NCBI RefSeq assembly: GCF_951230135.1
Contig: NZ_CATNVC010000007.1
Location: forward strand, 62,001 to 126,000
DNA from: Butyricicoccus sp. Marseille-Q5471
Lineage (GTDB): Bacteria; Bacillota; Clostridia; Oscillospirales; Butyricicoccaceae
Length of the DNA: 64,000 bases
Direction: 5' to 3'
In this document: piece by piece, positions 1 to 64,000 of the stretch
Position numbering within the stretch: the first letter of the stretch is position 1
How the letters are laid out: every line of letters starts with the position of its first letter
Notes under the pieces: generated by a model
What the model was told of the DNA's origin: nothing
What the model saw: only the letters and a program-made list of their open reading frames with translations
The model's database searches: none
Translations under genes and position numbers: made by a program

Positions 1-130
1 TCTGATAGTCTGACACCGTACCCAAAAGTTCGGGTTGACTAGGGTCAAAAGTGCTTGCAAACGCCGTAGTCGGCAGCATACCGACCGCTATGCACATCGT
101 AAGAAGTGTACTAAGTAATCTCTTTTTCAT
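1..130 (-). CDS. Secreted protein, N-terminal part only (runs off the window)
   Basis: The first 43 residues of a protein read leftward from an ATG at 130-128, with AAGGAG just upstream. They form a textbook signal peptide: MKKR basic start, hydrophobic core, then a TTAFAS cleavage region, after which the mature chain begins with an STFDPSQPE-like stretch. The protein is therefore exported; its function lies outside the window. The decayed SLH/CBM surface gene near 8 kb suggests surface proteins are common in this genome, but nothing here shows the family. Confidence 0.75.
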   Translation of the reverse strand, partial: MKKRLLSTLLTMCIAVGMLPTTAFASTFDPSQPELLGTVSDYQ

Positions 131-266
131 CCTATTTTCTCCTTGTTTTGCAGGTTCAAAAACAATGTTCACCATAACGATATTCCGGATTAGGCGCGAT
201 TTGATATGTGTGATTCAATCAGGGCAGAGCGCCATTGGTTTCTATGCATCAACGGGGTGAGCCTGT

Positions 267-635
267 CTATTCTTCGCGAATGAATGACTCGTTTTTTGTT
301 TCTGTTCTTTCCTTCTTTTCCTCCGTTGGGGCGTCTCCTCGTTTCTCTCGAAAGTCCAGAAAAAATACCGGAATGGCGTTCCTCGGTTTTCGTATGGCTC
401 GATAGTACGTGGCGATGGCGTCTTGATAGATTGTTTCGCTGACCTCAATCTGTCGCTGCCGCAGAGCCGCATCCGATTCGTTTCGTCCGTCAAGTGGCCG
501 GCTGCGATATAGGCTAAGCTGCCGCGCCGCTGTCTCTACGTCGAATCTGCACCGGGAGATCTGGCGCAGTGAGCAAAAAAAGCACCCAGCGACGCAGAAG
601 ACGAAGATGCCTCCAACCAATACGATAAGCTCCAT
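267..635 (-). CDS. LemA-like small membrane protein
   Basis: A 122-residue protein. The start at 635 is chosen because GGGAGG precedes that ATG, while the longer reading frame upstream has no ribosome site. Residues 1-25 (MELIVLVGGIFVFCV) form one membrane segment, followed by a charged, probably coiled region. Near residues 73-100 comes a stretch (IYQDAIATYYRAI, then IPVFFLDFR) that resembles the conserved LemA C-terminal pattern YNxxVxxYNxxI...PxxxxAxxFGF. LemA proteins are N-out, single-pass and of uncertain role. The tail is highly charged and lacks further family features, so the assignment is tentative. It is divergent from the two-component genes at 826. Confidence 0.45.
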   Translation of the reverse strand: MELIVLVGGIFVFCVAGCFFCSLRQISRCRFDVETAARQLSLYRSRPLDGRNESDAALRQRQIEVSETIYQDAIATYYRAIRKPRNAIPVFFLDFREKRGDAPTEEKKERTETKNESFIREE

Positions 636-761
636 ATCCTCCCTCCCTTGACTTTTCCCCAGTCTTTTGGTTACATAAATACATCTTAGCAGAAAAACTT
701 TCCGCAAATCGTTACCTGCGTGAGATAGGTAGGAAACTGCATGAAATAGCAACCACAGGCG

Positions 762-790
762 TTGAGGCCGGAGCGGTAGTGTGCTACAAT
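762..790 (+). promoter_or_regulatory. Sigma-A type promoter for the LytTR-REC regulator gene
   Basis: TTGAGG at 762-767 and TACAAT at 785-790 are separated by exactly 17 bases. The -10 is extended by TGC immediately upstream. The start codon at 826 follows about 30 bases after the predicted start site, preceded by a run of six G. This is the cleanest housekeeping promoter I can read in the window. Confidence 0.6.
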
Positions 791-825
791 GAAATTATCT
801 AGTCATTTGATTTAGGGGGGCTTTT

Positions 826-2247
826 ATGCGGCTTGCTGTCTATACCCAGAAAAAAGAAACCGCCAATCTCCTGTCGCAGCTGTTCGACCGATACAGGCAA
901 GCTCAGGGGGGCGATTTGTCCTGCCGCTTATATGACAATGACGTGGAGCTGCTTTGCGACATGGTTCCCGGCGAATACGACGCGTTGTTTTTAGACGGAG
1001 GCTCATGGCCACGGTTGACGGAGGAGCTTCGGGAGCGGGACGGCCTGCTGCGCTTCATTGGCATCGTACCCTTACAGCAGAACGCAGCGCAGGCGGCGCG
1101 GACGCTCTGGTACTGTCTGCCCGATCCGGTCAGCGCGCTGTTTTTATTTCCCGTGTTGGACAGGCTTGCCGAAGAACTGAACTGCGCCAATGAGACGGGC
1201 ATTGTGATCAAAACCAAGAGCAGCGTGCTGCATCTGCCCTTTTCGGAGATTGAATATGTGGAGGTCATGGGCAGAAGCATTCTGTTTCATTTGCTCAACG
1301 GCAAGCTAGAGGAGATCTCCGGTAAATTTTCAGACTTCGAGGCACGGCTGCTGCTATGGCCCGACTTTTTCAAGGTGCACCGGGCCTATCTTGTCAATCT
1401 TCGGCACATTGCCAAGCTGACGGCGGATGGGGTTTTAACCCGCTCCGGCAGCTGGGTGCCGGTGTCACAGCTGCTGTACCCTCAGCTCAAAAAGGACTAT
1501 CTGGAAAGCTTGATGCTCCCCGAGGCCAAAAGCGATTCTCTGCCCCAACCGCCTACCAGGACGCACAGCGGCTACACCATTCTTTTGGTGGACGATGTGG
1601 CGCAGGAGCGCAGCCGTTGGGCGCAGGTGCTTATGGAGCACGGATGCGATACACGTATGGCATCAAACGGAGAAGAAGCTCTTGCTCTTGCGGAGCGGGA
1701 GCGGTTTGACTGCGTGATTTTAGACGTCAATCTTGGAAACGCCAGCGGCTTTGACCTGTGTGATGCGCTGCGACAGGCCACCGGCGCACCGGTGATATAT
1801 TTAAGCACGCTGTCCGACTGTGAGCACCAGACCCAGGGGTTTCTGACCGGCGGAACAGACTACATCACCAAGGATGTGACGCCAGAGCTGTTTTGGGTGA
1901 AGGTAGAGAGCCGGATTACGGCCCACGGCACTTTGCGCTCGGAGCTTTGCTCCGGGAACCTGCGCCTGGATCTCAAGCAGCGAAGGGCTTATTTGAAAGG
2001 GTTGACCCTGACCCTGACCACGGTGGAATTTGATTTACTGCACCTACTGATGACAAACAGCGGCGCGGCCTATCCGCCGGGAAAGCTCTACGGATTGATT
2101 TGGGGTAGCCGCCAGTGGGACGATGGGCACACGGTGCAGCTGCACCTGTCCCAGTTACAGCGCAAGCTGGAAAGCGCTGAGCCAAGCCACCGCTTTATCC
2201 AGTCGGTTTGGGGTGAGGGCTATCGCTTTGTGCCGGAGGACGGATGA
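826..2247 (+). CDS. Hybrid response regulator: degenerate receiver + LytTR + receiver + OmpR-type winged helix
   Basis: 473 residues. Residues 1-115 resemble a LytTR-family receiver but lack the N-terminal acidic pair and the conserved lysine; only an FLDG stretch remains at the phosphoacceptor position. Residues about 120-232 are a clear LytTR DNA-binding domain (IEYVEVMGR, then FFKVHRAYLVNLRHI). Residues about 252-365 are a normal receiver (LLVDD pair, phosphoacceptor D300 in ILDVNLG). Residues about 375-470 are an OmpR/PhoB winged helix (TVEFDLLHLL, VQLHLSQLQRKL, VWGEGYRFVPE). One polypeptide thus carries two unrelated DNA-binding domains. The reading frame is uninterrupted and the kinase gene follows at once, so this is an encoded fusion. 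ATG 826 follows GGGGGG. Confidence 0.9.
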   Translation: MRLAVYTQKKETANLLSQLFDRYRQAQGGDLSCRLYDNDVELLCDMVPGEYDALFLDGGSWPRLTEELRERDGLLRFIGIVPLQQNAAQAARTLWYCLPDPVSALFLFPVLDRLAEELNCANETGIVIKTKSSVLHLPFSEIEYVEVMGRSILFHLLNGKLEEISGKFSDFEARLLLWPDFFKVHRAYLVNLRHIAKLTADGVLTRSGSWVPVSQLLYPQLKKDYLESLMLPEAKSDSLPQPPTRTHSGYTILLVDDVAQERSRWAQVLMEHGCDTRMASNGEEALALAERERFDCVILDVNLGNASGFDLCDALRQATGAPVIYLSTLSDCEHQTQGFLTGGTDYITKDVTPELFWVKVESRITAHGTLRSELCSGNLRLDLKQRRAYLKGLTLTLTTVEFDLLHLLMTNSGAAYPPGKLYGLIWGSRQWDDGHTVQLHLSQLQRKLESAEPSHRFIQSVWGEGYRFVPEDG

Positions 2248-2263
2248 GGAAAGAGGTGAGCAT

Positions 2264-4186
2264 TTGAAGCGACAACATATGAAACAACAGCTGCCGCTTG
2301 CACTCGCGGGTTTACTCCTCTGCTTTTTTATTTTGCTGTTCTACACGGACAACCAATATCAGACGCCGCCACCCTATGCGCAAGGGGGTATACTCACCCT
2401 CTCGGAGGAAAATTTGGCGGACGGCAGGACGATTTTTCTCATCGACGGTTGGCGGCTTACCGATGCGCGTACGAACGCGCTCACCACCTACATCGGCGAG
2501 TTTTCGAACCTCCAACGGGGCGACAAGACCGCATCCCCCCACGGAAGCGCCACCTATCAGCTCATCCTGCGCTACAGCGGAGAGCCGGCAGAGGCAGTAA
2601 TTCGCTTTCCCGCCCTCTTTTTTCGCTATACCATCGCGCTGGACGGCGCGGTACTGGCGCGGGGAAACGGCAGCGGACTTCTTTCCTTCACGCTGACCGA
2701 AGGGGATCATCTGCTGTCGGTGGAGACCGCATCTGCCGCCGGATATTACAGCGGGATGTACCATCCGCCCATGCTGGGAACCCCGCAGGCGGTGCTCCAC
2801 ACGACAATTCTCCAATGTATCGCCTACAGTGCCGTATGCTTCGCCACGCTGGCTTTGACTCTGTTTACGTGGACGCTGTGGAAAAAATCGAAGGATGCCC
2901 TCGCTCTGTGGTTCGGCAGACTTTGCTGCTGCTTAGTTTTGTATCTATCCTACTATTTTGTGCGTCTTTTGGCGCTTCCCGTGGGAGAATACTGGTTTTT
3001 TGTGCAGAGTGCGGCTCTATACGGGCTCTGTATCTGTGTGCTGCAGCTCACTGCCCTATCGGGCGGCATCGCTCAAAGCAAGGCTGCGGGATGGACGAGG
3101 CGGTTGATGATTTCATTTTCCGCGCTGCTGCTCCTGCTGGCGGCGCTGGTTCCGGTATTGCCTTGGTCGGTTTGGCTCCACGGCATCCTTACAAATTGCT
3201 ACTATATATTTACCCTCTGTGCCACACTGCTATTGGTGCTTTCCGGAGAGCGAGCGGCAAGCAGAGAGCGGCTTTTCGCGAAGCTCGCCTGTACGGCTTT
3301 TGGCGTTGGACTGCTTTGCAACCTCTTTGCATCCAACCTATTTGAACCGATTTTGCTTTTCTGGCAGTTTGAGTGGTGCGCACTGCTTTTGGTGGGCCTG
3401 TTCGGCGGGATGATGGCGGTGCGCAACCAGCGGCTTCTGGCCGAAAATGCAGCGTTTCAAACCCACCTGGAGGATCTGGTCGCGCAGCGAACCACAGAAT
3501 TAAAACATCTCTTGCAGGAACGCAAGGCATTTTTTGCCGACATGGCCCACGATCTCAAGGCCCCTGTGTTCGCGGCAGGCTCCTTTATTGAGGCTATTCG
3601 GTCGCATAATACAGGCGTGGACGGCGAGCTGCTGCGCTATATCGATCTGGTGGAGCAAAAGCAGCAGGAGATGATGCGTCGGGTACAAGGGCTGAGTGTG
3701 TTCAATCGAATGGACGAGCTGTCGGAACCCTATGCGCGCATTTCCGTGCAAACCCTGTTGGAGAATGTTTATCACTCCCACTACATGGCAGCGGAGGTTC
3801 AGTCAATCTATTTGCTCTTAGAGCCGCCAGAGGTCGATGGCATACTCTATGCTCAACCGAAAAAGCTGGAGATCCTGTTTGAAAATCTGATTGTCAATGC
3901 CCTGAAATTCACGCCGCCGGGCGGTAAAATCACCCTGACCGCCACCGTGGACATCGAAGGCTGCCACCTGTCCGTAGCGGACACCGGCTCCGGCATTTCT
4001 CCCGACGATGTCCCCCGCCTCTTTGACCGGTTTTATGTAGGTGCAAACGGCAAGGATTCCGGCAGCGGCCTAGGACTTTATATTGTAAAGAGTATTGTGG
4101 AGGAGCTGCACGGAGAAATCTGCGTTTCCACCCGAGTTGGCCACGGCACGGTGTTTTTAATCGATTTTCCCATTATAGGGAAATAA
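2264..4186 (+). CDS. Membrane sensor histidine kinase (7TM-DISM type)
   Basis: About 640 residues, read from TTG at 2264 because AGAGGTG lies at ideal distance; an in-frame ATG at 2279 would be too far from it. A membrane segment comes first, then an extracellular domain of about 150 residues with beta-rich character, a block of roughly seven membrane helices, a short coiled region (LEDLVAQRTTELKHLL), a HisKA domain with H429 in ADMAHDLKAP, and a HATPase with N, G1 (DTGSGIS) and G2 (GSGLGLYIVK) boxes. This layout matches the 7TMR-DISM kinases, which sense extracellular ligands, often carbohydrates. It lies 16 bases downstream of the dual-domain regulator, its likely partner. Confidence 0.9.
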   Translation: MKRQHMKQQLPLALAGLLLCFFILLFYTDNQYQTPPPYAQGGILTLSEENLADGRTIFLIDGWRLTDARTNALTTYIGEFSNLQRGDKTASPHGSATYQLILRYSGEPAEAVIRFPALFFRYTIALDGAVLARGNGSGLLSFTLTEGDHLLSVETASAAGYYSGMYHPPMLGTPQAVLHTTILQCIAYSAVCFATLALTLFTWTLWKKSKDALALWFGRLCCCLVLYLSYYFVRLLALPVGEYWFFVQSAALYGLCICVLQLTALSGGIAQSKAAGWTRRLMISFSALLLLLAALVPVLPWSVWLHGILTNCYYIFTLCATLLLVLSGERAASRERLFAKLACTAFGVGLLCNLFASNLFEPILLFWQFEWCALLLVGLFGGMMAVRNQRLLAENAAFQTHLEDLVAQRTTELKHLLQERKAFFADMAHDLKAPVFAAGSFIEAIRSHNTGVDGELLRYIDLVEQKQQEMMRRVQGLSVFNRMDELSEPYARISVQTLLENVYHSHYMAAEVQSIYLLLEPPEVDGILYAQPKKLEILFENLIVNALKFTPPGGKITLTATVDIEGCHLSVADTGSGISPDDVPRLFDRFYVGANGKDSGSGLGLYIVKSIVEELHGEICVSTRVGHGTVFLIDFPIIGK

Positions 4187-4195
4187 TACATACAA

Positions 4196-4236
4196 AAAGA
4201 ACCGCCCACACTTTTTAACAGTGTGAGCGGTTCTTT
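4196..4236. terminator. Bidirectional terminator between convergent genes
   Basis: Seventeen-base arms with a single mismatch (AAAGAACCGC...CACACT / AGTGTG...GCGGTTCTTT). The A-run on one side and T-run on the other serve both the kinase (plus) and the surface protein (minus). Confidence 0.85.
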
Positions 4237-4243
4237 GATGTTT

Positions 4244-4747
4244 CTATTTTGTAGACAGCCATTTTTTAAGCTTGGAAAGCAGTCTGCCCACCGCGCCCGA
4301 GGAGGCAGTCGCCCCCGTTGTTGTCAGGGCGATGCCAACCGCTGCCGCGGCGCCCACCGCCAGTAGTCCCAGCGTAACCGCCGGTGGAAACTTCGCCTGA
4401 TCCGGTCGGCTTCGGTCTACGGTTTGAGCGGAGGGGATTTGCGCAGACTCCGAAGGGCTCCATGTCGGTTTAGCAGTTTCCTCCGGCGCTGTTTCCGTAT
4501 GCGAAGGCGGCGCATCCGGCTCCGGCGTCAGGGCAGGCGTAGGTAATAGGGGTGACTTCGGTATCGGCGCAGGGTTCTGCGTTGGAATTGATACCGGCGG
4601 CGTTACCCAGGTTGGCTTCATTCCCTTAGCCGGCTCAGGCTCGGGGGTTGGAATTAGCCCGGGTATTGGCTCAGGCTCCGTGGGCAGCGCGGGCTCGGAT
4701 GGAGGCGGAACGGTCAAGGGCGGCTCGTTTTTATCGGGGGGATTCGG
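4244..4747 (-). pseudogene. Proline-rich stalk and C-terminal membrane anchor, separated from 4748-6505 by a TGA
   Basis: This stretch continues the reading frame of the gene at 4748-6505 directly after its TGA stop, beginning PNPPDKNEPPL. It encodes about 110 residues of proline/glutamate/threonine-rich wall-spanning sequence with repeated PEPEP and PTP motifs, then a hydrophobic segment (AVTLGLLAVGAAAAVGIAL) and a short basic tail (LLSKLKKWLSTK). There is no LPxTG motif, so anchoring would be by the membrane helix. A separate start is possible only at a TTG (4717) with no convincing ribosome site. It is best read as the displaced C-terminus of the upstream surface protein, made only if the TGA is read through. 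Confidence 0.7.
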
Positions 4748-6505
4748 TCATTGACCGCCATCCCCATTTCCGTTTCCGGCGTTGTTTTCATTGCCGCCTG
4801 AACCACCGATTTCCGGCACTCTGGGCGGTGGGTCATATTCCCCCGGCCACGGCAGCGTCACAGTTTCTCCGTCGTAAACACCGTCCTTGATGGTTAGTCC
4901 AATCAAGAAACCGGAAATTTCCCCCTGCAAATACCGCTGATAGGGTGTGTCCTCAGGCTGTAACAAATCCACATAACCGTAAAGCGGTTTGGACTGGTTA
5001 GTGTCAACGGCTCGACGCGCCAGCAGATCTCCCAGCTGCGTCCAACCCGCCTCCCCCTCCACGAAGGAGTATGCCATGATTTCGGTGGCTCCACTGGGTT
5101 TAAGCGCAAAGGCAAGGGTAAGCGGAAGCTGATTCTCCGTTTCGTTTCCCGCAAGGCTTCCCCGCAGGGAACCCGCAGCCTTTGCGTTTTCGGCGACAGG
5201 ATTAAGAACGACGCGAATTTCATCATTCAAAACCGGCTTTTCCGGCAGGATATAAATTCCCCGGCTCGTTTGCACCTGCGTTCCAGCAGGGATAATTATG
5301 CTGTTGGCTGCGTTTACAATTGTGAATGGTTCGCCCGCCGTCAGACTAAGCTCCGGCAGCGTATTCCACACGACTGCCGTCTCTACATAGCCCACCAGCG
5401 GATCGTATGGTGTATCCGGCAATGTGATTTGAATCTCCACCGGCACAGTATCCGGCAGCAGGGCATAAATTCCCTGTCCATCGACATTTTCAGGCACAGT
5501 GACCTGATATTTCCCGTAAGACGGACGGCCGCTCACACGCATAGTTTCCGGAAAGATTGCGTAAATCGTCGCGTCCTCCGGCAGAGGCTGCGCCGCGCCG
5601 CGAACCAGCTGAAAGGGCGAGGCATCATAGCAGACACCATCTTGCAGCGTGATTTGCAGCTTGATATAAAAGGAATCAATCCTTCCAGCCAGATAGCTTT
5701 TCAATGGCTCTACGGTGGCATGGGCACAGGTTTGGTTATACAGCTTTCTCTGCTCCTGTTCGTCCTGCGTGCCCAGCATATCCAGATTCCAGTCATAGGG
5801 TTGTTCCGGACAAATCACCTCATAGGTTTCACCGTCCAGCGAGTACATAGGGGTGACCTTGGCAGTGCCGGTCAGCCAATCGGAAAAGTGTCCCACCAGC
5901 ACATCACCCTGTCCGGAGGTTTCAATCCTTGCCGTGAACTCGGGCGGAACGGTTGGCGCTTGACCCGTCTGCTCACAGGTAAACGACACGACTTCGGTAT
6001 CTGTTTGTACGATGCTCTCGCCGACTTGCCGCATGATTTGCAGCTTGGTGTAGAGTGTATGCTCCGTTTGCCCGAGATACAGCCTAAGAGGACTGTCATT
6101 TTCACTCATACACAACTGAGTTAAGGCTGCCGTTCCCTCCGTCAAACCGGTCAAGTCCCATCGGCGCACACCGCCCTCCTCAGTAGTTTCCACCGTATCG
6201 TATCGGTTTCTATCAAAGGAATACAGTACCAGAATTTCCACCGTATCGGCGGGTATATGGCTTAACGTGCCGTACAGCCCCGGCGCGTCCCCATCGTTAA
6301 TCAGCTCCATTTGCAACACAGGCGGGTATTCCTCTGTATTGGATGGTAAAAGAACAGCTTCCTCATCACCTGCATCATCACCATCCCGAACCTCGGTCAC
6401 GGGCTGATGTTCCGGCAATGCCTCCGTCTCGACAGCAAGCACCGGAATCGTATTCAACAGCAGCAACACTGCCAGTATTGCAGTCCATTTTTGTCGTGTT
6501 AGCAT
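4748..6505 (-). CDS. Secreted surface protein with three repeats, ending at an in-frame TGA
   Basis: 585 residues. A signal peptide (MLTRQKW, hydrophobic core, ending near PVLAVETEA) is followed by an acidic region and then three related modules of roughly 100-120 residues, at about 65-175, 185-305 and 440-560. Each holds a YS-type strand, a W, then a PLKSYLAG/PYQRYLQG-like turn and an IKLQIT/IGLTIKDG-like strand. It ends in a Gly/Asn-rich linker (GGSGGNENNAGNGNG). The TGA at 4750-4748 then interrupts a frame that would continue into a proline-rich stalk and membrane anchor at 4244. As it stands the product would be released rather than anchored. The family is not recognised. The ATG follows GGGG. 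Confidence 0.75.
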   Translation of the reverse strand: MLTRQKWTAILAVLLLLNTIPVLAVETEALPEHQPVTEVRDGDDAGDEEAVLLPSNTEEYPPVLQMELINDGDAPGLYGTLSHIPADTVEILVLYSFDRNRYDTVETTEEGGVRRWDLTGLTEGTAALTQLCMSENDSPLRLYLGQTEHTLYTKLQIMRQVGESIVQTDTEVVSFTCEQTGQAPTVPPEFTARIETSGQGDVLVGHFSDWLTGTAKVTPMYSLDGETYEVICPEQPYDWNLDMLGTQDEQEQRKLYNQTCAHATVEPLKSYLAGRIDSFYIKLQITLQDGVCYDASPFQLVRGAAQPLPEDATIYAIFPETMRVSGRPSYGKYQVTVPENVDGQGIYALLPDTVPVEIQITLPDTPYDPLVGYVETAVVWNTLPELSLTAGEPFTIVNAANSIIIPAGTQVQTSRGIYILPEKPVLNDEIRVVLNPVAENAKAAGSLRGSLAGNETENQLPLTLAFALKPSGATEIMAYSFVEGEAGWTQLGDLLARRAVDTNQSKPLYGYVDLLQPEDTPYQRYLQGEISGFLIGLTIKDGVYDGETVTLPWPGEYDPPPRVPEIGGSGGNENNAGNGNGDGGQ

Positions 6506-7189
6506 AGATCCCCGCTCTCTGCGGCAAGGCGCCGCAGCACAATCTGATTGTTATCTTCCCCCTCAAACGAAGGAGTAGTAAAACTTACCTATCATTCATT
6601 TTAAGCCATCCGCACATCGATTGCAAGTTCGAACACAGCAGTATGTGCACCAACACCTTCAAGTGCGGGAGCAAACGTCCGCTGCCCTTAGGCGCGGATT
6701 GCTTCGGTTGTTCTGCTATCTGCGGCAGTCGCCTTTTCGGCCGTTCCTTAGCAAAAGCTCAATCCAGCGGAGGGATTTGAAAACACAGTATCATTTTTGG
6801 CTTCTTAACATTTGTTTTTCTGCTTTTTTCGCTCCTCTTTTCTCCTTTTAACTCCCATTCCTTGCACTACTTTCCATACTCATTTGATAGATATCTAGTC
6901 ATATATTTATCCAACAGCAACAGATCCGCATCAAGTTTATAAGGATACCGGAACAAACCGTATGTTTACTTTCGTATCTCGTTACACTTCTCCTATGCCT
7001 TTTTCACAGCATCCTGATCTTCAAGTGATGCGTTGTTAGTGACCTCATCTGTTTTTCCCATTGATCGACCGGATTGCAAATGAATTCTGATCATGCAATA
7101 TGCCATATCGTTCTTCGGTAGCATAATCTTTATAATTCACGTAAAACTCCGCGGTTCATTGCGCTGAACCCACAGTAGTTTCGGGGCTG
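6506..7189. other. Gene-free stretch with a short dispersed repeat
   Basis: No open frame here has a ribosome site or a recognisable product. It contains 6769-6791 (GGAGGGATTTGAAAACACAG and three more bases), which matches 30506-30528 at 21 of 23 positions. The rest is AT-rich and without structure I can name. Confidence 0.5.
6769..6791 (-). repeat. Dispersed repeat related to a tRNA-Ser 3' end, copy 1
   Basis: On the minus strand this reads ATACTGTGTTTTCAAATCCC plus TCC, i.e. T-loop and T-stem-like sequence. The second copy at 30506-30528 continues into a full tRNA-Ser acceptor end with CCA, but this copy diverges after CCTCC. It may be a degraded attachment-site remnant; the shortness of the match limits confidence. 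Confidence 0.4.
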
Positions 7190-7793
7190 TAAATTCAGCG
7201 AAGGCGATTCGGCGTTGTGCCGTACTCAGCAAATGCTGCGCACTATTTTTGAAAACGCGGCGTACACGGAATTGTTGCCGGTTGAGGTCATTGTGCACGC
7301 GATGGATGATATCGACGTACACCATCAGCTTGCGCTGATCGATGAGCTGATTGAAATCGAGCATATTGACGGACTGGCCATCATGCCGCCGGTCGGTCGG
7401 CCGCGGCGATGCTCGGATACGTCATGCACGGACAGGGCGTGTGCTGTGCGCTATTCGGTCGGATTCCAATTGGAACGACATCTATATTTCGTCGGTCGGG
7501 CGAAGCGGTGTGTATCAGGCGATTCAAAAAGCGGCGTTGCCGATCGGATTCACGTGGTCGTGCACGATGTCACGGCGGATAACATTGCAATGGTTCAGCA
7601 GGGCGTTGTCGATTTTGCCATCGGCCAGGATACCAAGACTCAGGGAACGCTCCCGCTTCGCATCTTATACGGATACTTGTCCCGCCGCCGCATGCCTGAA
7701 AAGCGTGTGCACATTACGGAGATTGCAGTCAAATTTCGCTGCAATCTGAGCCGGAATAAGACAGTCCCGGAAGCGATGCAGCTTAAAATGGCT
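7190..7793 (+). pseudogene. Decayed LacI-type ligand-binding domain
   Basis: Matching pieces of a LacI-family effector domain occur in different frames. They are VEVIVHAMDD...LIDELI..HIDGLAIMPP (from about 7220), GRSAAAMLGYVMHG (near 7395), VYQAIQKAALPIGF (near 7510) and HVVVHDVTADNIAMVQQGVV with AIGQDTKTQG after it (from about 7552). The order is that of an intact family member, compare the regulator fragment at 44008-44868. At least two frameshifts are needed to read it through and the N-terminal helix-turn-helix is absent, so it is not functional. Confidence 0.7.
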
Positions 7794-7848
7794 GACCAGT
7801 GCACAAGTTATTTTCTATTCAGTCTAGCGCAGCTATATTGCTCAAAAC

Positions 7849-7884
7849 AAAGCATCGGAGCAATCCAGATAGCTCCGATGCTTT
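7849..7884 (-). terminator. Terminator downstream of the SLH/CBM pseudogene
   Basis: Perfect 13-base arms (AAAGCATCGGAGC / GCTCCGATGCTTT) with a 10-base loop, followed on the minus strand by TGTTTTG. Confidence 0.75.
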
Positions 7885-7885
7885 G

Positions 7886-8935
7886 TGCAATGAATTCACT
7901 TCAATGCAGGCTGTGTTTTGCCGTGCAGATACGTACCGCTGCAGCATAACCGCTACTTCCGCACGAGTTGCATTGCCGTTAGAATCGAGCTCACCGCCGG
8001 TCTTTATCCCCTTCTGTGCTGCCCGCAGCATTGCGACCGTCGCATATGCCAAAATTTCGTCTGTATAACCGAACGCACCCATGGTGAGACCGGAAACGTC
8101 GGGGGCACCAGCGTAGCGGTACAGCATCGCTACCAGCTGCTCACGGGTGATATTACCTTCCACGTCAGTACCCTCTGACAAACCTGTCGACAACGACCAG
8201 GCGCGTGCATTGGAATACCAACTCGTACCGTCCGACTTTCCGTCCACCATCACGACGTCAATCGCGTATCCGCTGTCCGGTTTAGTTGTAATCATTGCGC
8301 TGCCGCCCTTGTTAACCTTGGCACTTGACGATGCTTGATAAACTAAAGTGCATTCATTGTCACTGCCATCAGAACGGATTACCAAGCAGACTGCGTGCTT
8401 GCCTGCTACATCCGCATATTGGCTGTAACCGTGGCATACTCGCCAGCCTCGCCGGCAACTTCCAGACTGCCGATCTATTTGCCCTGCGTATTGTTCTTAT
8501 CAATATAAACATCGATCGTACCGGCCGTACCAAGCGGCTTGAGCGTGAGTGCAAGCTGCATCGTATTGTCCTGTCCGGCACCCGTGCCGAAATCCAGAAA
8601 CCTATATCCTGCCACGCAGCCGTTTTCAGGTTGACAATGGGGTTATAATCTACGTTCTCACGGTATCCGCTGGTAATGTACGAGCCGCCGGTTAGGTAGC
8701 AGGACAGACCCGCATCCTGCTGACGGTAAGCGTCCAACCCATTCGTGTTAGCGCCTTGTGAGGTCATCTCCACCTGCGGAATCGCAACTTTGCCGTCCTC
8801 AGTAACCGTAACGGTGATTGGTTTCGGCATGCCAACGCTGCTGCTGAAGTCCATGTCGCTGTTGAGGCAGTATAGGTGCCCGTTTTAATGGTCTTCATAT
8901 CCGCTTCCAGTTCGCCTGAACCGTATTTAGAATGT
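7886..8935 (-). pseudogene. Decayed surface protein with CBM6-like and SLH domains
   Basis: Read leftward, the segments are MKTIKTGTYTAS (near 8900); ITVTVTEDGKVAIPQVEM; a CBM6-like beta-sandwich (DYNPIVNLKTAAWQDIGF, then LALTLKPLGTAGTIDVYIDK and IGSLEVAGEAGEYATVTANM); and SLH repeats (WSLSTGLSEG....ITREQLVAMLYRYAG and ATVAMLRAAQKGIKTGGEL..NATRAEVAVMLQRYV). The pieces lie in three frames, with stops after TQGK and after NMRM, so at least two frameshifts and two nonsense changes have accumulated. It once encoded a secreted carbohydrate-binding protein held to the wall by SLH domains. It has no start and sits directly behind the sulfatase gene. Confidence 0.8.
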
Positions 8936-8944
8936 TTTTGATGA

Positions 8945-10471
8945 TTATAGTCCCAAGCGCTCGTATTGTTCGGGTGGTGCATCGTGTATTTCCAGACTGT
9001 CTCGCAGCTTTTGAACGATCGTTGCCTCCAAGGCCGTGTCACAAATGGGGTGATCTTGTGCATAGTCCTGCTGCAAATCAAATAGCAATGACGCTTCATT
9101 ATAGGGCGAGCGGCAGGAAAACTCCTGTGACGCATTGCCCCAATGAATGATATCGGCCGGGAATCGGTAAACCGGATAGTCTGTCCACGAGAGGAATCGA
9201 CCCATTTCGATTTTATCATAATCCGCAACATTCACCGCATCGTTTGCGCCGTAGAACTGACGCAGCACGGTCGGCATTGCGGTGTAGACATACAGCGGCC
9301 GATCCGTCTCATCCTTTGCCGCGCGGAAATAGGTGTATCTGCCGTCCGTCCAACCTACCTGCTTACCAAAATATCCGAAAATCGCACTGTCACGCACCCG
9401 TTCAGCCTCGCCGCGCAGCAGCGGCAGCAGGCTCCTTCCGTGAATGGGATATTGCAGCACGTCCTCCGATACACCGAAGAACTCCATAACGGTGGGCAGT
9501 ACATCGATATTTTCTGTCACCGCGCCGCAGCGGCCGGGTGCAATGCCGGGCGCCGCAATCATCAGCGGGATATGAAACACCTCATTATAAGGCGGCATAT
9601 AATTTTTCGCCATATAGCCGTGCTCGCCGAGATGAAACCCATGATCAGTCGTAAAAATGACCATGGTATCCTTCCACATATCATGCTCATCCACCACATC
9701 CAGGATTTCACCAATATGGCGGTCGGTCATCGTCAGCAACGCCTTGCAGCGGCGGCGCAGGTGATCGGTTTCCGCTTCATCGAAAATATTGGGTTGATAA
9801 TCGGGATGCTTCCAGTCTGGGCCCTCATACTCACCCGGTTTTTCGTACAAATCCAGATAGTGCTTCGGCGCATCATATGGCTCATGCGGGTCAAAGGCCT
9901 CAACCCACAGCATGAAATTGTCGGCCTGATGGTTCTCTTCCAGCCATTCGGCGGCGTGCCACATCGTTTTCACGCTCGGATACTCATATTCCGTGCGGAA
10001 ATGACTGCGGTTTTCGCGCTCGGCCTCCGACCAAACGCCCTTGAAGTCCGCCGGCGGCACATCCGGACGAATTCCCGCTTCGCATGGACGTGTCCAGACC
10101 GGATCGCCCTCCTGCCCGCGCACCACATCCCATGCGGTGAAGCCCTTGGTGTAATTTTCGCCGCCCGGAATCAGATAATGTGCGTGATCGGCAAACATCT
10201 GCGTATGTACATTCTTTTCTCGTAAAATATCGGGCATCGACTGGTCAAACGGCTCCATGCCACCCCACGGCTTTTCCAAAAAATTCAGTCTGCCGGTCAA
10301 AATGTCTCGTCGGGCAGGCATGCAAGGCGCCGAACCGCACCAGTGGCTGTCAAATACGACCGACCGGTGCGCTAAGCGGTTCAGATTTGGGGTCAATGCC
10401 GGATCGGACGAGCCGTAAGCCTCCAGCATGCGTCGGCTGACGGTATCGCACAGAATAAATATGGTCTTCAA
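8945..10471 (-). CDS. Sulfatase (Cys-type, formylglycine-dependent)
   Basis: 508 residues, alkaline-phosphatase superfamily. The N-terminal metal site (ILCDTVSR) is followed by the CxPxR active-site motif at C50 (CMPARRDILTGR), where the Cys must be oxidised to formylglycine by a maturase not in this window. Further signatures are FDPHEPY, the metal ligands TTDHGFHLGEHG, and the conserved IHGRSLLPLL. The chain starts directly with the catalytic domain and has no signal peptide, implying a cytoplasmic enzyme acting on imported sulfate esters. The start is TTG, placed by GGAGG nine bases upstream. It is a clear paralogue of the gene at 11304-12839; the TauE/SafE gene lies between them. Confidence 0.93.
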   Translation of the reverse strand: MKTIFILCDTVSRRMLEAYGSSDPALTPNLNRLAHRSVVFDSHWCGSAPCMPARRDILTGRLNFLEKPWGGMEPFDQSMPDILREKNVHTQMFADHAHYLIPGGENYTKGFTAWDVVRGQEGDPVWTRPCEAGIRPDVPPADFKGVWSEAERENRSHFRTEYEYPSVKTMWHAAEWLEENHQADNFMLWVEAFDPHEPYDAPKHYLDLYEKPGEYEGPDWKHPDYQPNIFDEAETDHLRRRCKALLTMTDRHIGEILDVVDEHDMWKDTMVIFTTDHGFHLGEHGYMAKNYMPPYNEVFHIPLMIAAPGIAPGRCGAVTENIDVLPTVMEFFGVSEDVLQYPIHGRSLLPLLRGEAERVRDSAIFGYFGKQVGWTDGRYTYFRAAKDETDRPLYVYTAMPTVLRQFYGANDAVNVADYDKIEMGRFLSWTDYPVYRFPADIIHWGNASQEFSCRSPYNEASLLFDLQQDYAQDHPICDTALEATIVQKLRDSLEIHDAPPEQYERLGL

Positions 10472-10506
10472 GTCAGATTTCCTCCTTTGTCGTTACAGCG
10501 CGCAGC

Positions 10507-11304
10507 TCATCCCAGATTGCGCACGATGTTGAGCACGCAAATGCCGAGCACCACAAGCTGTACTGTGTTAAAGCCCTTTTCTACCGTCTGATCGGGCAAT
10601 GCACGGTTGAGCACCGCACCAATGAAGCCGCCCAGCACTGCGCCAATTACCATGACGGGCAGCATCGAAAAGTCAAACAGCGCAAAACCTGTTGAAACAG
10701 CCGTGGAAACAAGCTTTGATACCTGTGCGGCGAGAATGGTGACGATAGAACATACGGTCGCTGTTTTAATGCCAAACGAGAACACAAACAGCAGAATGGC
10801 AACGTTGATCGGCCCGCCGCCAATGCCGAGAAAGGATGAGAAAAAACCCAGCATCACGCCGACCAGCAGCGCCGGAACTGCCCCATTCAGTCCCAGAGTA
10901 GGCAGTTTGTCCTTCATCAGCATATAGCAGAACACAATAAGGATGAGCAGTCCGAGGCAGATATTTTGATACACCAGTACACGGCTGTTCGAGCCGGCCG
11001 CGGCAATCATTCCGTCAAGCACATGCACACCAAGGCTGCCGCCGACGACCGAGCTGACCGCGAGCAGCACGGACATCCGAGCAGGAAACCGCGTCTTCTG
11101 ACGAATCTGCTTGCCGACCGACACGACCGACATCACCAGCACGGTGATGCAGGACAGCATACCGATTGTCGCCACATCATAGTCTCCCAGCACATCGAGC
11201 ACCGGTTTTATGATGACGCCGCCGCCCATACCGGTCATTGCACCGACAGTTGTCGCTACGAGGGATACGAAAAAATAAACCAAAGCCTGCAAAACGAGTT
11301 CCAT
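10507..11304 (-). CDS. TauE/SafE family sulfur-oxyanion exporter
   Basis: 265 residues, mostly hydrophobic, about eight membrane helices. It has the duplicated family motif: GAMTGMGGGVIIKPVL near residue 22 and GFFSSFLGIGGGPINVAILL near residue 153. TauE/SafE proteins export sulfite, sulfoacetate or related anions. Its start overlaps the stop of the upstream sulfatase by one base (TGATG), so the two are translationally coupled. That context suggests export of the sulfate or sulfite released by the sulfatases; the exact substrate is inferred. Confidence 0.9.
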   Translation of the reverse strand: MELVLQALVYFFVSLVATTVGAMTGMGGGVIIKPVLDVLGDYDVATIGMLSCITVLVMSVVSVGKQIRQKTRFPARMSVLLAVSSVVGGSLGVHVLDGMIAAAGSNSRVLVYQNICLGLLILIVFCYMLMKDKLPTLGLNGAVPALLVGVMLGFFSSFLGIGGGPINVAILLFVFSFGIKTATVCSIVTILAAQVSKLVSTAVSTGFALFDFSMLPVMVIGAVLGGFIGAVLNRALPDQTVEKGFNTVQLVVLGICVLNIVRNLG

Positions 11305-12839
11305 CAGTTTAGTCCAAGGCGCTCATACTGCTCGGACGGGCAATCGTGCGCAGCCATCGCGCGGCACAGCTTTTCTACCATCTGCGCTTCCAGTACTGCG
11401 TCTTTCAGCGGATGCTCCTGCGCATAATCCCGCTGCAAATCAAACAGTTGAGATCCCGTAATATAGTTGTTGATTTTTTCAAAGTTCAGTGCGTTATTGC
11501 TCCAATGGCAGGTCTCCGCAGCGACTTTATAAACCGGATAATTTGTCCATGGCAGATAGCGCCCCATCTCAATGGTGTCGATTTCTTCGCTGCTCATGGT
11601 ATCCAGTCCGATATAGTCGTTCATCATCGTCATCATCGCGCCGTACAAGTAAAGCGGCTTGTTTTCCTCCCGCGCCTTGGCGCGCATGTAAACATAACGA
11701 CCGTCGTATACATTGATTGTTTTTCCAAACACCCCAAACAACAGTTCATCGCGCACACGCTCCTGCTCGCCATACAACACAGGCAGCAGGCTTTTTCCGT
11801 GAATCGGGTTGCGGCAGGCCGTGTCCGGATCGATGCCGAAATACGACAGCACGGTTGGGAACACATCAATATTCTCAACCAGTGCATCCGACCGCCCCGG
11901 CTTGACGCCCGGCACCGCCGCCATAAACGGAATATGATGCACCTCGTTGTAATCCGGCATGTAGCACTTCGCTACATAGTTGTGCTCACCCAGCATAAAG
12001 CCGTGGTCGGTTGTGAAGATGACCATGGTATCCTCCCACATGTCATGCTCATCCAGCACATTCAGCAGCTTTCCCAGATACTGGTCTGTCATGGTGACCA
12101 GCGCCTTGTAACGGCGGCGGAAATGCGCAAGCTGCTCCGGGGTATAGTGATCCGCCGTGACATAATCCGGCCAGTACGGGTCGCTCTCCCCCATCTCGGG
12201 CCCCTCGTAGAGATCCATAAACTCCTTCGGCACATCAAACGGCTCGTGCGGGTCAAAGCCCTCGACCCAGAGGAAGAAATTATCTGCATCGTGATTGCGC
12301 TCCAGCCAGTCCGCCGCTGCGGTGAATGTCCGCGGTGTGGAATATTCGTCCTTCTTGCCCGCGTATTGCCGCATGGTCTGCTCATAGCACGCACCGTACC
12401 GCCCTACATAGCCCTTCGGCGCTTTTTCTGACGGTATGCCGCCCTTATCCGGCCCCCAGTAGATGGTGTCAAACTCGGTGCCGCGATGTAGGTTCCATGA
12501 GGTGAAATGTCCCCAGTAGTTCTCTCCGCCGCGCTCGGAGTAATGGAAATGGTCGGTCTCCATATGAGAATAAACGTTCTTTTCGCTGCGCAGAATCTCC
12601 GGCAGCGTGTGGTCGAACGGCTCGATACCGCCCCACGGACGTTCCAGAAAATTCAGCCGTCCGGTCATGATGTCACGCCGTGCGGGCATGCAGGGCGCGC
12701 TGCCGCAAAACGCTTGATCAAACACCACCGAACGCCGTGCCAGACGGTTGATATGGGGTGTGATAGCGGCCTCCTGTGCACCGTAGCAGGATAAAAAGCG
12801 ACGGTTTAAACTGTCGGACAAGATGAAAATTGTTTTCAT
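11304..12839 (-). CDS. Sulfatase (Cys-type, formylglycine-dependent), paralogue
   Basis: 511 residues. The architecture is the same as the gene at 8945: ILSDSLNR metal site, active-site C50 in CMPARRDIMTGR, FDPHEPF, TTDHGFMLGEHN and the IHGKSLLPVL block, with no signal peptide. The two share most motifs but differ in the region after residue 110, where substrate specificity is usually set, so different sulfate esters are likely. It is first in a three-gene unit (sulfatase, TauE, sulfatase). ATG 12839 follows AAAGGA at 11 bases. It is separated from the importer operon by the terminator at 12859. Confidence 0.93.
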   Translation of the reverse strand: MKTIFILSDSLNRRFLSCYGAQEAAITPHINRLARRSVVFDQAFCGSAPCMPARRDIMTGRLNFLERPWGGIEPFDHTLPEILRSEKNVYSHMETDHFHYSERGGENYWGHFTSWNLHRGTEFDTIYWGPDKGGIPSEKAPKGYVGRYGACYEQTMRQYAGKKDEYSTPRTFTAAADWLERNHDADNFFLWVEGFDPHEPFDVPKEFMDLYEGPEMGESDPYWPDYVTADHYTPEQLAHFRRRYKALVTMTDQYLGKLLNVLDEHDMWEDTMVIFTTDHGFMLGEHNYVAKCYMPDYNEVHHIPFMAAVPGVKPGRSDALVENIDVFPTVLSYFGIDPDTACRNPIHGKSLLPVLYGEQERVRDELLFGVFGKTINVYDGRYVYMRAKAREENKPLYLYGAMMTMMNDYIGLDTMSSEEIDTIEMGRYLPWTNYPVYKVAAETCHWSNNALNFEKINNYITGSQLFDLQRDYAQEHPLKDAVLEAQMVEKLCRAMAAHDCPSEQYERLGLN

Positions 12840-12858
12840 ATTTATGTATCCTTTCTAA

Positions 12859-12883
12859 AAAAGGCGGCATTGCGCCGCCTTTT
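12859..12883 (-). terminator. Terminator of the ABC importer operon
   Basis: Ten-base GC-rich arms (AAAAGGCGGC / GCCGCCTTTT) followed on the minus strand by TTTTTTAG, directly after the last ATPase gene. Confidence 0.85.
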
Positions 12884-12890
12884 CCGTTCT

Positions 12891-13634
12891 CTACCACCAT
12901 TTAATCAGCTCGGTTACCTCGTTTCGCACCTTTACGAACGCAGGGTCAACCACGCTTCGCGGGCGCGGCAGCGTGTTTTCGAGCTTCTTTTTAATCGTCG
13001 TCGGTTTGTTGGTCAGCACCAGAATGTTTTCGCTCAGGTATACGGCCTCCTCGATGTTGTGTGTAATGAAAATAACCGTCGTGCCCGTACGCTTCCACAG
13101 GCGAATCAGCTCATCCTCAAGTTTAAAGCGTAGCTCCACATCAAGTTGACCATAGGGTTCATCCATCAACAGCAGCTCGGGCTTTGTGGCAAAGGCGCGG
13201 GCGATTACCACGCGCTGTACCATAGACGTAGACAGCTCGACCGGGTAATAATCGCGGTACGCAGTCAGGCCGACGATTTCCAGCACCTCGGCCACTTCCT
13301 TTTTGATTGTCGCCTTGTCTATCCCCTTAATTTCCAAACCGAAGGCCACGTTCTGCTCGACCGTCAGCCACGGCATAGTTGAATATTCCTGAAAGATGTA
13401 GGCGATATTATGCTTTTTCAGATTAACCGGCTCACCGCCTATAAGGATTTCACCCGCAGACGGCTCGTACAGCTTGGTGATACAGTTCAAAAAGGTCGTT
13501 TTGCCGCAGCCGGTCGGTCCGACGATGCACAGAAACTCCCCTTTCTTTACGTCGAAAGAAATATCGTCCAGCACCAGCAGATCACCGAACCGCTTGGTCA
13601 TGTTCTGAACCTTGACTTTAATGTTGTCTGACAT
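12891..13634 (-). CDS. ABC importer ATPase, SsuB/TauB-like, with degenerate signature motif
   Basis: 247 residues. Walker A is GPTGCGKTT, Q-loop IFQEY, Walker B LLLMDEP, D-loop GQLD and switch histidine intact (ITHNIEEA). The ABC signature is LSTSMVQR instead of LSGGxxQR. In a homodimer that would impair both ATP sites. Paired with the neighbouring ATPase at 13647, which has an intact LSGGM but lost its switch histidine, one composite site would be complete and the other doubly defective. The N- and C-terminal parts match the nitrate/sulfonate/taurine class (LPRPR near the end). Last gene of the operon, followed by a terminator. Confidence 0.92.
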   Translation of the reverse strand: MSDNIKVKVQNMTKRFGDLLVLDDISFDVKKGEFLCIVGPTGCGKTTFLNCITKLYEPSAGEILIGGEPVNLKKHNIAYIFQEYSTMPWLTVEQNVAFGLEIKGIDKATIKKEVAEVLEIVGLTAYRDYYPVELSTSMVQRVVIARAFATKPELLLMDEPYGQLDVELRFKLEDELIRLWKRTGTTVIFITHNIEEAVYLSENILVLTNKPTTIKKKLENTLPRPRSVVDPAFVKVRNEVTELIKWW

Positions 13635-13646
13635 GATTTTCTCCCC

Positions 13647-14402
13647 TTACAGCGTTTTGTCAACGACCGCCGAAATTTCCTCGCGCAGATGCAGGAATTC
13701 GGGTGCGACGTAATCGCGCGGTCGGGGCAGGTCAATCTTGTACTCGGTTTTGACCGTCGTCGGGCAGTTGGTCATCACGACGATGCGGTCGGCCAGATAC
13801 AGCGCCTCTTCAATGTTGTTGGTAACGAACACAATCGTGCGCTTCTCCTTTTCCCAGATGCGCATCAGCTCCTCCTGCATCAGGTAGCGGGTCTGCGCGT
13901 CCAGATGGCCGAACGGCTCGTCCATGAACATGACAACCGGCTCGTTGCAATAGGCGCGTGCGATGCCGACACGCTGTTTCATACCGCCCGACAGCTTGGA
14001 GGGAAAACTGTTTTCAAACCCCTGCAGGCCGACCAGATCGATATAATACTGCGCCCGCTCGCGCCGCTCCTTTTTGGAGATGCCGCGGCTCTTGGGTCCG
14101 TACTCGACATTGCCCATCACGGTAAGCCACGGGAACAACGCGGTCGTCTGGTAGACGACGCCGCGATCCGGACCGGGCTTTTCAACCTTTTTACCGCTGA
14201 CCGTGACCTCGCCGCCGGTCGCGGTTTCCAACCCCGCCATCACGTTAATGAGCGTCGTTTTGCCGCATTGTCCGGGGCCAAACAATACGACCAGTTCATT
14301 TTCCTCAACGGTCAGGTCAACTTTGTCGATTACATCGACCACGCCGCGCTCGGTTTCAAACCTTTTGGAAACGTCTTTGCAGACGATGACTTCATTTTTC
14401 AT
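13647..14402 (-). CDS. ABC importer ATPase, SsuB/TauB-like, with switch His replaced by Asn
   Basis: 251 residues from the ATG that overlaps the upstream permease stop by four bases (ATGA); longer starts lack a ribosome site. Walker A is [10 protein letters not shown]-loop VYQTT, signature LSGGMKQR, Walker [10 protein letters not shown]-loop GHLD. The H-loop reads VTNNIEEA, so the catalytic switch histidine is asparagine; the codon is AAC with no frame problem. It complements the signature-defective ATPase downstream. It belongs to the sulfonate/taurine/nitrate importer class (LPRPRDY). Confidence 0.92.
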
Positions 14403-15187
14403 TTTCCTCGTTCGCTCCATGCACACAGTTTGGCTTCGATTCCACGCATCAGGATGGCCAGCAGATAGCCAATGGCGCCGACCGCGATGATGCCGACGAG
14501 AATCTGAACCGAGTTGTTGGTATCCTGTCCGGTAATGATTACCCAGCCCACGCCTTCCGACGAGCGCACCATTTCAGCCGCCACGACCGTCGCCCAGGCC
14601 GAGCCAAGCGCGATTTGCAGTCCGGCAAAAATATGCGGCACACAGGCGGGCAGCACAATCGACGTAAACACCCGGCGATCGCTCGCACCCAGCATTTTCG
14701 CCGCGCCAATCAGCACGGGATCGACTGATTTGACGCCCGCATAGGCGTTCATTGTAACGTTGCCGAAGGCTGCCAGAAAGATGAGAAAATACTTGGTGAC
14801 CTCGCCGAGGCCGAACCACAGAATGGCCAGCGGAATCCATGCAATCGGCGGAATCGGGCGAATCATCTCGTAGATTGGGCGGAAAATCGCATCGATAATG
14901 CGATACCAGCCCATCGTAACACCAAGCACAATGCCGAGTGCCGAACCGGCCAGAAAGCCGACCATGACGCGCGACAGGCTCCACAGAATATGCCCCGGAA
15001 TGGTATGTGTGCCCAGCGGCTGGACAAAGCTTACAAAGAATTTACGGAATACCTCGACCGGCCCTGCCAATACAACGCCGAGATTCGTCCCGTTTGTGGC
15101 AAAAAACCAAAGCAGGATGAAGGCCGCGATGGCGAGCGCCGCACAGATTGACTTTTGCGCCTTGGATGCGTCGTTAAACCGTCCCAT
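14399..15187 (-). CDS. ABC importer permease, SsuC/TauC-like
   Basis: 262 residues, six membrane helices, with the EAA-type cytoplasmic loop (KMLGASDRRVFTSIVLPACVP) that docks an ATPase, and the PIPPIAWIPLAILWFGLGE stretch typical of the sulfonate/taurine class. Its ATG follows the upstream permease stop with no gap. Two permeases plus two ATPases and a single binding protein suggest a hetero-oligomeric importer. Confidence 0.92.
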   Translation of the reverse strand: MGRFNDASKAQKSICAALAIAAFILLWFFATNGTNLGVVLAGPVEVFRKFFVSFVQPLGTHTIPGHILWSLSRVMVGFLAGSALGIVLGVTMGWYRIIDAIFRPIYEMIRPIPPIAWIPLAILWFGLGEVTKYFLIFLAAFGNVTMNAYAGVKSVDPVLIGAAKMLGASDRRVFTSIVLPACVPHIFAGLQIALGSAWATVVAAEMVRSSEGVGWVIITGQDTNNSVQILVGIIAVGAIGYLLAILMRGIEAKLCAWSERGK

Positions 15188-15970
15188 TTATGCCTTCACT
15201 CCCTTCACAACCTTGTGCTCAATGATGGTCAGCACCCAGGTCAGCAGTGCGCCGATGGCGCCGATGGCAATCATACCTGCGATGATGACATCCGGTCGAT
15301 AGATACCGCGCGCCTGCTGAATCATAAAGCCGAGACCCTTCGTCGAAGCCAAAAGCTCCGCAGCAACAATGGTCGTCCACGATGCGCCGAGTGCAACGCG
15401 CACGCCGGTCATCACCAGCGGCAGCGAGGTCGGTACGGCGATGCGGGTAAGCATCTGCCAATTAGATGCGCCGAAGGTCTGCCCCACCCACAGGTGCACG
15501 TCCTTCGTCTGCCGGATACCGGTGTACGAATTGAGCACGCAGGGGACAAACGCGGCAAGAAACACGGTAACCACCTTGGAGGTCATGCCGATGCCAAACA
15601 TGATAATCATCAGCGGAATCCATGCGATGCCCGGCACAGGGCGAAGCAGATCGAACAGCGGCCGGGCAAACAGATCAACCTTTTTATACCAAGCCATTAA
15701 AATACCGAGCGGTGTGCCGATGACAACACCCATTAAATAACCGGACATTGCTACTCTCAGAGAAGAACCGATATGCTGGAACATGGTGCCCCCGTCCGGT
15801 GCGGGGTCGGATAGCTTTTTGATAAAGGTTTTCAGTACCACATCCGGTCCGGGGAGCGTCGATTCGGTGGTCAGTCCCAGTCCGCTCGATACCAGCCACC
15901 AGACGAAAATAAACAACGCTACCGACAGTACCGATATGGCGGCGTATTTTCCGCCGTTTTTCTTTTTCAT
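15188..15970 (-). CDS. ABC importer permease, SsuC/TauC-like
   Basis: 260 residues from the ATG preceded by GAGGTGA; the frame extends upstream without a site. Six membrane helices, the PVPGIAWIPLMIIMFGIGM class motif and an EAA loop (QTFGASNWQMLTRIAVPTSLP). It has a 40-residue N-terminal extension around the first helix compared with its neighbour. First permease of the operon, separated from the binding-protein gene by 128 bases containing a stable hairpin. Confidence 0.92.
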   Translation of the reverse strand: MKKKNGGKYAAISVLSVALFIFVWWLVSSGLGLTTESTLPGPDVVLKTFIKKLSDPAPDGGTMFQHIGSSLRVAMSGYLMGVVIGTPLGILMAWYKKVDLFARPLFDLLRPVPGIAWIPLMIIMFGIGMTSKVVTVFLAAFVPCVLNSYTGIRQTKDVHLWVGQTFGASNWQMLTRIAVPTSLPLVMTGVRVALGASWTTIVAAELLASTKGLGFMIQQARGIYRPDVIIAGMIAIGAIGALLTWVLTIIEHKVVKGVKA

Positions 15971-16045
15971 GCAATTCACCTCGTCAATTTCCATACGGCC
16001 TATCCGCACTGCGCCGATTGATGCCGTGATTTTGCTCCTGTTTGA

Positions 16046-16082
16046 AATTCCACGCAGAAAACTGTCGTTTCTGCGTGGAATT
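16046..16082 (-). terminator. Intercistronic hairpin between binding protein and permease genes
   Basis: Perfect 15-base arms (AATTCCACGCAGAAA / TTTCTGCGTGGAATT) without a good U-tract on the minus strand. This suits partial termination or 3'-end protection, giving more binding protein than membrane components. Confidence 0.6.
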
Positions 16083-16098
16083 CGAAGAGAGAGAAGGA

Positions 16099-17187
16099 TT
16101 AGTTAGCGAATTTTTGAACCTTTACACCGGTGGCTTCTTCAAGCAGAGAGGGATCGAAGGATTTCGCCACATTAGGCAGCTTATCCTCGGTAATCTTGCC
16201 CTGACCGGCGAGGAACTCGGAAATCGGCGCCATGGCCTTGCCCAGCTGATAATCGGACTGCTTGATGAAATCCGTGCCGACGTATTTGCGATCGGCAATT
16301 TCCTTACGCATATTTTCGTCGGTAAACTCTTGTGCATTTTCATGGTACTGTTTAATGGTGTAGTCAAAGCGTACGTTATCATCCTGCAAAGCATCCATGG
16401 CTCGGACGATGACCTTGAGGAATTTCACCACATCGTCGCGGCGGCTTTCAATGACAGCATTACGGGCAAAGCAGCCGTCCATCAGCTCAACGCCGGTTGC
16501 GTCCTCAAACGATGCAACTTCTACGTAGCCCTTATCCAAACAATCATATGAGTACGGGGGAGAAATGGAGATCAGATCGCCTTCGCCTGCGACAAACGCC
16601 TGAAAGCCCGGGCCGTATTCCATATGTACCTGCTCCACATCGGTTTCACTCAGGCCAAGCTGATTGATATATCCAATCGTTGCAAACTGAGACGAGGTGC
16701 CAAGCGGCCCTAAAATTTTAGCACCCTTTACCGTCTCTGCACTGCCCAGCATGTCCGACTTGCCGGAAACACTGCCGGATGCTTTGGCGATCGGACTATC
16801 CGGACGGGCGTAGATGCCCATGCCGCCGGTAGTATTGATTTCAGCAATCCACGAGCAATCGCCGTTTGCCATGGCATAAACCGATGCAAAGCCGGAACAC
16901 GCAACGTCAAGCTGCTTGGCCGCGATTGCTTCGTTAACCGGCGCGCCGGTCGGGAAAATTACGAGATTTACATTCAGGCCTTCTTCTTCAAACCAGCCCT
17001 GATTCTGCGCATACAGGGCAGGCACGCCCACCGTCGATACGAGCAAGCCGACGTTAAGCGGTTCGCCCTCCCCGCCTTTTCCACCGGCGCTCTCATTCCC
17101 CTTGGCGCCGCAGCCAGCCGTCAGACCGGCAATCATGGTTGTTGCGAGCAGCATACCGCACAGTCGCTTCCACATTGTACGTTTCAT
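16099..17187 (-). CDS. ABC importer substrate-binding lipoprotein, SsuA/TauA (NMT1)-like
   Basis: 362 residues from the ATG at 17187, placed by AGAGAGG upstream. It has a lipoprotein signal with lipobox LTAGC, then the NMT1/SsuA fold: PALYAQNQGWFEEEGLNV, VNEAIAAKQLDVACSGF and GPGFQAFVAGEGDLIS. Substrates of this class are sulfonates, taurine, nitrate or thiamine precursors. The neighbouring sulfatases and exporter point to an organosulfur compound, possibly a sulfate ester; this is inference from context. Confidence 0.9.
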   Translation of the reverse strand: MKRTMWKRLCGMLLATTMIAGLTAGCGAKGNESAGGKGGEGEPLNVGLLVSTVGVPALYAQNQGWFEEEGLNVNLVIFPTGAPVNEAIAAKQLDVACSGFASVYAMANGDCSWIAEINTTGGMGIYARPDSPIAKASGSVSGKSDMLGSAETVKGAKILGPLGTSSQFATIGYINQLGLSETDVEQVHMEYGPGFQAFVAGEGDLISISPPYSYDCLDKGYVEVASFEDATGVELMDGCFARNAVIESRRDDVVKFLKVIVRAMDALQDDNVRFDYTIKQYHENAQEFTDENMRKEIADRKYVGTDFIKQSDYQLGKAMAPISEFLAGQGKITEDKLPNVAKSFDPSLLEEATGVKVQKFAN

Positions 17188-17393
17188 AAACTTGCCTCTC
17201 TTTCTCATCTTTTGTTTTTCCACCGTTGTCTCTCTGCTTTGATGGTGTCATTATACGAAAACAGTCCTGCTCCCGCTATCACTTTCTTGACTCCTTTCAC
17301 CAGCAGATTGACATTCCATTGTGCCTTATGCACCATTTTTACAAATCAACTAACCAATATATATGTACTTTTCACATTTTGTCTTTCCATATC

Positions 17394-18851
17394 TTAATGT
17401 TGTTTTCTTCTACTTTCATTCGGCGTCAATCCGAACTGTTTTTTATAAACCATAGAAAAATAGCTGACATTTCCAATACCCACGCGCTCGGCAATCTCAC
17501 CGACACGTAAGTCCGTCTGTCGCAGCAAATGGTCCGCCTCATCCAGCCGCAGCTTGAGCAGATATTCGGAGAAATTTACGCCGACCTCCTTCTTAAACCG
17601 GCGGCTAAAATACTCATTATTCAGAAAAACTGACTGTGCTGCATCCTGTAAGCTGAGATTTTCGCAAAAGTGCGCGCGGATGTAGTCTACCGCCTGTTGA
17701 ATATTGGCGGAATACTGCTGTGTCCCCTCATTTAAGCTGGAAACAAACGTGTTGAGCGCGGACTCAAGTTCATCCAGATGTTCCGCATCGTTAATCGCCT
17801 GCTCCGTCTGCTGCACAACCGGATGCAGCGCCAGATCGGGCACCGTATTTACAACAAAAATCAGCAGTCTGCGCAGTCTCGGCACACTGACGCACTGCGC
17901 GCGTGCAAAGGCGAAAATAGTGTCCATTTGTCGCTGCAATTCGTTGGTATTGTGCGCATGAATGCTGACGACTGCATTATTACGCATAATAAACAGCTCT
18001 TGCAGATTTTCCTCCGGCTCTGTGCGCGGCGGGATCGAGGTTGCGCCGGGACTACGATAAAACGCACCATCCATATCGGTCATTGCCTCGAACAGCGCCC
18101 GTTTCGCACTCGACATGCCCCGGTGCAGCTCACTCAGCCCGATGCGCGAGTCGGTTAGCGCCTGCAGGCCGTTGTACAGCGCAATCATTTGCTCTCGCTG
18201 TTCGCGCTCGGAATTCGTTGTGCGCGTCCCTGCAAGCAGCGCAATTCTGTGATTATGATAACTAAACAGCAGCTGCCATCCCACCCAGTTGGCAGAATGA
18301 TGCGCCAGCTCATCCAACACAGCTTTATCATATTTAAACATCAGCGCGAAGCAGCCGCCATTTCGAGGCAGCCCGTATAGCTGCAGTTCCTCCTCCGGCA
18401 GCATGTCTACTTTCTCATCCTCCAGCACGCGGCACAGGTACTGCTCCGCATGCAGCTTGTCCCCTTGCCGAGATACCTTTTCCCGATTCTTGCCCAGGCG
18501 CTCGAGCAATCGGCGAAGCAGCTCAGGCGTAATTTCACTCTTTAGAATATAGTCGGCTGCACCACTCTGCATTGCCGTGCGCACATAGTCAAAATCATCA
18601 TGGCAGGTCAACATGACCACCTCTACCTCAGGCCATTGCAGCTTGATTTGGCTGAGCAACTCCAATCCATTCATGCGCGGCATGGTGATGTCAGTCAGCA
18701 CCACATCAATCTGTTCATGCTGAAGCCGTTCCAAAGCCAGCGTACTGCGTGAGACACTGGCGGTCAGTACATAGTCCCCGCCCAAACCGCGAATACATGC
18801 AGCAATGTAATCCTTAATCGGAGTCTCGTCATCCACTACCATAATCCTCAT
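17394..18851 (-). CDS. YesN-type response regulator (receiver + AraC helix-turn-helix)
   Basis: 485 residues. Receiver at 1-125 with the DDE acidic patch (VVDDETPIKD), phosphoacceptor D in LTDITMPRMNG and conserved K in ILKSEIT. A long middle region follows, then two AraC helix-turn-helix motifs at the C-terminus (NEYFSRRFKKEVGVNFSEYL and VGEIAERVGIGNVSYFSMVY). It overlaps the kinase gene by four bases (ATGA), so they form a pair. Such pairs usually control adjacent transporter genes; the ABC importer ending just upstream at 17187 is the most likely target. Confidence 0.93.
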   Translation of the reverse strand: MRIMVVDDETPIKDYIAACIRGLGGDYVLTASVSRSTLALERLQHEQIDVVLTDITMPRMNGLELLSQIKLQWPEVEVVMLTCHDDFDYVRTAMQSGAADYILKSEITPELLRRLLERLGKNREKVSRQGDKLHAEQYLCRVLEDEKVDMLPEEELQLYGLPRNGGCFALMFKYDKAVLDELAHHSANWVGWQLLFSYHNHRIALLAGTRTTNSEREQREQMIALYNGLQALTDSRIGLSELHRGMSSAKRALFEAMTDMDGAFYRSPGATSIPPRTEPEENLQELFIMRNNAVVSIHAHNTNELQRQMDTIFAFARAQCVSVPRLRRLLIFVVNTVPDLALHPVVQQTEQAINDAEHLDELESALNTFVSSLNEGTQQYSANIQQAVDYIRAHFCENLSLQDAAQSVFLNNEYFSRRFKKEVGVNFSEYLLKLRLDEADHLLRQTDLRVGEIAERVGIGNVSYFSMVYKKQFGLTPNESRRKQH

Positions 18852-20608
18852 CTGTCGTCCTCCTCCTGATTGCGGCCTATGATAATAATTGTAATTGCCG
18901 TCCCCTTGCCAAGCGCACTCTCAATATGAATATCCGACTGAGGGCCAAATACATACTGAATGCGGCTGCGCACGTTGCGCAGGCTGATGCTGTTGATTGA
19001 TCCGCGGCTGCGGCGGGTAGAATCCCACATGTGTGAAATCTGCTCCTCGGTCATGCCTTCCCCGTTATCCTCCACACGCAAAATCGTCTTGTTGCCATGC
19101 CGCGTGCCGATGATACTAATGCACCCCTCGCCATCCTCCTTGTCCGAAATTCCGTGGAAGATTGCATTTTCCACCAGCGGCTGCAAAATCAGTTGTGGGA
19201 CATGGAATGAATCCATGTCCTGATCGATAAATACACTCAGCGAAAACTGCGTGCCATATCGACATTCCATCAGCGCTACATAGTGCCGAATATAGGCAAT
19301 TTCATCATGCAATGCGTGATCCTTTCGATCCGCTGCAATCGGCATTTTGAGCAAGCCGATAAACGCATCCAGCATGGTGGTCGCCTGCTCCATGCGCCCA
19401 AGCGCAATCAAACTCTTGATGCTGAATAGCGTATTATGCAAGAAATGCGGATTGATTTGTGCCTGTAGAAAATCAAACTCAATGCGCCGTTTTGCACGTT
19501 CCTCGTCCTTAATCTGGGTAATTAACCGTTCGATACGGCCAATCATGGCATTAAATGTTTCCGAAAGCAGTTGCACCTCATAATACTGATGCTGAACCGG
19601 CATGGTTTCGGGATGTTCATCGGAAAACTGCTCCATGCGCTTTGCCAGCAGTGCCAACGGACGAGTGATAGTCCTTGCGATGATATAGCTTAGTCCCAAC
19701 GCAAGTGTCAACGCAATCAGCAGCGACAGCAGCGCTACGGCAAACACGTCCCCATAGGTCTCCATCAGCGAACCCAGAGCCAGTTCCTCTACCACTGTCC
19801 AGCCGGCAGAGCTATCACGGTAGCTTGTGCGAAGAATCGGCCGGCCGCGCTGCAGCTGCACAGCATAGCCGTTCGACTCAATACCATCCTCCGCCGTAAC
19901 ATGGTACAGGGCAAAGCCAATCAATGCAGGATTGGAATGACTGACGATAATGCCCTGTTCATCAAAAATATACAACCGGTTGTCCCCGCGCAGAGTACCT
20001 GCATAATTCTTAAACACCATACTCTGCGCAGTGTTGGTGATGAGAGTGCATATCGCTCTGCCCTCGCTATCACGCAATACGCGGCCATAGGAGAGTACGG
20101 CCGAAGTGGAATCCTCGCTTTGTAAAAAGCGCATGTTCCAGCTGCGGTCGTTATGTCCGGATACCAGCGTGATGAACCAATAGGAACTGAGCAGCTGCTG
20201 CAGTGGTTCAATTTGTTCCTCTGTGGTAGAAAGCCGGGTGTTGTCATCGTGAAATACCACATCAATCGAGGTATCCATGTCATACCGCTCAAAGGTATGC
20301 TGCGCAGTTTCCATCGCTGCCTCGACCTGCCCGCGAAATTCGGTTTCTGCGCCCGCTCTTTCAAACGCTGCGCCCAGCTCGTCCAGCAAATCATCTGAAA
20401 CGCTGGTGGTCACACTTTTAACGACCTGATTGTATGAGGTGATCTGCCGCAGAATGTCGAGTCGAGATGCACCAATCTGATCGATAAAATGTCCGACAAG
20501 TGAAAATACAGCGAAACCAAGTCCGAGCACAACGATTAAAATACACATGAGGATGACGCGTTTGAAGATAATAGAATACAACCGGGTGGGCTTAAAACGT
20601 CTGTGCAT
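18848..20608 (-). CDS. YesM-type sensor histidine kinase (extracellular sensor, HAMP, His_kinase)
   Basis: 586 residues. A membrane helix (VILMCILIVVLGLGFAVFSL) is followed by an extracellular Cache-like domain of about 240 residues, a second helix (VFAVALLSLLIALTLALGL), a HAMP domain, the YesM phosphorylation motif AQINPHFLHNTL and a HATPase with DNGEGM. These kinases sense extracellular solutes. It is transcribed together with the AraC-type regulator. Confidence 0.93.
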   Translation of the reverse strand: MHRRFKPTRLYSIIFKRVILMCILIVVLGLGFAVFSLVGHFIDQIGASRLDILRQITSYNQVVKSVTTSVSDDLLDELGAAFERAGAETEFRGQVEAAMETAQHTFERYDMDTSIDVVFHDDNTRLSTTEEQIEPLQQLLSSYWFITLVSGHNDRSWNMRFLQSEDSTSAVLSYGRVLRDSEGRAICTLITNTAQSMVFKNYAGTLRGDNRLYIFDEQGIIVSHSNPALIGFALYHVTAEDGIESNGYAVQLQRGRPILRTSYRDSSAGWTVVEELALGSLMETYGDVFAVALLSLLIALTLALGLSYIIARTITRPLALLAKRMEQFSDEHPETMPVQHQYYEVQLLSETFNAMIGRIERLITQIKDEERAKRRIEFDFLQAQINPHFLHNTLFSIKSLIALGRMEQATTMLDAFIGLLKMPIAADRKDHALHDEIAYIRHYVALMECRYGTQFSLSVFIDQDMDSFHVPQLILQPLVENAIFHGISDKEDGEGCISIIGTRHGNKTILRVEDNGEGMTEEQISHMWDSTRRSRGSINSISLRNVRSRIQYVFGPQSDIHIESALGKGTAITIIIIGRNQEEDDR

Positions 20609-20756
20609 AGCATTCTCTCTCCCCTATGTTATTTGTGCTCTTGTACAAATGATACTGCCATAATATAGTCTAAACTGTGCTTTGTCTACAAAGAACACAA
20701 CCGTATTTTATCAGTATTTTGACTTTTTGACAATGTCATTGAAACCCTGAGAAAAT

Positions 20757-20951
20757 TTACAATATGCGCCCTCCCACCGCCTCTTCCATTTTGGCATCTG
20801 CCTTTCCCCAAGCATGAGCTTCAAAACCGGATTCAAGACTGCCGTTTCCCATGACCAGAAACTTAATCGATAAATCAGTTCTAGCTTTCTTCAACGCTTC
20901 AATCACATGGTCTATATCATAACTCGCGGATAGGCTTCCGGTATGTACCAC
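20757..20951 (-). pseudogene. Glycosyltransferase (GT4-type) fragment
   Basis: A 64-codon remnant resembling the nucleotide-sugar-binding half of a family 4 glycosyltransferase: HTGSLSASYDIDHVIEALKKA, then IKFLVMGNGSLESGFE. Both ends are lost and no start site is present. Confidence 0.55.
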
Positions 20952-21064
20952 TGTGCTCCCGTTGAATTTACGTTACTAACTCGTGTATTACATCACTGCA
21001 GCAATGCCTCCCCCCTGCTATGCGGGCATTCGGTTGCACTGGCAGATGAAACCATTCAACTTTT

Positions 21065-21226
21065 TTGAACCGGGCAAGACTGGATGTCTGGGTTGATTTT
21101 ATCGGCGTGTGTCTCGGCTATGCACTGGTGATCCTATTTACTTACTTATTCCGTCAATACCATGCGTTGAAGGTGGACATCAGTACAGTCCAAAACCATA
21201 CCGTTAGCGCAAAACCCAAAGTATAA
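21065..21226 (+). pseudogene. VanZ-like membrane protein, C-terminal fragment
   Basis: The frame reads ARLDVWVDFIGVCLGYALVI, then LFTYLFRQY and a hydrophilic tail to TAA. It resembles the last conserved helix of VanZ-type proteins. The N-terminal helices and start are missing. It lies in a 1.1-kb stretch of gene debris between the YesM gene and uxuB. Confidence 0.35.
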
Positions 21227-21313
21227 CGTGTTAGATGAAGCGGTGCCGCTATCATTACGCATCGAAATTCACCACAACTTTCCATATACAAAAAGCCCAT
21301 CAGTACATCGCGT

Positions 21314-21391
21314 TTGAAGCGAACTATAAAGGAGAGAGTGCATTTTGAGAAACGTAGAGTAGCTGTTGCAAAACTTCGTTTAGTGGTTGCG
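21314..21391 (+). repeat. Inverted repeat pair 1, left copy (decayed gene start)
   Basis: This reads LKRTIKERVHFEKRRVAVAK, then LRLVVA, and matches the reverse complement of 29712-29788 with a few substitutions and one indel. Together with 21584-21732 it forms the left bracket of the hexuronate module. Confidence 0.7.
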
Positions 21392-21451
21392 GCGTGTGAG
21401 CAGCTCATATCAGTCGCAGATTCTATGTGCTGTGCCCACGAGTGTCTCGAA

Positions 21452-21481
21452 AGGGCGGAAAGCAGTACAGCTTTCCGCCCT
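21452..21481. repeat. Perfect hairpin inserted in the left repeat copy
   Basis: Twelve-base perfect arms (AGGGCGGAAAGC / GCTTTCCGCCCT) around a six-base loop. It lies in a segment of about 190 bases that differs from the 68-base segment at the same place in the right-hand copy; there is no U-tract. Confidence 0.5.
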
Positions 21482-21583
21482 CCTAGGCGTGGGATCCTCG
21501 AAAAACGCCCAGTCTACCCCTGCAGGGGCGGCCTTGCCGCCTAAGAGCCAGATGCAGTTGATGTTTCGTTTGCAATCCTCCTC

Positions 21584-21732
21584 GATGGAGCGACTTTCAC
21601 ATCCCGAGTAATGTGTCTAATTAGTTTCGGTCAAATTGTTTTTACATATCAATTACACGAAAAAACGAGCCGTTTTGTGCTGCGAAAGCAGCGTAAAACG
21701 GCTCGTTTTTTTTAGAATGATTTTGTCGCAGC
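21584..21732 (+). repeat. Inverted repeat pair 2, left copy (gene end plus hairpin)
   Basis: About 149 bases matching the reverse complement of 29498-29643. It holds the end of a short decayed gene (MERLSHPE then TAA), the conserved spacer TGTCTAATTAGTTTCGGTCA and a large hairpin. It stops exactly at the stop codon of uxuB. Confidence 0.8.
21661..21712 (-). terminator. Large hairpin terminator after uxuB
   Basis: Long arms (AAACGAGCCGTTTT..GCTGC / GCAGC..AAAACGGCTCGTTT) around a GAAA tetraloop, with T-runs on both strands. The copy at 29517-29565 keeps the structure through a paired base change. Confidence 0.85.
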
Positions 21733-23316
21733 TTATTTGCTCTGCGATTGCGACGCAAGATAAACCTGCAAAGTTTTGCGTACACTGCCTGCCCCACCAA
21801 GCTGGGAGATAAACATCGCTTCGATTTTATCCGCCAGCCCTGCCTGTTCCAAATCGGTGCCGAAGATTGCGGCATTTTTTAGAATCGTCCGAATTTGACC
21901 GGTATAGCTGTTACTGTCGTCCCAAACTATGGTTGACAGCGCGGCCTGCAGCTCCGCTTTCATGGGATCCGCGGACACCTCCATCGGCGCGCCTTGATCA
22001 TCCACCGCGAGCAGATAGCGAAGCCAACCCGCAATCGCCAGCGGAATGGCGACTAGTCCGGCTGTGCCCTGACCGTTTTCCTGATACGCTTTTATCGTTT
22101 CACCAAAGCGAATGCCCACCTTTTGGCTGGTGTCAGTCGCAATACGCTGCGGTGCATCGGGCATAAACGGATTGGGGAAGCGCTCGCCCATGACCTCGTC
22201 AATAAACGCCTTGGGGTTCAAGATTTTAGGATCGGTCACCACGGGCAACGCCTCATGGTAGCCCAGCTGTGTAATGAGCGACACAATATCCGCATCCTGC
22301 ATTTCTGCACTGATGAGCGTATAACCCAGCAAGCAGCCGTATACACTCATTGCCGTGTGCAGCGGATTTAAGCAGCCCGTCACCTTCATACGCTCTGTGG
22401 CATTCACCGTGTCACGCGCAGTCATGTACACCCCTACCTGCTCCAGATCTGGACGCCCGTTGGGGAAATCGTCCTCTACGACCAGATACTGCGGCTTTTC
22501 GGCGTTGACAAAGGCCGCAGTATAGGTGTTTTTCGCAGTAATAAAGGGGCTGATATCCTGCAGTCCATCCGCCTGAAGGCTTGCCTCAACCTTGGGATCG
22601 GGACGGGGCGTAATCTTGTCAATCATGCTCCACGGGAACGTGATTTTGGTGCACAAAAAGTCAAGCTCGGCATCGGTAATTTTACCGCTTTTATGCCATG
22701 CTTTGGCCACGCCCAGTACTGCGCCGCTCAGCTTTTCGCCATTATGTGAGCAGTTATCCATCGACACGAGCGCAAGTGGCTTGCCGCACGCGTGAAAGCG
22801 AGCGATACAAAGCGCGGCGAGCTGCGCCATTAGGCTTCGGCTATCGGCAGGAGCACCCTGCATATCGTTCTCAACCATTTGATTTACTGCGTAGCCCTTC
22901 TCCGTAATGGTGAAGGATACCATTTGCAGACTTGGTGCTTCAAAAATTTCACGGATGCGGCTGAAATCGTGCTGCACAGTCAGGCTTTCCGTCACCGAAC
23001 CAACGATTTCTTTTTCAATACCGCCGTCCGGCAGCAGTGTCACGGCGAGCGACAGATTGTCATACGGGCGAAAACACTTTGTAATCACCTCATCGTCATA
23101 GCTTTCACAGCAGATGATGCCCGTGTCCGCACTGCCCTTTTCAAGCAGTCGCTGGCACAGCACCGCCGGGAACATGCGAAAGATGTTGCCCGCGCCAAAG
23201 TGCAGCCATGTCGGACGCGCCCTGGTGTTTTGCGCCACCTGCGCGATGTCGAACTGTGGCAAATGATAGCCAGTCCACTGCGCGGGCTGCGCAAGGGAAG
23301 CAAGATTCAGCTTCAT
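21733..23316 (-). CDS. uxuB: Fructuronate reductase / mannitol dehydrogenase family
   Basis: 527 residues, long-chain mannitol dehydrogenase family. The Rossmann part has WLHFGAGNIFRMF near residue 38; the C-terminal domain carries DNCSHNGEKL and the ITPRPDP region. UxuB reduces D-fructuronate to D-mannonate with NADH. It overlaps uxuA by four bases (ATGA) and has GGAGGG upstream. Pairing with mannonate dehydratase makes fructuronate reductase the best choice among mannitol, fructuronate and tagaturonate dehydrogenases. Confidence 0.88.
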   Translation of the reverse strand: MKLNLASLAQPAQWTGYHLPQFDIAQVAQNTRARPTWLHFGAGNIFRMFPAVLCQRLLEKGSADTGIICCESYDDEVITKCFRPYDNLSLAVTLLPDGGIEKEIVGSVTESLTVQHDFSRIREIFEAPSLQMVSFTITEKGYAVNQMVENDMQGAPADSRSLMAQLAALCIARFHACGKPLALVSMDNCSHNGEKLSGAVLGVAKAWHKSGKITDAELDFLCTKITFPWSMIDKITPRPDPKVEASLQADGLQDISPFITAKNTYTAAFVNAEKPQYLVVEDDFPNGRPDLEQVGVYMTARDTVNATERMKVTGCLNPLHTAMSVYGCLLGYTLISAEMQDADIVSLITQLGYHEALPVVTDPKILNPKAFIDEVMGERFPNPFMPDAPQRIATDTSQKVGIRFGETIKAYQENGQGTAGLVAIPLAIAGWLRYLLAVDDQGAPMEVSADPMKAELQAALSTIVWDDSNSYTGQIRTILKNAAIFGTDLEQAGLADKIEAMFISQLGGAGSVRKTLQVYLASQSQSK

Positions 23317-24383
23317 GCCTTACCCTCCAAGCGCTCGAGCGTGTCCCAAATGCCCCAAAGGTACATGATGCCCAACGCACGGTCATACAGTCCATAGCCC
23401 GGTCGGCACTTTTCGTTCCAGATATGGCGGCCATGATCAGGCCGTATATAGCCATTGAAGCCTGCATCATGGTATGCCCGCATAATTTCCAGAATACCAA
23501 CATCACCGTCGCAATCACGATGTGACACCTCGGAAAAGTCACCATTATCGTAGTGTTTGACATTCCGGACATGGCCGAAGGCAATGCGGTTGGCATGCTT
23601 ACGCACAATATCCGCAACCACATTATCGCGATTGGCGCCCAAGCTGCCCGAGCACAGGGTGAGGCAGTTGTATTCATCGTCCACCATGGACACAAAGCGG
23701 TCAATGGCAGCTGCATCGGTAAGCAAGCGCGGCAAACCAAAAATATCCCACGGCGGATCATCCTGATGAATTGCCATTTTAATGTCACACTCGCGACAGA
23801 CCGGCATAATCGCCTCAAGAAAATACTTTAAATTGTCCCACAGCTTTTCCTTCGTCACCGGCGCATAGGCAGCAAACAACTCATCAAGCCGTGCCATGCG
23901 CTCAGGCTCCCATCCGGGAAAGGTCAGGCCGTTTAGATTTTCTAAAATATAGTTTGCCATTTCGCGCGGATCGTCTTGAATTTTTGCTCGCTCATAGAAA
24001 AGCGCGGTCGAGCCGTCCGGCAGCGGATGGTAAAGATCCGTACGCGTCCAGTCAAAGACGGGCATAAAGTTATAGCAAATGACCTTTACGCCAAACTCTT
24101 TCAGGTTCCGAATGGTTTCTATGTAGTTTGCAATATACTGATCGCGCGAGGGCAAGCCAATTTTAATGTCATCATGAACATTTACCGACTCAACCACATC
24201 GATGTTAAAGCCGTGCGCCGCGCACTGGTCATAGACCGTACGGATTTCGTCCTTTTGCCAGACCTCACCAGCCTGCTTATTATGCAGCGCCCAGACAATG
24301 CTCGTTACGCCCGGTATCTGCTTAATATCGGATAGCGAGATGCTGTCATTGCCCTCGCCGTACCAACGAAAACCCATTTGCAT
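23313..24383 (-). CDS. uxuA: Mannonate dehydratase
   Basis: 356 residues from the ATG with AGGAGG upstream; typical length for the family. It shows the UxuA metal-binding barrel: FRWYGEGN, IPGVTSIVWALHN, CYNFMPVFDWTRTDL, MAIHQDDPPW and LCSGSLGA. It dehydrates D-mannonate to 2-keto-3-deoxy-D-gluconate. Together with UxuB it gives the glucuronate branch after isomerisation; UxaC, KdgK and KdgA are not in this window. Confidence 0.95.
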   Translation of the reverse strand: MQMGFRWYGEGNDSISLSDIKQIPGVTSIVWALHNKQAGEVWQKDEIRTVYDQCAAHGFNIDVVESVNVHDDIKIGLPSRDQYIANYIETIRNLKEFGVKVICYNFMPVFDWTRTDLYHPLPDGSTALFYERAKIQDDPREMANYILENLNGLTFPGWEPERMARLDELFAAYAPVTKEKLWDNLKYFLEAIMPVCRECDIKMAIHQDDPPWDIFGLPRLLTDAAAIDRFVSMVDDEYNCLTLCSGSLGANRDNVVADIVRKHANRIAFGHVRNVKHYDNGDFSEVSHRDCDGDVGILEIMRAYHDAGFNGYIRPDHGRHIWNEKCRPGYGLYDRALGIMYLWGIWDTLERLEGKA

Positions 24384-24406
24384 GGTGTTATTCCTCCTTT
24401 TAGGTG

Positions 24407-25429
24407 TCACTCAGTTTCCATATCAATTAGCACCTTGCGCACCGTCGCGCCATTGGCATCCACATAGGCAAAGGCCTCTTCCATGCGGCTAATGGGATAG
24501 ATTGCGGTGATAAATCCGTCAAGCTTGAGCTGATGCTGATTAAAAGCATCAATTACTGTGGGGAAGCGATTTGTTTGCAGGCGCGAGCCCCGCACATCCA
24601 GCTCTTTTTTCGTTAGCTCAAATGCGGCAATGTTGCTAGGTGTTTCGTTAAAGCTCATTTCTACCACACGCCCGGCAGCACTGGTGACCTTTACTGCATC
24701 CTCAAAGCTTTGCTTGGTGCACACCGCGTCAATCGTCACATTGGCGCCCATGCCATTGGTAATCTCCATCACGCGATCATACGTGTTTTCGTTTTTGGCA
24801 TTAATGGTGTAGTCCGCGCCAATAGATGCCGCAAAGGCGAGCTTGTCATCAACTAGATCGGTGATGATCGTGATTGCGCCCGCAAGCTTTGCGTTCTGCA
24901 AAATGGTCAGACCGATTGTGCCCGCGCCGTAAATGAGCACAACGTCACCGGGCCGCACGGCACCGCGCAGACAGCTCTGTGCGCCGATTGTGAATGGCTC
25001 GATCAGGCACGCGGTATCCCACGGGATATCCGCCGCGATTTTATGCACCTGTTTGGACGGCAAAACAACAAATTGCTGACAGCCGCCATCCACATGCACC
25101 CCCAACACCTTGAGCTGCGTGCATACGTTGCCGCGTCCCTGCTTGCAGGCATAGCAGGTGCCGCAATAGGAGATTGGCTCCGCCACAACATGGTCGCCCA
25201 CGGCGACGCCGGCTTCGGCGCCGGCTTCGATAACCTCGCCCACAAATTCATGCCCCCACACACGCGGGTAGGTGGCAAAGGGGTTTTTGCCGTGGAAAAT
25301 ATGCATATCCGAACCGCAAATGCCCACGCGTTTGACCGCGATAAGCACATCATCGGGTTTTTGAATCTTCGGGGCTTCTCGCTCCATCACCCGTAACGAG
25401 CCGGGCTTTTCTACTAGACCAACTTTCAA
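24407..25429 (-). CDS. Zinc-dependent MDR dehydrogenase, probably hexonate 5-dehydrogenase-like
   Basis: 340 residues, starting with TTG at 25429 (GGAGG eight bases upstream). Catalytic zinc ligands are in VGICGSDMHIF and GHEFVGEV; the structural zinc cysteines lie in YCGTCYACKQGRGNVC; the NAD site is IYGAGTIGLTILQ. The family includes sorbitol, L-gulonate and L-galactonate dehydrogenases. Its position, 23 bases upstream of uxuA, suggests oxidation of an aldonate that feeds fructuronate or tagaturonate; the exact substrate is not determined by sequence. Confidence 0.88.
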   Translation of the reverse strand: MKVGLVEKPGSLRVMEREAPKIQKPDDVLIAVKRVGICGSDMHIFHGKNPFATYPRVWGHEFVGEVIEAGAEAGVAVGDHVVAEPISYCGTCYACKQGRGNVCTQLKVLGVHVDGGCQQFVVLPSKQVHKIAADIPWDTACLIEPFTIGAQSCLRGAVRPGDVVLIYGAGTIGLTILQNAKLAGAITIITDLVDDKLAFAASIGADYTINAKNENTYDRVMEITNGMGANVTIDAVCTKQSFEDAVKVTSAAGRVVEMSFNETPSNIAAFELTKKELDVRGSRLQTNRFPTVIDAFNQHQLKLDGFITAIYPISRMEEAFAYVDANGATVRKVLIDMETE

Positions 25430-25464
25430 TTTTTATTCCTCCGCTCATCGGTTTGTGTTGTCTG

Positions 25465-26769
25465 TTAACCGTTAAGCCACTGCAGGGGCACGGTAATCAA
25501 CTGTGGGAAAAAGATAAGTACGAAAACAAGCGCCGTCTGAAAAATGTAATAGGGAATGACGGGCTTTATAATGTGCTCCATTTTGACATTGCCCGTTGCG
25601 CAGGCAACGTTAAGCACGGGTCCCACAGGGGGAGAGGTTAAGCCAAGAACGTTTGCCAAGGTAAAGACAATGCCAAAATAAACGAGGTCGATGCCCGCCG
25701 CCTTGACCAATGGTAGCATGATGGGCGTCATGATTAGAATAGTCGGCACTACATCGATACAGGTGCCCATGAGTATAATCACAATCATCAACACCAGCAT
25801 TAGCAGCGTGGGATGTGCTGTTAAACCACCGAGCGACTGCGTGAGCACCTGCGGAATGCGCGAAACGGTCATAAGATAGGCCGCAACATTAGCTGTGGCC
25901 GCAAGAAACATTACCACTGCCGACATTTTTGCCGCCGCAATAAAGGCACGGAACAGCATTTTGAGCTTGAGCTCACGATACACAAAAATGCCGATAATCA
26001 GCGCATAGACCACTGCAACAACGCCCGCCTCGGTTGCGGTGAAGACACCGCCGCGCAAGCCAACCAGAATAATAATCGGCAGCAATAGCGCCCAGAGACC
26101 TGATGCAAAAATACGCAGAATTTCACGCATTGACGGCATCGGGGTGGTCACCTTAATGCCATCCTTTCGAGAAACCAGAAACCACACGATGCACATAATC
26201 GCGGTCAGATAAATAGCGGGCACGATGCCGCCAAGGAACAGCGCCTTAATCGAAACGCCGGCCGAAATACCGTAAACAATCATCGGAACAGACGGCGGCA
26301 TGATTGGCGCTACGAGATTTGCCGAGGCAACTAAGCCTGCGCTTTTGGCGCGGTCGTAGCCACTTTTGACCATCATGGGAATCAGCATTGCCCCAAGCGC
26401 AGCTGTGCTGGCAACCGCCGACCCGACCAGCGAGGCGAACATGAGGCATGCAAAAATCGTCACATATCCCAAGCCACCCTTCACGCGGCCGACAAAGATG
26501 TTACAAAATCCAATGATTCGCTTGGTTAATCCACCTCGGTTCATCAACTCTCCAGCTAGCACAAAGAACGGAAGCGCCATCATGGTCACCGAGTCTGTTC
26601 CTGCCATAAGCTTTTGTGCGATGATTTGTGAATTGGCATTGGAGCCGCCCAGGCAGAGCGCAGTGCATACGCCGCAGAAAATCAGCGCCATACCAATCGG
26701 AAGGCCAATCGCAATGCCGACAATTAGAAATGTTAAAAATAAAATGAGCAATACAATCGGATCCATCAC
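25465..26769 (-). CDS. dctM: TRAP transporter large membrane subunit (DctM)
   Basis: 434 residues, about 12 membrane helices, with DctM signatures FFVLAGELMNRGGLTKRI, ASTAALGAMLIPMM and MGTCIDVVPTILIMTPIM. It starts at GTG or the following ATG and overlaps the stop of the small subunit gene. It imports the substrate using a sodium or proton gradient. Co-localisation with uxuAB suggests a hexuronate or aldonate substrate. Confidence 0.93.
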   Translation of the reverse strand: MMDPIVLLILFLTFLIVGIAIGLPIGMALIFCGVCTALCLGGSNANSQIIAQKLMAGTDSVTMMALPFFVLAGELMNRGGLTKRIIGFCNIFVGRVKGGLGYVTIFACLMFASLVGSAVASTAALGAMLIPMMVKSGYDRAKSAGLVASANLVAPIMPPSVPMIVYGISAGVSIKALFLGGIVPAIYLTAIMCIVWFLVSRKDGIKVTTPMPSMREILRIFASGLWALLLPIIILVGLRGGVFTATEAGVVAVVYALIIGIFVYRELKLKMLFRAFIAAAKMSAVVMFLAATANVAAYLMTVSRIPQVLTQSLGGLTAHPTLLMLVLMIVIILMGTCIDVVPTILIMTPIMLPLVKAAGIDLVYFGIVFTLANVLGLTSPPVGPVLNVACATGNVKMEHIIKPVIPYYIFQTALVFVLIFFPQLITVPLQWLNG

Positions 26770-27335
26770 TCTGCGTCCTCCTTTTGCGGGGTAGCCTGCT
26801 CTAATTCATCCTCTTCCTCGTCGTGACGTGGCTGCAGGAGTACCATTGGATCCTCCTTGCCCACAATCAGACGCACCAAGTTGATGATGCATATCGCAAT
26901 GTAGGCAACGCCAAGCACTGCCCCGGCAACGTTGATGAAAAAGACAGGAAACCGCGTAATCGGCCAAACGTCGCCCTTTTTCATAATTGCCCATTGCCAA
27001 CTGCCCTGTACAAGCATTGACAAGAGCCAAATCGTGATGGCCTGAATGGCCACGTAGATTACTTTTTGTGCTTTTGCGGGCACGCGGGCAATCAGTGCAT
27101 CTACCATTAGATGCGCGTTATCGCGCGCGGCAACAATGGCCCCCAGGTACACCAGATAGATGAAGCACAGGCGGCTAATTTCCTCACTCCAGGCAAAGCC
27201 TGAATTGAATACGTAGCGCAGAATAACATTTAAAAACGTAAATAATACCATCAGTGCTAGAAAAAATGCAATTAGGACTTCCACCGCATGAAAGACCAAC
27301 TCAATCACACTGCGTTTCTTTTTCTGAACCGGCAC
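26766..27335 (-). CDS. dctQ: TRAP transporter small membrane subunit (DctQ)
   Basis: 189 residues from GTG at 27335, chosen because GGAGGT is seven bases upstream (a TTG two codons earlier is too close). Four membrane helices and the DctQ pattern NVILRYVFNSGFAWSEEISR. The C-terminus is acidic. It pairs with DctM. Confidence 0.92.
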   Translation of the reverse strand: MPVQKKKRSVIELVFHAVEVLIAFFLALMVLFTFLNVILRYVFNSGFAWSEEISRLCFIYLVYLGAIVAARDNAHLMVDALIARVPAKAQKVIYVAIQAITIWLLSMLVQGSWQWAIMKKGDVWPITRFPVFFINVAGAVLGVAYIAICIINLVRLIVGKEDPMVLLQPRHDEEEDELEQATPQKEDAE

Positions 27336-27366
27336 GGTCAAACCTCCCTCGAACTAAATTTGTAGC

Positions 27367-28407
27367 TTACGAAACGGCCTGAATTTTGTCCGTCAACTCC
27401 TTCGCCCAATCATTTTCGGCATAGAGCTTGTCCAGTGTCGGCTGAATCATCTTGATCATTTGCTCACGATCAGCTTCGGTGCATTCGGTGACGGTCACGC
27501 CGGCGTTTTTCAGATATTCACGATCGTCGTCAACGCTTGCGGCATAGTCGACCCAAGCCTGCTCCGCCGCCGCCTTGGCTGCGTCACGCACGATCTGCTG
27601 CTGGTTCTCGCTCATTTGATCAAGGATATCCGCATTAATCACGATTTCGAGCGTTGCAATGATGTGGTTTGTTTCGTACAGATATTTCTGCACCGCCTCA
27701 AAGCCCTGGCTGCGCACTGTTACCATGCCATTGTCCTGGCCGTCCACGATGCCGGTTTCAAGCGCCGAAAACAATTCATTCAGCGGAATAACCTGCGCCG
27801 ATGCACCCAGATTTTCTGCGATGCCGACATGAATGGGGTTGCCCGGCATACGGAATTTCTGACCTGCAAAATCAGCGACGCACGTGAGCTTTTTGTTGCT
27901 GGTGAAGGTACGCGCGGAGTTCGGACCCCAACCGAGGATATAGGTTTCCGGGAAGGCAGTATGGAACCCTTCGCTCACTTCATCCGCGATTTCGCCCGTC
28001 CAAACCTTTTGCGCGTGATCGAGATCACGATAGAGGAACGGCCAGTCCGAAATGAGCATAGTGGTATATTCCTGATTCATGGGTGTGCCCACAATGGCAA
28101 CTTCAATCGAGCCATTTCGAACGCCATCCCACAATTCACCTTCTGTGCCAAGCGTGCCATTGTGGTAGGTGTCAATGGTAATTGTACCACCAGACTTCTC
28201 CTCCACCTCTTTTTTGAAAACAGTGTCCATTACCTTAGCCATAGGATGACTTTCCGACCAGTTATCTCCCACCTTTAAGGCAAACGCCTTTTCCCCAGCA
28301 GCAGCCCCCGATGCGCTGCTCGTCGGTGCGGACGAACCGCACGCGGTGCAAGAAATTGCAACAGATGCCACCAACGCGAGTAATGCAGATTTTTTCCAGC
28401 AAGCCAT
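27367..28407 (-). CDS. dctP: TRAP transporter substrate-binding lipoprotein (DctP)
   Basis: 346 residues from ATG 28407 (GGAG seven bases upstream). It has a lipoprotein-type signal ending near SCTACGSS, then the DctP fold: LKVGDNWSESHPM, FKKEVEEKSGGTITIDTYHN, GQKFRMPGNPIHVG (with the conserved Arg that binds a carboxylate) and LETGIVDGQDNGM. The conserved arginine and the operon context indicate an acidic sugar. Confidence 0.93.
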   Translation of the reverse strand: MACWKKSALLALVASVAISCTACGSSAPTSSASGAAAGEKAFALKVGDNWSESHPMAKVMDTVFKKEVEEKSGGTITIDTYHNGTLGTEGELWDGVRNGSIEVAIVGTPMNQEYTTMLISDWPFLYRDLDHAQKVWTGEIADEVSEGFHTAFPETYILGWGPNSARTFTSNKKLTCVADFAGQKFRMPGNPIHVGIAENLGASAQVIPLNELFSALETGIVDGQDNGMVTVRSQGFEAVQKYLYETNHIIATLEIVINADILDQMSENQQQIVRDAAKAAAEQAWVDYAASVDDDREYLKNAGVTVTECTEADREQMIKMIQPTLDKLYAENDWAKELTDKIQAVS

Positions 28408-28474
28408 AATAAAACTCCTTTCAAATCCCCTTCGTGCAAACTCAATTTGTACACGACTTATTACTTTCAAATCT

Positions 28475-28484
28475 TAACATGTTA
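28475..28484. promoter_or_regulatory. Palindrome in the divergent control region
   Basis: TAACATGTTA is a perfect 10-base palindrome in the 287-base gap between the TRAP/uxu operon and the divergent GntR gene. It is a candidate operator for that regulator; half-sites alone do not prove it. Confidence 0.3.
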
Positions 28485-28694
28485 GCATTCTTGTTGCAAT
28501 ATACAATAGCACCAAGGTTATCCAATCGTTTTTAGTTGTTTGCAATAAAGGCATCTGTAAGTCGAAAGAACCTGCCTCTTATCTGTTTTAACCCTTATAA
28601 ACCTGCAATTGGATTAGTTTTCTATTTCCCTCTTGCAATCACGCATCTAAAATGTTAGAATTCATTATAGTAAAACCGTGTCTTGAGGTGGGCT

Positions 28695-29444
28695 ATGAAA
28701 CTGAAGCATATGGAGAAACTGCCTGGTGAAGGCGCAACTGAATACGCTTTGCGTACGCTGCGCAGCAATATTTTGCATCTCAGCCTAGAGCCCGGAGAGC
28801 GCATCAGCGTGGCGGAAATCAGCCAGGAAATGAACATCAGCCGCACGCCTGTGCAAAATGCGTTTACCCGTCTGTCGGAAGAGGCGATGCTAAAAATAAT
28901 TCCGCAAAGTGGTACCTATGTGTCGATGATTGATATGAAACGGGTGTATGAATCGGTCTGCCTTCGCAATTTGATGGACCAAACAGTGCTTTATCGTCTG
29001 TGTGAAAGTGGCATTACGCCAAAAGAATTGTATATGCTCAAGGCGAACCTAAATGAGCAGGACTTTTATTCGAGCCAGGGTGACTTCATTAAATCCTTGG
29101 CACTTGATACCCAATTTCACCAATTGTTTTATCAGCTGTGCCATATGGATAGTATCTATAACGCTATGCAGACCATCGCTGCCGATCAGTGCCGTGTGCG
29201 CATGCTCAAGCTCATGTGTAAGCTACGCAACAAGACCACAGAGCAAGAGCACCTGGAAATGCTTGAAGCCATCAAGAACCGTGATGTGGCACAAAGCCAC
29301 GCCATTGCCAGCCGACATCTGGAGGGCTTCGCTGTTGATCTTGAAAGTGTGCACGCGCAGTATTCTAGCTATTTTTCAAACTGGGAGCAATACGGCCCAG
29401 AAAAGTTTTTATTTCGAAGCGAAGAATTCCGAAATCTCATTTAG
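28695..29444 (+). CDS. GntR-family (FCD-type) regulator of the hexuronate operon
   Basis: 249 residues from ATG 28695 with GAGGTG seven bases upstream. An N-terminal winged helix (ISVAEISQEMNISRTPVQNAFTRL) is followed by an all-helical FCD effector domain (CLRNLMDQTVLYRL, LDTQFHQLFYQLCH, EHLEMLEAIKNRD, AIASRHL). It is transcribed divergently from the uxu/TRAP operon, as is usual for UxuR/ExuR-like local regulators. Confidence 0.92.
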   Translation: MKLKHMEKLPGEGATEYALRTLRSNILHLSLEPGERISVAEISQEMNISRTPVQNAFTRLSEEAMLKIIPQSGTYVSMIDMKRVYESVCLRNLMDQTVLYRLCESGITPKELYMLKANLNEQDFYSSQGDFIKSLALDTQFHQLFYQLCHMDSIYNAMQTIAADQCRVRMLKLMCKLRNKTTEQEHLEMLEAIKNRDVAQSHAIASRHLEGFAVDLESVHAQYSSYFSNWEQYGPEKFLFRSEEFRNLI

Positions 29445-29497
29445 CCTGTAACCCGATCGACGTACGATTTCACTTTATCTCCAGCCACGGATAAGGG

Positions 29498-29643
29498 GCT
29501 GCGACAAAACCAATCTAAAGAACGCGCCGTTTATGCTGCTTTCGCAGCACAAAACGGCGCGTTTCTTGGTGTCATTGAGATATAAAAACAATTTGAGCGA
29601 AACTAATTGGACACATTACTCGGGGTGTGAAGGTCGTTCCATC
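29498..29643 (-). repeat. Inverted repeat pair 2, right copy
   Basis: Reverse complement of 21584-21732 with scattered substitutions. On the minus strand it ends MERPSHPE then TAA, followed by the same spacer and hairpin. It lies downstream of the GntR gene. Confidence 0.8.
29517..29565 (+). terminator. Hairpin terminator after the GntR gene
   Basis: Arms CGCGCCGTTT..GCTGC / GCAGC..AAACGGCGCG around TTTC, with T-richness after. Compared with 21661-21712 the A:T pair of the lower stem is replaced by C:G on both sides, a compensatory change. Confidence 0.75.
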
Positions 29644-29711
29644 AAACGGCATATCACCTTACGACCCAATTCTTGGAGACTAGCGCTAATTTGTTTATAC
29701 ACCAATCTCTG

Positions 29712-29788
29712 CGCAACCACTAAACGAAGTTTTACAACAGCTACTCTACATTTCTCAAAAACACACTCCCTCCCTTATCGTTCGCTTC
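29712..29788 (-). repeat. Inverted repeat pair 1, right copy
   Basis: Reverse complement of 21314-21391. A one-base shift after GTGTTT breaks the reading frame kept in the left copy, so the underlying short gene is dead here. Confidence 0.7.
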
Positions 29789-29849
29789 AAGCTTGATATA
29801 CTGATTTTAAAACAATCATCACTGACCAACATGCTTCAGCCATACACGC

Positions 29850-30362
29850 GCTTGTGAAGCGCTAGTCGCCCATCTGCAGAAGAGTACTGCTGAAATGTAT
29901 CACGCGGTGAGTCAGGCAAATTTCGCGGGGATGGCTTTGACCGATAATATAGCCAATTTGCCATTCATTATTTTTAAAAATGGGTCTGTCGATTTATCGA
30001 CAGATTCTGCTGTCAGCGATTTATTTTCCTACGCCTCGGAATATACACGTATTTTACAGGAATTCCGCCAAGTGAATGTTTCAGAATTTCCAATTATATT
30101 CCGCATTATTCATCGAGATTACTTCAGCCAACTTTCCCAAGATGTGCTTCGCATACTTTGCCGTTGGATATATGATGATGGTGCAAGTTCAATCATCTTA
30201 TCCAATGTTCCATATTGCATGAGTTCTTCATCCATCGGTCTCCTAACGATTACCGACGCGCTTGCCAAGGAGCTTCACCTGCCGATTTATTGCGAAACCA
30301 GAGAGAGAATACAGTTTATCAGATTATCCTCATATATCAGGTCTTGCTTTCATGTGCCTTGA
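29850..30362 (+). pseudogene. Unrecognised, probably truncated protein
   Basis: An open frame of about 155-170 codons ending at 30362. Recognisable features are few: HLQKSTAEMYHAVSQANFAG, FIIFKNGSVDLSTD and IGLLTITDALAKELHLPIYC. It is not membrane-like and I do not recognise the family. The ATG at 29895 has no ribosome site and the frame is open upstream to a stop near 29830, so the 5' end is probably missing. A hairpin follows at 30383. Confidence 0.3.
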
Positions 30363-30382
30363 TAACCGCTGCAATGCAAAAG

Positions 30383-30418
30383 AAAGGTCCTGTTGCCGTA
30401 ATCAGCAACAGGATCTTT
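30383..30418 (+). terminator. Hairpin after the unrecognised gene
   Basis: Arms AAAGGTCCTGTTGC / GCAACAGGATCTTT with one mismatch; the U-tract is weak. Confidence 0.5.
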
Positions 30419-30460
30419 GTATAAAACAAATTACGCACGTTAATTTACTTTTACAAAGCA

Positions 30461-30492
30461 AAAGCCCCGCAGTCTTCCGACTGCGAGGTTTT
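30461..30492 (-). terminator. Terminator behind the tRNA-Ser remnant
   Basis: Ten-base arms with one mismatch (CCCCGCAGTC / GACTGCGAGG) and a TTCC loop. On the minus strand it is followed by CTTTTGCTTT and lies a few bases after the CCA of the tRNA fragment, as for a tRNA gene. It also has a TTTT run on the plus strand. Confidence 0.65.
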
Positions 30493-30495
30493 GAT

Positions 30496-30518
30496 TGGCG
30501 GAGAAGGAGGGATTTGAA
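30496..30518 (-). other. tRNA-Ser 3'-end fragment (candidate attachment site)
   Basis: On the minus strand it reads T-loop TTCAAAT, T-stem CCCTC, acceptor CTTCTCC, discriminator G, CCA. That is a serine-type acceptor end. The 5' side of the T-stem does not pair (GCGTC instead of GAGGG) and no matching GGAGAAG 5' end lies in the next 100 bases, so only the terminal part of a tRNA is present, as left at an integration end. Confidence 0.6.
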
Positions 30519-30709
30519 GACGCAGTATGCTTTTTATATTCTGAAAAGCTTTTGTTTTCTGCGCATTTCCCTTCAAATTATTCTTTTTACGGTCTGTTTT
30601 GTGCGTCTTATTGCACGGTTTTTAAATCGCTCCGGGGTATCTTTTGGGGTAGAATCTCCACCTCGAAAATCGTTCAAACCACTGTTTCACACGCGGCTTT
30701 GGCGCAGCG

Positions 30710-30952
30710 TCATGCAGAATGTTCGAAGAATCCACAGACAGAGTCTCTCGCCCGGCCTTCTCTGACCGCTTTTTTATGCTCAAATGTGACACGAGTGAAT
30801 TCTTCAATGAAAGCTCGTTCCGTAGGCGTGGCATCTGCCCACGATATCTTGAATTTTCGGCATGCCTGAAAGAAAATCACGTAAAAATCCTCTTGTTCTC
30901 CATTGCAGGATAAAACATAATCTTTTGCGCTCGGTTTCATGAATTCATTCAC
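30710..30952 (-). CDS. Small protein of unknown function
   Basis: 80 residues, soluble, mixed charge (MNEFMKPSAKDYVL, ACRKFKISWADATP, TERAFIEEF). The family is not recognised. Its ATG overlaps the stop of the GNAT gene by four bases and GGGGAG lies upstream, so it is a real, coupled gene. It may partner the acetyltransferase; an antitoxin-like role is a guess. Confidence 0.6.
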   Translation of the reverse strand: MNEFMKPSAKDYVLSCNGEQEDFYVIFFQACRKFKISWADATPTERAFIEEFTRVTFEHKKAVREGRARDSVCGFFEHSA

Positions 30953-31479
30953 TCCCCTCTCAAATATGTTGAAAATATCACCTGTGCCGCTTTTCCAGAC
31001 AACAAAAACCGTGGTGCACTATTTTTATCAAAACTAGGCAGTCGGATTGCACCAAAGTCTTTTTCATAATGCTCGGCAAGCGTTGTCGTCTTGGCTTCAA
31101 AGGTAATATCACCATCAAAATCATAATCCACAGACAGCTTAATGCCAAAGGCAATCAGTGCTCGCCCAATACCAGTATATTTTCTTCTGTGCTTTTCTAC
31201 CGTAATCGTAGGATTACTTTCTGGTTGACTTTCCATATAAACAATCCGAACAATAATCGAATTTTCCAGCAGTTGATATGCACCTAGTGCAACCAGTTCG
31301 CCAGTTTCTGTTTTCATGGAATAGAGAAGGAAATCCTGATTATTCAAATAATCTTCCGTCCAATCGGTCTTCCATGGCGGAATTACTTCCTGTGTTTTTA
31401 GGTCCTCGCTACAAACCGGCTGAATAGTTACTTTTATTTTACAATTATTCTGATCCAGAATGTATGGAGAAAAATACAC
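30949..31479 (-). CDS. GNAT-like N-acetyltransferase
   Basis: 176 residues from GTG 31479, which has GGGAGG seven bases upstream; the longer frame has no such site. It shows GNAT-like secondary structure with a GELVALGAYQLLE strand and an acetyl-CoA loop-like stretch RRKYTGIGRALIAFGIKLSV, then an EHYEKDFGAIRLP end. The substrate is unknown. First gene of a two-gene unit. Confidence 0.6.
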   Translation of the reverse strand: MYFSPYILDQNNCKIKVTIQPVCSEDLKTQEVIPPWKTDWTEDYLNNQDFLLYSMKTETGELVALGAYQLLENSIIVRIVYMESQPESNPTITVEKHRRKYTGIGRALIAFGIKLSVDYDFDGDITFEAKTTTLAEHYEKDFGAIRLPSFDKNSAPRFLLSGKAAQVIFSTYLRGE

Positions 31480-31552
31480 AGAATCGCCTCCCTTTCTTTT
31501 ATTGTATCCAATCATGAGCCCAATTTCAAGGTTGCATGTCATGAATCATTTG

Positions 31553-31759
31553 TTAATTTTCAACTTTATCTCTATCCTTTCTTTCATCCAGTCCAAACAG
31601 CAGGATACCGCCGCTGTTCTGGTTGGAAAAGCTGGAGAGCGTATCCCGCAGCTTGGTTGGGCAGCCGTCATGAGCGGCTTTTACTTCGGTTGTCTGAGAT
31701 TCAGCCTGCTGAGCCTGCACGGTTTTTGCAAGTGCAATGAGTTCCTCAGTTTTCAACAT
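31553..31759 (-). pseudogene. N-terminal fragment of an AlbA_2/Schlafen-like ATP-binding protein
   Basis: 68 codons matching only the start of this family: TEELIALAKTVQAQQAESQT, then EVKAAHDGCPTKLRDTLSSF and GGILLFGLDE. The remaining several hundred residues are gone, so it is a remnant, possibly of a regulator-like gene from the integrated element. Confidence 0.6.
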
Positions 31760-32008
31760 TGCATGTGGATTTTATAAAATTATCAAAATGAATTGCGGGA
31801 TATTCTCCTAATACGTATCACTTTTTTACACTTTCCAAGGCACAAATCCCTCAAATTCCGACCTGAACTTCTTATAGAAGCACTTTACAGAGAAATCTGC
31901 ATTTGTGAATTCAATTGAGTGAAACGATTCGAAAAGTTCACCAAACAGCATTATCTTTTGACATTTCACCAACATAGAAATAATGAATTTTCAGGAGGAA
32001 TTTGTCCT

Positions 32009-33244
32009 ATGGACGTTAAAAGAATTATCAAAACAGCTCTTCAAAAGCTCCAGATTGAAAAGCTTCGGAAACATCAACAAGCTCCCATTAACTCTATTCT
32101 GGATGGTAAGGATACCTTTGTCATTTCACCAACGGGTTCGGGTAAATCCGCAATCTATCAGATTCCGGCTGTTCTTCATCCGGACAAACCAACGCTTGTC
32201 ATTGAACCAACAATCTCGCTGATGCACGATCAGGTTCAGAAACTCAAATCACTCGGCATTACAGCAGAATATCTGGATTCCACGCAGACCAAGAAAGAAC
32301 GTCAGAGTATCCTTGATCAGTTCCAAGACGGAAAGGTGAATATCCTTTATCTCACTCCGGAGCGATTGGTTTCGGAGTCTTTTTTATGTGCTTTGCAGGA
32401 AATCTGCTTATTTATGGTGGTCGTTGATGAATCCCATTGCGTGATGGATTGGGGCTATACATTCCGGGATGCGTATCTTCATATCGGTGACTTTGTGGAT
32501 TCTCTGGAGTATCATCCTGTGATTGCAGCATTTACCGCGACGGCTTCTCCGAAAGATGCAGAGAACATTTGCACTGCCTTACATATGAAACATCCAGCGA
32601 TTTTCGAGAACAATCTCTATCGCAAGAACCTGACCTATCTGAAAAAGTATGCTGATGATCGTCAGAAAAAACAGCAACTCCTGATGAAATACTTGCGCAA
32701 ATATCATCGTCATTCATCCGTGATTTATTGCAATACCCGACGGGCTGTGGATGCAGTTTGCGAATTTTTGCAGGAGAAATATCCCGGGGAAGCAGTCAAA
32801 TGTCATGCGGATCTATCACCGAAGAAACGCGCTGAGCATGAACTGCAATTCTTAACCGGTGAAAAGTCTATCATGGTTGCAACAACTGCTTTCGGCATGG
32901 GTGTTGATCTTGGTTCGATTGATCTGGTCATCCATTTCAATATGCCGCTGTCACTAACCGATTATATGCAGCAGACAGGCCGAGCAGGCCGTGACGGACA
33001 GAAGGCATATTGCATTCTGTTGTACAGTGATGAGGATTATTACACGAATCAAGTGATTTTATCCGGTATTTTATCGCAAAAAGCTGAAAAAAGAGCTTTA
33101 AAACAGCTGGATTTGATGAAGGAGTTCTGCGACGATACTGAACACTGCATGGCGCAACTCCTGTTGGAACATTTCGGCCAGCATCGTGCAGACACTTGCA
33201 ATCATTGCACCACCTGTCAGAAGAAGCGGAGGGACACAAAATGA
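32009..33244 (+). CDS. RecQ-type DNA helicase, short form
   Basis: 411 residues from ATG 32009 (AGGAGG upstream). Superfamily 2 motifs: SPTGSGKSAIYQIPA (I), DESHCVMDWGYTFR (II/DEAH-like), AFTATASP (III), VIYCNTRR (IV), MVATTAFGMGVD (V) and QQTGRAGRDG (VI). A short zinc-binding tail (CNHCTTCQ) follows. There is no HRDC domain, and the protein is shorter than chromosomal RecQ. It overlaps the Rep-like gene by four bases, so the helicase probably serves replication or transfer of a mobile element rather than general repair. Confidence 0.92.
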   Translation: MDVKRIIKTALQKLQIEKLRKHQQAPINSILDGKDTFVISPTGSGKSAIYQIPAVLHPDKPTLVIEPTISLMHDQVQKLKSLGITAEYLDSTQTKKERQSILDQFQDGKVNILYLTPERLVSESFLCALQEICLFMVVVDESHCVMDWGYTFRDAYLHIGDFVDSLEYHPVIAAFTATASPKDAENICTALHMKHPAIFENNLYRKNLTYLKKYADDRQKKQQLLMKYLRKYHRHSSVIYCNTRRAVDAVCEFLQEKYPGEAVKCHADLSPKKRAEHELQFLTGEKSIMVATTAFGMGVDLGSIDLVIHFNMPLSLTDYMQQTGRAGRDGQKAYCILLYSDEDYYTNQVILSGILSQKAEKRALKQLDLMKEFCDDTEHCMAQLLLEHFGQHRADTCNHCTTCQKKRRDTK

Positions 33245-34305
33245 AACCGTTGAAAATAGAAACCGGAATCCATACCTATTCAGTTTGTATGACACTGACT
33301 GCCAAGCAATACTACAAGATCAAGAGCAAATTGAGCGATTTTCTGCACTTAAACGAGGCGGATTATTGGTCTGGACAGGAGCGTTATCAGATCGATGCCT
33401 TTGCGGATAAAGGTGTGAAACTATATTTGTCACATTTCCAGAAGCTGTACTTGATCAAGGTACGGTTAGAGCCTTGCCGCGTACTGGGACATGATAACCC
33501 AGCGGCACTGTACCAACCCACCAAAGAATCCTATCGGAAATTGGTGAAAAAGACGGACAAGCTGCTGAAGGAATACAGCATCCCAAAGTCCATTGACGAA
33601 ATGAAAATCTGCCGCGAGGATATTACCTGTGATTTATATTTCGAGGAATCTGTAATCTTGGACGAATATATTCGAATCTTGCAGAAAATCTTCCTGTTAC
33701 CCCATTATAAGCGAGTTTACTTCCGCGAAAAGGACAGAAAAGCGAAAAATACGAAAACAGCGAATCGTCATTCATGCCGTCAGCAATGCAAGTCCGCAGC
33801 CTTCTTTGCATATAACAAAACCGCTCAATTGCAAATGATCGAGCGGTTTCCAGATTGTCTGAGCGGAAATAACATTTTGCGTCTGGAAGCAGAACTGAAA
33901 CGCGAAGCACTCAAGAAGCGTGTCGGCAAGCAGACCGACAATTATCATTATCTGAAAGCCGGAGCAAAACAGGCTTGTCAGGTGATTCGCTGGTACTTAA
34001 AGCGTCTGTTTCGCCGTGCAGATGGTTCGCATCTTCGCTATCAGGAGGCAGTTCAGCTGATTCAAAAGAAGATTTCCAAGAAAAAGACCCGCGAACGATT
34101 GGAGTATCTGCTCCGCAAGGCCAGTGACAGCCAGTCGTTGGATGCCGCTCTGTGCAAGACACAAGACAAATTTAATCTGAGCAACAGCCAAACAAATCAT
34201 CTGCTGGAGCTATGCCGTAAACTGCATCTATGCCCACTCACTTTGCCGAACGCCAGTAAGATGAGCGAAATCTGTAATCTGTATGCCATAATACGGTCGG
34301 TTTAA
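33241..34305 (+). CDS. Putative replication initiator (gene II/X-like), coupled to RecQ
   Basis: 354 residues; ATGA overlap with RecQ and GGAGGG upstream. The region CKSAAFFAYNKTAQLQMIER, then NILRLEAELKREAL, resembles the FYNK...LRxExxLK core of phage/plasmid rolling-circle replication proteins. Candidate nicking tyrosines occur at DEYIRILQ and at YNK. The C-terminal third is basic and helical. The HUH metal motif is not clear, so the name rests on that core and on the coupling to a helicase. It could instead be a DNA-binding protein of another type. Confidence 0.45.
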   Translation: MKPLKIETGIHTYSVCMTLTAKQYYKIKSKLSDFLHLNEADYWSGQERYQIDAFADKGVKLYLSHFQKLYLIKVRLEPCRVLGHDNPAALYQPTKESYRKLVKKTDKLLKEYSIPKSIDEMKICREDITCDLYFEESVILDEYIRILQKIFLLPHYKRVYFREKDRKAKNTKTANRHSCRQQCKSAAFFAYNKTAQLQMIERFPDCLSGNNILRLEAELKREALKKRVGKQTDNYHYLKAGAKQACQVIRWYLKRLFRRADGSHLRYQEAVQLIQKKISKKKTRERLEYLLRKASDSQSLDAALCKTQDKFNLSNSQTNHLLELCRKLHLCPLTLPNASKMSEICNLYAIIRSV

Positions 34306-34795
34306 GGGTTGAATGAATCAAAGTCGGTACACTTCGGGACGTGTTCTGAATACCAATACCGAGGGCTGACGTGAGATGAAGTAAGCAGAGATATACCGCT
34401 TGATTTGCTGGGCATGTGCTAATTTCCTAAATTACACAAGAAAGTTAAAATACGAGACCTTCTGAGACGCGCTGTATTGGCTTTTTGGATGGTGCTCTGT
34501 ATGATTTCCTCCAATGCTTCAAAGGCTCTCTCATAAGCTCTGAAAGCAATTCGGAGGCATACTATATCTGGCTGATTTTGCATCGTTCAAATACCATATG
34601 CATCGAATCGGAACATCTGCCGCGGAACCATGCAATAACACCATAAAAGCGGTATCTACGTTGATAAAAGTACTCTTTTTTGACGTGAATTTACTAACAT
34701 TACAATAGGTTAGCGTGAAATGCAGTGCGCAGAGATTTTAATATCCATTCACTGCAAATCCGTGACCAATTCTATTATAAAAGGAGTGCTTTTTT
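34306..34795. other. Non-coding stretch in the integrated element
   Basis: 490 bases without a credible gene. Two related segments occur: GCTGACGTGAGATGAAGTAA near 34366 and a diverged TTAGCGTGAAATGCAGTGCG near 34708, each followed by CAGAGAT. Placed right behind a Rep-like gene, this is where an origin could lie, but I see no proven nick site. Confidence 0.35.
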
Positions 34796-35047
34796 GTGAA
34801 ATTTATTGACTACAACAACATGAAGGACTTTTACACAGTCGCTGAGGTCTGCCACCTGTTCGAAATGGACAAGAAGATGCTTAAACAATATGCGGCGAAA
34901 TACAACATTCAGCCGCAGGAAGATCAGTACGGTAACTGGGGCTTTCGGAAGGTGCTGGTTCGCAAGCTGCACAACTTTATTTACAAAGAGCAGCGAACCG
35001 CAGAGCATTCGACCTCTGAGAACAGAAAGCGTGACCCATGGGCATGA
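34796..35047 (+). CDS. Small DNA-binding protein (helix-turn-helix like)
   Basis: 83 residues from GTG 34796, with AAAGGAG nine bases upstream. The sequence TVAEVCHLFEMDKKMLKQYA, then a GNWGFRKVLVRKLHNFIYKE stretch, looks like a MerR/excisionase-type winged helix (helix, turn, recognition helix, then a wing around GNWGF). It overlaps the excisionase gene by four bases. It is likely a regulator or recombination directionality factor of the element. Confidence 0.6.
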   Translation: MKFIDYNNMKDFYTVAEVCHLFEMDKKMLKQYAAKYNIQPQEDQYGNWGFRKVLVRKLHNFIYKEQRTAEHSTSENRKRDPWA

Positions 35048-35214
35048 ACGAGATTCTGACCGTCAAGGAAACCGCGGATTTCCTGCGTACAACCTGCCAG
35101 CAGGTTCGAAAAATGATTATGAATGGCGAACTCCCGGCCGTAAAGGTTGGCCGGGAGTGGAGAATACCGCGTGCAGTGATCAAGGAGTTCTTCAATCAGG
35201 AACTATGGAAATAG
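35044..35214 (+). CDS. Excisionase-family helix-turn-helix protein
   Basis: 56 residues (58 if ATG 35038 is used). ILTVKETADFLRTTCQQVRK, then MIMNGELPAVKVGREWRIPR, is the canonical excisionase/AlpA-type motif: helix-turn-helix, GxLPAxKVGxxWRI wing, then a helix. The ATG at 35044 overlaps the previous stop in ATGA, favouring that start. These proteins direct excision or regulate integrative elements; no integrase gene is present. Confidence 0.85.
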   Translation: MNEILTVKETADFLRTTCQQVRKMIMNGELPAVKVGREWRIPRAVIKEFFNQELWK

Positions 35215-35301
35215 ACCAAATTATCCAGAAAAGCATTTTTCTGAGACAACCTGTAATTGTTTTCTAGAAGCCTAAGGTCTGCGGACAAAATCTTGGACGG
35301 A

Positions 35302-35513
35302 TTATGCAGCGAAGCCAAGATGATGTCTATACTCAATCGGGCTCAGCCCGCCCAGAGATAGCTTGATACGCTTATGATTATACCAATGGATATAGCGGTC
35401 AATCTCCCGGCTGAAATCGGAGACCCCTGCCCAAGAGCGACCATAGAACATTTCGTTTTTGAGCCTTCCAAAGAGACCTTCGCAGGCCACATTATCGGCG
35501 GAGCCCCCCTTCT
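35302..35513 (-). pseudogene. IS3-family transposase, C-terminal fragment
   Basis: Reads NVACEGLFGRLKNEMFYGRS, then IDRYIHWYNHKRIKLSLGGL and SPIEYRHHLGF to the stop. This is the end of an IS150/IS3-type OrfB including the catalytic Glu region. The upstream part is cut off exactly where the IS256-type element begins at about 35516, so the IS256 element was inserted into, or deleted up to, this older IS. Confidence 0.85.
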
Positions 35514-35515
35514 GA

Positions 35516-36804
35516 GGCTATCCCAAACTTTGTGTAAACCTCCGATGTGGTGTAGAATAGAAGCACCGCATTGGAGGTTTAATTATGGCCAGAAAGAAAC
35601 GCGCACCAGAAGAAAATGCACGTCGGGAGAAAATCCGGGAGTTGTTGCAGATGGCGAACATTGGCAGCATGGAGGATATCCAGAGTTTATTCAAGGAGAC
35701 CATTGCCGAGTTTATGGAAAACGGTTTGGAGTCAGAGTTGGATGATGAGCTGGGCTACAGCAAGTATGACTACAAAAACAAAGACACGGACAATAGCCGC
35801 AATGGTCACAGCAGCAAGTCCCTGCGGACCAGCTTCGGAGAGGTCGAGGTGTCGGTGCCCCGTGATCGAAAGGGCGAATTTGAACCCAAGCTGCTGAAGA
35901 AAAACCAGACCAGCATCAGTCAGGATATTGAGGAAAAGATCCTGTCTATGTATGCGAAGGGCATGACAACCAGCGACATCGAAGCCCATATTCAGGATAT
36001 CTACGGTGTGGAGGTCTCTGATACGACTGTAAGCCGCATTACGGACAAGATCCTTCCCGTTGCAAAAGAATGGCAGCAGCGGCCTCTGGAGGCTATTTAC
36101 GCGGTAGTCTTTCTAGATGCGATCCACTACCATGTGCGCAGCGAGGGACAGATCGTAAAGAAGGCTGTCTATATTGCCATTGGCATCAATCTGGACGGCA
36201 AGAAGGACGTTCTGGGTATGTGGGTTGGCGAAAATGAGAGCGCCAAATTCTGGGCGACGGTACTCAACGGCTTGAGAAACCGGGGCGTCGAGGACATTTT
36301 CATTGCCTGTACGGATAATTTGACCGGATTTTCCGCAGCGATTGAAGCAGTGTTCCCCAAGACGGAGATCCAGAACTGCATCATCCATCAGCTAAGGAAT
36401 TCCAGCAAATATGTATCCTACAAGGACATAAAAGCGCTCATGGCTGATTTGAAGGCGGTCTACGCCGCAGTGGATGAGGCTGCTGCCCTAGATGCTCTGG
36501 ATGCTTTCTCCGAGCGTTGGGACAAGAAATACCCCAAAATCTGGACTAGCCGGAGGCAGGACTGGAGCATGATCCACGCCCAACTGGCCGTATTCTTTGC
36601 TGATCGCATGCCGGACTGACCGGCAGATTACCGGCATGTCAAGGGTCAAGATGAACGAAGGCTGACGCCTCCGCCCTTGACATGCCCTCAAACAGTTGTT
36701 ATTTTGTAGACAAGGCGGCAGCAGCTAATGCCGCTCCCGCCCTAAATTATTTTGGCTCTATTTTGCACCACTTCGCGGTGGATACACAGAATTTGGGACA
36801 GACC
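35516..36804 (+). mobile_element. IS256-family insertion sequence, internally deleted
   Basis: Bounded by imperfect inverted repeats of 25 bases: 35516-35540 (core TCCCAAACTTTGTGTA) and 36780-36804, reading outside-in TCCCAAATTCTGTGTA. It contains one transposase gene with an internal deletion. A 13-base inverted repeat (GGCATGTCAAGGG at 36633-36645 and its complement at 36674-36686) lies behind the gene. No convincing target duplication is seen. Confidence 0.8.
35585..36619 (+). pseudogene. IS256-family (mutator-type) transposase with catalytic-region deletion
   Basis: 344 residues; family members are about 400. The N-terminal half is normal (ELDDELGYSKYDYKNKDTDN, RNGHSSKSLRTSFGEVEVSV) and the first two catalytic aspartates are present (VVFLDAIHYHVR, ACTDNLTGF). 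After KKYPKIW the sequence jumps to TSRRQDWSMIHAQLAVFFAD. That skips the roughly 60 residues that include the TTNxIExxN segment holding the catalytic glutamate. The frame is open but the enzyme should be inactive. Confidence 0.85.
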
Positions 36805-36860
36805 CATGCTGATCGCTGGAGCGGTTTCATACCTGCTGTCTCAGACAGTGTCTTCACGTA

Positions 36861-37655
36861 TTACAGACTCGCAGCAATATTCCAAATAACCTGCAGGGCT
36901 TTCTTCACCGCGAGTAATACGTTTCGGACGTCCTCCTCTTTATCGCGATATGCCATGTCGCGACAATCCTTAATCGTTCCGTCGATGGGATCAAATCCCA
37001 TCGTCCAGATGTCAGTATAAGGACTATCCACTGAAATTGACCTCTCAATGCCAACCTGATGCAGGCTGAAAAACTGATTGGGCGCCAGTGCTTTTACGCG
37101 CTCATATACACTATATCCGTTGGCACCGTTCGCTTCAGCAAATGTCAGAAGCAGTGTAGTCAGCGCATATTCCATGACCGCCATTGCGCGTTCATTGCCC
37201 GATTCACGCGCTCGCTTGTTCAAAGGCTGGATCAACGTCATATACGGCAGTGCACTGCCCAGCAGAGCACCGTTATTCTCTTTCGCGATAGCTGGCAGAT
37301 ATTCTGCCGCAAATTCCAGAAGGGCATAAACTGCATTCGCTTCAGCTTCCGTGCAGCCGAGCTGTTCAGCCTTTTCCAGCAGAGCTGCCAGCAGAATCAC
37401 CATGGTTTTTACGCCGTTCTCCGGCAGCGCGGTTGCGGACAGCACCGCAAGCGCTTTCACTGTTTCCGTATCTTCCGTGCAGGCATTTTTGATAACCTCT
37501 CCCATGGACATCGTAAGTTGACAGGTGCCTGCGGTATCCCGGTATTGAATCCACTTTCCATTGCCATAAGCACAGGCGGCAATATCTCTCAGCTTGAACA
37601 GTCCGCTTTTCAGCGACTGCTCTGCTGTAATCGTGCGGGTCATTCGTTTCAGCAT
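36861..37655 (-). CDS. Protein resembling a chaperonin equatorial domain without an apical domain
   Basis: 264 residues. The N-terminal half aligns by eye with the TCP-1/Cpn60 equatorial domain: KLRDIAACAYGNGKWIQYRD (cf. LGPKGxxKMLVD), LTMSMGEVIKNA (cf. ITNDGATILK), LPENGVKTMVILLAALLEKA (cf. GDGTTTAVVLAGELLKKAE). The C-terminal half aligns with the second equatorial segment: AMAVMEYALTTLLLTFAEAN (cf. AFAxALExIPRxLAENAG), YSVYERVKAL, DIWTMGF and VRNVLLAVKKALQVIWNI. The 200-residue apical domain between them is missing, and the nucleotide residues NDG and GDGTTT are not kept. It is last in the Tct operon. The function is unknown; it would not form a folding chamber. Confidence 0.5.
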   Translation of the reverse strand: MLKRMTRTITAEQSLKSGLFKLRDIAACAYGNGKWIQYRDTAGTCQLTMSMGEVIKNACTEDTETVKALAVLSATALPENGVKTMVILLAALLEKAEQLGCTEAEANAVYALLEFAAEYLPAIAKENNGALLGSALPYMTLIQPLNKRARESGNERAMAVMEYALTTLLLTFAEANGANGYSVYERVKALAPNQFFSLHQVGIERSISVDSPYTDIWTMGFDPIDGTIKDCRDMAYRDKEEDVRNVLLAVKKALQVIWNIAASL

Positions 37656-37682
37656 AATATAACTGTATCTCCTTTCCTGAGT

Positions 37683-38960
37683 TTACGGTTCTACATTCGT
37701 TCTGCGCAGTTCATCCTGCACTTCGTGAATATCTAATTCCAGCGGCTTTTTGTTCTGCGCAACACACATCGCGGCAACAATACCCATAGCATGCCCCATA
37801 TTCATTACAATCGGCATTACGCGATAGCTGGAGTGTGCCTTATGCGTACCCGAAATATTGCGTCCGTTCAGCAGAATACCCTCCACCGTCTTTGGTACAA
37901 AGCAGCGCAGTGGGATCGTATACGGCTTCGGCTGCTTGAACGCCTTGTATTCACCATTGGCATCCAGCCCGGCGCCTTCTACATTGTGCAGATCAAAGAA
38001 GAAATTCGACTTGGTAACTACCCAGTCTTCAAAGGTACGAGCCTGCGCAATATCCTGCTCATTCAGCTGATAATTCGCCTCAAACCGGCAGGTTTCACGT
38101 ACACCGATCACATCGGCGCTGTTGATCAGATAACAGCCCTCATATCCCGGCACATGGCGGCGCAGAAATGCAATAATCTCGGGAATCTGCTTCCTGCATA
38201 CGTATTCAGCACGATTCAGATCTCTTGCATTTGTGCCGTCCACATCGGTCATATTGCTCATGTTGACTGTGACAACGCCGTGGAGCGATGAAGGATACAG
38301 CAGGATATGACCTGCCGGAGAGGGTAATTCCTGACGACCGAGTGTTTGCAGATCGCCTTCCGGCAGCTGGACCGTATCCTCAAAGCCCCAGAAGAACATG
38401 GCGCGATCCATATCTACGCCGGCAACCTTGAACATGATCGTCATCGGCTGCATACCGCCGTCCGTCGAGCGTCCCTTTTCAAACGGAACGCCCGCACGCG
38501 CGGCCACATCGCCGTCGCCGGTCGAATCGATCACCATTTTGCTCAGAATCGCTTCCCGGCCGGATTTGCTCTCTGTGATTACACCCGAAACGCGGTTTCC
38601 CTCCATAATGACATCGCTGAAGCCTGTGTACAGCTGTACATTAACGCCGGCCTCCATCAGCATATCCAGCATCAGAATACGCAGTTTTTCCGGATTGATG
38701 ACCTGCTCCGCTTCACAGTCGCGTGCCTTTGCGCGCAGCTCTTCAAAGCAGCCGCCGTCCTGTCTGCCGGTCCAATGACTCATAATGCCCGTGGTTGCCA
38801 CACCGCCGACCGCGCCGTATTGCTCGATCAGCATCGTTTTTCGTCCCATGCGTGCTGCGTGCAAGGCGGCGCCGAAACCTGCGGGGCCGCCGCCGACAAC
38901 AAGGACTTCCGTTTCTGCCGCAACCGGGATCTCCCGGCTCGGCTCGGTATAATACTTCAT
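37683..38960 (-). CDS. FAD-dependent oxidoreductase
   Basis: 425 residues from ATG 38960 (AAGGAG upstream). Dinucleotide-binding motif VLVVGGGPAGFGAALHAARM; a GAVGGVATTG loop; a second flavin motif VIDSTGDGDVAARAGVPFE; C-terminal GRNISGTHKAHSSYRVMPI. This is the FAD-binding oxidoreductase family related to fumarate reductase/succinate dehydrogenase flavoproteins, of unassigned substrate. Co-transcription with a tricarboxylate-type transporter suggests it acts on the imported carboxylate. Confidence 0.88.
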   Translation of the reverse strand: MKYYTEPSREIPVAAETEVLVVGGGPAGFGAALHAARMGRKTMLIEQYGAVGGVATTGIMSHWTGRQDGGCFEELRAKARDCEAEQVINPEKLRILMLDMLMEAGVNVQLYTGFSDVIMEGNRVSGVITESKSGREAILSKMVIDSTGDGDVAARAGVPFEKGRSTDGGMQPMTIMFKVAGVDMDRAMFFWGFEDTVQLPEGDLQTLGRQELPSPAGHILLYPSSLHGVVTVNMSNMTDVDGTNARDLNRAEYVCRKQIPEIIAFLRRHVPGYEGCYLINSADVIGVRETCRFEANYQLNEQDIAQARTFEDWVVTKSNFFFDLHNVEGAGLDANGEYKAFKQPKPYTIPLRCFVPKTVEGILLNGRNISGTHKAHSSYRVMPIVMNMGHAMGIVAAMCVAQNKKPLELDIHEVQDELRRTNVEP

Positions 38961-38973
38961 CTGAAACTCCTTT

Positions 38974-40473
38974 TTAACTCTGTTTTTTGCTTTTTCTGTC
39001 CTTTGCTGCCTTGTAGAAGAACATTCCAATCGAAAGCGCAGCCAACGCAAGGAACAACAGGCTGAATGGCCGTGTTACGAAGATGGACAGAGAATTGCTG
39101 GACATTACCATCGAGTTGCGGAAATTCGTTTCCACCAGATCACCAAGAACTACGCCGAGGATGATCGGTACAACACTGAATCCAAGCCTGCGCAGCAGGA
39201 ACGAAAACGCGCCGATGATGACCGCCAGAAGTACCTGAAAGGTGCTGGCTTCGCTCGAATAGACACCGGTAATGCAGTAAACAATGATGATTGCGCTCAT
39301 CAGCTCATAAGGAATGCGTGTGATATTGGCATACAGCGGGGTAAACACACGACCGATAATCAGCATCAGGATATTGATAACGACAAGACCAATCATAATG
39401 CCGTATAGAATATCGCTGTGCTCCTTGAACATGGAGGGACCGGGCACCATGCCTTGCAGCATAAATGCACCCAGAAGAATTGCCGTGCAACCGTCACCGG
39501 GCACACCCAGTGTTGTAAGCGGAATCAATGTAGAACCGGTTGTTGCATTATTGGCTGACTCGGTTGCGGAAACGCCTTCGATCTCGCCGTGACCGAAATT
39601 ATCACGGTATTTGGAGGTCTTTTTCGCCTGATCGTAGCTGATAAAAGCTGCAATGCCGCCGCCTGTACCCGGGATAGCACCCACAATCGTACCAATCAGC
39701 GAAGAGATCGTCATTGTTTTGAGGCAGCGCTTGATCTCTTCCCATGACAGCTTCTCATGGTCCAGCTTCAAATGCTGCTTACGCGTTGCATCTGTACGCG
39801 GATTATAATCCGCGCGGCTGAGCAATTCGGCAATTGCGAACAGACCGACCAGCGTAACGATCAGCGGGATACCGCCGCCCAGTCGACGGACACCAAAGGT
39901 AAACCGAAGCGTACCGCTGACCGAATCCTGTCCCATCAGTGCAATGAAAATGCCGATCAGACCGCCGAGCAGACCCTTGATGATATTGCCGTTCGAGATG
40001 CTTGCAATAATAGACAATCCAAACACTGCGATGCAGAAATACTCCGGAGGGCCAAACATCTGTGTGAAATGTGCAATGCTCGGTGCAGCAAACAGCAATG
40101 CCAGCGCACTGAACAGGCCACCGAAAAACGAGGCATACAGCGCCATCGTCAGAGCCTTCAGCGGCTTGCCCTGCTGTGTCAGTGGATAACCATCCAGCAC
40201 AGTCGCTGCGCTCGAGGGCGTACCCGGTGTATTGATCAAAATTGCAGTAATGGAGCCGCCGTATGTGCCGCCGCAATACAAGCCAAGCAGCAGAAGCATC
40301 GCCGGGATCGGTTCCATACTGTATGTAATCGGCAGGCACAGGATGATCGCAATATCCGCAGTCAAACCCGGAATAGCACCGATAATGATACCTGCCAGCA
40401 GACCGATGAAAATTGCAATGAAGCTCTCTACCGAGGCCATCAGCGCCAAACCGGTCATCAAGTTGTTTAACAT
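38974..40473 (-). CDS. tctA: Tripartite tricarboxylate transporter large subunit (TctA)
   Basis: 499 residues, about 12 membrane helices. The duplicated TctA motifs are present: GLLAGIIIGAIPGLTADIAI and GTIVGAIPGTGGGIAAFISY, and GVPGDGCTAILLGAF. It has GGAGG upstream and forms the channel part of a sodium- or proton-coupled carboxylate importer together with TctB and TctC. Confidence 0.95.
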   Translation of the reverse strand: MLNNLMTGLALMASVESFIAIFIGLLAGIIIGAIPGLTADIAIILCLPITYSMEPIPAMLLLLGLYCGGTYGGSITAILINTPGTPSSAATVLDGYPLTQQGKPLKALTMALYASFFGGLFSALALLFAAPSIAHFTQMFGPPEYFCIAVFGLSIIASISNGNIIKGLLGGLIGIFIALMGQDSVSGTLRFTFGVRRLGGGIPLIVTLVGLFAIAELLSRADYNPRTDATRKQHLKLDHEKLSWEEIKRCLKTMTISSLIGTIVGAIPGTGGGIAAFISYDQAKKTSKYRDNFGHGEIEGVSATESANNATTGSTLIPLTTLGVPGDGCTAILLGAFMLQGMVPGPSMFKEHSDILYGIMIGLVVINILMLIIGRVFTPLYANITRIPYELMSAIIIVYCITGVYSSEASTFQVLLAVIIGAFSFLLRRLGFSVVPIILGVVLGDLVETNFRNSMVMSSNSLSIFVTRPFSLLFLALAALSIGMFFYKAAKDRKSKKQS

Positions 40474-40489
40474 ATGCGCTTCCTCCTTC

Positions 40490-40948
40490 TTATGGCAGAG
40501 TCACGCTCATTGCCTGAAATGCAAAGTACGCAACGATTACATTTGCACTGGCAATCGCATAGAACCACCATTTTCTCGTACCGAAATACAGCAGAATGCC
40601 ATTGGAAAGCAGCAGCGAGGAAATGATGAATCCGATATGCGGAAGCAGCAGCGCGTATGCGATCAGCATGGCAATATAGATTACCGGTTTCAGCCGCAGC
40701 AGATTTTCTCTGGTGAAAATGGCTCCTGAAATCGTGTATTCGGTCTTTTCCTTGGACAGGATACCCTGCACCAGCATGATTACGCTGCAAAGTATCATGC
40801 CGCGGATCAGAAGCGTCGGAACTGTTGCAGCAGTCACCGTGCTGGTTTCATACGTCCGGATCTGCGATGGTATCAGAATATGCAGGGCAACAGAAACGAT
40901 CAGGAACAGAACGCCTGTTATCATATTCGAATTTAGCTTTACTTTCAA
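40490..40948 (-). CDS. tctB: Tripartite tricarboxylate transporter small subunit (TctB)
   Basis: 152 residues; four membrane helices (MITGVLFLIVSVALHI, then TLLIRGMILCSVIMLVQGIL, the VIYIAMLIAYALLLPHIGFI and the WWFYAIASANVIVAYFAF helix). TTG at 40948 is preferred because GAGGTG precedes it at proper distance; a GTG three codons upstream is the alternative. It lies between tctC and tctA. Confidence 0.88.
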   Translation of the reverse strand: MKVKLNSNMITGVLFLIVSVALHILIPSQIRTYETSTVTAATVPTLLIRGMILCSVIMLVQGILSKEKTEYTISGAIFTRENLLRLKPVIYIAMLIAYALLLPHIGFIISSLLLSNGILLYFGTRKWWFYAIASANVIVAYFAFQAMSVTLP

Positions 40949-40987
40949 TCTTGTCACCTCTCACACCAGATTAAACAGACCAGCCTG

Positions 40988-41983
40988 TTACTGGATCAGC
41001 TCTACGTATTTGTCCATGCTGTCCATCTGATCCTCGATAAACTGCGTCACTTCGTCACCCTTGGCATCCCACAGCGGATAACCCATCTCGTCCATAAAAC
41101 CGGTGAACTTGGAATCGGCATATACGTCATCGAGCATTGCATTCAGTTTGTCTACGATCTCCTGCGGAACGTCCGAGCGAACAGCCAGACAGTCCATGCC
41201 GGCAAATTCAACATCAACACCCCAGTCCTTGATGGACTTTACTTCACCGTACGGAGTTTGAACCGTTTCCGGATAGAAAGTTGCGACCGCCTGGATCGTA
41301 CCCTCTTCCTGATGCGAGTAGTATGCCGGAGGCGTACCCAGACCGCAGTCTACCTGACCGGAAACCACTGCATTGATCGATTCTGCCTCGCTGCCCATAA
41401 CGACCGGCTCCGCTTCGATACCAAGCGACTTGAACATTGCAGAAGAAACAACGTACTGGTCACCGCCCGGGCCGGAAGAAGTTGCATACGTGATCTTATG
41501 CGTTTTGCCGTAGTTGATCAGATCATCAAACGTCTTCATGCCGGATTTCTGCGGATTAGTGAAGATCATCAGCGAAACCTGACGCATACCGCGCAGCATA
41601 GTGAAATCAGAAAGATCATAGGATACATCGATGTACTTCGGAGTCAACGAAAATAACGGACCGTTGGTGAGGACCATAGTATAACCGTCCGCATCCGCAT
41701 CCATGGCATCCATCATGCCGATGGTGCCGGAAGCACCTGTATGGTTTTCTACAACGATCGGCTGATCAAAATAATCCTTGGCCACCTCCGAGATCTTGCG
41801 GGAGATGACATCGGCACCGCCGCCGACGCCCCACGGACAAATGATTGTTACCGGTCCATTCGGGTAATCAGCCGCACCTGCCGCAGCATCGCCTCCCTTT
41901 GCAGTGGCACCGCCGCAGCCCGTCAGACCTGCCAGCAGCAAGGATCCCGCCATCAGCATAGCCATCAATTTTTTTCCTTTCAT
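40988..41983 (-). CDS. tctC: Tripartite tricarboxylate transporter binding lipoprotein (TctC)
   Basis: 331 residues from ATG 41983 (AAGGA upstream). Lipoprotein signal with lipobox LTGC, then the TctC/Bug fold: YPNGPVTIICPWGVGGGADV, VVENHTGASGTIGM, GPGGDQYVVSSAMFKSLGIE and GQVDCGLGTPP. First gene of the operon and the abundant binding component. An operator-like palindrome lies about 50 bases upstream. Confidence 0.93.
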   Translation of the reverse strand: MKGKKLMAMLMAGSLLLAGLTGCGGATAKGGDAAAGAADYPNGPVTIICPWGVGGGADVISRKISEVAKDYFDQPIVVENHTGASGTIGMMDAMDADADGYTMVLTNGPLFSLTPKYIDVSYDLSDFTMLRGMRQVSLMIFTNPQKSGMKTFDDLINYGKTHKITYATSSGPGGDQYVVSSAMFKSLGIEAEPVVMGSEAESINAVVSGQVDCGLGTPPAYYSHQEEGTIQAVATFYPETVQTPYGEVKSIKDWGVDVEFAGMDCLAVRSDVPQEIVDKLNAMLDDVYADSKFTGFMDEMGYPLWDAKGDEVTQFIEDQMDSMDKYVELIQ

Positions 41984-42030
41984 TTTCTTTTCCTTCTTTC
42001 TTTTCATAATTGAAACGCTTTTCCGCGTTT

Positions 42031-42042
42031 GCATACGTATTC
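42031..42042. promoter_or_regulatory. LacI-type operator upstream of tctC
   Basis: GCATACGTATTC with core ATACGTAT, the same core as in the lacI upstream region and in a site inside lacI. It lies about 50 bases before the tctC start, suited to repression of the operon. Confidence 0.6.
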
Positions 42043-42123
42043 AACTGCAGAGAACATCTACAACAATACCGCACAGTACAAGTTGCAGCGATTTGTGGAA
42101 ATCTTCCTCTGATTTTGCTGTGG

Positions 42124-42156
42124 TTTTGCGGTAATACATCAAGTATTACCGTAAAA
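42124..42156. repeat. Inverted repeat between lacI and the tct promoter region
   Basis: TTTTGCGGTAATAC and GTATTACCGTAAAA form 14-base arms with one wobble pair around ATCAA. It lacks a 3' U-tract on either strand, so it is either a poor terminator for lacI or a binding site. Confidence 0.45.
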
Positions 42157-42225
42157 CTACGTCTCATCAGTACGCAAAACCTGCTTGCAAATCGCTTTTG
42201 TTCAATTATGAGGTATTGTCCTGAA

Positions 42226-43257
42226 TCATTCTTCTGTACGGGGACAGAATGTGTCTCGGATGATCAATTTGCTGTCCAGTATATACCGGTAGGTATCCGG
42301 CAGTTTGTTCGATGCCATTGCCATGACCCATTCTACTGTTAAATTGATAATCTTGTCATAATCTACTGCCACAGTGGTTAAATGCGGCGTAAACCAGCTG
42401 CCTATCGGGATATTATCCGAACCAATCAAAGCCACATCATCCGGCACCTGAATGCCCTGCCCGCGCAGTGCTTCCAGCGCGCCTAATGCCATCATATCGT
42501 TCTGCGCAAAACACGCTGTACCCGGCTGGAACAGTTCAATATGCTCCAAAACCTGCTGCGTAGCCTGCTTCAGGTTGTAATCTGCATGCAGAATGTGCGT
42601 ATCTGACAGCTTATGCCCATGCTGATGCAAAACACGTGCAAAAGCTTCATGTTTATGTATAACGTCGATTCGATCCTGCGGTCCGATAATTTCCACAAAT
42701 CGTGTATAGCCAGCTTCGCAAAACGCCTTGCCGACCAGACCGCCAATCTGTGAATGGCTCGGTGCGATCATATACGACTCATCCAGTGATTCATTCGTAT
42801 CGTAAATATAGATAAATGGAATTTTTGTTTCATACAGTAGGCTTTTGACTCGCTCATCCACCTGCGGTCGGTTAAAGATCAGGGCATCAAACCGTCGATT
42901 GCTGATACTCTTTTCGATGGAAAAAAACTCACCGTATTTCCCCTCATCAAATACCGGCACCAGATCCAGCCCTTCCTTTACAAGCTGCATACGTATGCGA
43001 TAGTAAATGTCACTTTGAATATAATGGTTTGCAAAGCCGGTAAAATCCTCTGAGAATACATATCCGATCACACCGGTACGGTTGGTTTTTAACCCCCGTG
43101 CGTTAGTGTTAAACTGAAAGGAGTATTCTTCCGCCAGCTTTTTAACTCTTGCCTTGGTTTCTTCTGAAACCAGCGGACTGTCATTCAGGCAACGGGAAAC
43201 CGTTGATTGCGACACACCAGCTAATTTGGCAAGTTCGACGGAAGTAATCGTTTTCAA
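42226..43257 (-). CDS. LacI-family regulator of the tct operon
   Basis: 343 residues, TTG start (AGAGGTG upstream). The helix-turn-helix is SVELAKLAGVSQSTVSRCLN, with the hinge around FNTNARGLKTNRTGVIGYVF. The effector domain contains IFNRPQVDERV and ACFAQNDMMALGALEALRGQ and IALIGSDN-like signatures. It is upstream of and parallel to tctCBA. Palindromes with core ATACGTAT upstream of itself, inside it and upstream of tctC suggest that it represses both. Confidence 0.93.
   Translation of the reverse strand: MKTITSVELAKLAGVSQSTVSRCLNDSPLVSEETKARVKKLAEEYSFQFNTNARGLKTNRTGVIGYVFSEDFTGFANHYIQSDIYYRIRMQLVKEGLDLVPVFDEGKYGEFFSIEKSISNRRFDALIFNRPQVDERVKSLLYETKIPFIYIYDTNESLDESYMIAPSHSQIGGLVGKAFCEAGYTRFVEIIGPQDRIDVIHKHEAFARVLHQHGHKLSDTHILHADYNLKQATQQVLEHIELFQPGTACFAQNDMMALGALEALRGQGIQVPDDVALIGSDNIPIGSWFTPHLTTVAVDYDKIINLTVEWVMAMASNKLPDTYRYILDSKLIIRDTFCPRTEE
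42987..42998. promoter_or_regulatory. Operator-like palindrome inside the lacI gene
   Basis: GCATACGTATGC is a perfect 12-base palindrome with the same core as the two upstream sites, located about 260 bases into lacI. Confidence 0.45.
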
Positions 43258-43273
43258 CTGTTTTCACCTCTTT

Positions 43274-43285
43274 GCATACGTATGA
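43274..43285. promoter_or_regulatory. LacI-type operator upstream of lacI
   Basis: GCATACGTATGA contains the perfect palindrome CATACGTATG, about 17 bases upstream of the TTG start of lacI. This suits autoregulation. Confidence 0.6.
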
Positions 43286-43493
43286 ATTGCTTGTCTTATA
43301 TATAGCATATTTGCAAAATAAACACAATAGAAAAGCGAACATTTGCAATTATTTCGTTAGTATTATCCAAATTCTCATAGCTGTTTTTAGTACTCTTGCT
43401 CTTACTGAAACCCGATCGGACCCTGTTCGAGCTTCAGAAGCACTTTTCCCTTACGGCAGCAAAAATCAACTTATCTCCACACCTGCCGCCGCC

Positions 43494-43550
43494 CAATAAA
43501 CCCGAAGCACAGACTGCTTTTTCAGTCTGTGCTCCGGGTTTTGTTTATTG
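43494..43550. terminator. Strong bidirectional terminator-like hairpin
   Basis: Arms AAACCCGAAGCACAGACTG / CAGTCTGTGCTCCGGGTTT with one mismatch, extended by outer CAATAAA / TTTATTG. The rest of 43286-43683 shows no gene, so this may terminate a gene that has since been lost. Confidence 0.75.
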
Positions 43551-43683
43551 AGAAGAAAAGGTGTGGTATGGTCTGACAAGCAACGGATTTGATGGTGCAA
43601 ATCCGGCTTGACGTGTGGAATCCCCGTGCCCCCCGTTTTTTCAGCCGCACGGCAGTTTTACAAGAGGGACGGAAGCGGGATGC

Positions 43684-44010
43684 TTATTCCATCCATGGGT
43701 CGATGACGACCTTCATGCTTTCGCGGGTCATGCTGGCCTTCACGGCCTCCTCTGCCTGCGCCAGCGGGAAGTGATGGCTGAACAGACGCTCCCACGGGAA
43801 GGTATCCTTGTGGCGCAGCATCATTTCCATCACGGTTTTGTATTTATTGTGCGTGTGATTCGTCATGCCGACAATACGCAGGTTGCGCGAACAGATCTCG
43901 TGTACGTTGATGCTGGCCTCGCCGCAGTCCACGAAGTTACCCGGCTCGAGATACATGCCGGCCTTGCGGAGATACTTGAGACCCTCCGGGAATACCTCGG
44001 GACGGCCGAC
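43684..44010 (-). pseudogene. Zinc-type MDR dehydrogenase, C-terminal fragment
   Basis: About 109 codons ending at 43684: GRPEVFPEGLKYLRKAGMYL, PGNFVDCGEASINVHEI, WERLFSHHFPLAQAEEAVKA and the end VVIDPWME. This is the last third of an alcohol/sorbitol-type dehydrogenase. The zinc ligands and nucleotide fold are gone; the sequence switches at about 44010 to a LacI-type gene on the other strand. Confidence 0.8.
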
Positions 44011-44868
44011 GCCTCCAAAAAACCGTATAAACTGGGTGTTTTGCTGCCGAACTGGCGCGGATACTTCAAAAAAGAGGTGCTGCGCGGCATCGAAGATGCC
44101 GGGACTCTGCTGCGCGACTATTCGATTGAGGTGATCGTGCAGACCTGCGAAACTGACCTGCCTGATGAGGCGGTTGAGCGCATTGACGAACTGGTTGCCC
44201 AGCACGTGGACGGCATCGCGCTCTGCGCTAAGGATCACTCCTCGATTGCGGAGAAAGTGAATGTGCTGCATGCACAGGGCATCCCGGTCGTGACCTTCAA
44301 CTCCGATTTGTCCGGCTGTGAGCGGCTGTGCTTTGTTGGGCAGGATCTGATCCGCGGCGGCCGCGTCGCCGGCGAGCTGATGGCAAAATACCTGTCTCCG
44401 GACGATATTCTGCTCATCGCCATCGGCAACCCGGAATTCAACGCCCACCGTCTGCGCTTACAAGGCTTCTGTGAGCGCATATATGAGCGCGGCTTCACCG
44501 GCCGCAACCTCGAAATCATCGAAACCTACAACGATTATTCGTTGACCTATCAGAAGGTGCGGGACGCACTCGAACGCCATCCCGATATCCGCGGTATCTA
44601 TATGGCCAACCACAGTGTCAGCGGCTGCGCGGAAGCGCTGCGGGATATCGGCCGCCGCTGCAAGGTGCACGTCATCAGCCACGACCTGACCGACGCGACC
44701 AAGCGCCTGCTTAAGACCGGCGAAATCGATTTTGCCATCGCACAAAACATCTACCAGCAGGGCTACCGGCCGTTGATTCTGCTCCGCGAGTATCTGCAAA
44801 AACACATCTGTCCGGAAATGGAAACCGCACCGATTGAAATTCTCTGCTCGGAGAACATCGGCGGATAA
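44008..44868 (+). pseudogene. LacI-family regulator lacking its DNA-binding domain
   Basis: About 286 codons of intact effector domain from DASKKPYKLGVLLPNWRGYF through VDGIALCAKD, GRVAGELMAKYL, IYMANHSVSGCAEALR and FAIAQNIYQQGYRPL to the stop. Family members carry a helix-turn-helix of about 60 residues before this point; here the sequence upstream is the antisense of a dehydrogenase. The plus frame happens to stay open across the junction, but no normal start is present. Confidence 0.85.
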
Positions 44869-45321
44869 CGTATCTGCGCATCTTGCTGTGTGTGTAAAAA
44901 CAAACAACTTGGCTACACATATGCAATTGAGTAGGCTTACAAGAATGATCTCCTTGGGAAATAATGAATCCGAGGCAATGGTTACGAAGTGTCTGAAATC
45001 GATAAATACCGGTATGGGTTATGTGAAATAGGAACGTTGCCTAGAACCGACCGATCTGGGCTGCGGAACGAAAAGCGGCGCTCGGTTTTTATTCCCTTTA
45101 TGTAGACAGTAGAAGCTGAGCGGAAACGACTGCAATATGTTCGTTTATGCAGTACAGGAGATCGAAGTGCTTGCACCGAACGCGATGGGTCTGCCACGAT
45201 TGTGCAACTTGTTTGCGCTAGGGATATCAGGGGGCTTATGGCTACGTTTGCAGGGCTTGTATGCGAAAAATATGTAGTAAGGGCCGAAATCTGAGGAAAA
45301 CCGAATATATATTATAACTAT
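44869..45321. other. Gene-free stretch
   Basis: About 450 bases. Short open frames here have no ribosome site and no recognisable product. A TATATTATAAC stretch at about 45307-45317 resembles a -10 element for the operon that follows, but I see no matching -35. Confidence 0.4.
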
Positions 45322-45349
45322 GAACCCGAGGGATTCGTCCCTCGGGTTC
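45322..45349 (+). terminator. Perfect UUCG hairpin in the leader of the DUF960 operon
   Basis: Twelve-base perfect arms (GAACCCGAGGGA / TCCCTCGGGTTC) with a TTCG tetraloop followed by TATTTTTATTT. It sits 27 bases before the DUF960 start. It could end an upstream transcript or attenuate or stabilise the operon mRNA. Confidence 0.75.
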
Positions 45350-45376
45350 TATTTTTATTTGTCGGAGGTTTTCGCA

Positions 45377-45664
45377 ATGAAATCAGAAAAACGTTACATC
45401 ACGCGCGGGATTCAGTCAACGCTACCGGGCTGGCTGGTCAATCTGCTGTGGTTCTTGCGGGACGGCATGGAGATGGAGAAGCAGGATTACTTGCAAATCT
45501 TTCGCCTGAGCCGGACGGACAAGGGGCAGCACATTGAGCACGAACAGGAGCAGCCGCCATATCAGCGTATGCTGGATGTTCCCTGCGAGGACGCGGTCAA
45601 TGCCAAGGTCTACATCATCGACGACGAAACGCACGTTACTATGCTGCTGGCAGATGAGTATTGA
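45377..45664 (+). CDS. DUF960 family protein
   Basis: 95 residues from ATG 45377 (CGGAGG upstream). The family pattern is clear: RYITRGIQSTLPGWLVNLLW, DYLQIFRLS, PPYQRMLDVP and IIDDETHVTMLLADEY. DUF960 proteins are small, soluble and uncharacterised, often on mobile elements of Bacillota. It is first in a tight operon with an amidoligase and a class II glutamine amidotransferase. Confidence 0.88.
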   Translation: MKSEKRYITRGIQSTLPGWLVNLLWFLRDGMEMEKQDYLQIFRLSRTDKGQHIEHEQEQPPYQRMLDVPCEDAVNAKVYIIDDETHVTMLLADEY

Positions 45665-45680
45665 TGAGGAGGAGAAGAAA

Positions 45681-46787
45681 ATGAAAGAAAAATTTACATG
45701 CATCCATTGTGGCCGCGAATTTCCGGTGGAGGATGCTGTTTACTGCGGCGATGACCTGATGTGCCCAAGCTGTGCGGACGAGCTTACCGTTACCTGCCGC
45801 AACTGCGGCGAGCGGGTCTATCTCGATGATTCCTATGGTGAGGATGGTATGCGCATCTGTCCGTCATGCTTCGAGAATTATTTCGTTACCTGCGACCGCT
45901 GCGGCAGATTGGTACGGGAAGAATATGCCTGCTATGCGGACGATGACGAGGACGAATGCTACCCGCTCTGTGATGTCTGTGCCCACATCCGGAATCAAAA
46001 TGCCCTACACCGTTACGACTACAAGCCCGAGCCAATCTTTTATGGCAGTGGTCTGCGGCATTTCGGGGTGGAACTGGAGATTGATGATGCCGGGCAATCG
46101 TCCAAGAATGCCAAGCAGATCATGGCGGTCGCAAACCAAGAACATGAGCACCTGTATGTCAAGACGGACGGTTCGCTCGATAACGGCCTTGAACTTGTGA
46201 CCCACCCGATGACGTTGGAGTATCAAATGAATGATATGCCGTGGGCAGAAGTGCTGAGTGAAGCCCGCTCGCTTGGATACCTTAGCCATAAAGCCTGCAC
46301 CTGCGGCCTTCACGTACATATTTCGCGGAAGGCGTTCGGCATCACAGACGAAGAGCAAGAAGCTGCTATTGCCCGGCTGGTGTACTTTGTGGAACACTTC
46401 TGGACGGAGATTCTGCGGTTCAGTCGCCGCACCCAAGGGCAGGCCGACCGTTGGGCGGCACGTTATGGTGCGAAATTAACTCCTTCGGATACTAAGAAAC
46501 ACCTGAAGGGTATGCACGCCGGTCGGTATATGGCGGTCAATCTGACAAACTACCATACCGTGGAGATCCGCATTTTCCGTGGCACGCTCAAGCTGAATAC
46601 CTTGCTGGCGACCCTGCAATTCGTAAACCATCTGTGTGATGTTGCGGTGTACCTGAGCGACAGCGAGTTGGAGGAGCTATCATGGCATGACTTTTTGAAT
46701 ATGGTGCATGAACCGGAGCTGATTCAGTACCTGAAAGAGCGGAATCTCTACAAAAACGACCCGATTTCGGCAGAGGAGGATGTCTAA
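45681..46787 (+). CDS. Amidoligase-family enzyme with N-terminal zinc ribbons
   Basis: 368 residues, AGGAGG upstream. Residues 1-105 contain three to four CxxC zinc-knuckle pairs (FTCIHCG, LMCPSCA, VTCRNCG, ICPSCF, VTCDRCG, LCDVCA). Residues about 130-340 are the glutamine-synthetase-like amidoligase domain: FGVELEIDD, KTDGSLDNGLELVTHPM, CGLHVHISR, YMAVNLTNYHTVEIRIFRGT. Family knowledge: such enzymes are predicted to form amide bonds between amines or ammonia and carboxylates. The next gene supplies a glutaminase domain, overlapping by one base. Confidence 0.88.
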   Translation: MKEKFTCIHCGREFPVEDAVYCGDDLMCPSCADELTVTCRNCGERVYLDDSYGEDGMRICPSCFENYFVTCDRCGRLVREEYACYADDDEDECYPLCDVCAHIRNQNALHRYDYKPEPIFYGSGLRHFGVELEIDDAGQSSKNAKQIMAVANQEHEHLYVKTDGSLDNGLELVTHPMTLEYQMNDMPWAEVLSEARSLGYLSHKACTCGLHVHISRKAFGITDEEQEAAIARLVYFVEHFWTEILRFSRRTQGQADRWAARYGAKLTPSDTKKHLKGMHAGRYMAVNLTNYHTVEIRIFRGTLKLNTLLATLQFVNHLCDVAVYLSDSELEELSWHDFLNMVHEPELIQYLKERNLYKNDPISAEEDV

Positions 46788-47728
46788 TGTGCAGTTTATT
46801 TGGACTCATCGACTACAAGGGCGTGCTGAACAGCCGCGCCAAGAACCACATCTTAAACACACTTGCCCGGATTTGCGAAGCCCGTGGCACCGACGCAACC
46901 GGCATTGCATACCACTCAGGCGGTAAGCTCTGCATTTACAAGCGCCCGCTTCCCGCGCACCGCGTCAAGTTCCGGGTACCGCCAGACGTCAAGGTTGTGA
47001 TGGGCCACACCCGTATGACCACTCAGGGAAATGCCAAATTCACCCAGAATAATCACCCGTTTCGCGGTCAGCTTGAGCATGCTCAGTTCGCGCTGGCACA
47101 TAACGGCGTGCTCTGGAACGACCGCACCTTGCGCATCACCGAGAACCTGCCCCAAACCAGCATTGAGACCGACAGCTATATTGCCGTCCAATTGCTTGAA
47201 AAATACAAAGCCCTCGACTTCCAAAGCCTGAAAGGCATGGCAGAGAAGGTCGAGGGTTCTTTTGTGTTTACGGTGCTCGACAGCGAGGACACCGTCTGGC
47301 TGGTTAAGGGCAACAACCCGCTCGCAATCTTCTGCTATGATGGCTTCCTGCTGTATGCTTCGACCGAGGCGCTGCTGATGCAAGCCGAATACCGCTTGCG
47401 CCTGTACCACATCAGCAAAATCGGAGCGGAGGAAGGTGAGATATTGCGGATTGACCGAAAAGGTGAAGTGACGCGCGGCAGCTTCATCCCCCAAAACAGC
47501 TACCGTCACTTTTGGCGGCAGTACCCATATGGTATGCCGCTGTGGGACGAGCCGGAGCTTACCGGGCAGGATGATTTGCTGGACGCGGCCAAGGCAATAG
47601 GGGTGAGCGAAGCCGATGTACAGATTCTGCTCGATTACGGCTGCGAGCCGGAGGAAATCGAGGAGCTGTTATACGAACCCGAGCTGCTGCGCGACATCCT
47701 CGGAACGCTGCGGTACAGCTATATATAA
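46787..47728 (+). CDS. Class II glutamine amidotransferase (stand-alone glutaminase domain)
   Basis: 313 residues. The mature N-terminal nucleophile is Cys2 (MCSLFGLIDYKG). Ntn-hydrolase motifs follow: GTDATGIAYH, MGHTRMTTQGN, FALAHNGVLWND and ETDSYIAVQLLEK. It has no synthase domain like that of GlmS, PurF or AsnB; the last 60 residues are acidic and helical. It should release ammonia from glutamine. Translational coupling to the amidoligase (TAATG) suggests it feeds ammonia to that enzyme. Confidence 0.9.
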   Translation: MCSLFGLIDYKGVLNSRAKNHILNTLARICEARGTDATGIAYHSGGKLCIYKRPLPAHRVKFRVPPDVKVVMGHTRMTTQGNAKFTQNNHPFRGQLEHAQFALAHNGVLWNDRTLRITENLPQTSIETDSYIAVQLLEKYKALDFQSLKGMAEKVEGSFVFTVLDSEDTVWLVKGNNPLAIFCYDGFLLYASTEALLMQAEYRLRLYHISKIGAEEGEILRIDRKGEVTRGSFIPQNSYRHFWRQYPYGMPLWDEPELTGQDDLLDAAKAIGVSEADVQILLDYGCEPEEIEELLYEPELLRDILGTLRYSYI

Positions 47729-47746
47729 AGGAAGGGGGTGAACCGC

Positions 47747-47821
47747 ATGAACGTAGGCACGATCATCATGGCCGCCGGCATGATCATCAGCGAGCTGCTG
47801 GATGATGACGAGGACGGTTAG
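47747..47821 (+). CDS. 24-residue peptide, last in the amidoligase operon
   Basis: ATG 47747 has a strong site (GGGGGTGA six bases upstream) and follows the amidotransferase stop by 18 bases. The peptide has a hydrophobic, Met/Ile/Gly-rich N-terminal half (MNVGTIIMAAGMII) and an acidic end (SELLDDDEDG). No family is known to me. The length, site quality and position make it a candidate substrate or a small membrane partner of the amidoligase; this is inference. Confidence 0.55.
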   Translation: MNVGTIIMAAGMIISELLDDDEDG

Positions 47822-47900
47822 TCCACAAAGGTGTACCTTTTCGAACGGGGTAAAATCTCAGCAAAACCGTGTCTGAAAAGGTCCAAACAGAGTAAACGGA

Positions 47901-47934
47901 AATGTCCGAAAAGGCAACCACCTTTTCGGACATT
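47901..47934. terminator. Bidirectional terminator between the amidoligase operon and fic
   Basis: Perfect 14-base arms AATGTCCGAAAAGG / CCTTTTCGGACATT with a six-base loop; the right arm overlaps the fic stop codon. Confidence 0.8.
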
Positions 47935-48535
47935 AATCTTTGGTTAAACACTTTTTTAAGACAGGAATCAATGCACGATAATCATCGACCGACTCAATAG
48001 ATGCAGATAAAATCGATTCCTTGTCAGCAAGGCCCCAGTTGATGTCATAGCTATTTTTAAGCGCGAGTTCACGAATGAATTCTCGAACGGCACGACCATT
48101 TCCCTCTCGAAAAGGATGAATGATATTAAGCTCGGCCATGACAAAGGCTAGCTGGTCTAGCAGTTGTGGGAAAGGATATCCAATAAAAAAGTGATTGGTC
48201 TTAATCGTTGCACATAGCTTATCGAGCTCGCGTTCGATTAAATTGGGTGGATAGAACCATGTAGTAGCTTTGCCAATCTGTTCTCTCCGAAAATAGCCGG
48301 CAAATGAATATATATCTTCGAACAAGAAGCGATGGATGCGGCAAAGGTGTGTTTTGCTAAAATGTCCCCGGATTGGGTAACGCAGCAATTCATATTGCTT
48401 TATCGCTGTGATTTCCTCTTCAGCTGCTTTCAGGGCAGTGTTGTCACGAATATTCAACCGATTACACAATACCGCTGTCCCGCGATAGCAATACGGCGAT
48501 TCAGCTGTTGAATAAAGTTCATATTTGGAGAACAT
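47933..48535 (-). CDS. fic: Fic-domain AMPylating toxin
   Basis: 200 residues. The complete active-site motif HPFREGNGR lies near residue 140, preceded by the flap region FYPPNLIERELDKL. Fic enzymes transfer AMP (or related groups) to hydroxyl side chains of target proteins. There is no inhibitory motif within the protein itself, in line with a separate antitoxin, encoded just upstream. ATG 48535 is used; a GTG one codon earlier is possible. Confidence 0.93.
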   Translation of the reverse strand: MFSKYELYSTAESPYCYRGTAVLCNRLNIRDNTALKAAEEEITAIKQYELLRYPIRGHFSKTHLCRIHRFLFEDIYSFAGYFRREQIGKATTWFYPPNLIERELDKLCATIKTNHFFIGYPFPQLLDQLAFVMAELNIIHPFREGNGRAVREFIRELALKNSYDINWGLADKESILSASIESVDDYRALIPVLKKCLTKD

Positions 48536-48539
48536 CACA

Positions 48540-48716
48540 CTACTGCTTTCTCATGTGTCGCTGTTTAGCGGCAGCCACAAGCTGTTGGCAGTTGGCTTTG
48601 CCGGACTCCAATTGCTTCAATGCAGAATGCGTGGAAGGCGTAATCGTCATATTCTCAGCGGCAAATGTCCCTTCAAGACACTGTAGACGCTGTTCAAATG
48701 CTGATTTGGTCTTCAT
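48540..48716 (-). CDS. Fic antitoxin (class I, VbhA/FicA-like)
   Basis: 58 residues ending four bases before the fic start. It carries TFAAEN at residues 17-22, matching the inhibitory motif (S/T)xxxE(G/N) of class I Fic antitoxins, in which the glutamate blocks the ATP site of the toxin. The rest (ITPSTHSALKQLESGKANCQ) looks like the antitoxin_VbhA fold. The start codon lies after GGGGAA. The order antitoxin then toxin is typical. Confidence 0.85.
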   Translation of the reverse strand: MKTKSAFEQRLQCLEGTFAAENMTITPSTHSALKQLESGKANCQQLVAAAKQRHMRKQ

Positions 48717-48791
48717 GAGAAATTCCCCCTTTTAATAATTTCATATTACCATATGAATCGTTTGTTTTCAATCTAAAAAGGAGATATAGAT

Positions 48792-49391
48792 ATGCCTCTC
48801 AAAACCTTTTACTATGCTCGCGTATCTAGCCGTGAGCAAAACCTTGATCGTCAACTGGAAGCATTTCGTCAGTTGGGTGCCAACGAGCGAGAAATTATCA
48901 CCGATAAAGAATCCGGCAAGGATTTAAATCGACCGGGATATCAGGCACTTAAATCAGCAATGCTTCGTCCGGGTGATGTATTGGTGGTCAAGTCACTCGA
49001 CCGCCTCAGCCGCAGCAAGGCTGATATCAAGAATGAGCTGCAGTGGTTCAGGGATAATGGTATCCGCCTGCGCGTCATCGATCTGCCCACCACAATGATG
49101 GAGTTGCCCGATGGTCAAGCGTGGGTGTTTGACATGGTCAACAACATTCTCATTGAGGTGTTGGGAACGATTGCTGAACAGGAGCGCGTTACCATTCGCC
49201 AGCGTCAGCGCGAGGGCATCAACGCGGCGAAGGCCAAAGGCAAACACCTTGGGCGACCATCTATCTCCAAACCAGACAACTGGGATGAAATTATCATGGG
49301 GTGGAAAAGCGGTGAGTTCACCGCTAGAGATGCTATGATGAAGCTTGGGATGAAAAAATCTACATTTTATCAAATAGTTCAGCAAGGATGA
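48792..49391 (+). CDS. Small serine recombinase (resolvase/invertase)
   Basis: 199 residues from ATG 48792 (AAGGAG upstream). The catalytic domain has YYARVSSREQNLDRQLEAF with the nucleophilic serine, VVKSLDRLSRSKADI, and IAEQERVTIRQRQREGI. A linker (GKHLGRPS) and a C-terminal helix-turn-helix follow. It may resolve or invert the island; no inverted crossover sites were recognised. A terminator follows. Confidence 0.93.
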   Translation: MPLKTFYYARVSSREQNLDRQLEAFRQLGANEREIITDKESGKDLNRPGYQALKSAMLRPGDVLVVKSLDRLSRSKADIKNELQWFRDNGIRLRVIDLPTTMMELPDGQAWVFDMVNNILIEVLGTIAEQERVTIRQRQREGINAAKAKGKHLGRPSISKPDNWDEIIMGWKSGEFTARDAMMKLGMKKSTFYQIVQQG

Positions 49392-49408
49392 GTCTCAACC
49401 GGTAAATC

Positions 49409-49440
49409 AAAATTGAAATCTTAAATGGATTTCAATTTTT
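49409..49440 (+). terminator. Terminator of the serine recombinase gene
   Basis: Arms AAAATTGAAATC / GATTTCAATTTT followed by TTATAT. Confidence 0.75.
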
Positions 49441-49611
49441 TATATCCGCACTTTAAGTTTTTCAAACAGGTAGACTCATATTTCCATTAATGTTATAATA
49501 TTGACAATATGAGATAAAATTTGAGAATCTGATATGCCTAAAATAGCAATAATAGGAAACTGAAAGCCCATTGATAAAATATCAAAGCGAAATTGAAAGG
49601 AATGATTGAAT

Positions 49612-51465
49612 GTGTTCAAATATCCTTTGGCAGTAACGATTGATACAAACATATTTGATGCAGCAAAATTTGACTTAGGTGATGCCAGCACCCTCAGAAT
49701 ACTCGGAAACTATGTTAAAAGTGGAAAAATCAAGGTTGTCCTAAGCGATATAGTCGTAAGAGAATCAAAAAAGCACATTGCAGATCAGGTTAATAAGGTA
49801 TGCGGAATTGTGCGTACTGCACGAACCGATGCTTTGAATATATCTACCGAACATCTCATAGGCACTATTGGCCTAAACGAGATATTAAGAATTGTAAAAA
49901 ACAAAAATGAGCTTATATCAAAAGGCGAGGAAATGTTTGATGATTTTCTCCGAACAATCAATGCTGAGATTCTTGGTGCAGATTTGATAGAGGTGTATTC
50001 GATACTAAGTGATTATTTTGAAACAAGACCTCCTTTTGAAGAAGGTGAAAAGAAAAAAAGTGAGTTTCCAGACGCATTTATTGTTCAGCAGATTAGAAAA
50101 CGATTTGGTGAAACGGAAAAAGTTGTAATTGTTAGCAATGATAAAGGTTTTGTAAGGGCTTGCCAAGAAAGTGAAAATCATCTTTTCTTCAACTCCTTAG
50201 GCGCTTTATATAATGCAATAAGTAAAGAAGATGCTTCTTACGATGAAACAATAGCCGTCATCAAGGAACTGCAATTACGCATCAGCGCTTCTGTGAAAAA
50301 GTATATCGAAGACAACGAAAACATAGATTTGCATGGTCTTTCATACGACAAAGACGGGATAGAATCTGGGTACGATTACAATGAATTTTATCTGCATAGC
50401 ATTTCAGAAGTGACATTTTCTGTCCATTCTGTAGATGAAATTTCCGAAAAGACTTCAATCGTTACTCTCTCGTGCAAGGCAGGTATTTCCGCTGATTGCT
50501 ATTATGAGGATTATGCCAATGCCCCTTGGGATCCTGAAGAAAAAGAATATGTATTTGTTGATATGATAAAAATGCGCGAGGAACATAAAGCACGATTTGG
50601 GTGCAGAATCGAGATTGATCGAGAAGCAAAGACATTCAAAGTGTTCCCGTTTACAGTTGTTTTGGGTGGCGATTCAAGAAGCAACAGGTATGAGGTTGAA
50701 GAACACCCCTCCGAAGATGATGATGAAGAAATTCGGGATATGGATAGAGAAGCACTTGGATTCCAGCCACTCGGAAGCTATGAATCATACTTGGAGGACA
50801 ATCTACCCGATTCACCCTTTTATGCAGAAATAATTGCAAAGTTTGATGTGATAAATAGTTTATATAGAAAGTATGACGATTGCTGCATTAGCTTTGATGA
50901 ATTGCTATCTGAACTCAACGCTGATGCCTCCAAAGAAGCCATCAGGTTGATATATAGAAAACTGCTTGAAGTATCAGATATACCACGAATTGCCTATGTA
51001 GAAAATATCACAGATTCCGAGGTTGAAAAAATTCAAGCATGGGCAAGCGCTCAATATGAAAGGGTATCTGAGATCGCGGATACAAATACGCTGCCAGATG
51101 CAATTACTTTCGGAGAAACGATTATAATTAGAGGAGTAGACGGCAGCAACGCAGCGTTGTCCATAGGCGATAATCAAATAAACCCTGATGAGGGAAGCGA
51201 AGAAATTATTGATATTTGTTTTTCTATCGGAGATGAAAATACAGCCAGCGGATATATAAAACTGACCGTCGGCTACTTGAATTTTGATGAAGATGGCGGA
51301 GCTGCTGATGGTATAAGTGATGAAATCGAATATGAGTATGATGACCTATTAAAAGAACTGGATCGATTCATTCATGCGCAGAGTTGTATTGTTGAAAAAG
51401 ACAACAAAATTGCCGAAATTATCAGCGAAGCTATAAACTTGGGCATTGACAACAAAGAAAACTAA
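49612..51465 (+). CDS. Large PIN-domain (DUF4935-like) protein
   Basis: 617 residues from GTG 49612 (AAAGGA ten bases upstream; TTG 49606 is the alternative). Residues 1-190 form a PIN-like nuclease fold with acidic residues in AVTIDTNIFDAAKF, SDIVVRESKKHI, SEFPDAFIVQQI and VVIVSNDKGF. The remaining 420 residues are acidic, with a DDDEEIRDMDRE patch, and are not assigned. The gene is visibly more AT-rich than the amidoligase operon upstream, a sign of separate acquisition. The role may be RNA cleavage in stress or phage defence, but no partner is evident. Confidence 0.7.
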   Translation: MFKYPLAVTIDTNIFDAAKFDLGDASTLRILGNYVKSGKIKVVLSDIVVRESKKHIADQVNKVCGIVRTARTDALNISTEHLIGTIGLNEILRIVKNKNELISKGEEMFDDFLRTINAEILGADLIEVYSILSDYFETRPPFEEGEKKKSEFPDAFIVQQIRKRFGETEKVVIVSNDKGFVRACQESENHLFFNSLGALYNAISKEDASYDETIAVIKELQLRISASVKKYIEDNENIDLHGLSYDKDGIESGYDYNEFYLHSISEVTFSVHSVDEISEKTSIVTLSCKAGISADCYYEDYANAPWDPEEKEYVFVDMIKMREEHKARFGCRIEIDREAKTFKVFPFTVVLGGDSRSNRYEVEEHPSEDDDEEIRDMDREALGFQPLGSYESYLEDNLPDSPFYAEIIAKFDVINSLYRKYDDCCISFDELLSELNADASKEAIRLIYRKLLEVSDIPRIAYVENITDSEVEKIQAWASAQYERVSEIADTNTLPDAITFGETIIIRGVDGSNAALSIGDNQINPDEGSEEIIDICFSIGDENTASGYIKLTVGYLNFDEDGGAADGISDEIEYEYDDLLKELDRFIHAQSCIVEKDNKIAEIISEAINLGIDNKEN

Positions 51466-51471
51466 TTGCAA

Positions 51472-51500
51472 AGGACGCGGCAGCCGGAATGCCGCGTCTT
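51472..51500 (+). terminator. Hairpin after the PIN-domain gene
   Basis: Arms GACGCGGCA / TGCCGCGTC with CTTGCTG after; weak U-tract. Confidence 0.5.
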
Positions 51501-51736
51501 GCTGTGCCGTTCGCCCAGCGTTTAGATACGCCATATCCACCCATTTCGTCAGATGCTGTTCTCATGCGGTTTCTCGGTATCATTGTTCACTGGATGACGG
51601 ATCTACCTTATTGAATCGTGGGACGTGGCTAAAAATAAGCAATCAATTTGACTTTTCCATATGCTATTCCATTGTGGTTTGGTGTGGAATGGAAGAAATC
51701 TAGTGAACCAGTTGAAATATTTGTCATAATAAAACG

Positions 51737-51876
51737 GTTAAAAAGCTATTTCTTAGCTTTTGGACTGACGGTGAAAATGATGGTTATCCATTTTTAAATG
51801 AATATTATGATCACCACGTGATTTATGATGCAGAAGAAGATGATCCTGTCTACCACAAACGCGTTTTAGAAAGATA
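51737..51876 (+). pseudogene. C-terminal fragment of an unrecognised protein
   Basis: The frame VKKLFLSFWTDGENDGYPFL, then EYYDHHVIYDAEEDDPVYHK and a stop. It has composition like a true gene end but no start. The remainder of 51501-52157 shows no gene. Confidence 0.4.
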
Positions 51877-52157
51877 AGTGGACAGTAAATTCCTGCTGTT
51901 AGTAACTTCGTCTATAATTATATTTGAGTTCGCATTATGTTTAAACCATCTGCCTATCAACTAATCTACGGATAAGTTTATTGTCTATTGGGGTATACGC
52001 AAGTAGGCGCATGCAGTCTGTGAATATTGTCATTTTGCTTGCGTAAAGGAATAGCGACCAAGCAAGGATTTTAGCCTCCCTATTTTTAGCTTATGATATG
52101 GCATACAACACCAACCACTGCCATTAACCAAATATTTTAGCAATAGGAGCATTTCGA

Positions 52158-53090
52158 ATGCAAGGGATTAAACTTAAGGATATACTCCGGTTCGATGAGC
52201 TGCTGCAACGCTTTCCCGGCAAGCGCATAAAGCTGAGATTTAATACGGACTGGGATGAAATCCACGAGGATGGAACAAAGCTTAGACGTAGTTTTTTGGA
52301 GATGTATGAAGACGAGAACAAAGAGCTTATTTACAGTATGCTCTCCACTGGTTCAGATAAAAAGAATCGCAACTCCAACAGAGACCTGACGTTTCTGTTT
52401 ATCAGAATAAGCAATCAAGACAATCTGTGGCTACTTGTTGATGCTTATAATATTACCAACGCCAATGGTTGTCAGGTCAAGAACCCGAGGACGGACGAAC
52501 GGTATAATTACGCAACAGGTGAACAACTTACTGAATATCAATCATTTTTTGGTCGCCTTGTTGTGGAGTGGAAGAATCTGCCGCAACAGTTTTACTATGT
52601 AAAGCCAGAGCTCATAGACAGTATTGAAGTGCGTGAAATTCTGCCTGTAACATACCTTGAGCAAGGGGAAGCTTTTCCTGGGTATGAGGCTGTAAGCAAA
52701 ACCTACCGGGAGCTACATAGGATTATTTCCAAGAAGGATTGGCGCGATGCCTTGAGCAACATGTACGGGGTATATGTTCTGACAGACGAGCTCACCGGCA
52801 AGCTGTACGTTGGGTCAGCAACCGGCGAGGAGGGCATCTACGGAAGATGGTCTACTTATCTGGATAACGGATTTGATAAAACCGAAGAAGGCGACAAGGA
52901 GTATCCAAACAAAGGGCTGAAGGCACTTGTTGATGCGCACACAATTGAGTATATAAAGAGTAATTTCCGATACTCTATTTTAGAGTACTTTCCCAAGAAT
53001 GAGTTTGGAAAGATACGAGCAAGGGAACGAGAGCAATATTGGAAAAAGGTGCTGCACTCTGCACACCCAAGCGGCTATAACTTTAACTAA
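52158..53090 (+). CDS. GIY-YIG nuclease-domain protein
   Basis: 310 residues from ATG 52158 (AGGAG eight bases upstream). The first 190 residues are an unassigned domain (RFPGKRIKLRFNTDWDEIHE, LWLLVDAYNITNANG). From about residue 200 a GIY-YIG nuclease follows: MYGVYVLTDELTGKLYVGSA, then GIYGRWSTYLDNG (the catalytic Arg is in GRW) and a downstream Glu in AREREQYWKKVL. It is probably a defence or repair nuclease, located in an island. Confidence 0.85.
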   Translation: MQGIKLKDILRFDELLQRFPGKRIKLRFNTDWDEIHEDGTKLRRSFLEMYEDENKELIYSMLSTGSDKKNRNSNRDLTFLFIRISNQDNLWLLVDAYNITNANGCQVKNPRTDERYNYATGEQLTEYQSFFGRLVVEWKNLPQQFYYVKPELIDSIEVREILPVTYLEQGEAFPGYEAVSKTYRELHRIISKKDWRDALSNMYGVYVLTDELTGKLYVGSATGEEGIYGRWSTYLDNGFDKTEEGDKEYPNKGLKALVDAHTIEYIKSNFRYSILEYFPKNEFGKIRAREREQYWKKVLHSAHPSGYNFN

Positions 53091-53153
53091 GTGATGGGCT
53101 GGGAACGTAACCATCTTTAAAAGCAGGAAATACGCACGAATTGAGGAGGCCAT

Positions 53154-53656
53154 ATGCAAAACAGATATGCTGGGGATGCCGGTGACTTTGGAAAGCTGGG
53201 ATTGCTCCGACAGATCGCGAAAACAGGACTGTCAGTCGGGGTGAACTGGTATCTGACAAATGACGAAACCCACAATGATGACGGCAAACACATTGGCTAT
53301 TTCACAGACCCAAAATTCAAAGCGTGTGATGACGAACTTCTAGGTAAGCTAGGGTACATGGTATATGGAAACCTTCGGAGTGTTAAAACGATAGAGGAAA
53401 GCTTGCTGATACCAAATTCCATATATTATAGTGAGTTGCTGGCAAATGTAGGGCCTGATAGAGATGCATGGCACAACACCGCATCGGAGACGCTGAAAAC
53501 ACCGGATATCGTGTTTCTCGACCCGGACAATGGACTGCTCCCTAAAAGTGTTTCCATGACCGGCGCAAAAAGCATCAAGTATGTTTTTCCACATGAGATA
53601 ACCGATTATTACCGACAAGGTAATAGCGTGATATTCTATAATCACCGGAGCATCTT
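53154..53656 (+). pseudogene. Conserved hypothetical protein, C-terminus replaced by IS3 sequence
   Basis: It starts at ATG 53154 with GAGG upstream: QNRYAGDAGDFGKLGLLRQI, VNWYLTNDETHNDDGKHIGY, PDIVFLDPDNGLLP and SVIFYNHRS. Related proteins with QNRYxGDxGDFGKxxLLR occur widely but have no known role; the FLDPDNG motif recalls a nucleotide- or metal-binding site. After YNHR the sequence becomes IS3 transposase in another frame, so the reading frame ends at 53714 with 19 foreign residues. Confidence 0.7.
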
Positions 53657-54223
53657 GCCGAAAACCTTCTTGATCGCCAGTTTTACGCCTTTGAGCCGAA
53701 TGAAAAGTGGCTGACTGATGTTACAGAGTTTAAATGGTACAATGGCACGGAAGTACACAAGGTCTATCTCAGCGCTATTTTAGACCTCTACGACAGGCGT
53801 ATCGTTTCTTTTGTGATGAGTGAGCGCAATGATAACCCACTTGTATTCAAAACCTTCGATAAGGCCGTCCTGGAGAATCCAAACGCACATCCATTATTTC
53901 ATAGCGACAGAGGTTTTCAGTATACGAATAGAGCCTTCCACCACAGAATTGAAAAGTCCGGTATGACGCAAAGTATGTCCCGTGTGGCGCACTGCATTGA
54001 TAATGGCCCTATGGAGGGATTCTGGGGCATTCTAAAAAGGGAACGCTACTATGGCAAGCGCTTTACCAGCAAGCAAACCCTGGTTCAAATGATTGAATAC
54101 TACATCCGCTATTACAATACGCAGCGCGTGCAGCGCAATTTGGGCGTTCTCACTGCGTTAAAAAAAACCAACGCTTTTTTGCTGCATAAAAAAGCGGACA
54201 GCCACTTACGCAGCTGTCCGTGA
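53657..54223 (+). pseudogene. IS3-family transposase, 5'-truncated
   Basis: 189 codons of OrfB: AENLLDRQFYAFEPNEKWLT, DVTEFKW, HSDRGFQYTNRAFHHRI and PMEGFWGILKRERYYGK. All three DDE residues are present, but the N-terminal helix-turn-helix part and start are missing. It differs from the IS3 fragment at 35302, so two separate elements visited this region. It cuts the hypothetical gene upstream. Confidence 0.85.
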
Positions 54224-54639
54224 AAGAATAAAATTGAAGGAAAAAGACTTTATACGTTTGTTGGATAACTTCCGGAAGGTGGGGATTTCTCCCGTTCCAT
54301 TAACTCCTGATAGAATTACATCAGTAACCTTCTGTCCCACGGGAATCCCTGCAGCCTGTTGCACCGATGTATATAGCAGCCCTATAGTTTTGTCGCTTAC
54401 CTGACCGGTATCCATCAGCGAAGCCGACTCGCAGCCTGGGCTGTCGATACTATTCTGTCTGTTTTTCCTTGACCGTTCCACTGTACGGCGATTGATTGAA
54501 GCTGTGCCGACACAGCGTCTCCCTTAAAACCCATGCCTTTTAATTACTGAATTGCGCACACAATCCCCCTTCATTTCGCGCTAATGCCGCTTTGGTTGAT
54601 TTATTTACCAATTTCCTGAAAAGCAAACCCTCCTACGAT
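54224..54639. other. Stretch without a clear gene
   Basis: A minus-strand open frame (up to 54481) reads TGQVSDKTIGLLYTSVQQAA, then GIPVGQKVTDVILSGVN; it looks like part of a real protein but has no start site, no end match and no family I recognise. The remainder (54482-54639) shows nothing. Confidence 0.3.
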
Positions 54640-55668
54640 TTATCGCGCTTCCACAATATATCCCGACTGAATGGTGTATATCGGAAGATCAATCACACCT
54701 GTAGCTTGATTTCTTCCATAATCGTATATCTGTAACACGCCTTGTACCTCTCGGGGTTTGCTGATCATATTACCGTTTGAATAGTCGGTCAACATTTTAT
54801 TTAATATGTACGCTTGATCAGCACCATAATAACTTTCAGCAAATAGCGGCGCCTCAGCAAAACAATCTGTATACTGCTGTAAAAACTGTTGCTGCTGAAA
54901 TGTCAATATTGCAGCGTTATAGCGAGGATCTAAGTATTGCGCCGCAAAGCACACGCCGGAAGCTTGTCCGGCATTTATATCCAGAGCCTCATATCCAGCC
55001 AAAAAAGACGGTCCTAAAATCGCACCTGTGTAACCAGCATGCCGCAAGCGGGAAATCAGCCGAGCACTCTGCGCTGCGTTCCCCCAGATTAACATACAAT
55101 CCACTTTGTGTTCTACAATCGAATCCATCGTAATTGAATCCAGTTCATCCTCATAGTGAAGCACGCGGCTATCCGGATACGTGTTGATCCACTCTTCACA
55201 CGCGGCCAACCCCGATGCTTGCATCGGTAATATCATAACCACAGATGATTTATTTGTTTCGACAGCATACGATAGCAACGCCCTTAGTTCATCATTTTCA
55301 TCTGCCATCATGCTGATGGCTTGCAAGGAACCGCTCGTTGTCAGCACCGGAATATTATTTTCATTAACCATCAGTGACCCTTGATCCATATTGGTTAATA
55401 TACCGCAAAAATTCTCTTGTACTATTTTTTCTTTTAACTGTTTGAGGGAACTATCCGTCCCATCCGTTTCAAAACACTTCATCTGCCAGCCCTCCAGTTG
55501 TGAAACAGCCAGTTCCACCCCGTTGACAAATGCGGCAGATCGCATTGAATCATCCCCTGAAGAAACTATAACCGCAACGCGCTGTACCGAAAGATCGCAA
55601 AATGTTGCAGCGTATATTAAGAAAACCGTTGTAATGCATATCAATGTCAGCTCGCGCAAGCGTTTCAT
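54640..55668 (-). CDS. Membrane-anchored type 1 periplasmic-binding protein, sensing partner
   Basis: 342 residues. One N-terminal membrane helix (LTLICITTVFLIYAATF) without a lipobox or clear cleavage site, then a leucine/amino-acid or sugar type bilobed fold: VAVIVSSGDDSMRSAAFVNG, ILTNMDQGSLMVNENNIPVL and IWGNAAQSARLISRLRHAGY. Encoded directly after the kinase and regulator genes, it probably presents the ligand to the kinase, as XylFII does for LytS/YesN in clostridia. Preceded by AAGG. Confidence 0.8.
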   Translation of the reverse strand: MKRLRELTLICITTVFLIYAATFCDLSVQRVAVIVSSGDDSMRSAAFVNGVELAVSQLEGWQMKCFETDGTDSSLKQLKEKIVQENFCGILTNMDQGSLMVNENNIPVLTTSGSLQAISMMADENDELRALLSYAVETNKSSVVMILPMQASGLAACEEWINTYPDSRVLHYEDELDSITMDSIVEHKVDCMLIWGNAAQSARLISRLRHAGYTGAILGPSFLAGYEALDINAGQASGVCFAAQYLDPRYNAAILTFQQQQFLQQYTDCFAEAPLFAESYYGADQAYILNKMLTDYSNGNMISKPREVQGVLQIYDYGRNQATGVIDLPIYTIQSGYIVEAR

Positions 55669-55683
55669 ACCTGACCTTCTTTC

Positions 55684-57288
55684 TTATGTCACAATATCGG
55701 AAGCATTTTGGGTCACACGATATTCTGATGGTGACACACCAACATGCCTTTTGAAAATCGTGCTGAAATAGGTGGGATTTTCATACCCGCACTGGTAACT
55801 TACTTCGTAAGAACGATGATCTCCCGAAGTCAATAACCGTTTTGCATGTTCAATACGGATATCGGTCAGATAGCCGATAAACGATTTACCCTGACTCTGC
55901 TTAAACAATGCACTAAAATAGTTGGGTGACATGCCTACCACCTTGGCCACCTCATCCAATGTCAATTCTGATTCCGAAAAATGGCCGTCAATATACAGCT
56001 TTGCCCGCTCGACAATATTCTTATTTGCATTGCGACTATCATCGAGAAAATCACATATTTCCGCTACGAATGCATAGAGCTGATCCATCATTCCATTGAG
56101 TGTCTGACAAGTCAAAATCCGTTTATAGGCTGCTGTTGAATCATCCATGATTTCCTGAATTGGGCAATGAATATCCGTCAGCAGCTTCATAATCTCACCA
56201 TATACAAAACTTACCATCATACGCGTATATAGGAAGGAATTATGTCTTGTCAGCCGAATATCCTGTTCAATTGCGTCGAATTCTCTGCGAATTTCCTTTT
56301 TATTGAAGGTTGCAATGGTGCGCACTACACGCCCCACGTCAAAGGTGTCAGGAAGGCCTGTGGATTCCTGCCTTTCTCGTTCCGGCTCCACGTCCTGATT
56401 GGTGCCAATCAGGAAGGCTCGATCCAGCGTGTGCATCGCCATATGATATGTCTCTGCGCAGCTCTCAATCGACGGAAGAACGGTCGATACTGCGGTGGTA
56501 TACTCGTGTCCCGAAATTGACATGCGAAGTCGACGAATGTAAGTCCGTGCAGCAAAGGCTACATCTCCCTCTGTACTGCCATAAAATAGGATTAGATACC
56601 GTCCATTGCTCTCCTCCATGATTTGCATACCTGCTTCCTCCGCCTGCTCCAGCATAGTAGCCTCCAGCTCCTGCGTCAAACGGAAGATTTCGTCTGCAGG
56701 CATAGCACCTGTCACATGATCAAATCGATCCAATTGCAAGAGGGCGCATTGGCAAAACGCACTGACACCCAAATCCCGCGGCAGGCCCTCCACAAATTGT
56801 GCACAACTAATTCGTCGGTGTACATAGCGCAGGATTTTGTCGTGCAATGCAACCTGATTATCCTCCTGCAGCCTTCGACGCATCTCCTCCACTTCATTTT
56901 CATGATGATACCGCACATCCAAGTCATCCTTCAGCCCACGCAACGTGCGGCAAATGGACGGAATGTCGATTGGCTTCATCACATAATCGGACACGCCCAG
57001 CTTCACTGCTGTCTGTGCATACTCAAACTCGCTGTATCCCGACAAGATAATTACACATGAATCCATCTGATTGCTGCGCATTTTCCGGATTAATTCAATA
57101 CCATCCATATACGGCATGCGAATATCTGTCACAACGATTTCAGGGCGGCACTGCCGGATTACTTCCCAAGCCTCTGCACCGTTTGCAGCCTGACCTACAA
57201 GCGTTAAGCCCAGCGACTCCCAAGGAATCGCTTTGCAGAGTCCCTCCCTGATGATTTGTTCATCATCTACCACAACTACCTGATACAT
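55684..57288 (-). CDS. YesN-type response regulator (receiver + AraC helix-turn-helix)
   Basis: 534 residues. Receiver with VVVDDEQIIREGL, phosphoacceptor D in VVTDIRMPYMDG and conserved K in VMKPIDI. A coiled and unassigned middle region follows, then the AraC pair of helix-turn-helix motifs (LDEVAKVVGMSPNYFSALFK and YEVSYQCGYENPTYFSTIFK). It starts three bases after the kinase stop, with GGAGG inside the kinase end. Likely target: the ribose-type ABC operon next door. Confidence 0.93.
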   Translation of the reverse strand: MYQVVVVDDEQIIREGLCKAIPWESLGLTLVGQAANGAEAWEVIRQCRPEIVVTDIRMPYMDGIELIRKMRSNQMDSCVIILSGYSEFEYAQTAVKLGVSDYVMKPIDIPSICRTLRGLKDDLDVRYHHENEVEEMRRRLQEDNQVALHDKILRYVHRRISCAQFVEGLPRDLGVSAFCQCALLQLDRFDHVTGAMPADEIFRLTQELEATMLEQAEEAGMQIMEESNGRYLILFYGSTEGDVAFAARTYIRRLRMSISGHEYTTAVSTVLPSIESCAETYHMAMHTLDRAFLIGTNQDVEPERERQESTGLPDTFDVGRVVRTIATFNKKEIRREFDAIEQDIRLTRHNSFLYTRMMVSFVYGEIMKLLTDIHCPIQEIMDDSTAAYKRILTCQTLNGMMDQLYAFVAEICDFLDDSRNANKNIVERAKLYIDGHFSESELTLDEVAKVVGMSPNYFSALFKQSQGKSFIGYLTDIRIEHAKRLLTSGDHRSYEVSYQCGYENPTYFSTIFKRHVGVSPSEYRVTQNASDIVT

Positions 57289-57291
57289 CTT

Positions 57292-59052
57292 TTATTCCTC
57301 CGTAAGGCGATGAATGCGAATGGTGATGGATGTGCCAATTCCTTGTTCGCTTTGTATATTGAAGTTAAAGTGGCCACGTGTCAACGTCTGAATTCGGTCG
57401 TATACATTGATTAAGCCAAAGCTCTCTGCCCGCTCGTCTTCTCTGCGCTCCAATGTATTACGCAGCTGTTCCAGTTTTTCAGCCGTCATGCCAATTCCAT
57501 TATCTAATATTTCAAACAACACGCCATCCTCAACGGAAAGCACATTTACAAACAACATACACTTGTGCGTGCTTGTTTTTATTCCATGATACAGTGCATT
57601 TTCTACCAGCGGTTGTAAAATCAGCTTAGGCACCAAAAAGGATTCGACCGTTGGATCCAGATAAAGCATGTAATCAAACTGCTGATGATAGCGCATTTTC
57701 TGAATAGTCAGATAGCTGCGCACATGCCGAACCTCTTCTCCAACCGTAATAATGTCTCGTCCTCGGCTCAAACCCGTACGGAAGAAGGTTGTCAGTGCCT
57801 GAACCATTTCAACCACCCGCTGGTTTTCGCCATCACGTGACAGCCACGCGATGGAATCCAGCGTATTGTATAGAAAGTGCGGGTTAATCTGCGCCTGCAT
57901 CGCCTTAAATTCTGCCATGCGAAGCTGCTCCTGTTCTTCCTTTACCGCATTCACTAAGCTGCCAATCCGTCCGGACATGCTCTGAATATTCTTTGCCAGT
58001 TCACCAATTTCATCATCCCGCACCACTGTAATTGGTTCTCCAAAGCACCCCTCCTGTACCGTGCGAACATATGCAATCATGCTTCGAATGGGCCGCAATT
58101 CATAGTCCCTCAAGCGTTTGGACACCGCAATATTGCATAACAACGCCAAGGTGGCCGTCACCAGAATACTGCCCAGAATCAGTTTTCCGTTTTGTCGCAA
58201 AAAGCTTTTCGGGACGACGCCCGCCAGCACCCAGCTGCTGCTTGGCAGGCGTTGAAACAATAGCATGTCTCGCCTATCATCCACCACGCATAGCTGTTTA
58301 CCGATTGCTGTCCGGGCTGATACTGCGATTGCATCAGTCACGGTTTCACTTTTCGCATCGAGCAGCGTGCTGACCAGTTCATTCTGTTCATTGAGCAGAA
58401 GCACCGCACCTTGCTGACCGATATTCACATCCAGCATCGTGTGCAGCGTATTTTGAAGCACCTCCACAACTACTATACCATTTGGGCGGCCAGTTGCCGC
58501 ATCCGTCAATGCTGCTGCTACTGCAAGTACACCTGTATTCCGATTTGCCAGCATTAGCGAGCCCTTATCAGAAACAAACCATTCCGCATAAGTTCGGTTT
58601 TTGATACGTTCATAGTCCGCATTGGTCAAGAAGGGCTCATCGCTGAAGGGATAATAGCGCGACTTAGCCTCAATTCCGGCGTCGGTTCGCACATAGATTG
58701 CCGCAATGTCGGTACGGAACTCATTGATTTCCCGCAATCGTTCTTCCGTAGTTTGCACTGCTAGAGAAAGCGATTCAGCTGCGTCGCCCACTACAACCTG
58801 TTCAATCAACTCATCATTATCTACCAGATTCGAAATATACACCATATCAGTCAGCAGGCTGTCCATTTCGCTGGATACCTTTTCGATAATCTGTGTACTT
58901 GATTCCAATGCCATGTCACTGATATGCTGAACAGAAATTATATACACAAAAACGCCCACCACTGCAAGTGGCACTACCATGAGCAAGGTAAAATATAAAA
59001 ACAATCGATTACCCAACGAGTATAAAAACTCATCCTTTATTTTCTCTAACAT
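57292..59052 (-). CDS. YesM-type sensor histidine kinase
   Basis: 586 residues. Helix one (LFLYFTLLMVVPLAVVGVFV), an extracellular Cache-like domain of about 240 residues, helix two (LILGSILVTATLALLCNIAV), HAMP, then the AQINPHFLYNTLDSIAWLSR phosphorylation motif and a HATPase with DNGIGM. It is first of a kinase, regulator, binding-protein unit. Confidence 0.93.
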   Translation of the reverse strand: MLEKIKDEFLYSLGNRLFLYFTLLMVVPLAVVGVFVYIISVQHISDMALESSTQIIEKVSSEMDSLLTDMVYISNLVDNDELIEQVVVGDAAESLSLAVQTTEERLREINEFRTDIAAIYVRTDAGIEAKSRYYPFSDEPFLTNADYERIKNRTYAEWFVSDKGSLMLANRNTGVLAVAAALTDAATGRPNGIVVVEVLQNTLHTMLDVNIGQQGAVLLLNEQNELVSTLLDAKSETVTDAIAVSARTAIGKQLCVVDDRRDMLLFQRLPSSSWVLAGVVPKSFLRQNGKLILGSILVTATLALLCNIAVSKRLRDYELRPIRSMIAYVRTVQEGCFGEPITVVRDDEIGELAKNIQSMSGRIGSLVNAVKEEQEQLRMAEFKAMQAQINPHFLYNTLDSIAWLSRDGENQRVVEMVQALTTFFRTGLSRGRDIITVGEEVRHVRSYLTIQKMRYHQQFDYMLYLDPTVESFLVPKLILQPLVENALYHGIKTSTHKCMLFVNVLSVEDGVLFEILDNGIGMTAEKLEQLRNTLERREDERAESFGLINVYDRIQTLTRGHFNFNIQSEQGIGTSITIRIHRLTEE

Positions 59053-59118
59053 TCAGCCACCGCCATTCATTTTTATTATCGCACGCATATTGATCTTCTG
59101 TCAATTGCGATGGAAAAG

Positions 59119-59146
59119 AAGCCCTGCAGGTATTTCTGCAGGGCTT
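59119..59146 (-). terminator. Terminator of the ribose-type ABC operon
   Basis: Perfect 11-base arms AAGCCCTGCAG / CTGCAGGGCTT; on the minus strand followed by CTTTTCC. It lies between the transaldolase-like gene and the kinase gene. Confidence 0.8.
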
Positions 59147-59196
59147 CCTTCTATGGAGAGAAGAATAAGGTGTATTTAAAATTTGGATGATTAGCG

Positions 59197-60510
59197 TTAT
59201 TTAACTGCATTGAGGAAGGTACGTTGATATGTCAGCACACCCGATGCACTTGTGAAACGTGACAGATAAGACGGAGGCGAAGTGATAACAACTCGATGAA
59301 TCATATCCTCAAACTCAGGCTCCATGAGCATCTTATCAATATACGGATACATCAGTTCACCGCCCATTGAGCAAATAATCAGCCGGCTGTCCGGCAGGTT
59401 GGAATTTCTCAGCACACGCAGGGCGTGGCGAGTCGCATCAAGGCCGTCTGCGCCCTCCTCATTCTCTGCATTTCGGTATGTCAGCGTCCATTTTGCTTTA
59501 TCAACTACCTTTGCCAACGAGCCGGCCGCTTCAGCGGGTGACAACATATCCTGTGACGCCATCAACTCACGAATCTTTTCAGCAATCGTAATGTTGCCCG
59601 ATTCTGCATAATCAGACAGCATCTTACGCAAGGACATTGTGACATTAAAGCGCTGCTTGATAAATGTATTAATAAAATAGGGTTTTGCCTGCAGGGCCAG
59701 CGCAATCTGGTGCGGCTCAAACATCAGGGTGAAGTTGGTGCGGTATCCCTTCTCCCACAAGCGATAGGCGAGATTATGTCCATAGAAATTCGTCTCAACC
59801 GTACCATCCTCAAAGCCCTTCTGGAAACTGCCGTCTATCAAGCTTGGCGCATCCGCCTTGGCAATCGGTCCGGTGTGCGGCACCTTAACAACCAGACGAT
59901 ACGGCGTTAAAATTTCCTCAAAGCGTGCAATCTCTTCCATAAGCTCGCTTTCAGAAGCGAAGGGATTATCCACTTCAACGCTAATATCCGTGCCCGGCCC
60001 CAGAATTTTGCAAAGTTCTTCCATGACCTCATAACGATCCTTGAACTTGCCACCGACATTTGCCTTCGGGTTATTGATGAAGCTGTCGTAGATAATTGCC
60101 GGATTACAGGTTAAATTGGCAATAAAATTCTTGACCGGCGCAACCTCATAGGGGTTAGCGCTATCCGCCGAATACAGCACGCGAGTAGGCCGCTTGACGC
60201 CATTTTCTCCATAAGAAATATCGCGTTTAAGATCAATCTGCGCGCTGCCATCTGCACCGAAACAAAACACTGGACGAAACCCTGCAGGAATCACCCCTTC
60301 GGACACCTGAAACGTATGAATGACCTTATCGAACTCCGGTGTCACACCAAGTGCAGTTGCGCTCTGCGCTAACAGGGCGACATCATCAGCCGAAACGTCC
60401 AACTGTCTGATGCGCTTCCAGTTATCTTCATTCAGTCCAGCCTGCAGCTGAATCTTACCCGCAGCATGTAGCGCATCGAGTGTCACCTTCATGTTTTTTA
60501 CTGATACCAT
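59197..60510 (-). CDS. Transaldolase-like enzyme
   Basis: 437 residues (AAGGAG upstream). TIM-barrel signatures of transaldolase: IANLTCNPAIIYDSFI, DISVEVDNPFASESELMEEI, YRLVVKVPHTGPIAKADAPS with a lysine at the Schiff-base position, and TNFTLMFEPHQIALALQAKP. It is longer than classical transaldolase (about 320) by N- and C-terminal extensions. It would cleave or form a ketose phosphate. Placed last in a sugar ABC operon, it probably processes the imported sugar; the exact reaction is not determined. Confidence 0.75.
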   Translation of the reverse strand: MVSVKNMKVTLDALHAAGKIQLQAGLNEDNWKRIRQLDVSADDVALLAQSATALGVTPEFDKVIHTFQVSEGVIPAGFRPVFCFGADGSAQIDLKRDISYGENGVKRPTRVLYSADSANPYEVAPVKNFIANLTCNPAIIYDSFINNPKANVGGKFKDRYEVMEELCKILGPGTDISVEVDNPFASESELMEEIARFEEILTPYRLVVKVPHTGPIAKADAPSLIDGSFQKGFEDGTVETNFYGHNLAYRLWEKGYRTNFTLMFEPHQIALALQAKPYFINTFIKQRFNVTMSLRKMLSDYAESGNITIAEKIRELMASQDMLSPAEAAGSLAKVVDKAKWTLTYRNAENEEGADGLDATRHALRVLRNSNLPDSRLIICSMGGELMYPYIDKMLMEPEFEDMIHRVVITSPPSYLSRFTSASGVLTYQRTFLNAVK

Positions 60511-60622
60511 TTTGCTGTTCTCCTTTTCAATCAGGCCTATTTGCTATGTTTTTATCATAAAACAGGCGCTCCCGTATCTCAATTCAAAATGCTTTCACTT
60601 TTTCATGAATCCATTCCACATT

Positions 60623-61621
60623 TTAACGCTTCTTATCACGAATGGTAGACAGGATTACCGCTACCACAATTATGGCACCCTTCAGCATAAGCTGCGGATA
60701 GTTTGGCACATTCATCAGGTCAAGAATGTTATTGATAATACCCAGAATAAACACACCAATCACTACGCCTGATACACTGCCCGATCCGCCGGCGAAGCTA
60801 ACGCCGCCGATGACAACTGACGCAATCGCATCCATGTCCAGTCCATCGCCGCTCGTCGGCGCACCGACACCTAGACGCGCAGTCAGCAGAATGCCGCCAA
60901 GCGCACAGCAAAACGCAGAGAATGCATACGGAAACACCTTCCATTTTGCCACACTAATGCCGCTGAGTTTTACCGCTTCTTCATTACCGCCAAGCGAATA
61001 CATGATGCGGCCGATTACAGTAAAGCGCATGAATATAAATGTTGCCGCAATCATCAGTAACCAAGCCAAACAGATGACCGGCACCGGACCTATGGTCCCC
61101 GAGCCCAGCCAGTACATGAAATCCGCTCCCGAAGTGGCAGTCCATGAAATCGGTATTGCCTGCGTATACCAATACGCAACACCACGGGCAAAACTCATCA
61201 TGCCCAGCGTAACAATAAACGGCGCGATTCTCAGCCGCGCTACAATCAAGCCATTAAAGCAACCAATCAGCGTGCAGATTGCCATTGTAGCAATGATTGC
61301 TACTCCGACAGGCATATTCCGCATGAAACCCGCGACCAAAACACCTGCAACAGCTACAACTGAGCCAACTCCCAAATCAATGCCGCCTGTTAGGATAACG
61401 ACAAACATACCCATGGCAACAACCATGTTCAGTGCTACCTGTACAACCAGGTTGGATACATTGGGCGCGGATAGAAATACCGGGGATATGCACGATGCGA
61501 TGATAACCATCATCAGCAGCACAATCAATGGAATGGCCTGCTCTTTAAAATACACTTTCATGCCAGAAAGTGCAGCATTCTTTCGCTTAGGCACATCTGC
61601 CTGTAATACTTTTTCACTCAT
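60623..61621 (-). CDS. Ribose-type sugar ABC permease (RbsC-like)
   Basis: 332 residues, 8-10 membrane helices. Family signatures: VVILTGGIDLGVGSVVAVAG, GCFNGLIVARLRIAPFIVTL, GMMSFARGVAYWYT and MDAIASVVIGGVSFAGGSGS. Its ATG overlaps the ATPase stop by four bases. It imports a monosaccharide with the neighbouring ATPase and binding protein. Confidence 0.95.
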   Translation of the reverse strand: MSEKVLQADVPKRKNAALSGMKVYFKEQAIPLIVLLMMVIIASCISPVFLSAPNVSNLVVQVALNMVVAMGMFVVILTGGIDLGVGSVVAVAGVLVAGFMRNMPVGVAIIATMAICTLIGCFNGLIVARLRIAPFIVTLGMMSFARGVAYWYTQAIPISWTATSGADFMYWLGSGTIGPVPVICLAWLLMIAATFIFMRFTVIGRIMYSLGGNEEAVKLSGISVAKWKVFPYAFSAFCCALGGILLTARLGVGAPTSGDGLDMDAIASVVIGGVSFAGGSGSVSGVVIGVFILGIINNILDLMNVPNYPQLMLKGAIIVVAVILSTIRDKKR

Positions 61622-63105
61622 GCCGTTTCACTCCTATACATCAGGCTGAGAATATGTTCGCTGTCTTCAAGGTTTTCATTCACTTCACCTACAATACGGC
61701 CGCCACGCATCACGAGGAGTCGGCTGCATAATCCCTGCACTTCTTCTATCTCAGAAGAAATGACAAGAATGGACATGCCCGCCTTACGCAAATTTTCCAG
61801 TAGCGCATATATCTCTGATTTTGCACCCACGTCAATGCCCTGCGTTGGTTCATCAAAAATCAGAATATCCGGATGGGCGGAAATCGCCTTAGCCACCACT
61901 ACTTTTTGTTGATTGCCGCCCGAAAGCGTGTTGACAGGGCTTTCTATTGTATCTGCTTTGATTCGCAGTTCTGTGCGCAGTGTTTCAATATAATCCCGTT
62001 CATGCTGATCATTGATGAAGCCACCCTTTGCCATACGGCCGAAATTAGATAACGTTACATTTTCCCGAATCGAACGAATCAGAACCAGCGCCTCACCCTT
62101 GCGATCCTCCGGCGCCAGGAACATGCCGTGTTTTACCGCATCAGCCGGCGAACGCAGTCTAATTGGCCTGCCACCGATTTCGACACTTCCGCTTTTGAGC
62201 TTATCCAGTCCGTACAGCGCACGCACCATTTCTGTGCGGCCGCTTCCTACCAAACCTGCCACACCTAGAATTTCTCCTTTGTGCAACTGAAATGAGATGC
62301 CTTCCACTTTATCAGTGGTAACACCCTTCGCTTCCAGAACGACCTCACCTAGTACATCATTTGATTTTTCCGGAAACATCGCATCAACCCGTCGGCCCAG
62401 CATATGTACAATCAAGTCAGCCTTGTTTAAGTGAACGTTATCTAGCACGGTAATCATACTTCCATCACGCATAATTGCAATGCGGTCGCAAAGGCGGAAC
62501 AGTTCCTCCAACCGATGTGAAATGTAGATCATCGTTGTTCCCTTCTTTTTGAGAACAGCAATTAGGTGAAACAATATCGTAACCTCTTGATCAGACAGCA
62601 CCGCGGTCGGCTCATCAAGAATTAACAGTTTCGGCTCGCGCTGCAGCACCTTTGCCACTGCTATCAACTGCTGATTTGCGACATTGAGGGTCTTTACCTT
62701 AACGCGTGCATCAATCGGAATTCCATATTCTTTTAGCAGTGCTTCTGCGCGTTCAAATAAAGTCTTCCAATGTACCACGCCATTCATCAGCGGTTCACCG
62801 AGGAAAATATTCTCGGCCACTGTCAGATCAGGAACCAATTCTGCTTGCTGATACACCTGCGCAATCCCCAGTTTTTTCGCCGTGACGGTATCCCGATAGT
62901 CTCTTTTTTCACCCTGAAACCAGACCTCCCCGCTGTCCTTTGTATAAGCGCCTGTAAGAATCTTCATCAATGTTGATTTTCCCGCGCCATTTTCTCCGGC
63001 CAGCGCAATCATTTCACCTTCACGAATTTCAACGGAAATATCCTTTAATGCATGCACCGCACCAAATCGTTTTTCTATGTGCTTTAGCTCTAAAATTGGT
63101 TTCAT
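61618..63105 (-). CDS. Ribose-type sugar ABC ATPase (RbsA-like, two ATPase domains)
   Basis: 495 residues from ATG 63105 (GGAGTGA upstream). Domain 1: Walker A GENGAGKST, Walker B LLILDEP, H-loop YISHR. Domain 2 has the usual degenerate Walker A (GLVGSGRTE), signature LSGGNQQKV and FDEPTQGIDVGAK. Standard for carbohydrate uptake transporter class 2. Confidence 0.95.
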   Translation of the reverse strand: MKPILELKHIEKRFGAVHALKDISVEIREGEMIALAGENGAGKSTLMKILTGAYTKDSGEVWFQGEKRDYRDTVTAKKLGIAQVYQQAELVPDLTVAENIFLGEPLMNGVVHWKTLFERAEALLKEYGIPIDARVKVKTLNVANQQLIAVAKVLQREPKLLILDEPTAVLSDQEVTILFHLIAVLKKKGTTMIYISHRLEELFRLCDRIAIMRDGSMITVLDNVHLNKADLIVHMLGRRVDAMFPEKSNDVLGEVVLEAKGVTTDKVEGISFQLHKGEILGVAGLVGSGRTEMVRALYGLDKLKSGSVEIGGRPIRLRSPADAVKHGMFLAPEDRKGEALVLIRSIRENVTLSNFGRMAKGGFINDQHERDYIETLRTELRIKADTIESPVNTLSGGNQQKVVVAKAISAHPDILIFDEPTQGIDVGAKSEIYALLENLRKAGMSILVISSEIEEVQGLCSRLLVMRGGRIVGEVNENLEDSEHILSLMYRSETA

Positions 63106-63137
63106 AGTATCACTCCTTTCCGCAATCACCCTATATA

Positions 63138-63175
63138 TTTTGAGCACCCCGCCAAATATAGCGGGATGCTCAAAA
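63138..63175 (-). terminator. Intercistronic hairpin between binding protein and ATPase genes
   Basis: Arms TTTTGAGCA.CCCGC / GCGGG.TGCTCAAAA with one mismatch. As with the hairpin at 16046, it follows the binding-protein gene and could set component ratios. Confidence 0.6.
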
Positions 63176-63193
63176 GAGACTACCTGTCTATCA

Positions 63194-64000
63194 TTAAAAT
63201 CCTTCGAAACCGTCGCAATTCTCCGGCGTAAGCAGCTCAGGCTGCATCGCCATCAATTTAGATGTCGGCACATTTGCAGAATCATTGAGCAAATTTACAA
63301 TAGTACGTGCTGCAACTTCACCAACCACCACCGGACTGTTTACACCCAACGCCTTAATGGAGCCGCCGGCCTTCATAATCTCAACTGCAGCCTTTGATCC
63401 GTCAACTGCTCCCATGATTACGCTTTGGTCACGCCCCTGTCGCTTAGCGGCTGCATAGGCACCTACAACATGTGCGTCGCATGTGCCGATGATACACTTC
63501 AGATTTGGATTCGCCACCAACATGTTTTCTGCCGTTTCCATGCCGGACTGCTCCGAATAGTCGCCTGCATACAGGAAGGAAACTTCCTTCAAACGTCCTT
63601 CCGTGTCAATAGCTGCAATCGCATCGCGTGCACCCTGATTCCGGTTGGTCGCAATATAATTACCCTCCGTGCCGCCAATGATGCCGTATTCTACCTCGCC
63701 CTCATTGCCCGCAAGCATCTGCTTTGCCAGTTCCTCGCCAACCAGATAACCAAGCTGATAAGCATCGGTCACGCATGCAGACAGATACTGTGCTCCTTCG
63801 TCCGGCGGCAGATCAACGGAAACCACCGGAATACCTGCATCGTAAGCCTTGTTGAGTGCAATATTAACCGCTTGCTGTGGATCAGCAGGATTTACAATAA
63901 TTGCATCTACACCCTGCGCAATAAAGTTCTCAATCTGGGAAACCTGCTTGGTTGCATCGCTTTCGCAGTCCGCCAGCAGTGCTTTGCCGCCCATAGCTTC
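63194..64000 (-). CDS. Ribose-type sugar-binding protein (RbsB-like), N-terminus beyond the window
   Basis: About 268 residues present, with the start off the right edge. Type 1 binding-protein motifs: IENFIAQGVDAIIVNPADPQ, AYDAGIPVVSVDLPPDEGAQ, GIIGGTEGNYIATNRNQGAR and LKCIIGTCDAHVVGAYAAAK. It delivers the sugar to the downstream permease and ATPase. Confidence 0.93.
   Translation of the reverse strand, partial: EAMGGKALLADCESDATKQVSQIENFIAQGVDAIIVNPADPQQAVNIALNKAYDAGIPVVSVDLPPDEGAQYLSACVTDAYQLGYLVGEELAKQMLAGNEGEVEYGIIGGTEGNYIATNRNQGARDAIAAIDTEGRLKEVSFLYAGDYSEQSGMETAENMLVANPNLKCIIGTCDAHVVGAYAAAKRQGRDQSVIMGAVDGSKAAVEIMKAGGSIKALGVNSPVVVGEVAARTIVNLLNDSANVPTSKLMAMQPELLTPENCDGFEGF

Follow-up and report, generated by a model that had tools for sequence, protein, structure and literature searches.

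The window, i.e., the complete 64,000-nt stretch of Butyricicoccus sp. Marseille-Q5471 analyzed here, carries four consecutive ORFs on the plus strand, as described in a previous sequence-only reading, and the identities proposed there for the first three genes are borne out by Pfam. The first ORF (45377..45664) encodes a 95-aa DUF960 protein (PF06124, E 2.8e-24) which is also related to the protein of the solved structure 2r41 (E 0.0073). It is followed by a gene for a 368-aa amidoligase of predicted glutamine synthetase (GS) fold with N-terminal LIM-like zinc ribbons (45681..46787; PF12224, E 7.4e-7, 29.7 bits versus a cut-off of 22) and a gene for a stand-alone class II glutamine amidotransferase of 313 aa, in the following termed glutaminase (46787..47728; GATase_6, E 1.9e-11, also matching GATase_7). 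The TAATG overlap noticed earlier is present, the stop codon of the amidoligase gene and the start codon of the glutaminase gene having one A in common (46785-46789). The last ORF (47747..47821) encodes the 24-aa peptide MNVGTIIMAAGMIISELLDDDEDG, whose family is kept downstream of the glutaminase. It starts 18 nt past the glutaminase stop and is preceded by AGGAAGGGGGTGAACCGC, the ribosome-binding region being assigned from the sequence to 47729..47746 (plus strand), and an alternative in-frame GTG at 47738 would result in a peptide longer by 3 residues.

Upstream of the operon, a promoter-like box without -35 element, ATATATTATAACTATGAA (45307..45324, plus strand), represents the single match in the window, with 0 mismatches at a chance expectation of 0.08 for up to 2 mismatches, and a looser box pattern gives one match in the own genome in forward direction and one when read backwards. 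A general promoter scan of the window did not list this box and revealed no excess of promoter-like sites. At once after the TATA-rich box follows a strong 12-bp hairpin (45322..45349, plus strand; dG -22.5), whose end is 27 nt away from the start codon of DUF960, with the ribosome site in between. In many related operons, a TAyATAnTATA box occupies this position; it is absent from the two other copies of the own genome (L004 and L093), and the arrangement of box plus hairpin is seen, for example, in L009, L016, L041, L055, and L102. The hairpin stems differ among relatives, yet still pair. In a raw tally without shuffled control, a hairpin is present not more than 85 nt upstream of the first gene in 48 out of 68 loci, and in 26 out of 28 when the amidoligase is at least 54% identical, with the box not occurring in all of them. 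Terminator-like sites are not in excess in the window (4 found versus 3.3 expected), and the box-hairpin stretch of the window gave no match in Rfam. Probably located where the operon transcript begins, the hairpin may function as a 5' stabiliser or as a terminator/attenuator.

Downstream of the operon (47846-49391), the window encodes a Fic protein, next to which lies a 58-aa ORF, followed by a serine resolvase. A resolution site possibly includes the inverted repeat found at 47901-47934. By eye, resolvase-like genes follow many related operons. When comparing six neighborhoods by ORF, these were found to differ widely, indicating that the cassette is either mobile as a whole or carried by elements of different kinds. 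Further downstream, region 52158-53090 matches the UzuA models of PADLOC (E 3e-41).

In an alignment of 50 amidoligase sequences, 12 cysteine residues arranged as six CxxC pairs are invariant, the corresponding region being weakly LIM-like (best E 0.0024). For the C-terminal domain, a GS/YbdK fold is predicted (overall pLDDT 85, with lower confidence around residues 250-290), i.e., the fold of carboxylate-amine ligases, with weaker Foldseek matches to PafA and Dop (E 2.5e-3 and 2.9e-3, respectively); on the basis of this model, the enzyme belongs to the glutamine-synthetase/GCS fold. Likewise invariant in the 50 sequences are E131, E133, H211, H213, R282, E295, R297, and R300, which we take, from the roles of such residues in GS, to be candidate metal/ATP residues. 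The glutaminase is related to PurF/GlmS and shows invariant C2, R76, N106, G107, and D129 in alignment A3 (35 sequences), presumably the nucleophile (C2) and the glutamine pocket (R76/N106-G107/D129). Near-clade glutaminases, i.e., those most closely related to the window enzyme, bear a C-terminal extension of about 15 residues, mostly of the form ..LLHE..ELLYAY, which most of the distant A3 rows do not have. PADLOC gave no match to the three larger proteins. In the own genome (G000), the enzyme pair occurs twice more, each time with a peptide (G000:C3 and G000:C4). In addition, G000:C16 and G000:C21 carry strong Amidoligase_2 genes, both of 351 aa, and frames of 76-150 aa that match the amidoligase in its zinc-ribbon part only occur at G016:C170, G004:C1:153781, G054:C25, and G002:C16:49160.

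For establishing the distribution of the peptide, the glutaminase was searched in 87 genomes of the family, 394 of the order and 391 of the class, and the flanking DNA was read. After removing copies with identical last 150 nt (e.g., L036, corresponding to L035), 32 distinct glutaminase genes with at least 54% identity were obtained, from which L020, L094, L068, L022, and L072 were set aside as broken or cut by the contig end. The missing end of L020 is probably located on a different contig from this genome, where it is accompanied by a family peptide (L124). Behind all 27 distinct complete near-clade genes a downstream mini-ORF is present, in 25 cases overlapping the glutaminase or not more than 30 nt from its stop; at G000:C3 and G000:C4 the peptide is kept even with an ORF of about 95 aa inserted in between. 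With 14 peptides as rows, a profile was constructed that matched at 20 of the 27 loci, 13 of which had supplied these rows. Another six (group C) encode a related peptide in a -1 shifted frame, and in the remaining one (L038) the mini-ORF at the same place is hydrophobic but unrelated. With a profile from groups D and E plus L124, four of the six group C loci were recovered among 34,889 segments at E 0.009-0.26, whereas the remaining two gave no match below E 0.5 despite reading nearly the same. DUF960 is less regularly associated: of the near-clade operons, 17 have it, 7 have no DUF960 and 3 end at a contig edge.

Across the 87 genomes, the peptide profile gave 22 matches with E<1e-3, and one more when E<0.01 was allowed (23 in total), mostly its own rows or near-copies, with G000:C3, G000:C4 and G011:C19 (the 23rd match, on a contig starting inside the glutaminase) as clearly new ones. 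All 23 lie downstream of a glutaminase belonging to the family of the window enzyme, and away from the glutaminase the near-clade profile found no match at E<0.06 in these genomes. A viral contig (L168) also encodes the peptide together with an amidoligase of 58% identity. In a glutaminase tree of 71 rows, all 27 rows with the peptide group together in a single clade (99/100), outside of which the other 44 are placed, so that gain, or loss, of the downstream peptide took place a single time. A hydrophobic 24-aa peptide bearing acidic residues is co-inherited with the enzyme pair. In the 44 distant rows, for some of which the available DNA is short (L064, about 100 nt downstream), the profile found no peptide of the near-clade family, and all 44 show an amidoligase match directly upstream of the glutaminase; the two enzymes are thus not dependent on the peptide as such. 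The presence of a peptide gene in related operons, to which the sequence-only reading had tied its idea of a peptide substrate, consequently holds for the close relatives but not in general, and a general role of the peptide as substrate of all such pairs is unsupported.

Conservation of the reading frame had been set beforehand as a test by which the proposal could fail, and third codon positions indeed vary most in every group. Summed over pairs, differences at codon positions 1/2/3 amount to 61/22/97 in group A (window, L013, L014, L041, and L012), 158/60/287 in group B (8 loci), 1/0/10 in E1 (the first peptide of L011 and L037) and 35/9/114 in group C (6 loci, shifted frame). The third-position excess is modest in group A (16 of 32 variable columns, P 0.04) and likewise in group B (P 0.014; 18 of 34). 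It is strong in E1 (10 of 11, P 1.3e-4) and group C (19 of 26, P 4e-5), some rows being copies from the same genome (G026 and G054 in B, G002 in E1) and therefore not independent. In the 60 nt past the peptide stop, taken as unaligned stretches, 58, 60, and 46 columns differ in A, B, and E1, respectively, and no frame bias is detectable. A chance ORF is ruled out by related peptides at the same operon place and by the third-position excess. On this codon-position evidence, the 24-aa ORF is a real gene, of a size which annotation normally drops and yet under selection.

The related peptides comprise 22-35 aa. By eye, a recurrent feature in the related groups is an Asp or Glu residue closing the hydrophobic stretch, with a second acid 3-4 residues on. 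The tail of several carboxylates highlighted in the sequence-only reading is found in groups A and B, but it is absent or of mixed charge in group C, group D, L124, and L038, and was consequently rejected as a conserved feature. An amphipathic surfactant-like helix was rejected as well, as the helical moment exceeds that of shuffles at the 5% level in only 2 of 18 peptides (L015 with 21/500 shuffles and the first peptide of L011 with 0/500). In group C (L006-L010 and L035), the conserved peptide frame is -1 relative to an SD-spaced ATG/GTG, TGGGGCAATTTCCAAAGC is invariant in all six loci, and the 19 of 26 variable columns mentioned above are third positions of the -1 frame. Judging from these sequences, group C may employ a programmed frameshift or a non-standard start. 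Read-through of the glutaminase stop was rejected as explanation for group C, since the spacer of 15, 16, 18, or 19 nt following it changes the frame between loci.

Other mini-ORFs are associated with some of the distant pairs. When scanning 42 distant operons for hydrophobic mini-ORFs (mostly about 0.4 kb upstream, without shuffled control), an upstream peptide pair was found in six (L053, L054, L097, L047, L069, and L070), consisting of the cationic p1 (27-32 aa) and the hydrophobic p2 with Ile-Asp near its end. Five operons (L079, L084, L087, L091, and L095) have a hydrophobic mini-ORF not more than 60 nt past the glutaminase, that of L095 being overlapped by a longer frame, and in many of the 42 none of these peptides was found. 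In addition, p1 is present in L072 and both p1 and p2 in the viral contig L170, and L084 and the viral L177 have a further type of downstream peptide in common. The conserved p2 frames in L054, L097, L069, L070, and L170 are without clear ATG/GTG from the preceding stop up to their conserved part; that of L054 contains an in-frame TTG, and in four of these five loci an ATG opens an overlapping frame of 2-3 codons in another frame. In 394 genomes, p1/p2 matches at E<1e-9 were restricted to the training loci. p2-like peptides directly precede non-pair genes in G415 (8e-6; L148) and G368 (5e-4; L149), which look like DUF932 (a putative name, as are DUF932 and DUF3846 for genes in other loci), and no glutaminase was matched at 1e-30 in these two genomes. 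Obviously, p2 also occurs independently of the enzyme pair. Another ten matches of p2 (8e-4 to 0.007) lie inside frames of at least 205 aa, and an hhalign comparison of p2 with the window peptide does not support homology (probability 15).

On viral contigs, 80 of 353 amidoligase loci were examined, 15 of which show a glutaminase match; in the other 65, a glutaminase match is absent from the stretch examined around the amidoligase. A pattern scan of viral contigs for the glutaminase alone found none and has to be considered insensitive, as the amidoligase scan brought up the 15 loci with glutaminase. Against the plasmid collection, the glutaminase gave no match and the amidoligase six partial ones (32-34%), and in phage records two glutaminase matches were obtained (45% over 91% of the query in L095, and 28%).

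As deduced from the enzyme families, the glutaminase would free ammonia from glutamine, and the amidoligase would use ATP for activating a carboxylate and joining the ammonia to it. In the least certain step, the peptide might serve, entirely or in part, as the acceptor, its likely amidated side chains being the recurrent Asp/Glu that close the hydrophobic segment. The product of the cassette would then be a modified membrane-active or membrane-bound peptide. We regard this amidation of the peptide by the enzyme pair as quite possible, if short of probable, because the peptide represents a real gene, is linked to the pair and confined to one clade (99/100), and because the active sites are invariant and the fold is that of a ligase. 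Counted against the acceptor role are the distant pairs without peptide, the patchy occurrence of the acidic tail and of DUF960, the 65 of 80 viral amidoligase loci without glutaminase match and a scan of 8 proteins that gave no leader, protease or exporter. More tentatively, amidation of a leaderless hydrophobic micro-peptide by a zinc-ribbon GS-fold amidoligase and a stand-alone glutaminase might represent a new ribosomal peptide modification.

Alternatively, and somewhat unlikely, the peptide might serve the enzyme complex as a small subunit without catalytic role, as membrane anchor or as activator, with a cell-wall precursor, a metabolite or a protein as the true substrate. A short hydrophobic stretch with charged end, encoded at the end of the operon and co-inherited in one clade, would fit such a role, as would the C-terminal extension of the near-clade glutaminases missing in most distant A3 rows; however, distant pairs persist without the peptide, and the helical moments of group A are not above those of shuffles at the 5% level. 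It is also unlikely that the peptide is just one of several hydrophobic peptides of mobile elements (membrane, leader or similar) hitchhiking behind the pair. The missing profile matches away from the glutaminase in the 87 genomes and the low hhalign probability for p2 versus the window peptide argue against this, albeit p2, as another family, stands upstream of both distant pairs and the DUF932-like genes of G415 and G368, and an unrelated mini-ORF occupies the same place in L038. A toxin with enzymatic antidote, in which the enzyme pair would silence a membrane toxin peptide and the element would be retained, in analogy to type VII toxin-antitoxin systems where the toxin is neutralised through modification by an antidote enzyme, is improbable, as searches of Pfam, NCBIfam and PHROGs assigned the peptide to no family, although its short hydrophobic nature, the enzymes being encoded first and the adjoining Fic and resolvase genes in the window would be compatible.

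The amidation reading can be compared with several known systems. Amidoligase_2 and GS-like carboxylate-amine ligases have been described (Iyer et al., 2009, as cited in PMC11318856 and PMC4431377), and the occurrence of amidoligases in phages and mobile elements is already known, those of mobile elements being listed with gamma-glutamyl cyclotransferase-like genes in PMC11318856 and PMC3485107. The window enzyme shares with Amidoligase_2 proteins PF12224, the GS/YbdK fold, the invariant ExE plus His/Arg set and the phage and mobile-element relatives, whereas the zinc ribbons with 12 Cys, the separate class II glutaminase and the co-inherited micro-peptide distinguish its cassette. Similarly, in the Pup/PafA/Dop system, whose enzymes PafA and Dop were among the Foldseek matches, a GS-fold enzyme acts on the carboxylate or amide of a small protein, but here the peptide has only 22-35 aa and a glutaminase is present; moreover, the C-terminal Gly-Gly-Glu/Gln conserved in Pup was not seen by eye in any of the family peptides. 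Graspetides are products of a RiPP pathway employing amide-forming ATP-dependent ligases and likewise have a short encoded peptide beside the ligase. Their ligase, however, is of another fold, and neither a leader or leader-bearing precursor nor a protease or exporter, as typical of RiPPs, was found in the scan of 8 proteins, which began with DUF960 and reached the PIN gene at 49606. With the glutaminase domains of GlmS/PurF the window glutaminase shares the Cys2 class II type, but it is without fused synthase domain, its likely partner being the separate amidoligase. Among the literature matches listed, none deals with an amidoligase with linked micro-peptide, an earlier mention being possible.

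For amidoligases of the PF12224 family, acceptors have been predicted, and we know of none that has been identified. The linked and conserved micro-peptide therefore offers a concrete and cheap candidate substrate or partner for such an enzyme, with natural peptide variants at hand, including the three copies in the own genome. If the proposed amidation is true, the unrelated micro-peptides of other lineages, i.e., p1/p2 upstream and the L084/L177 type downstream, would represent a dedicated peptide for each enzyme lineage.
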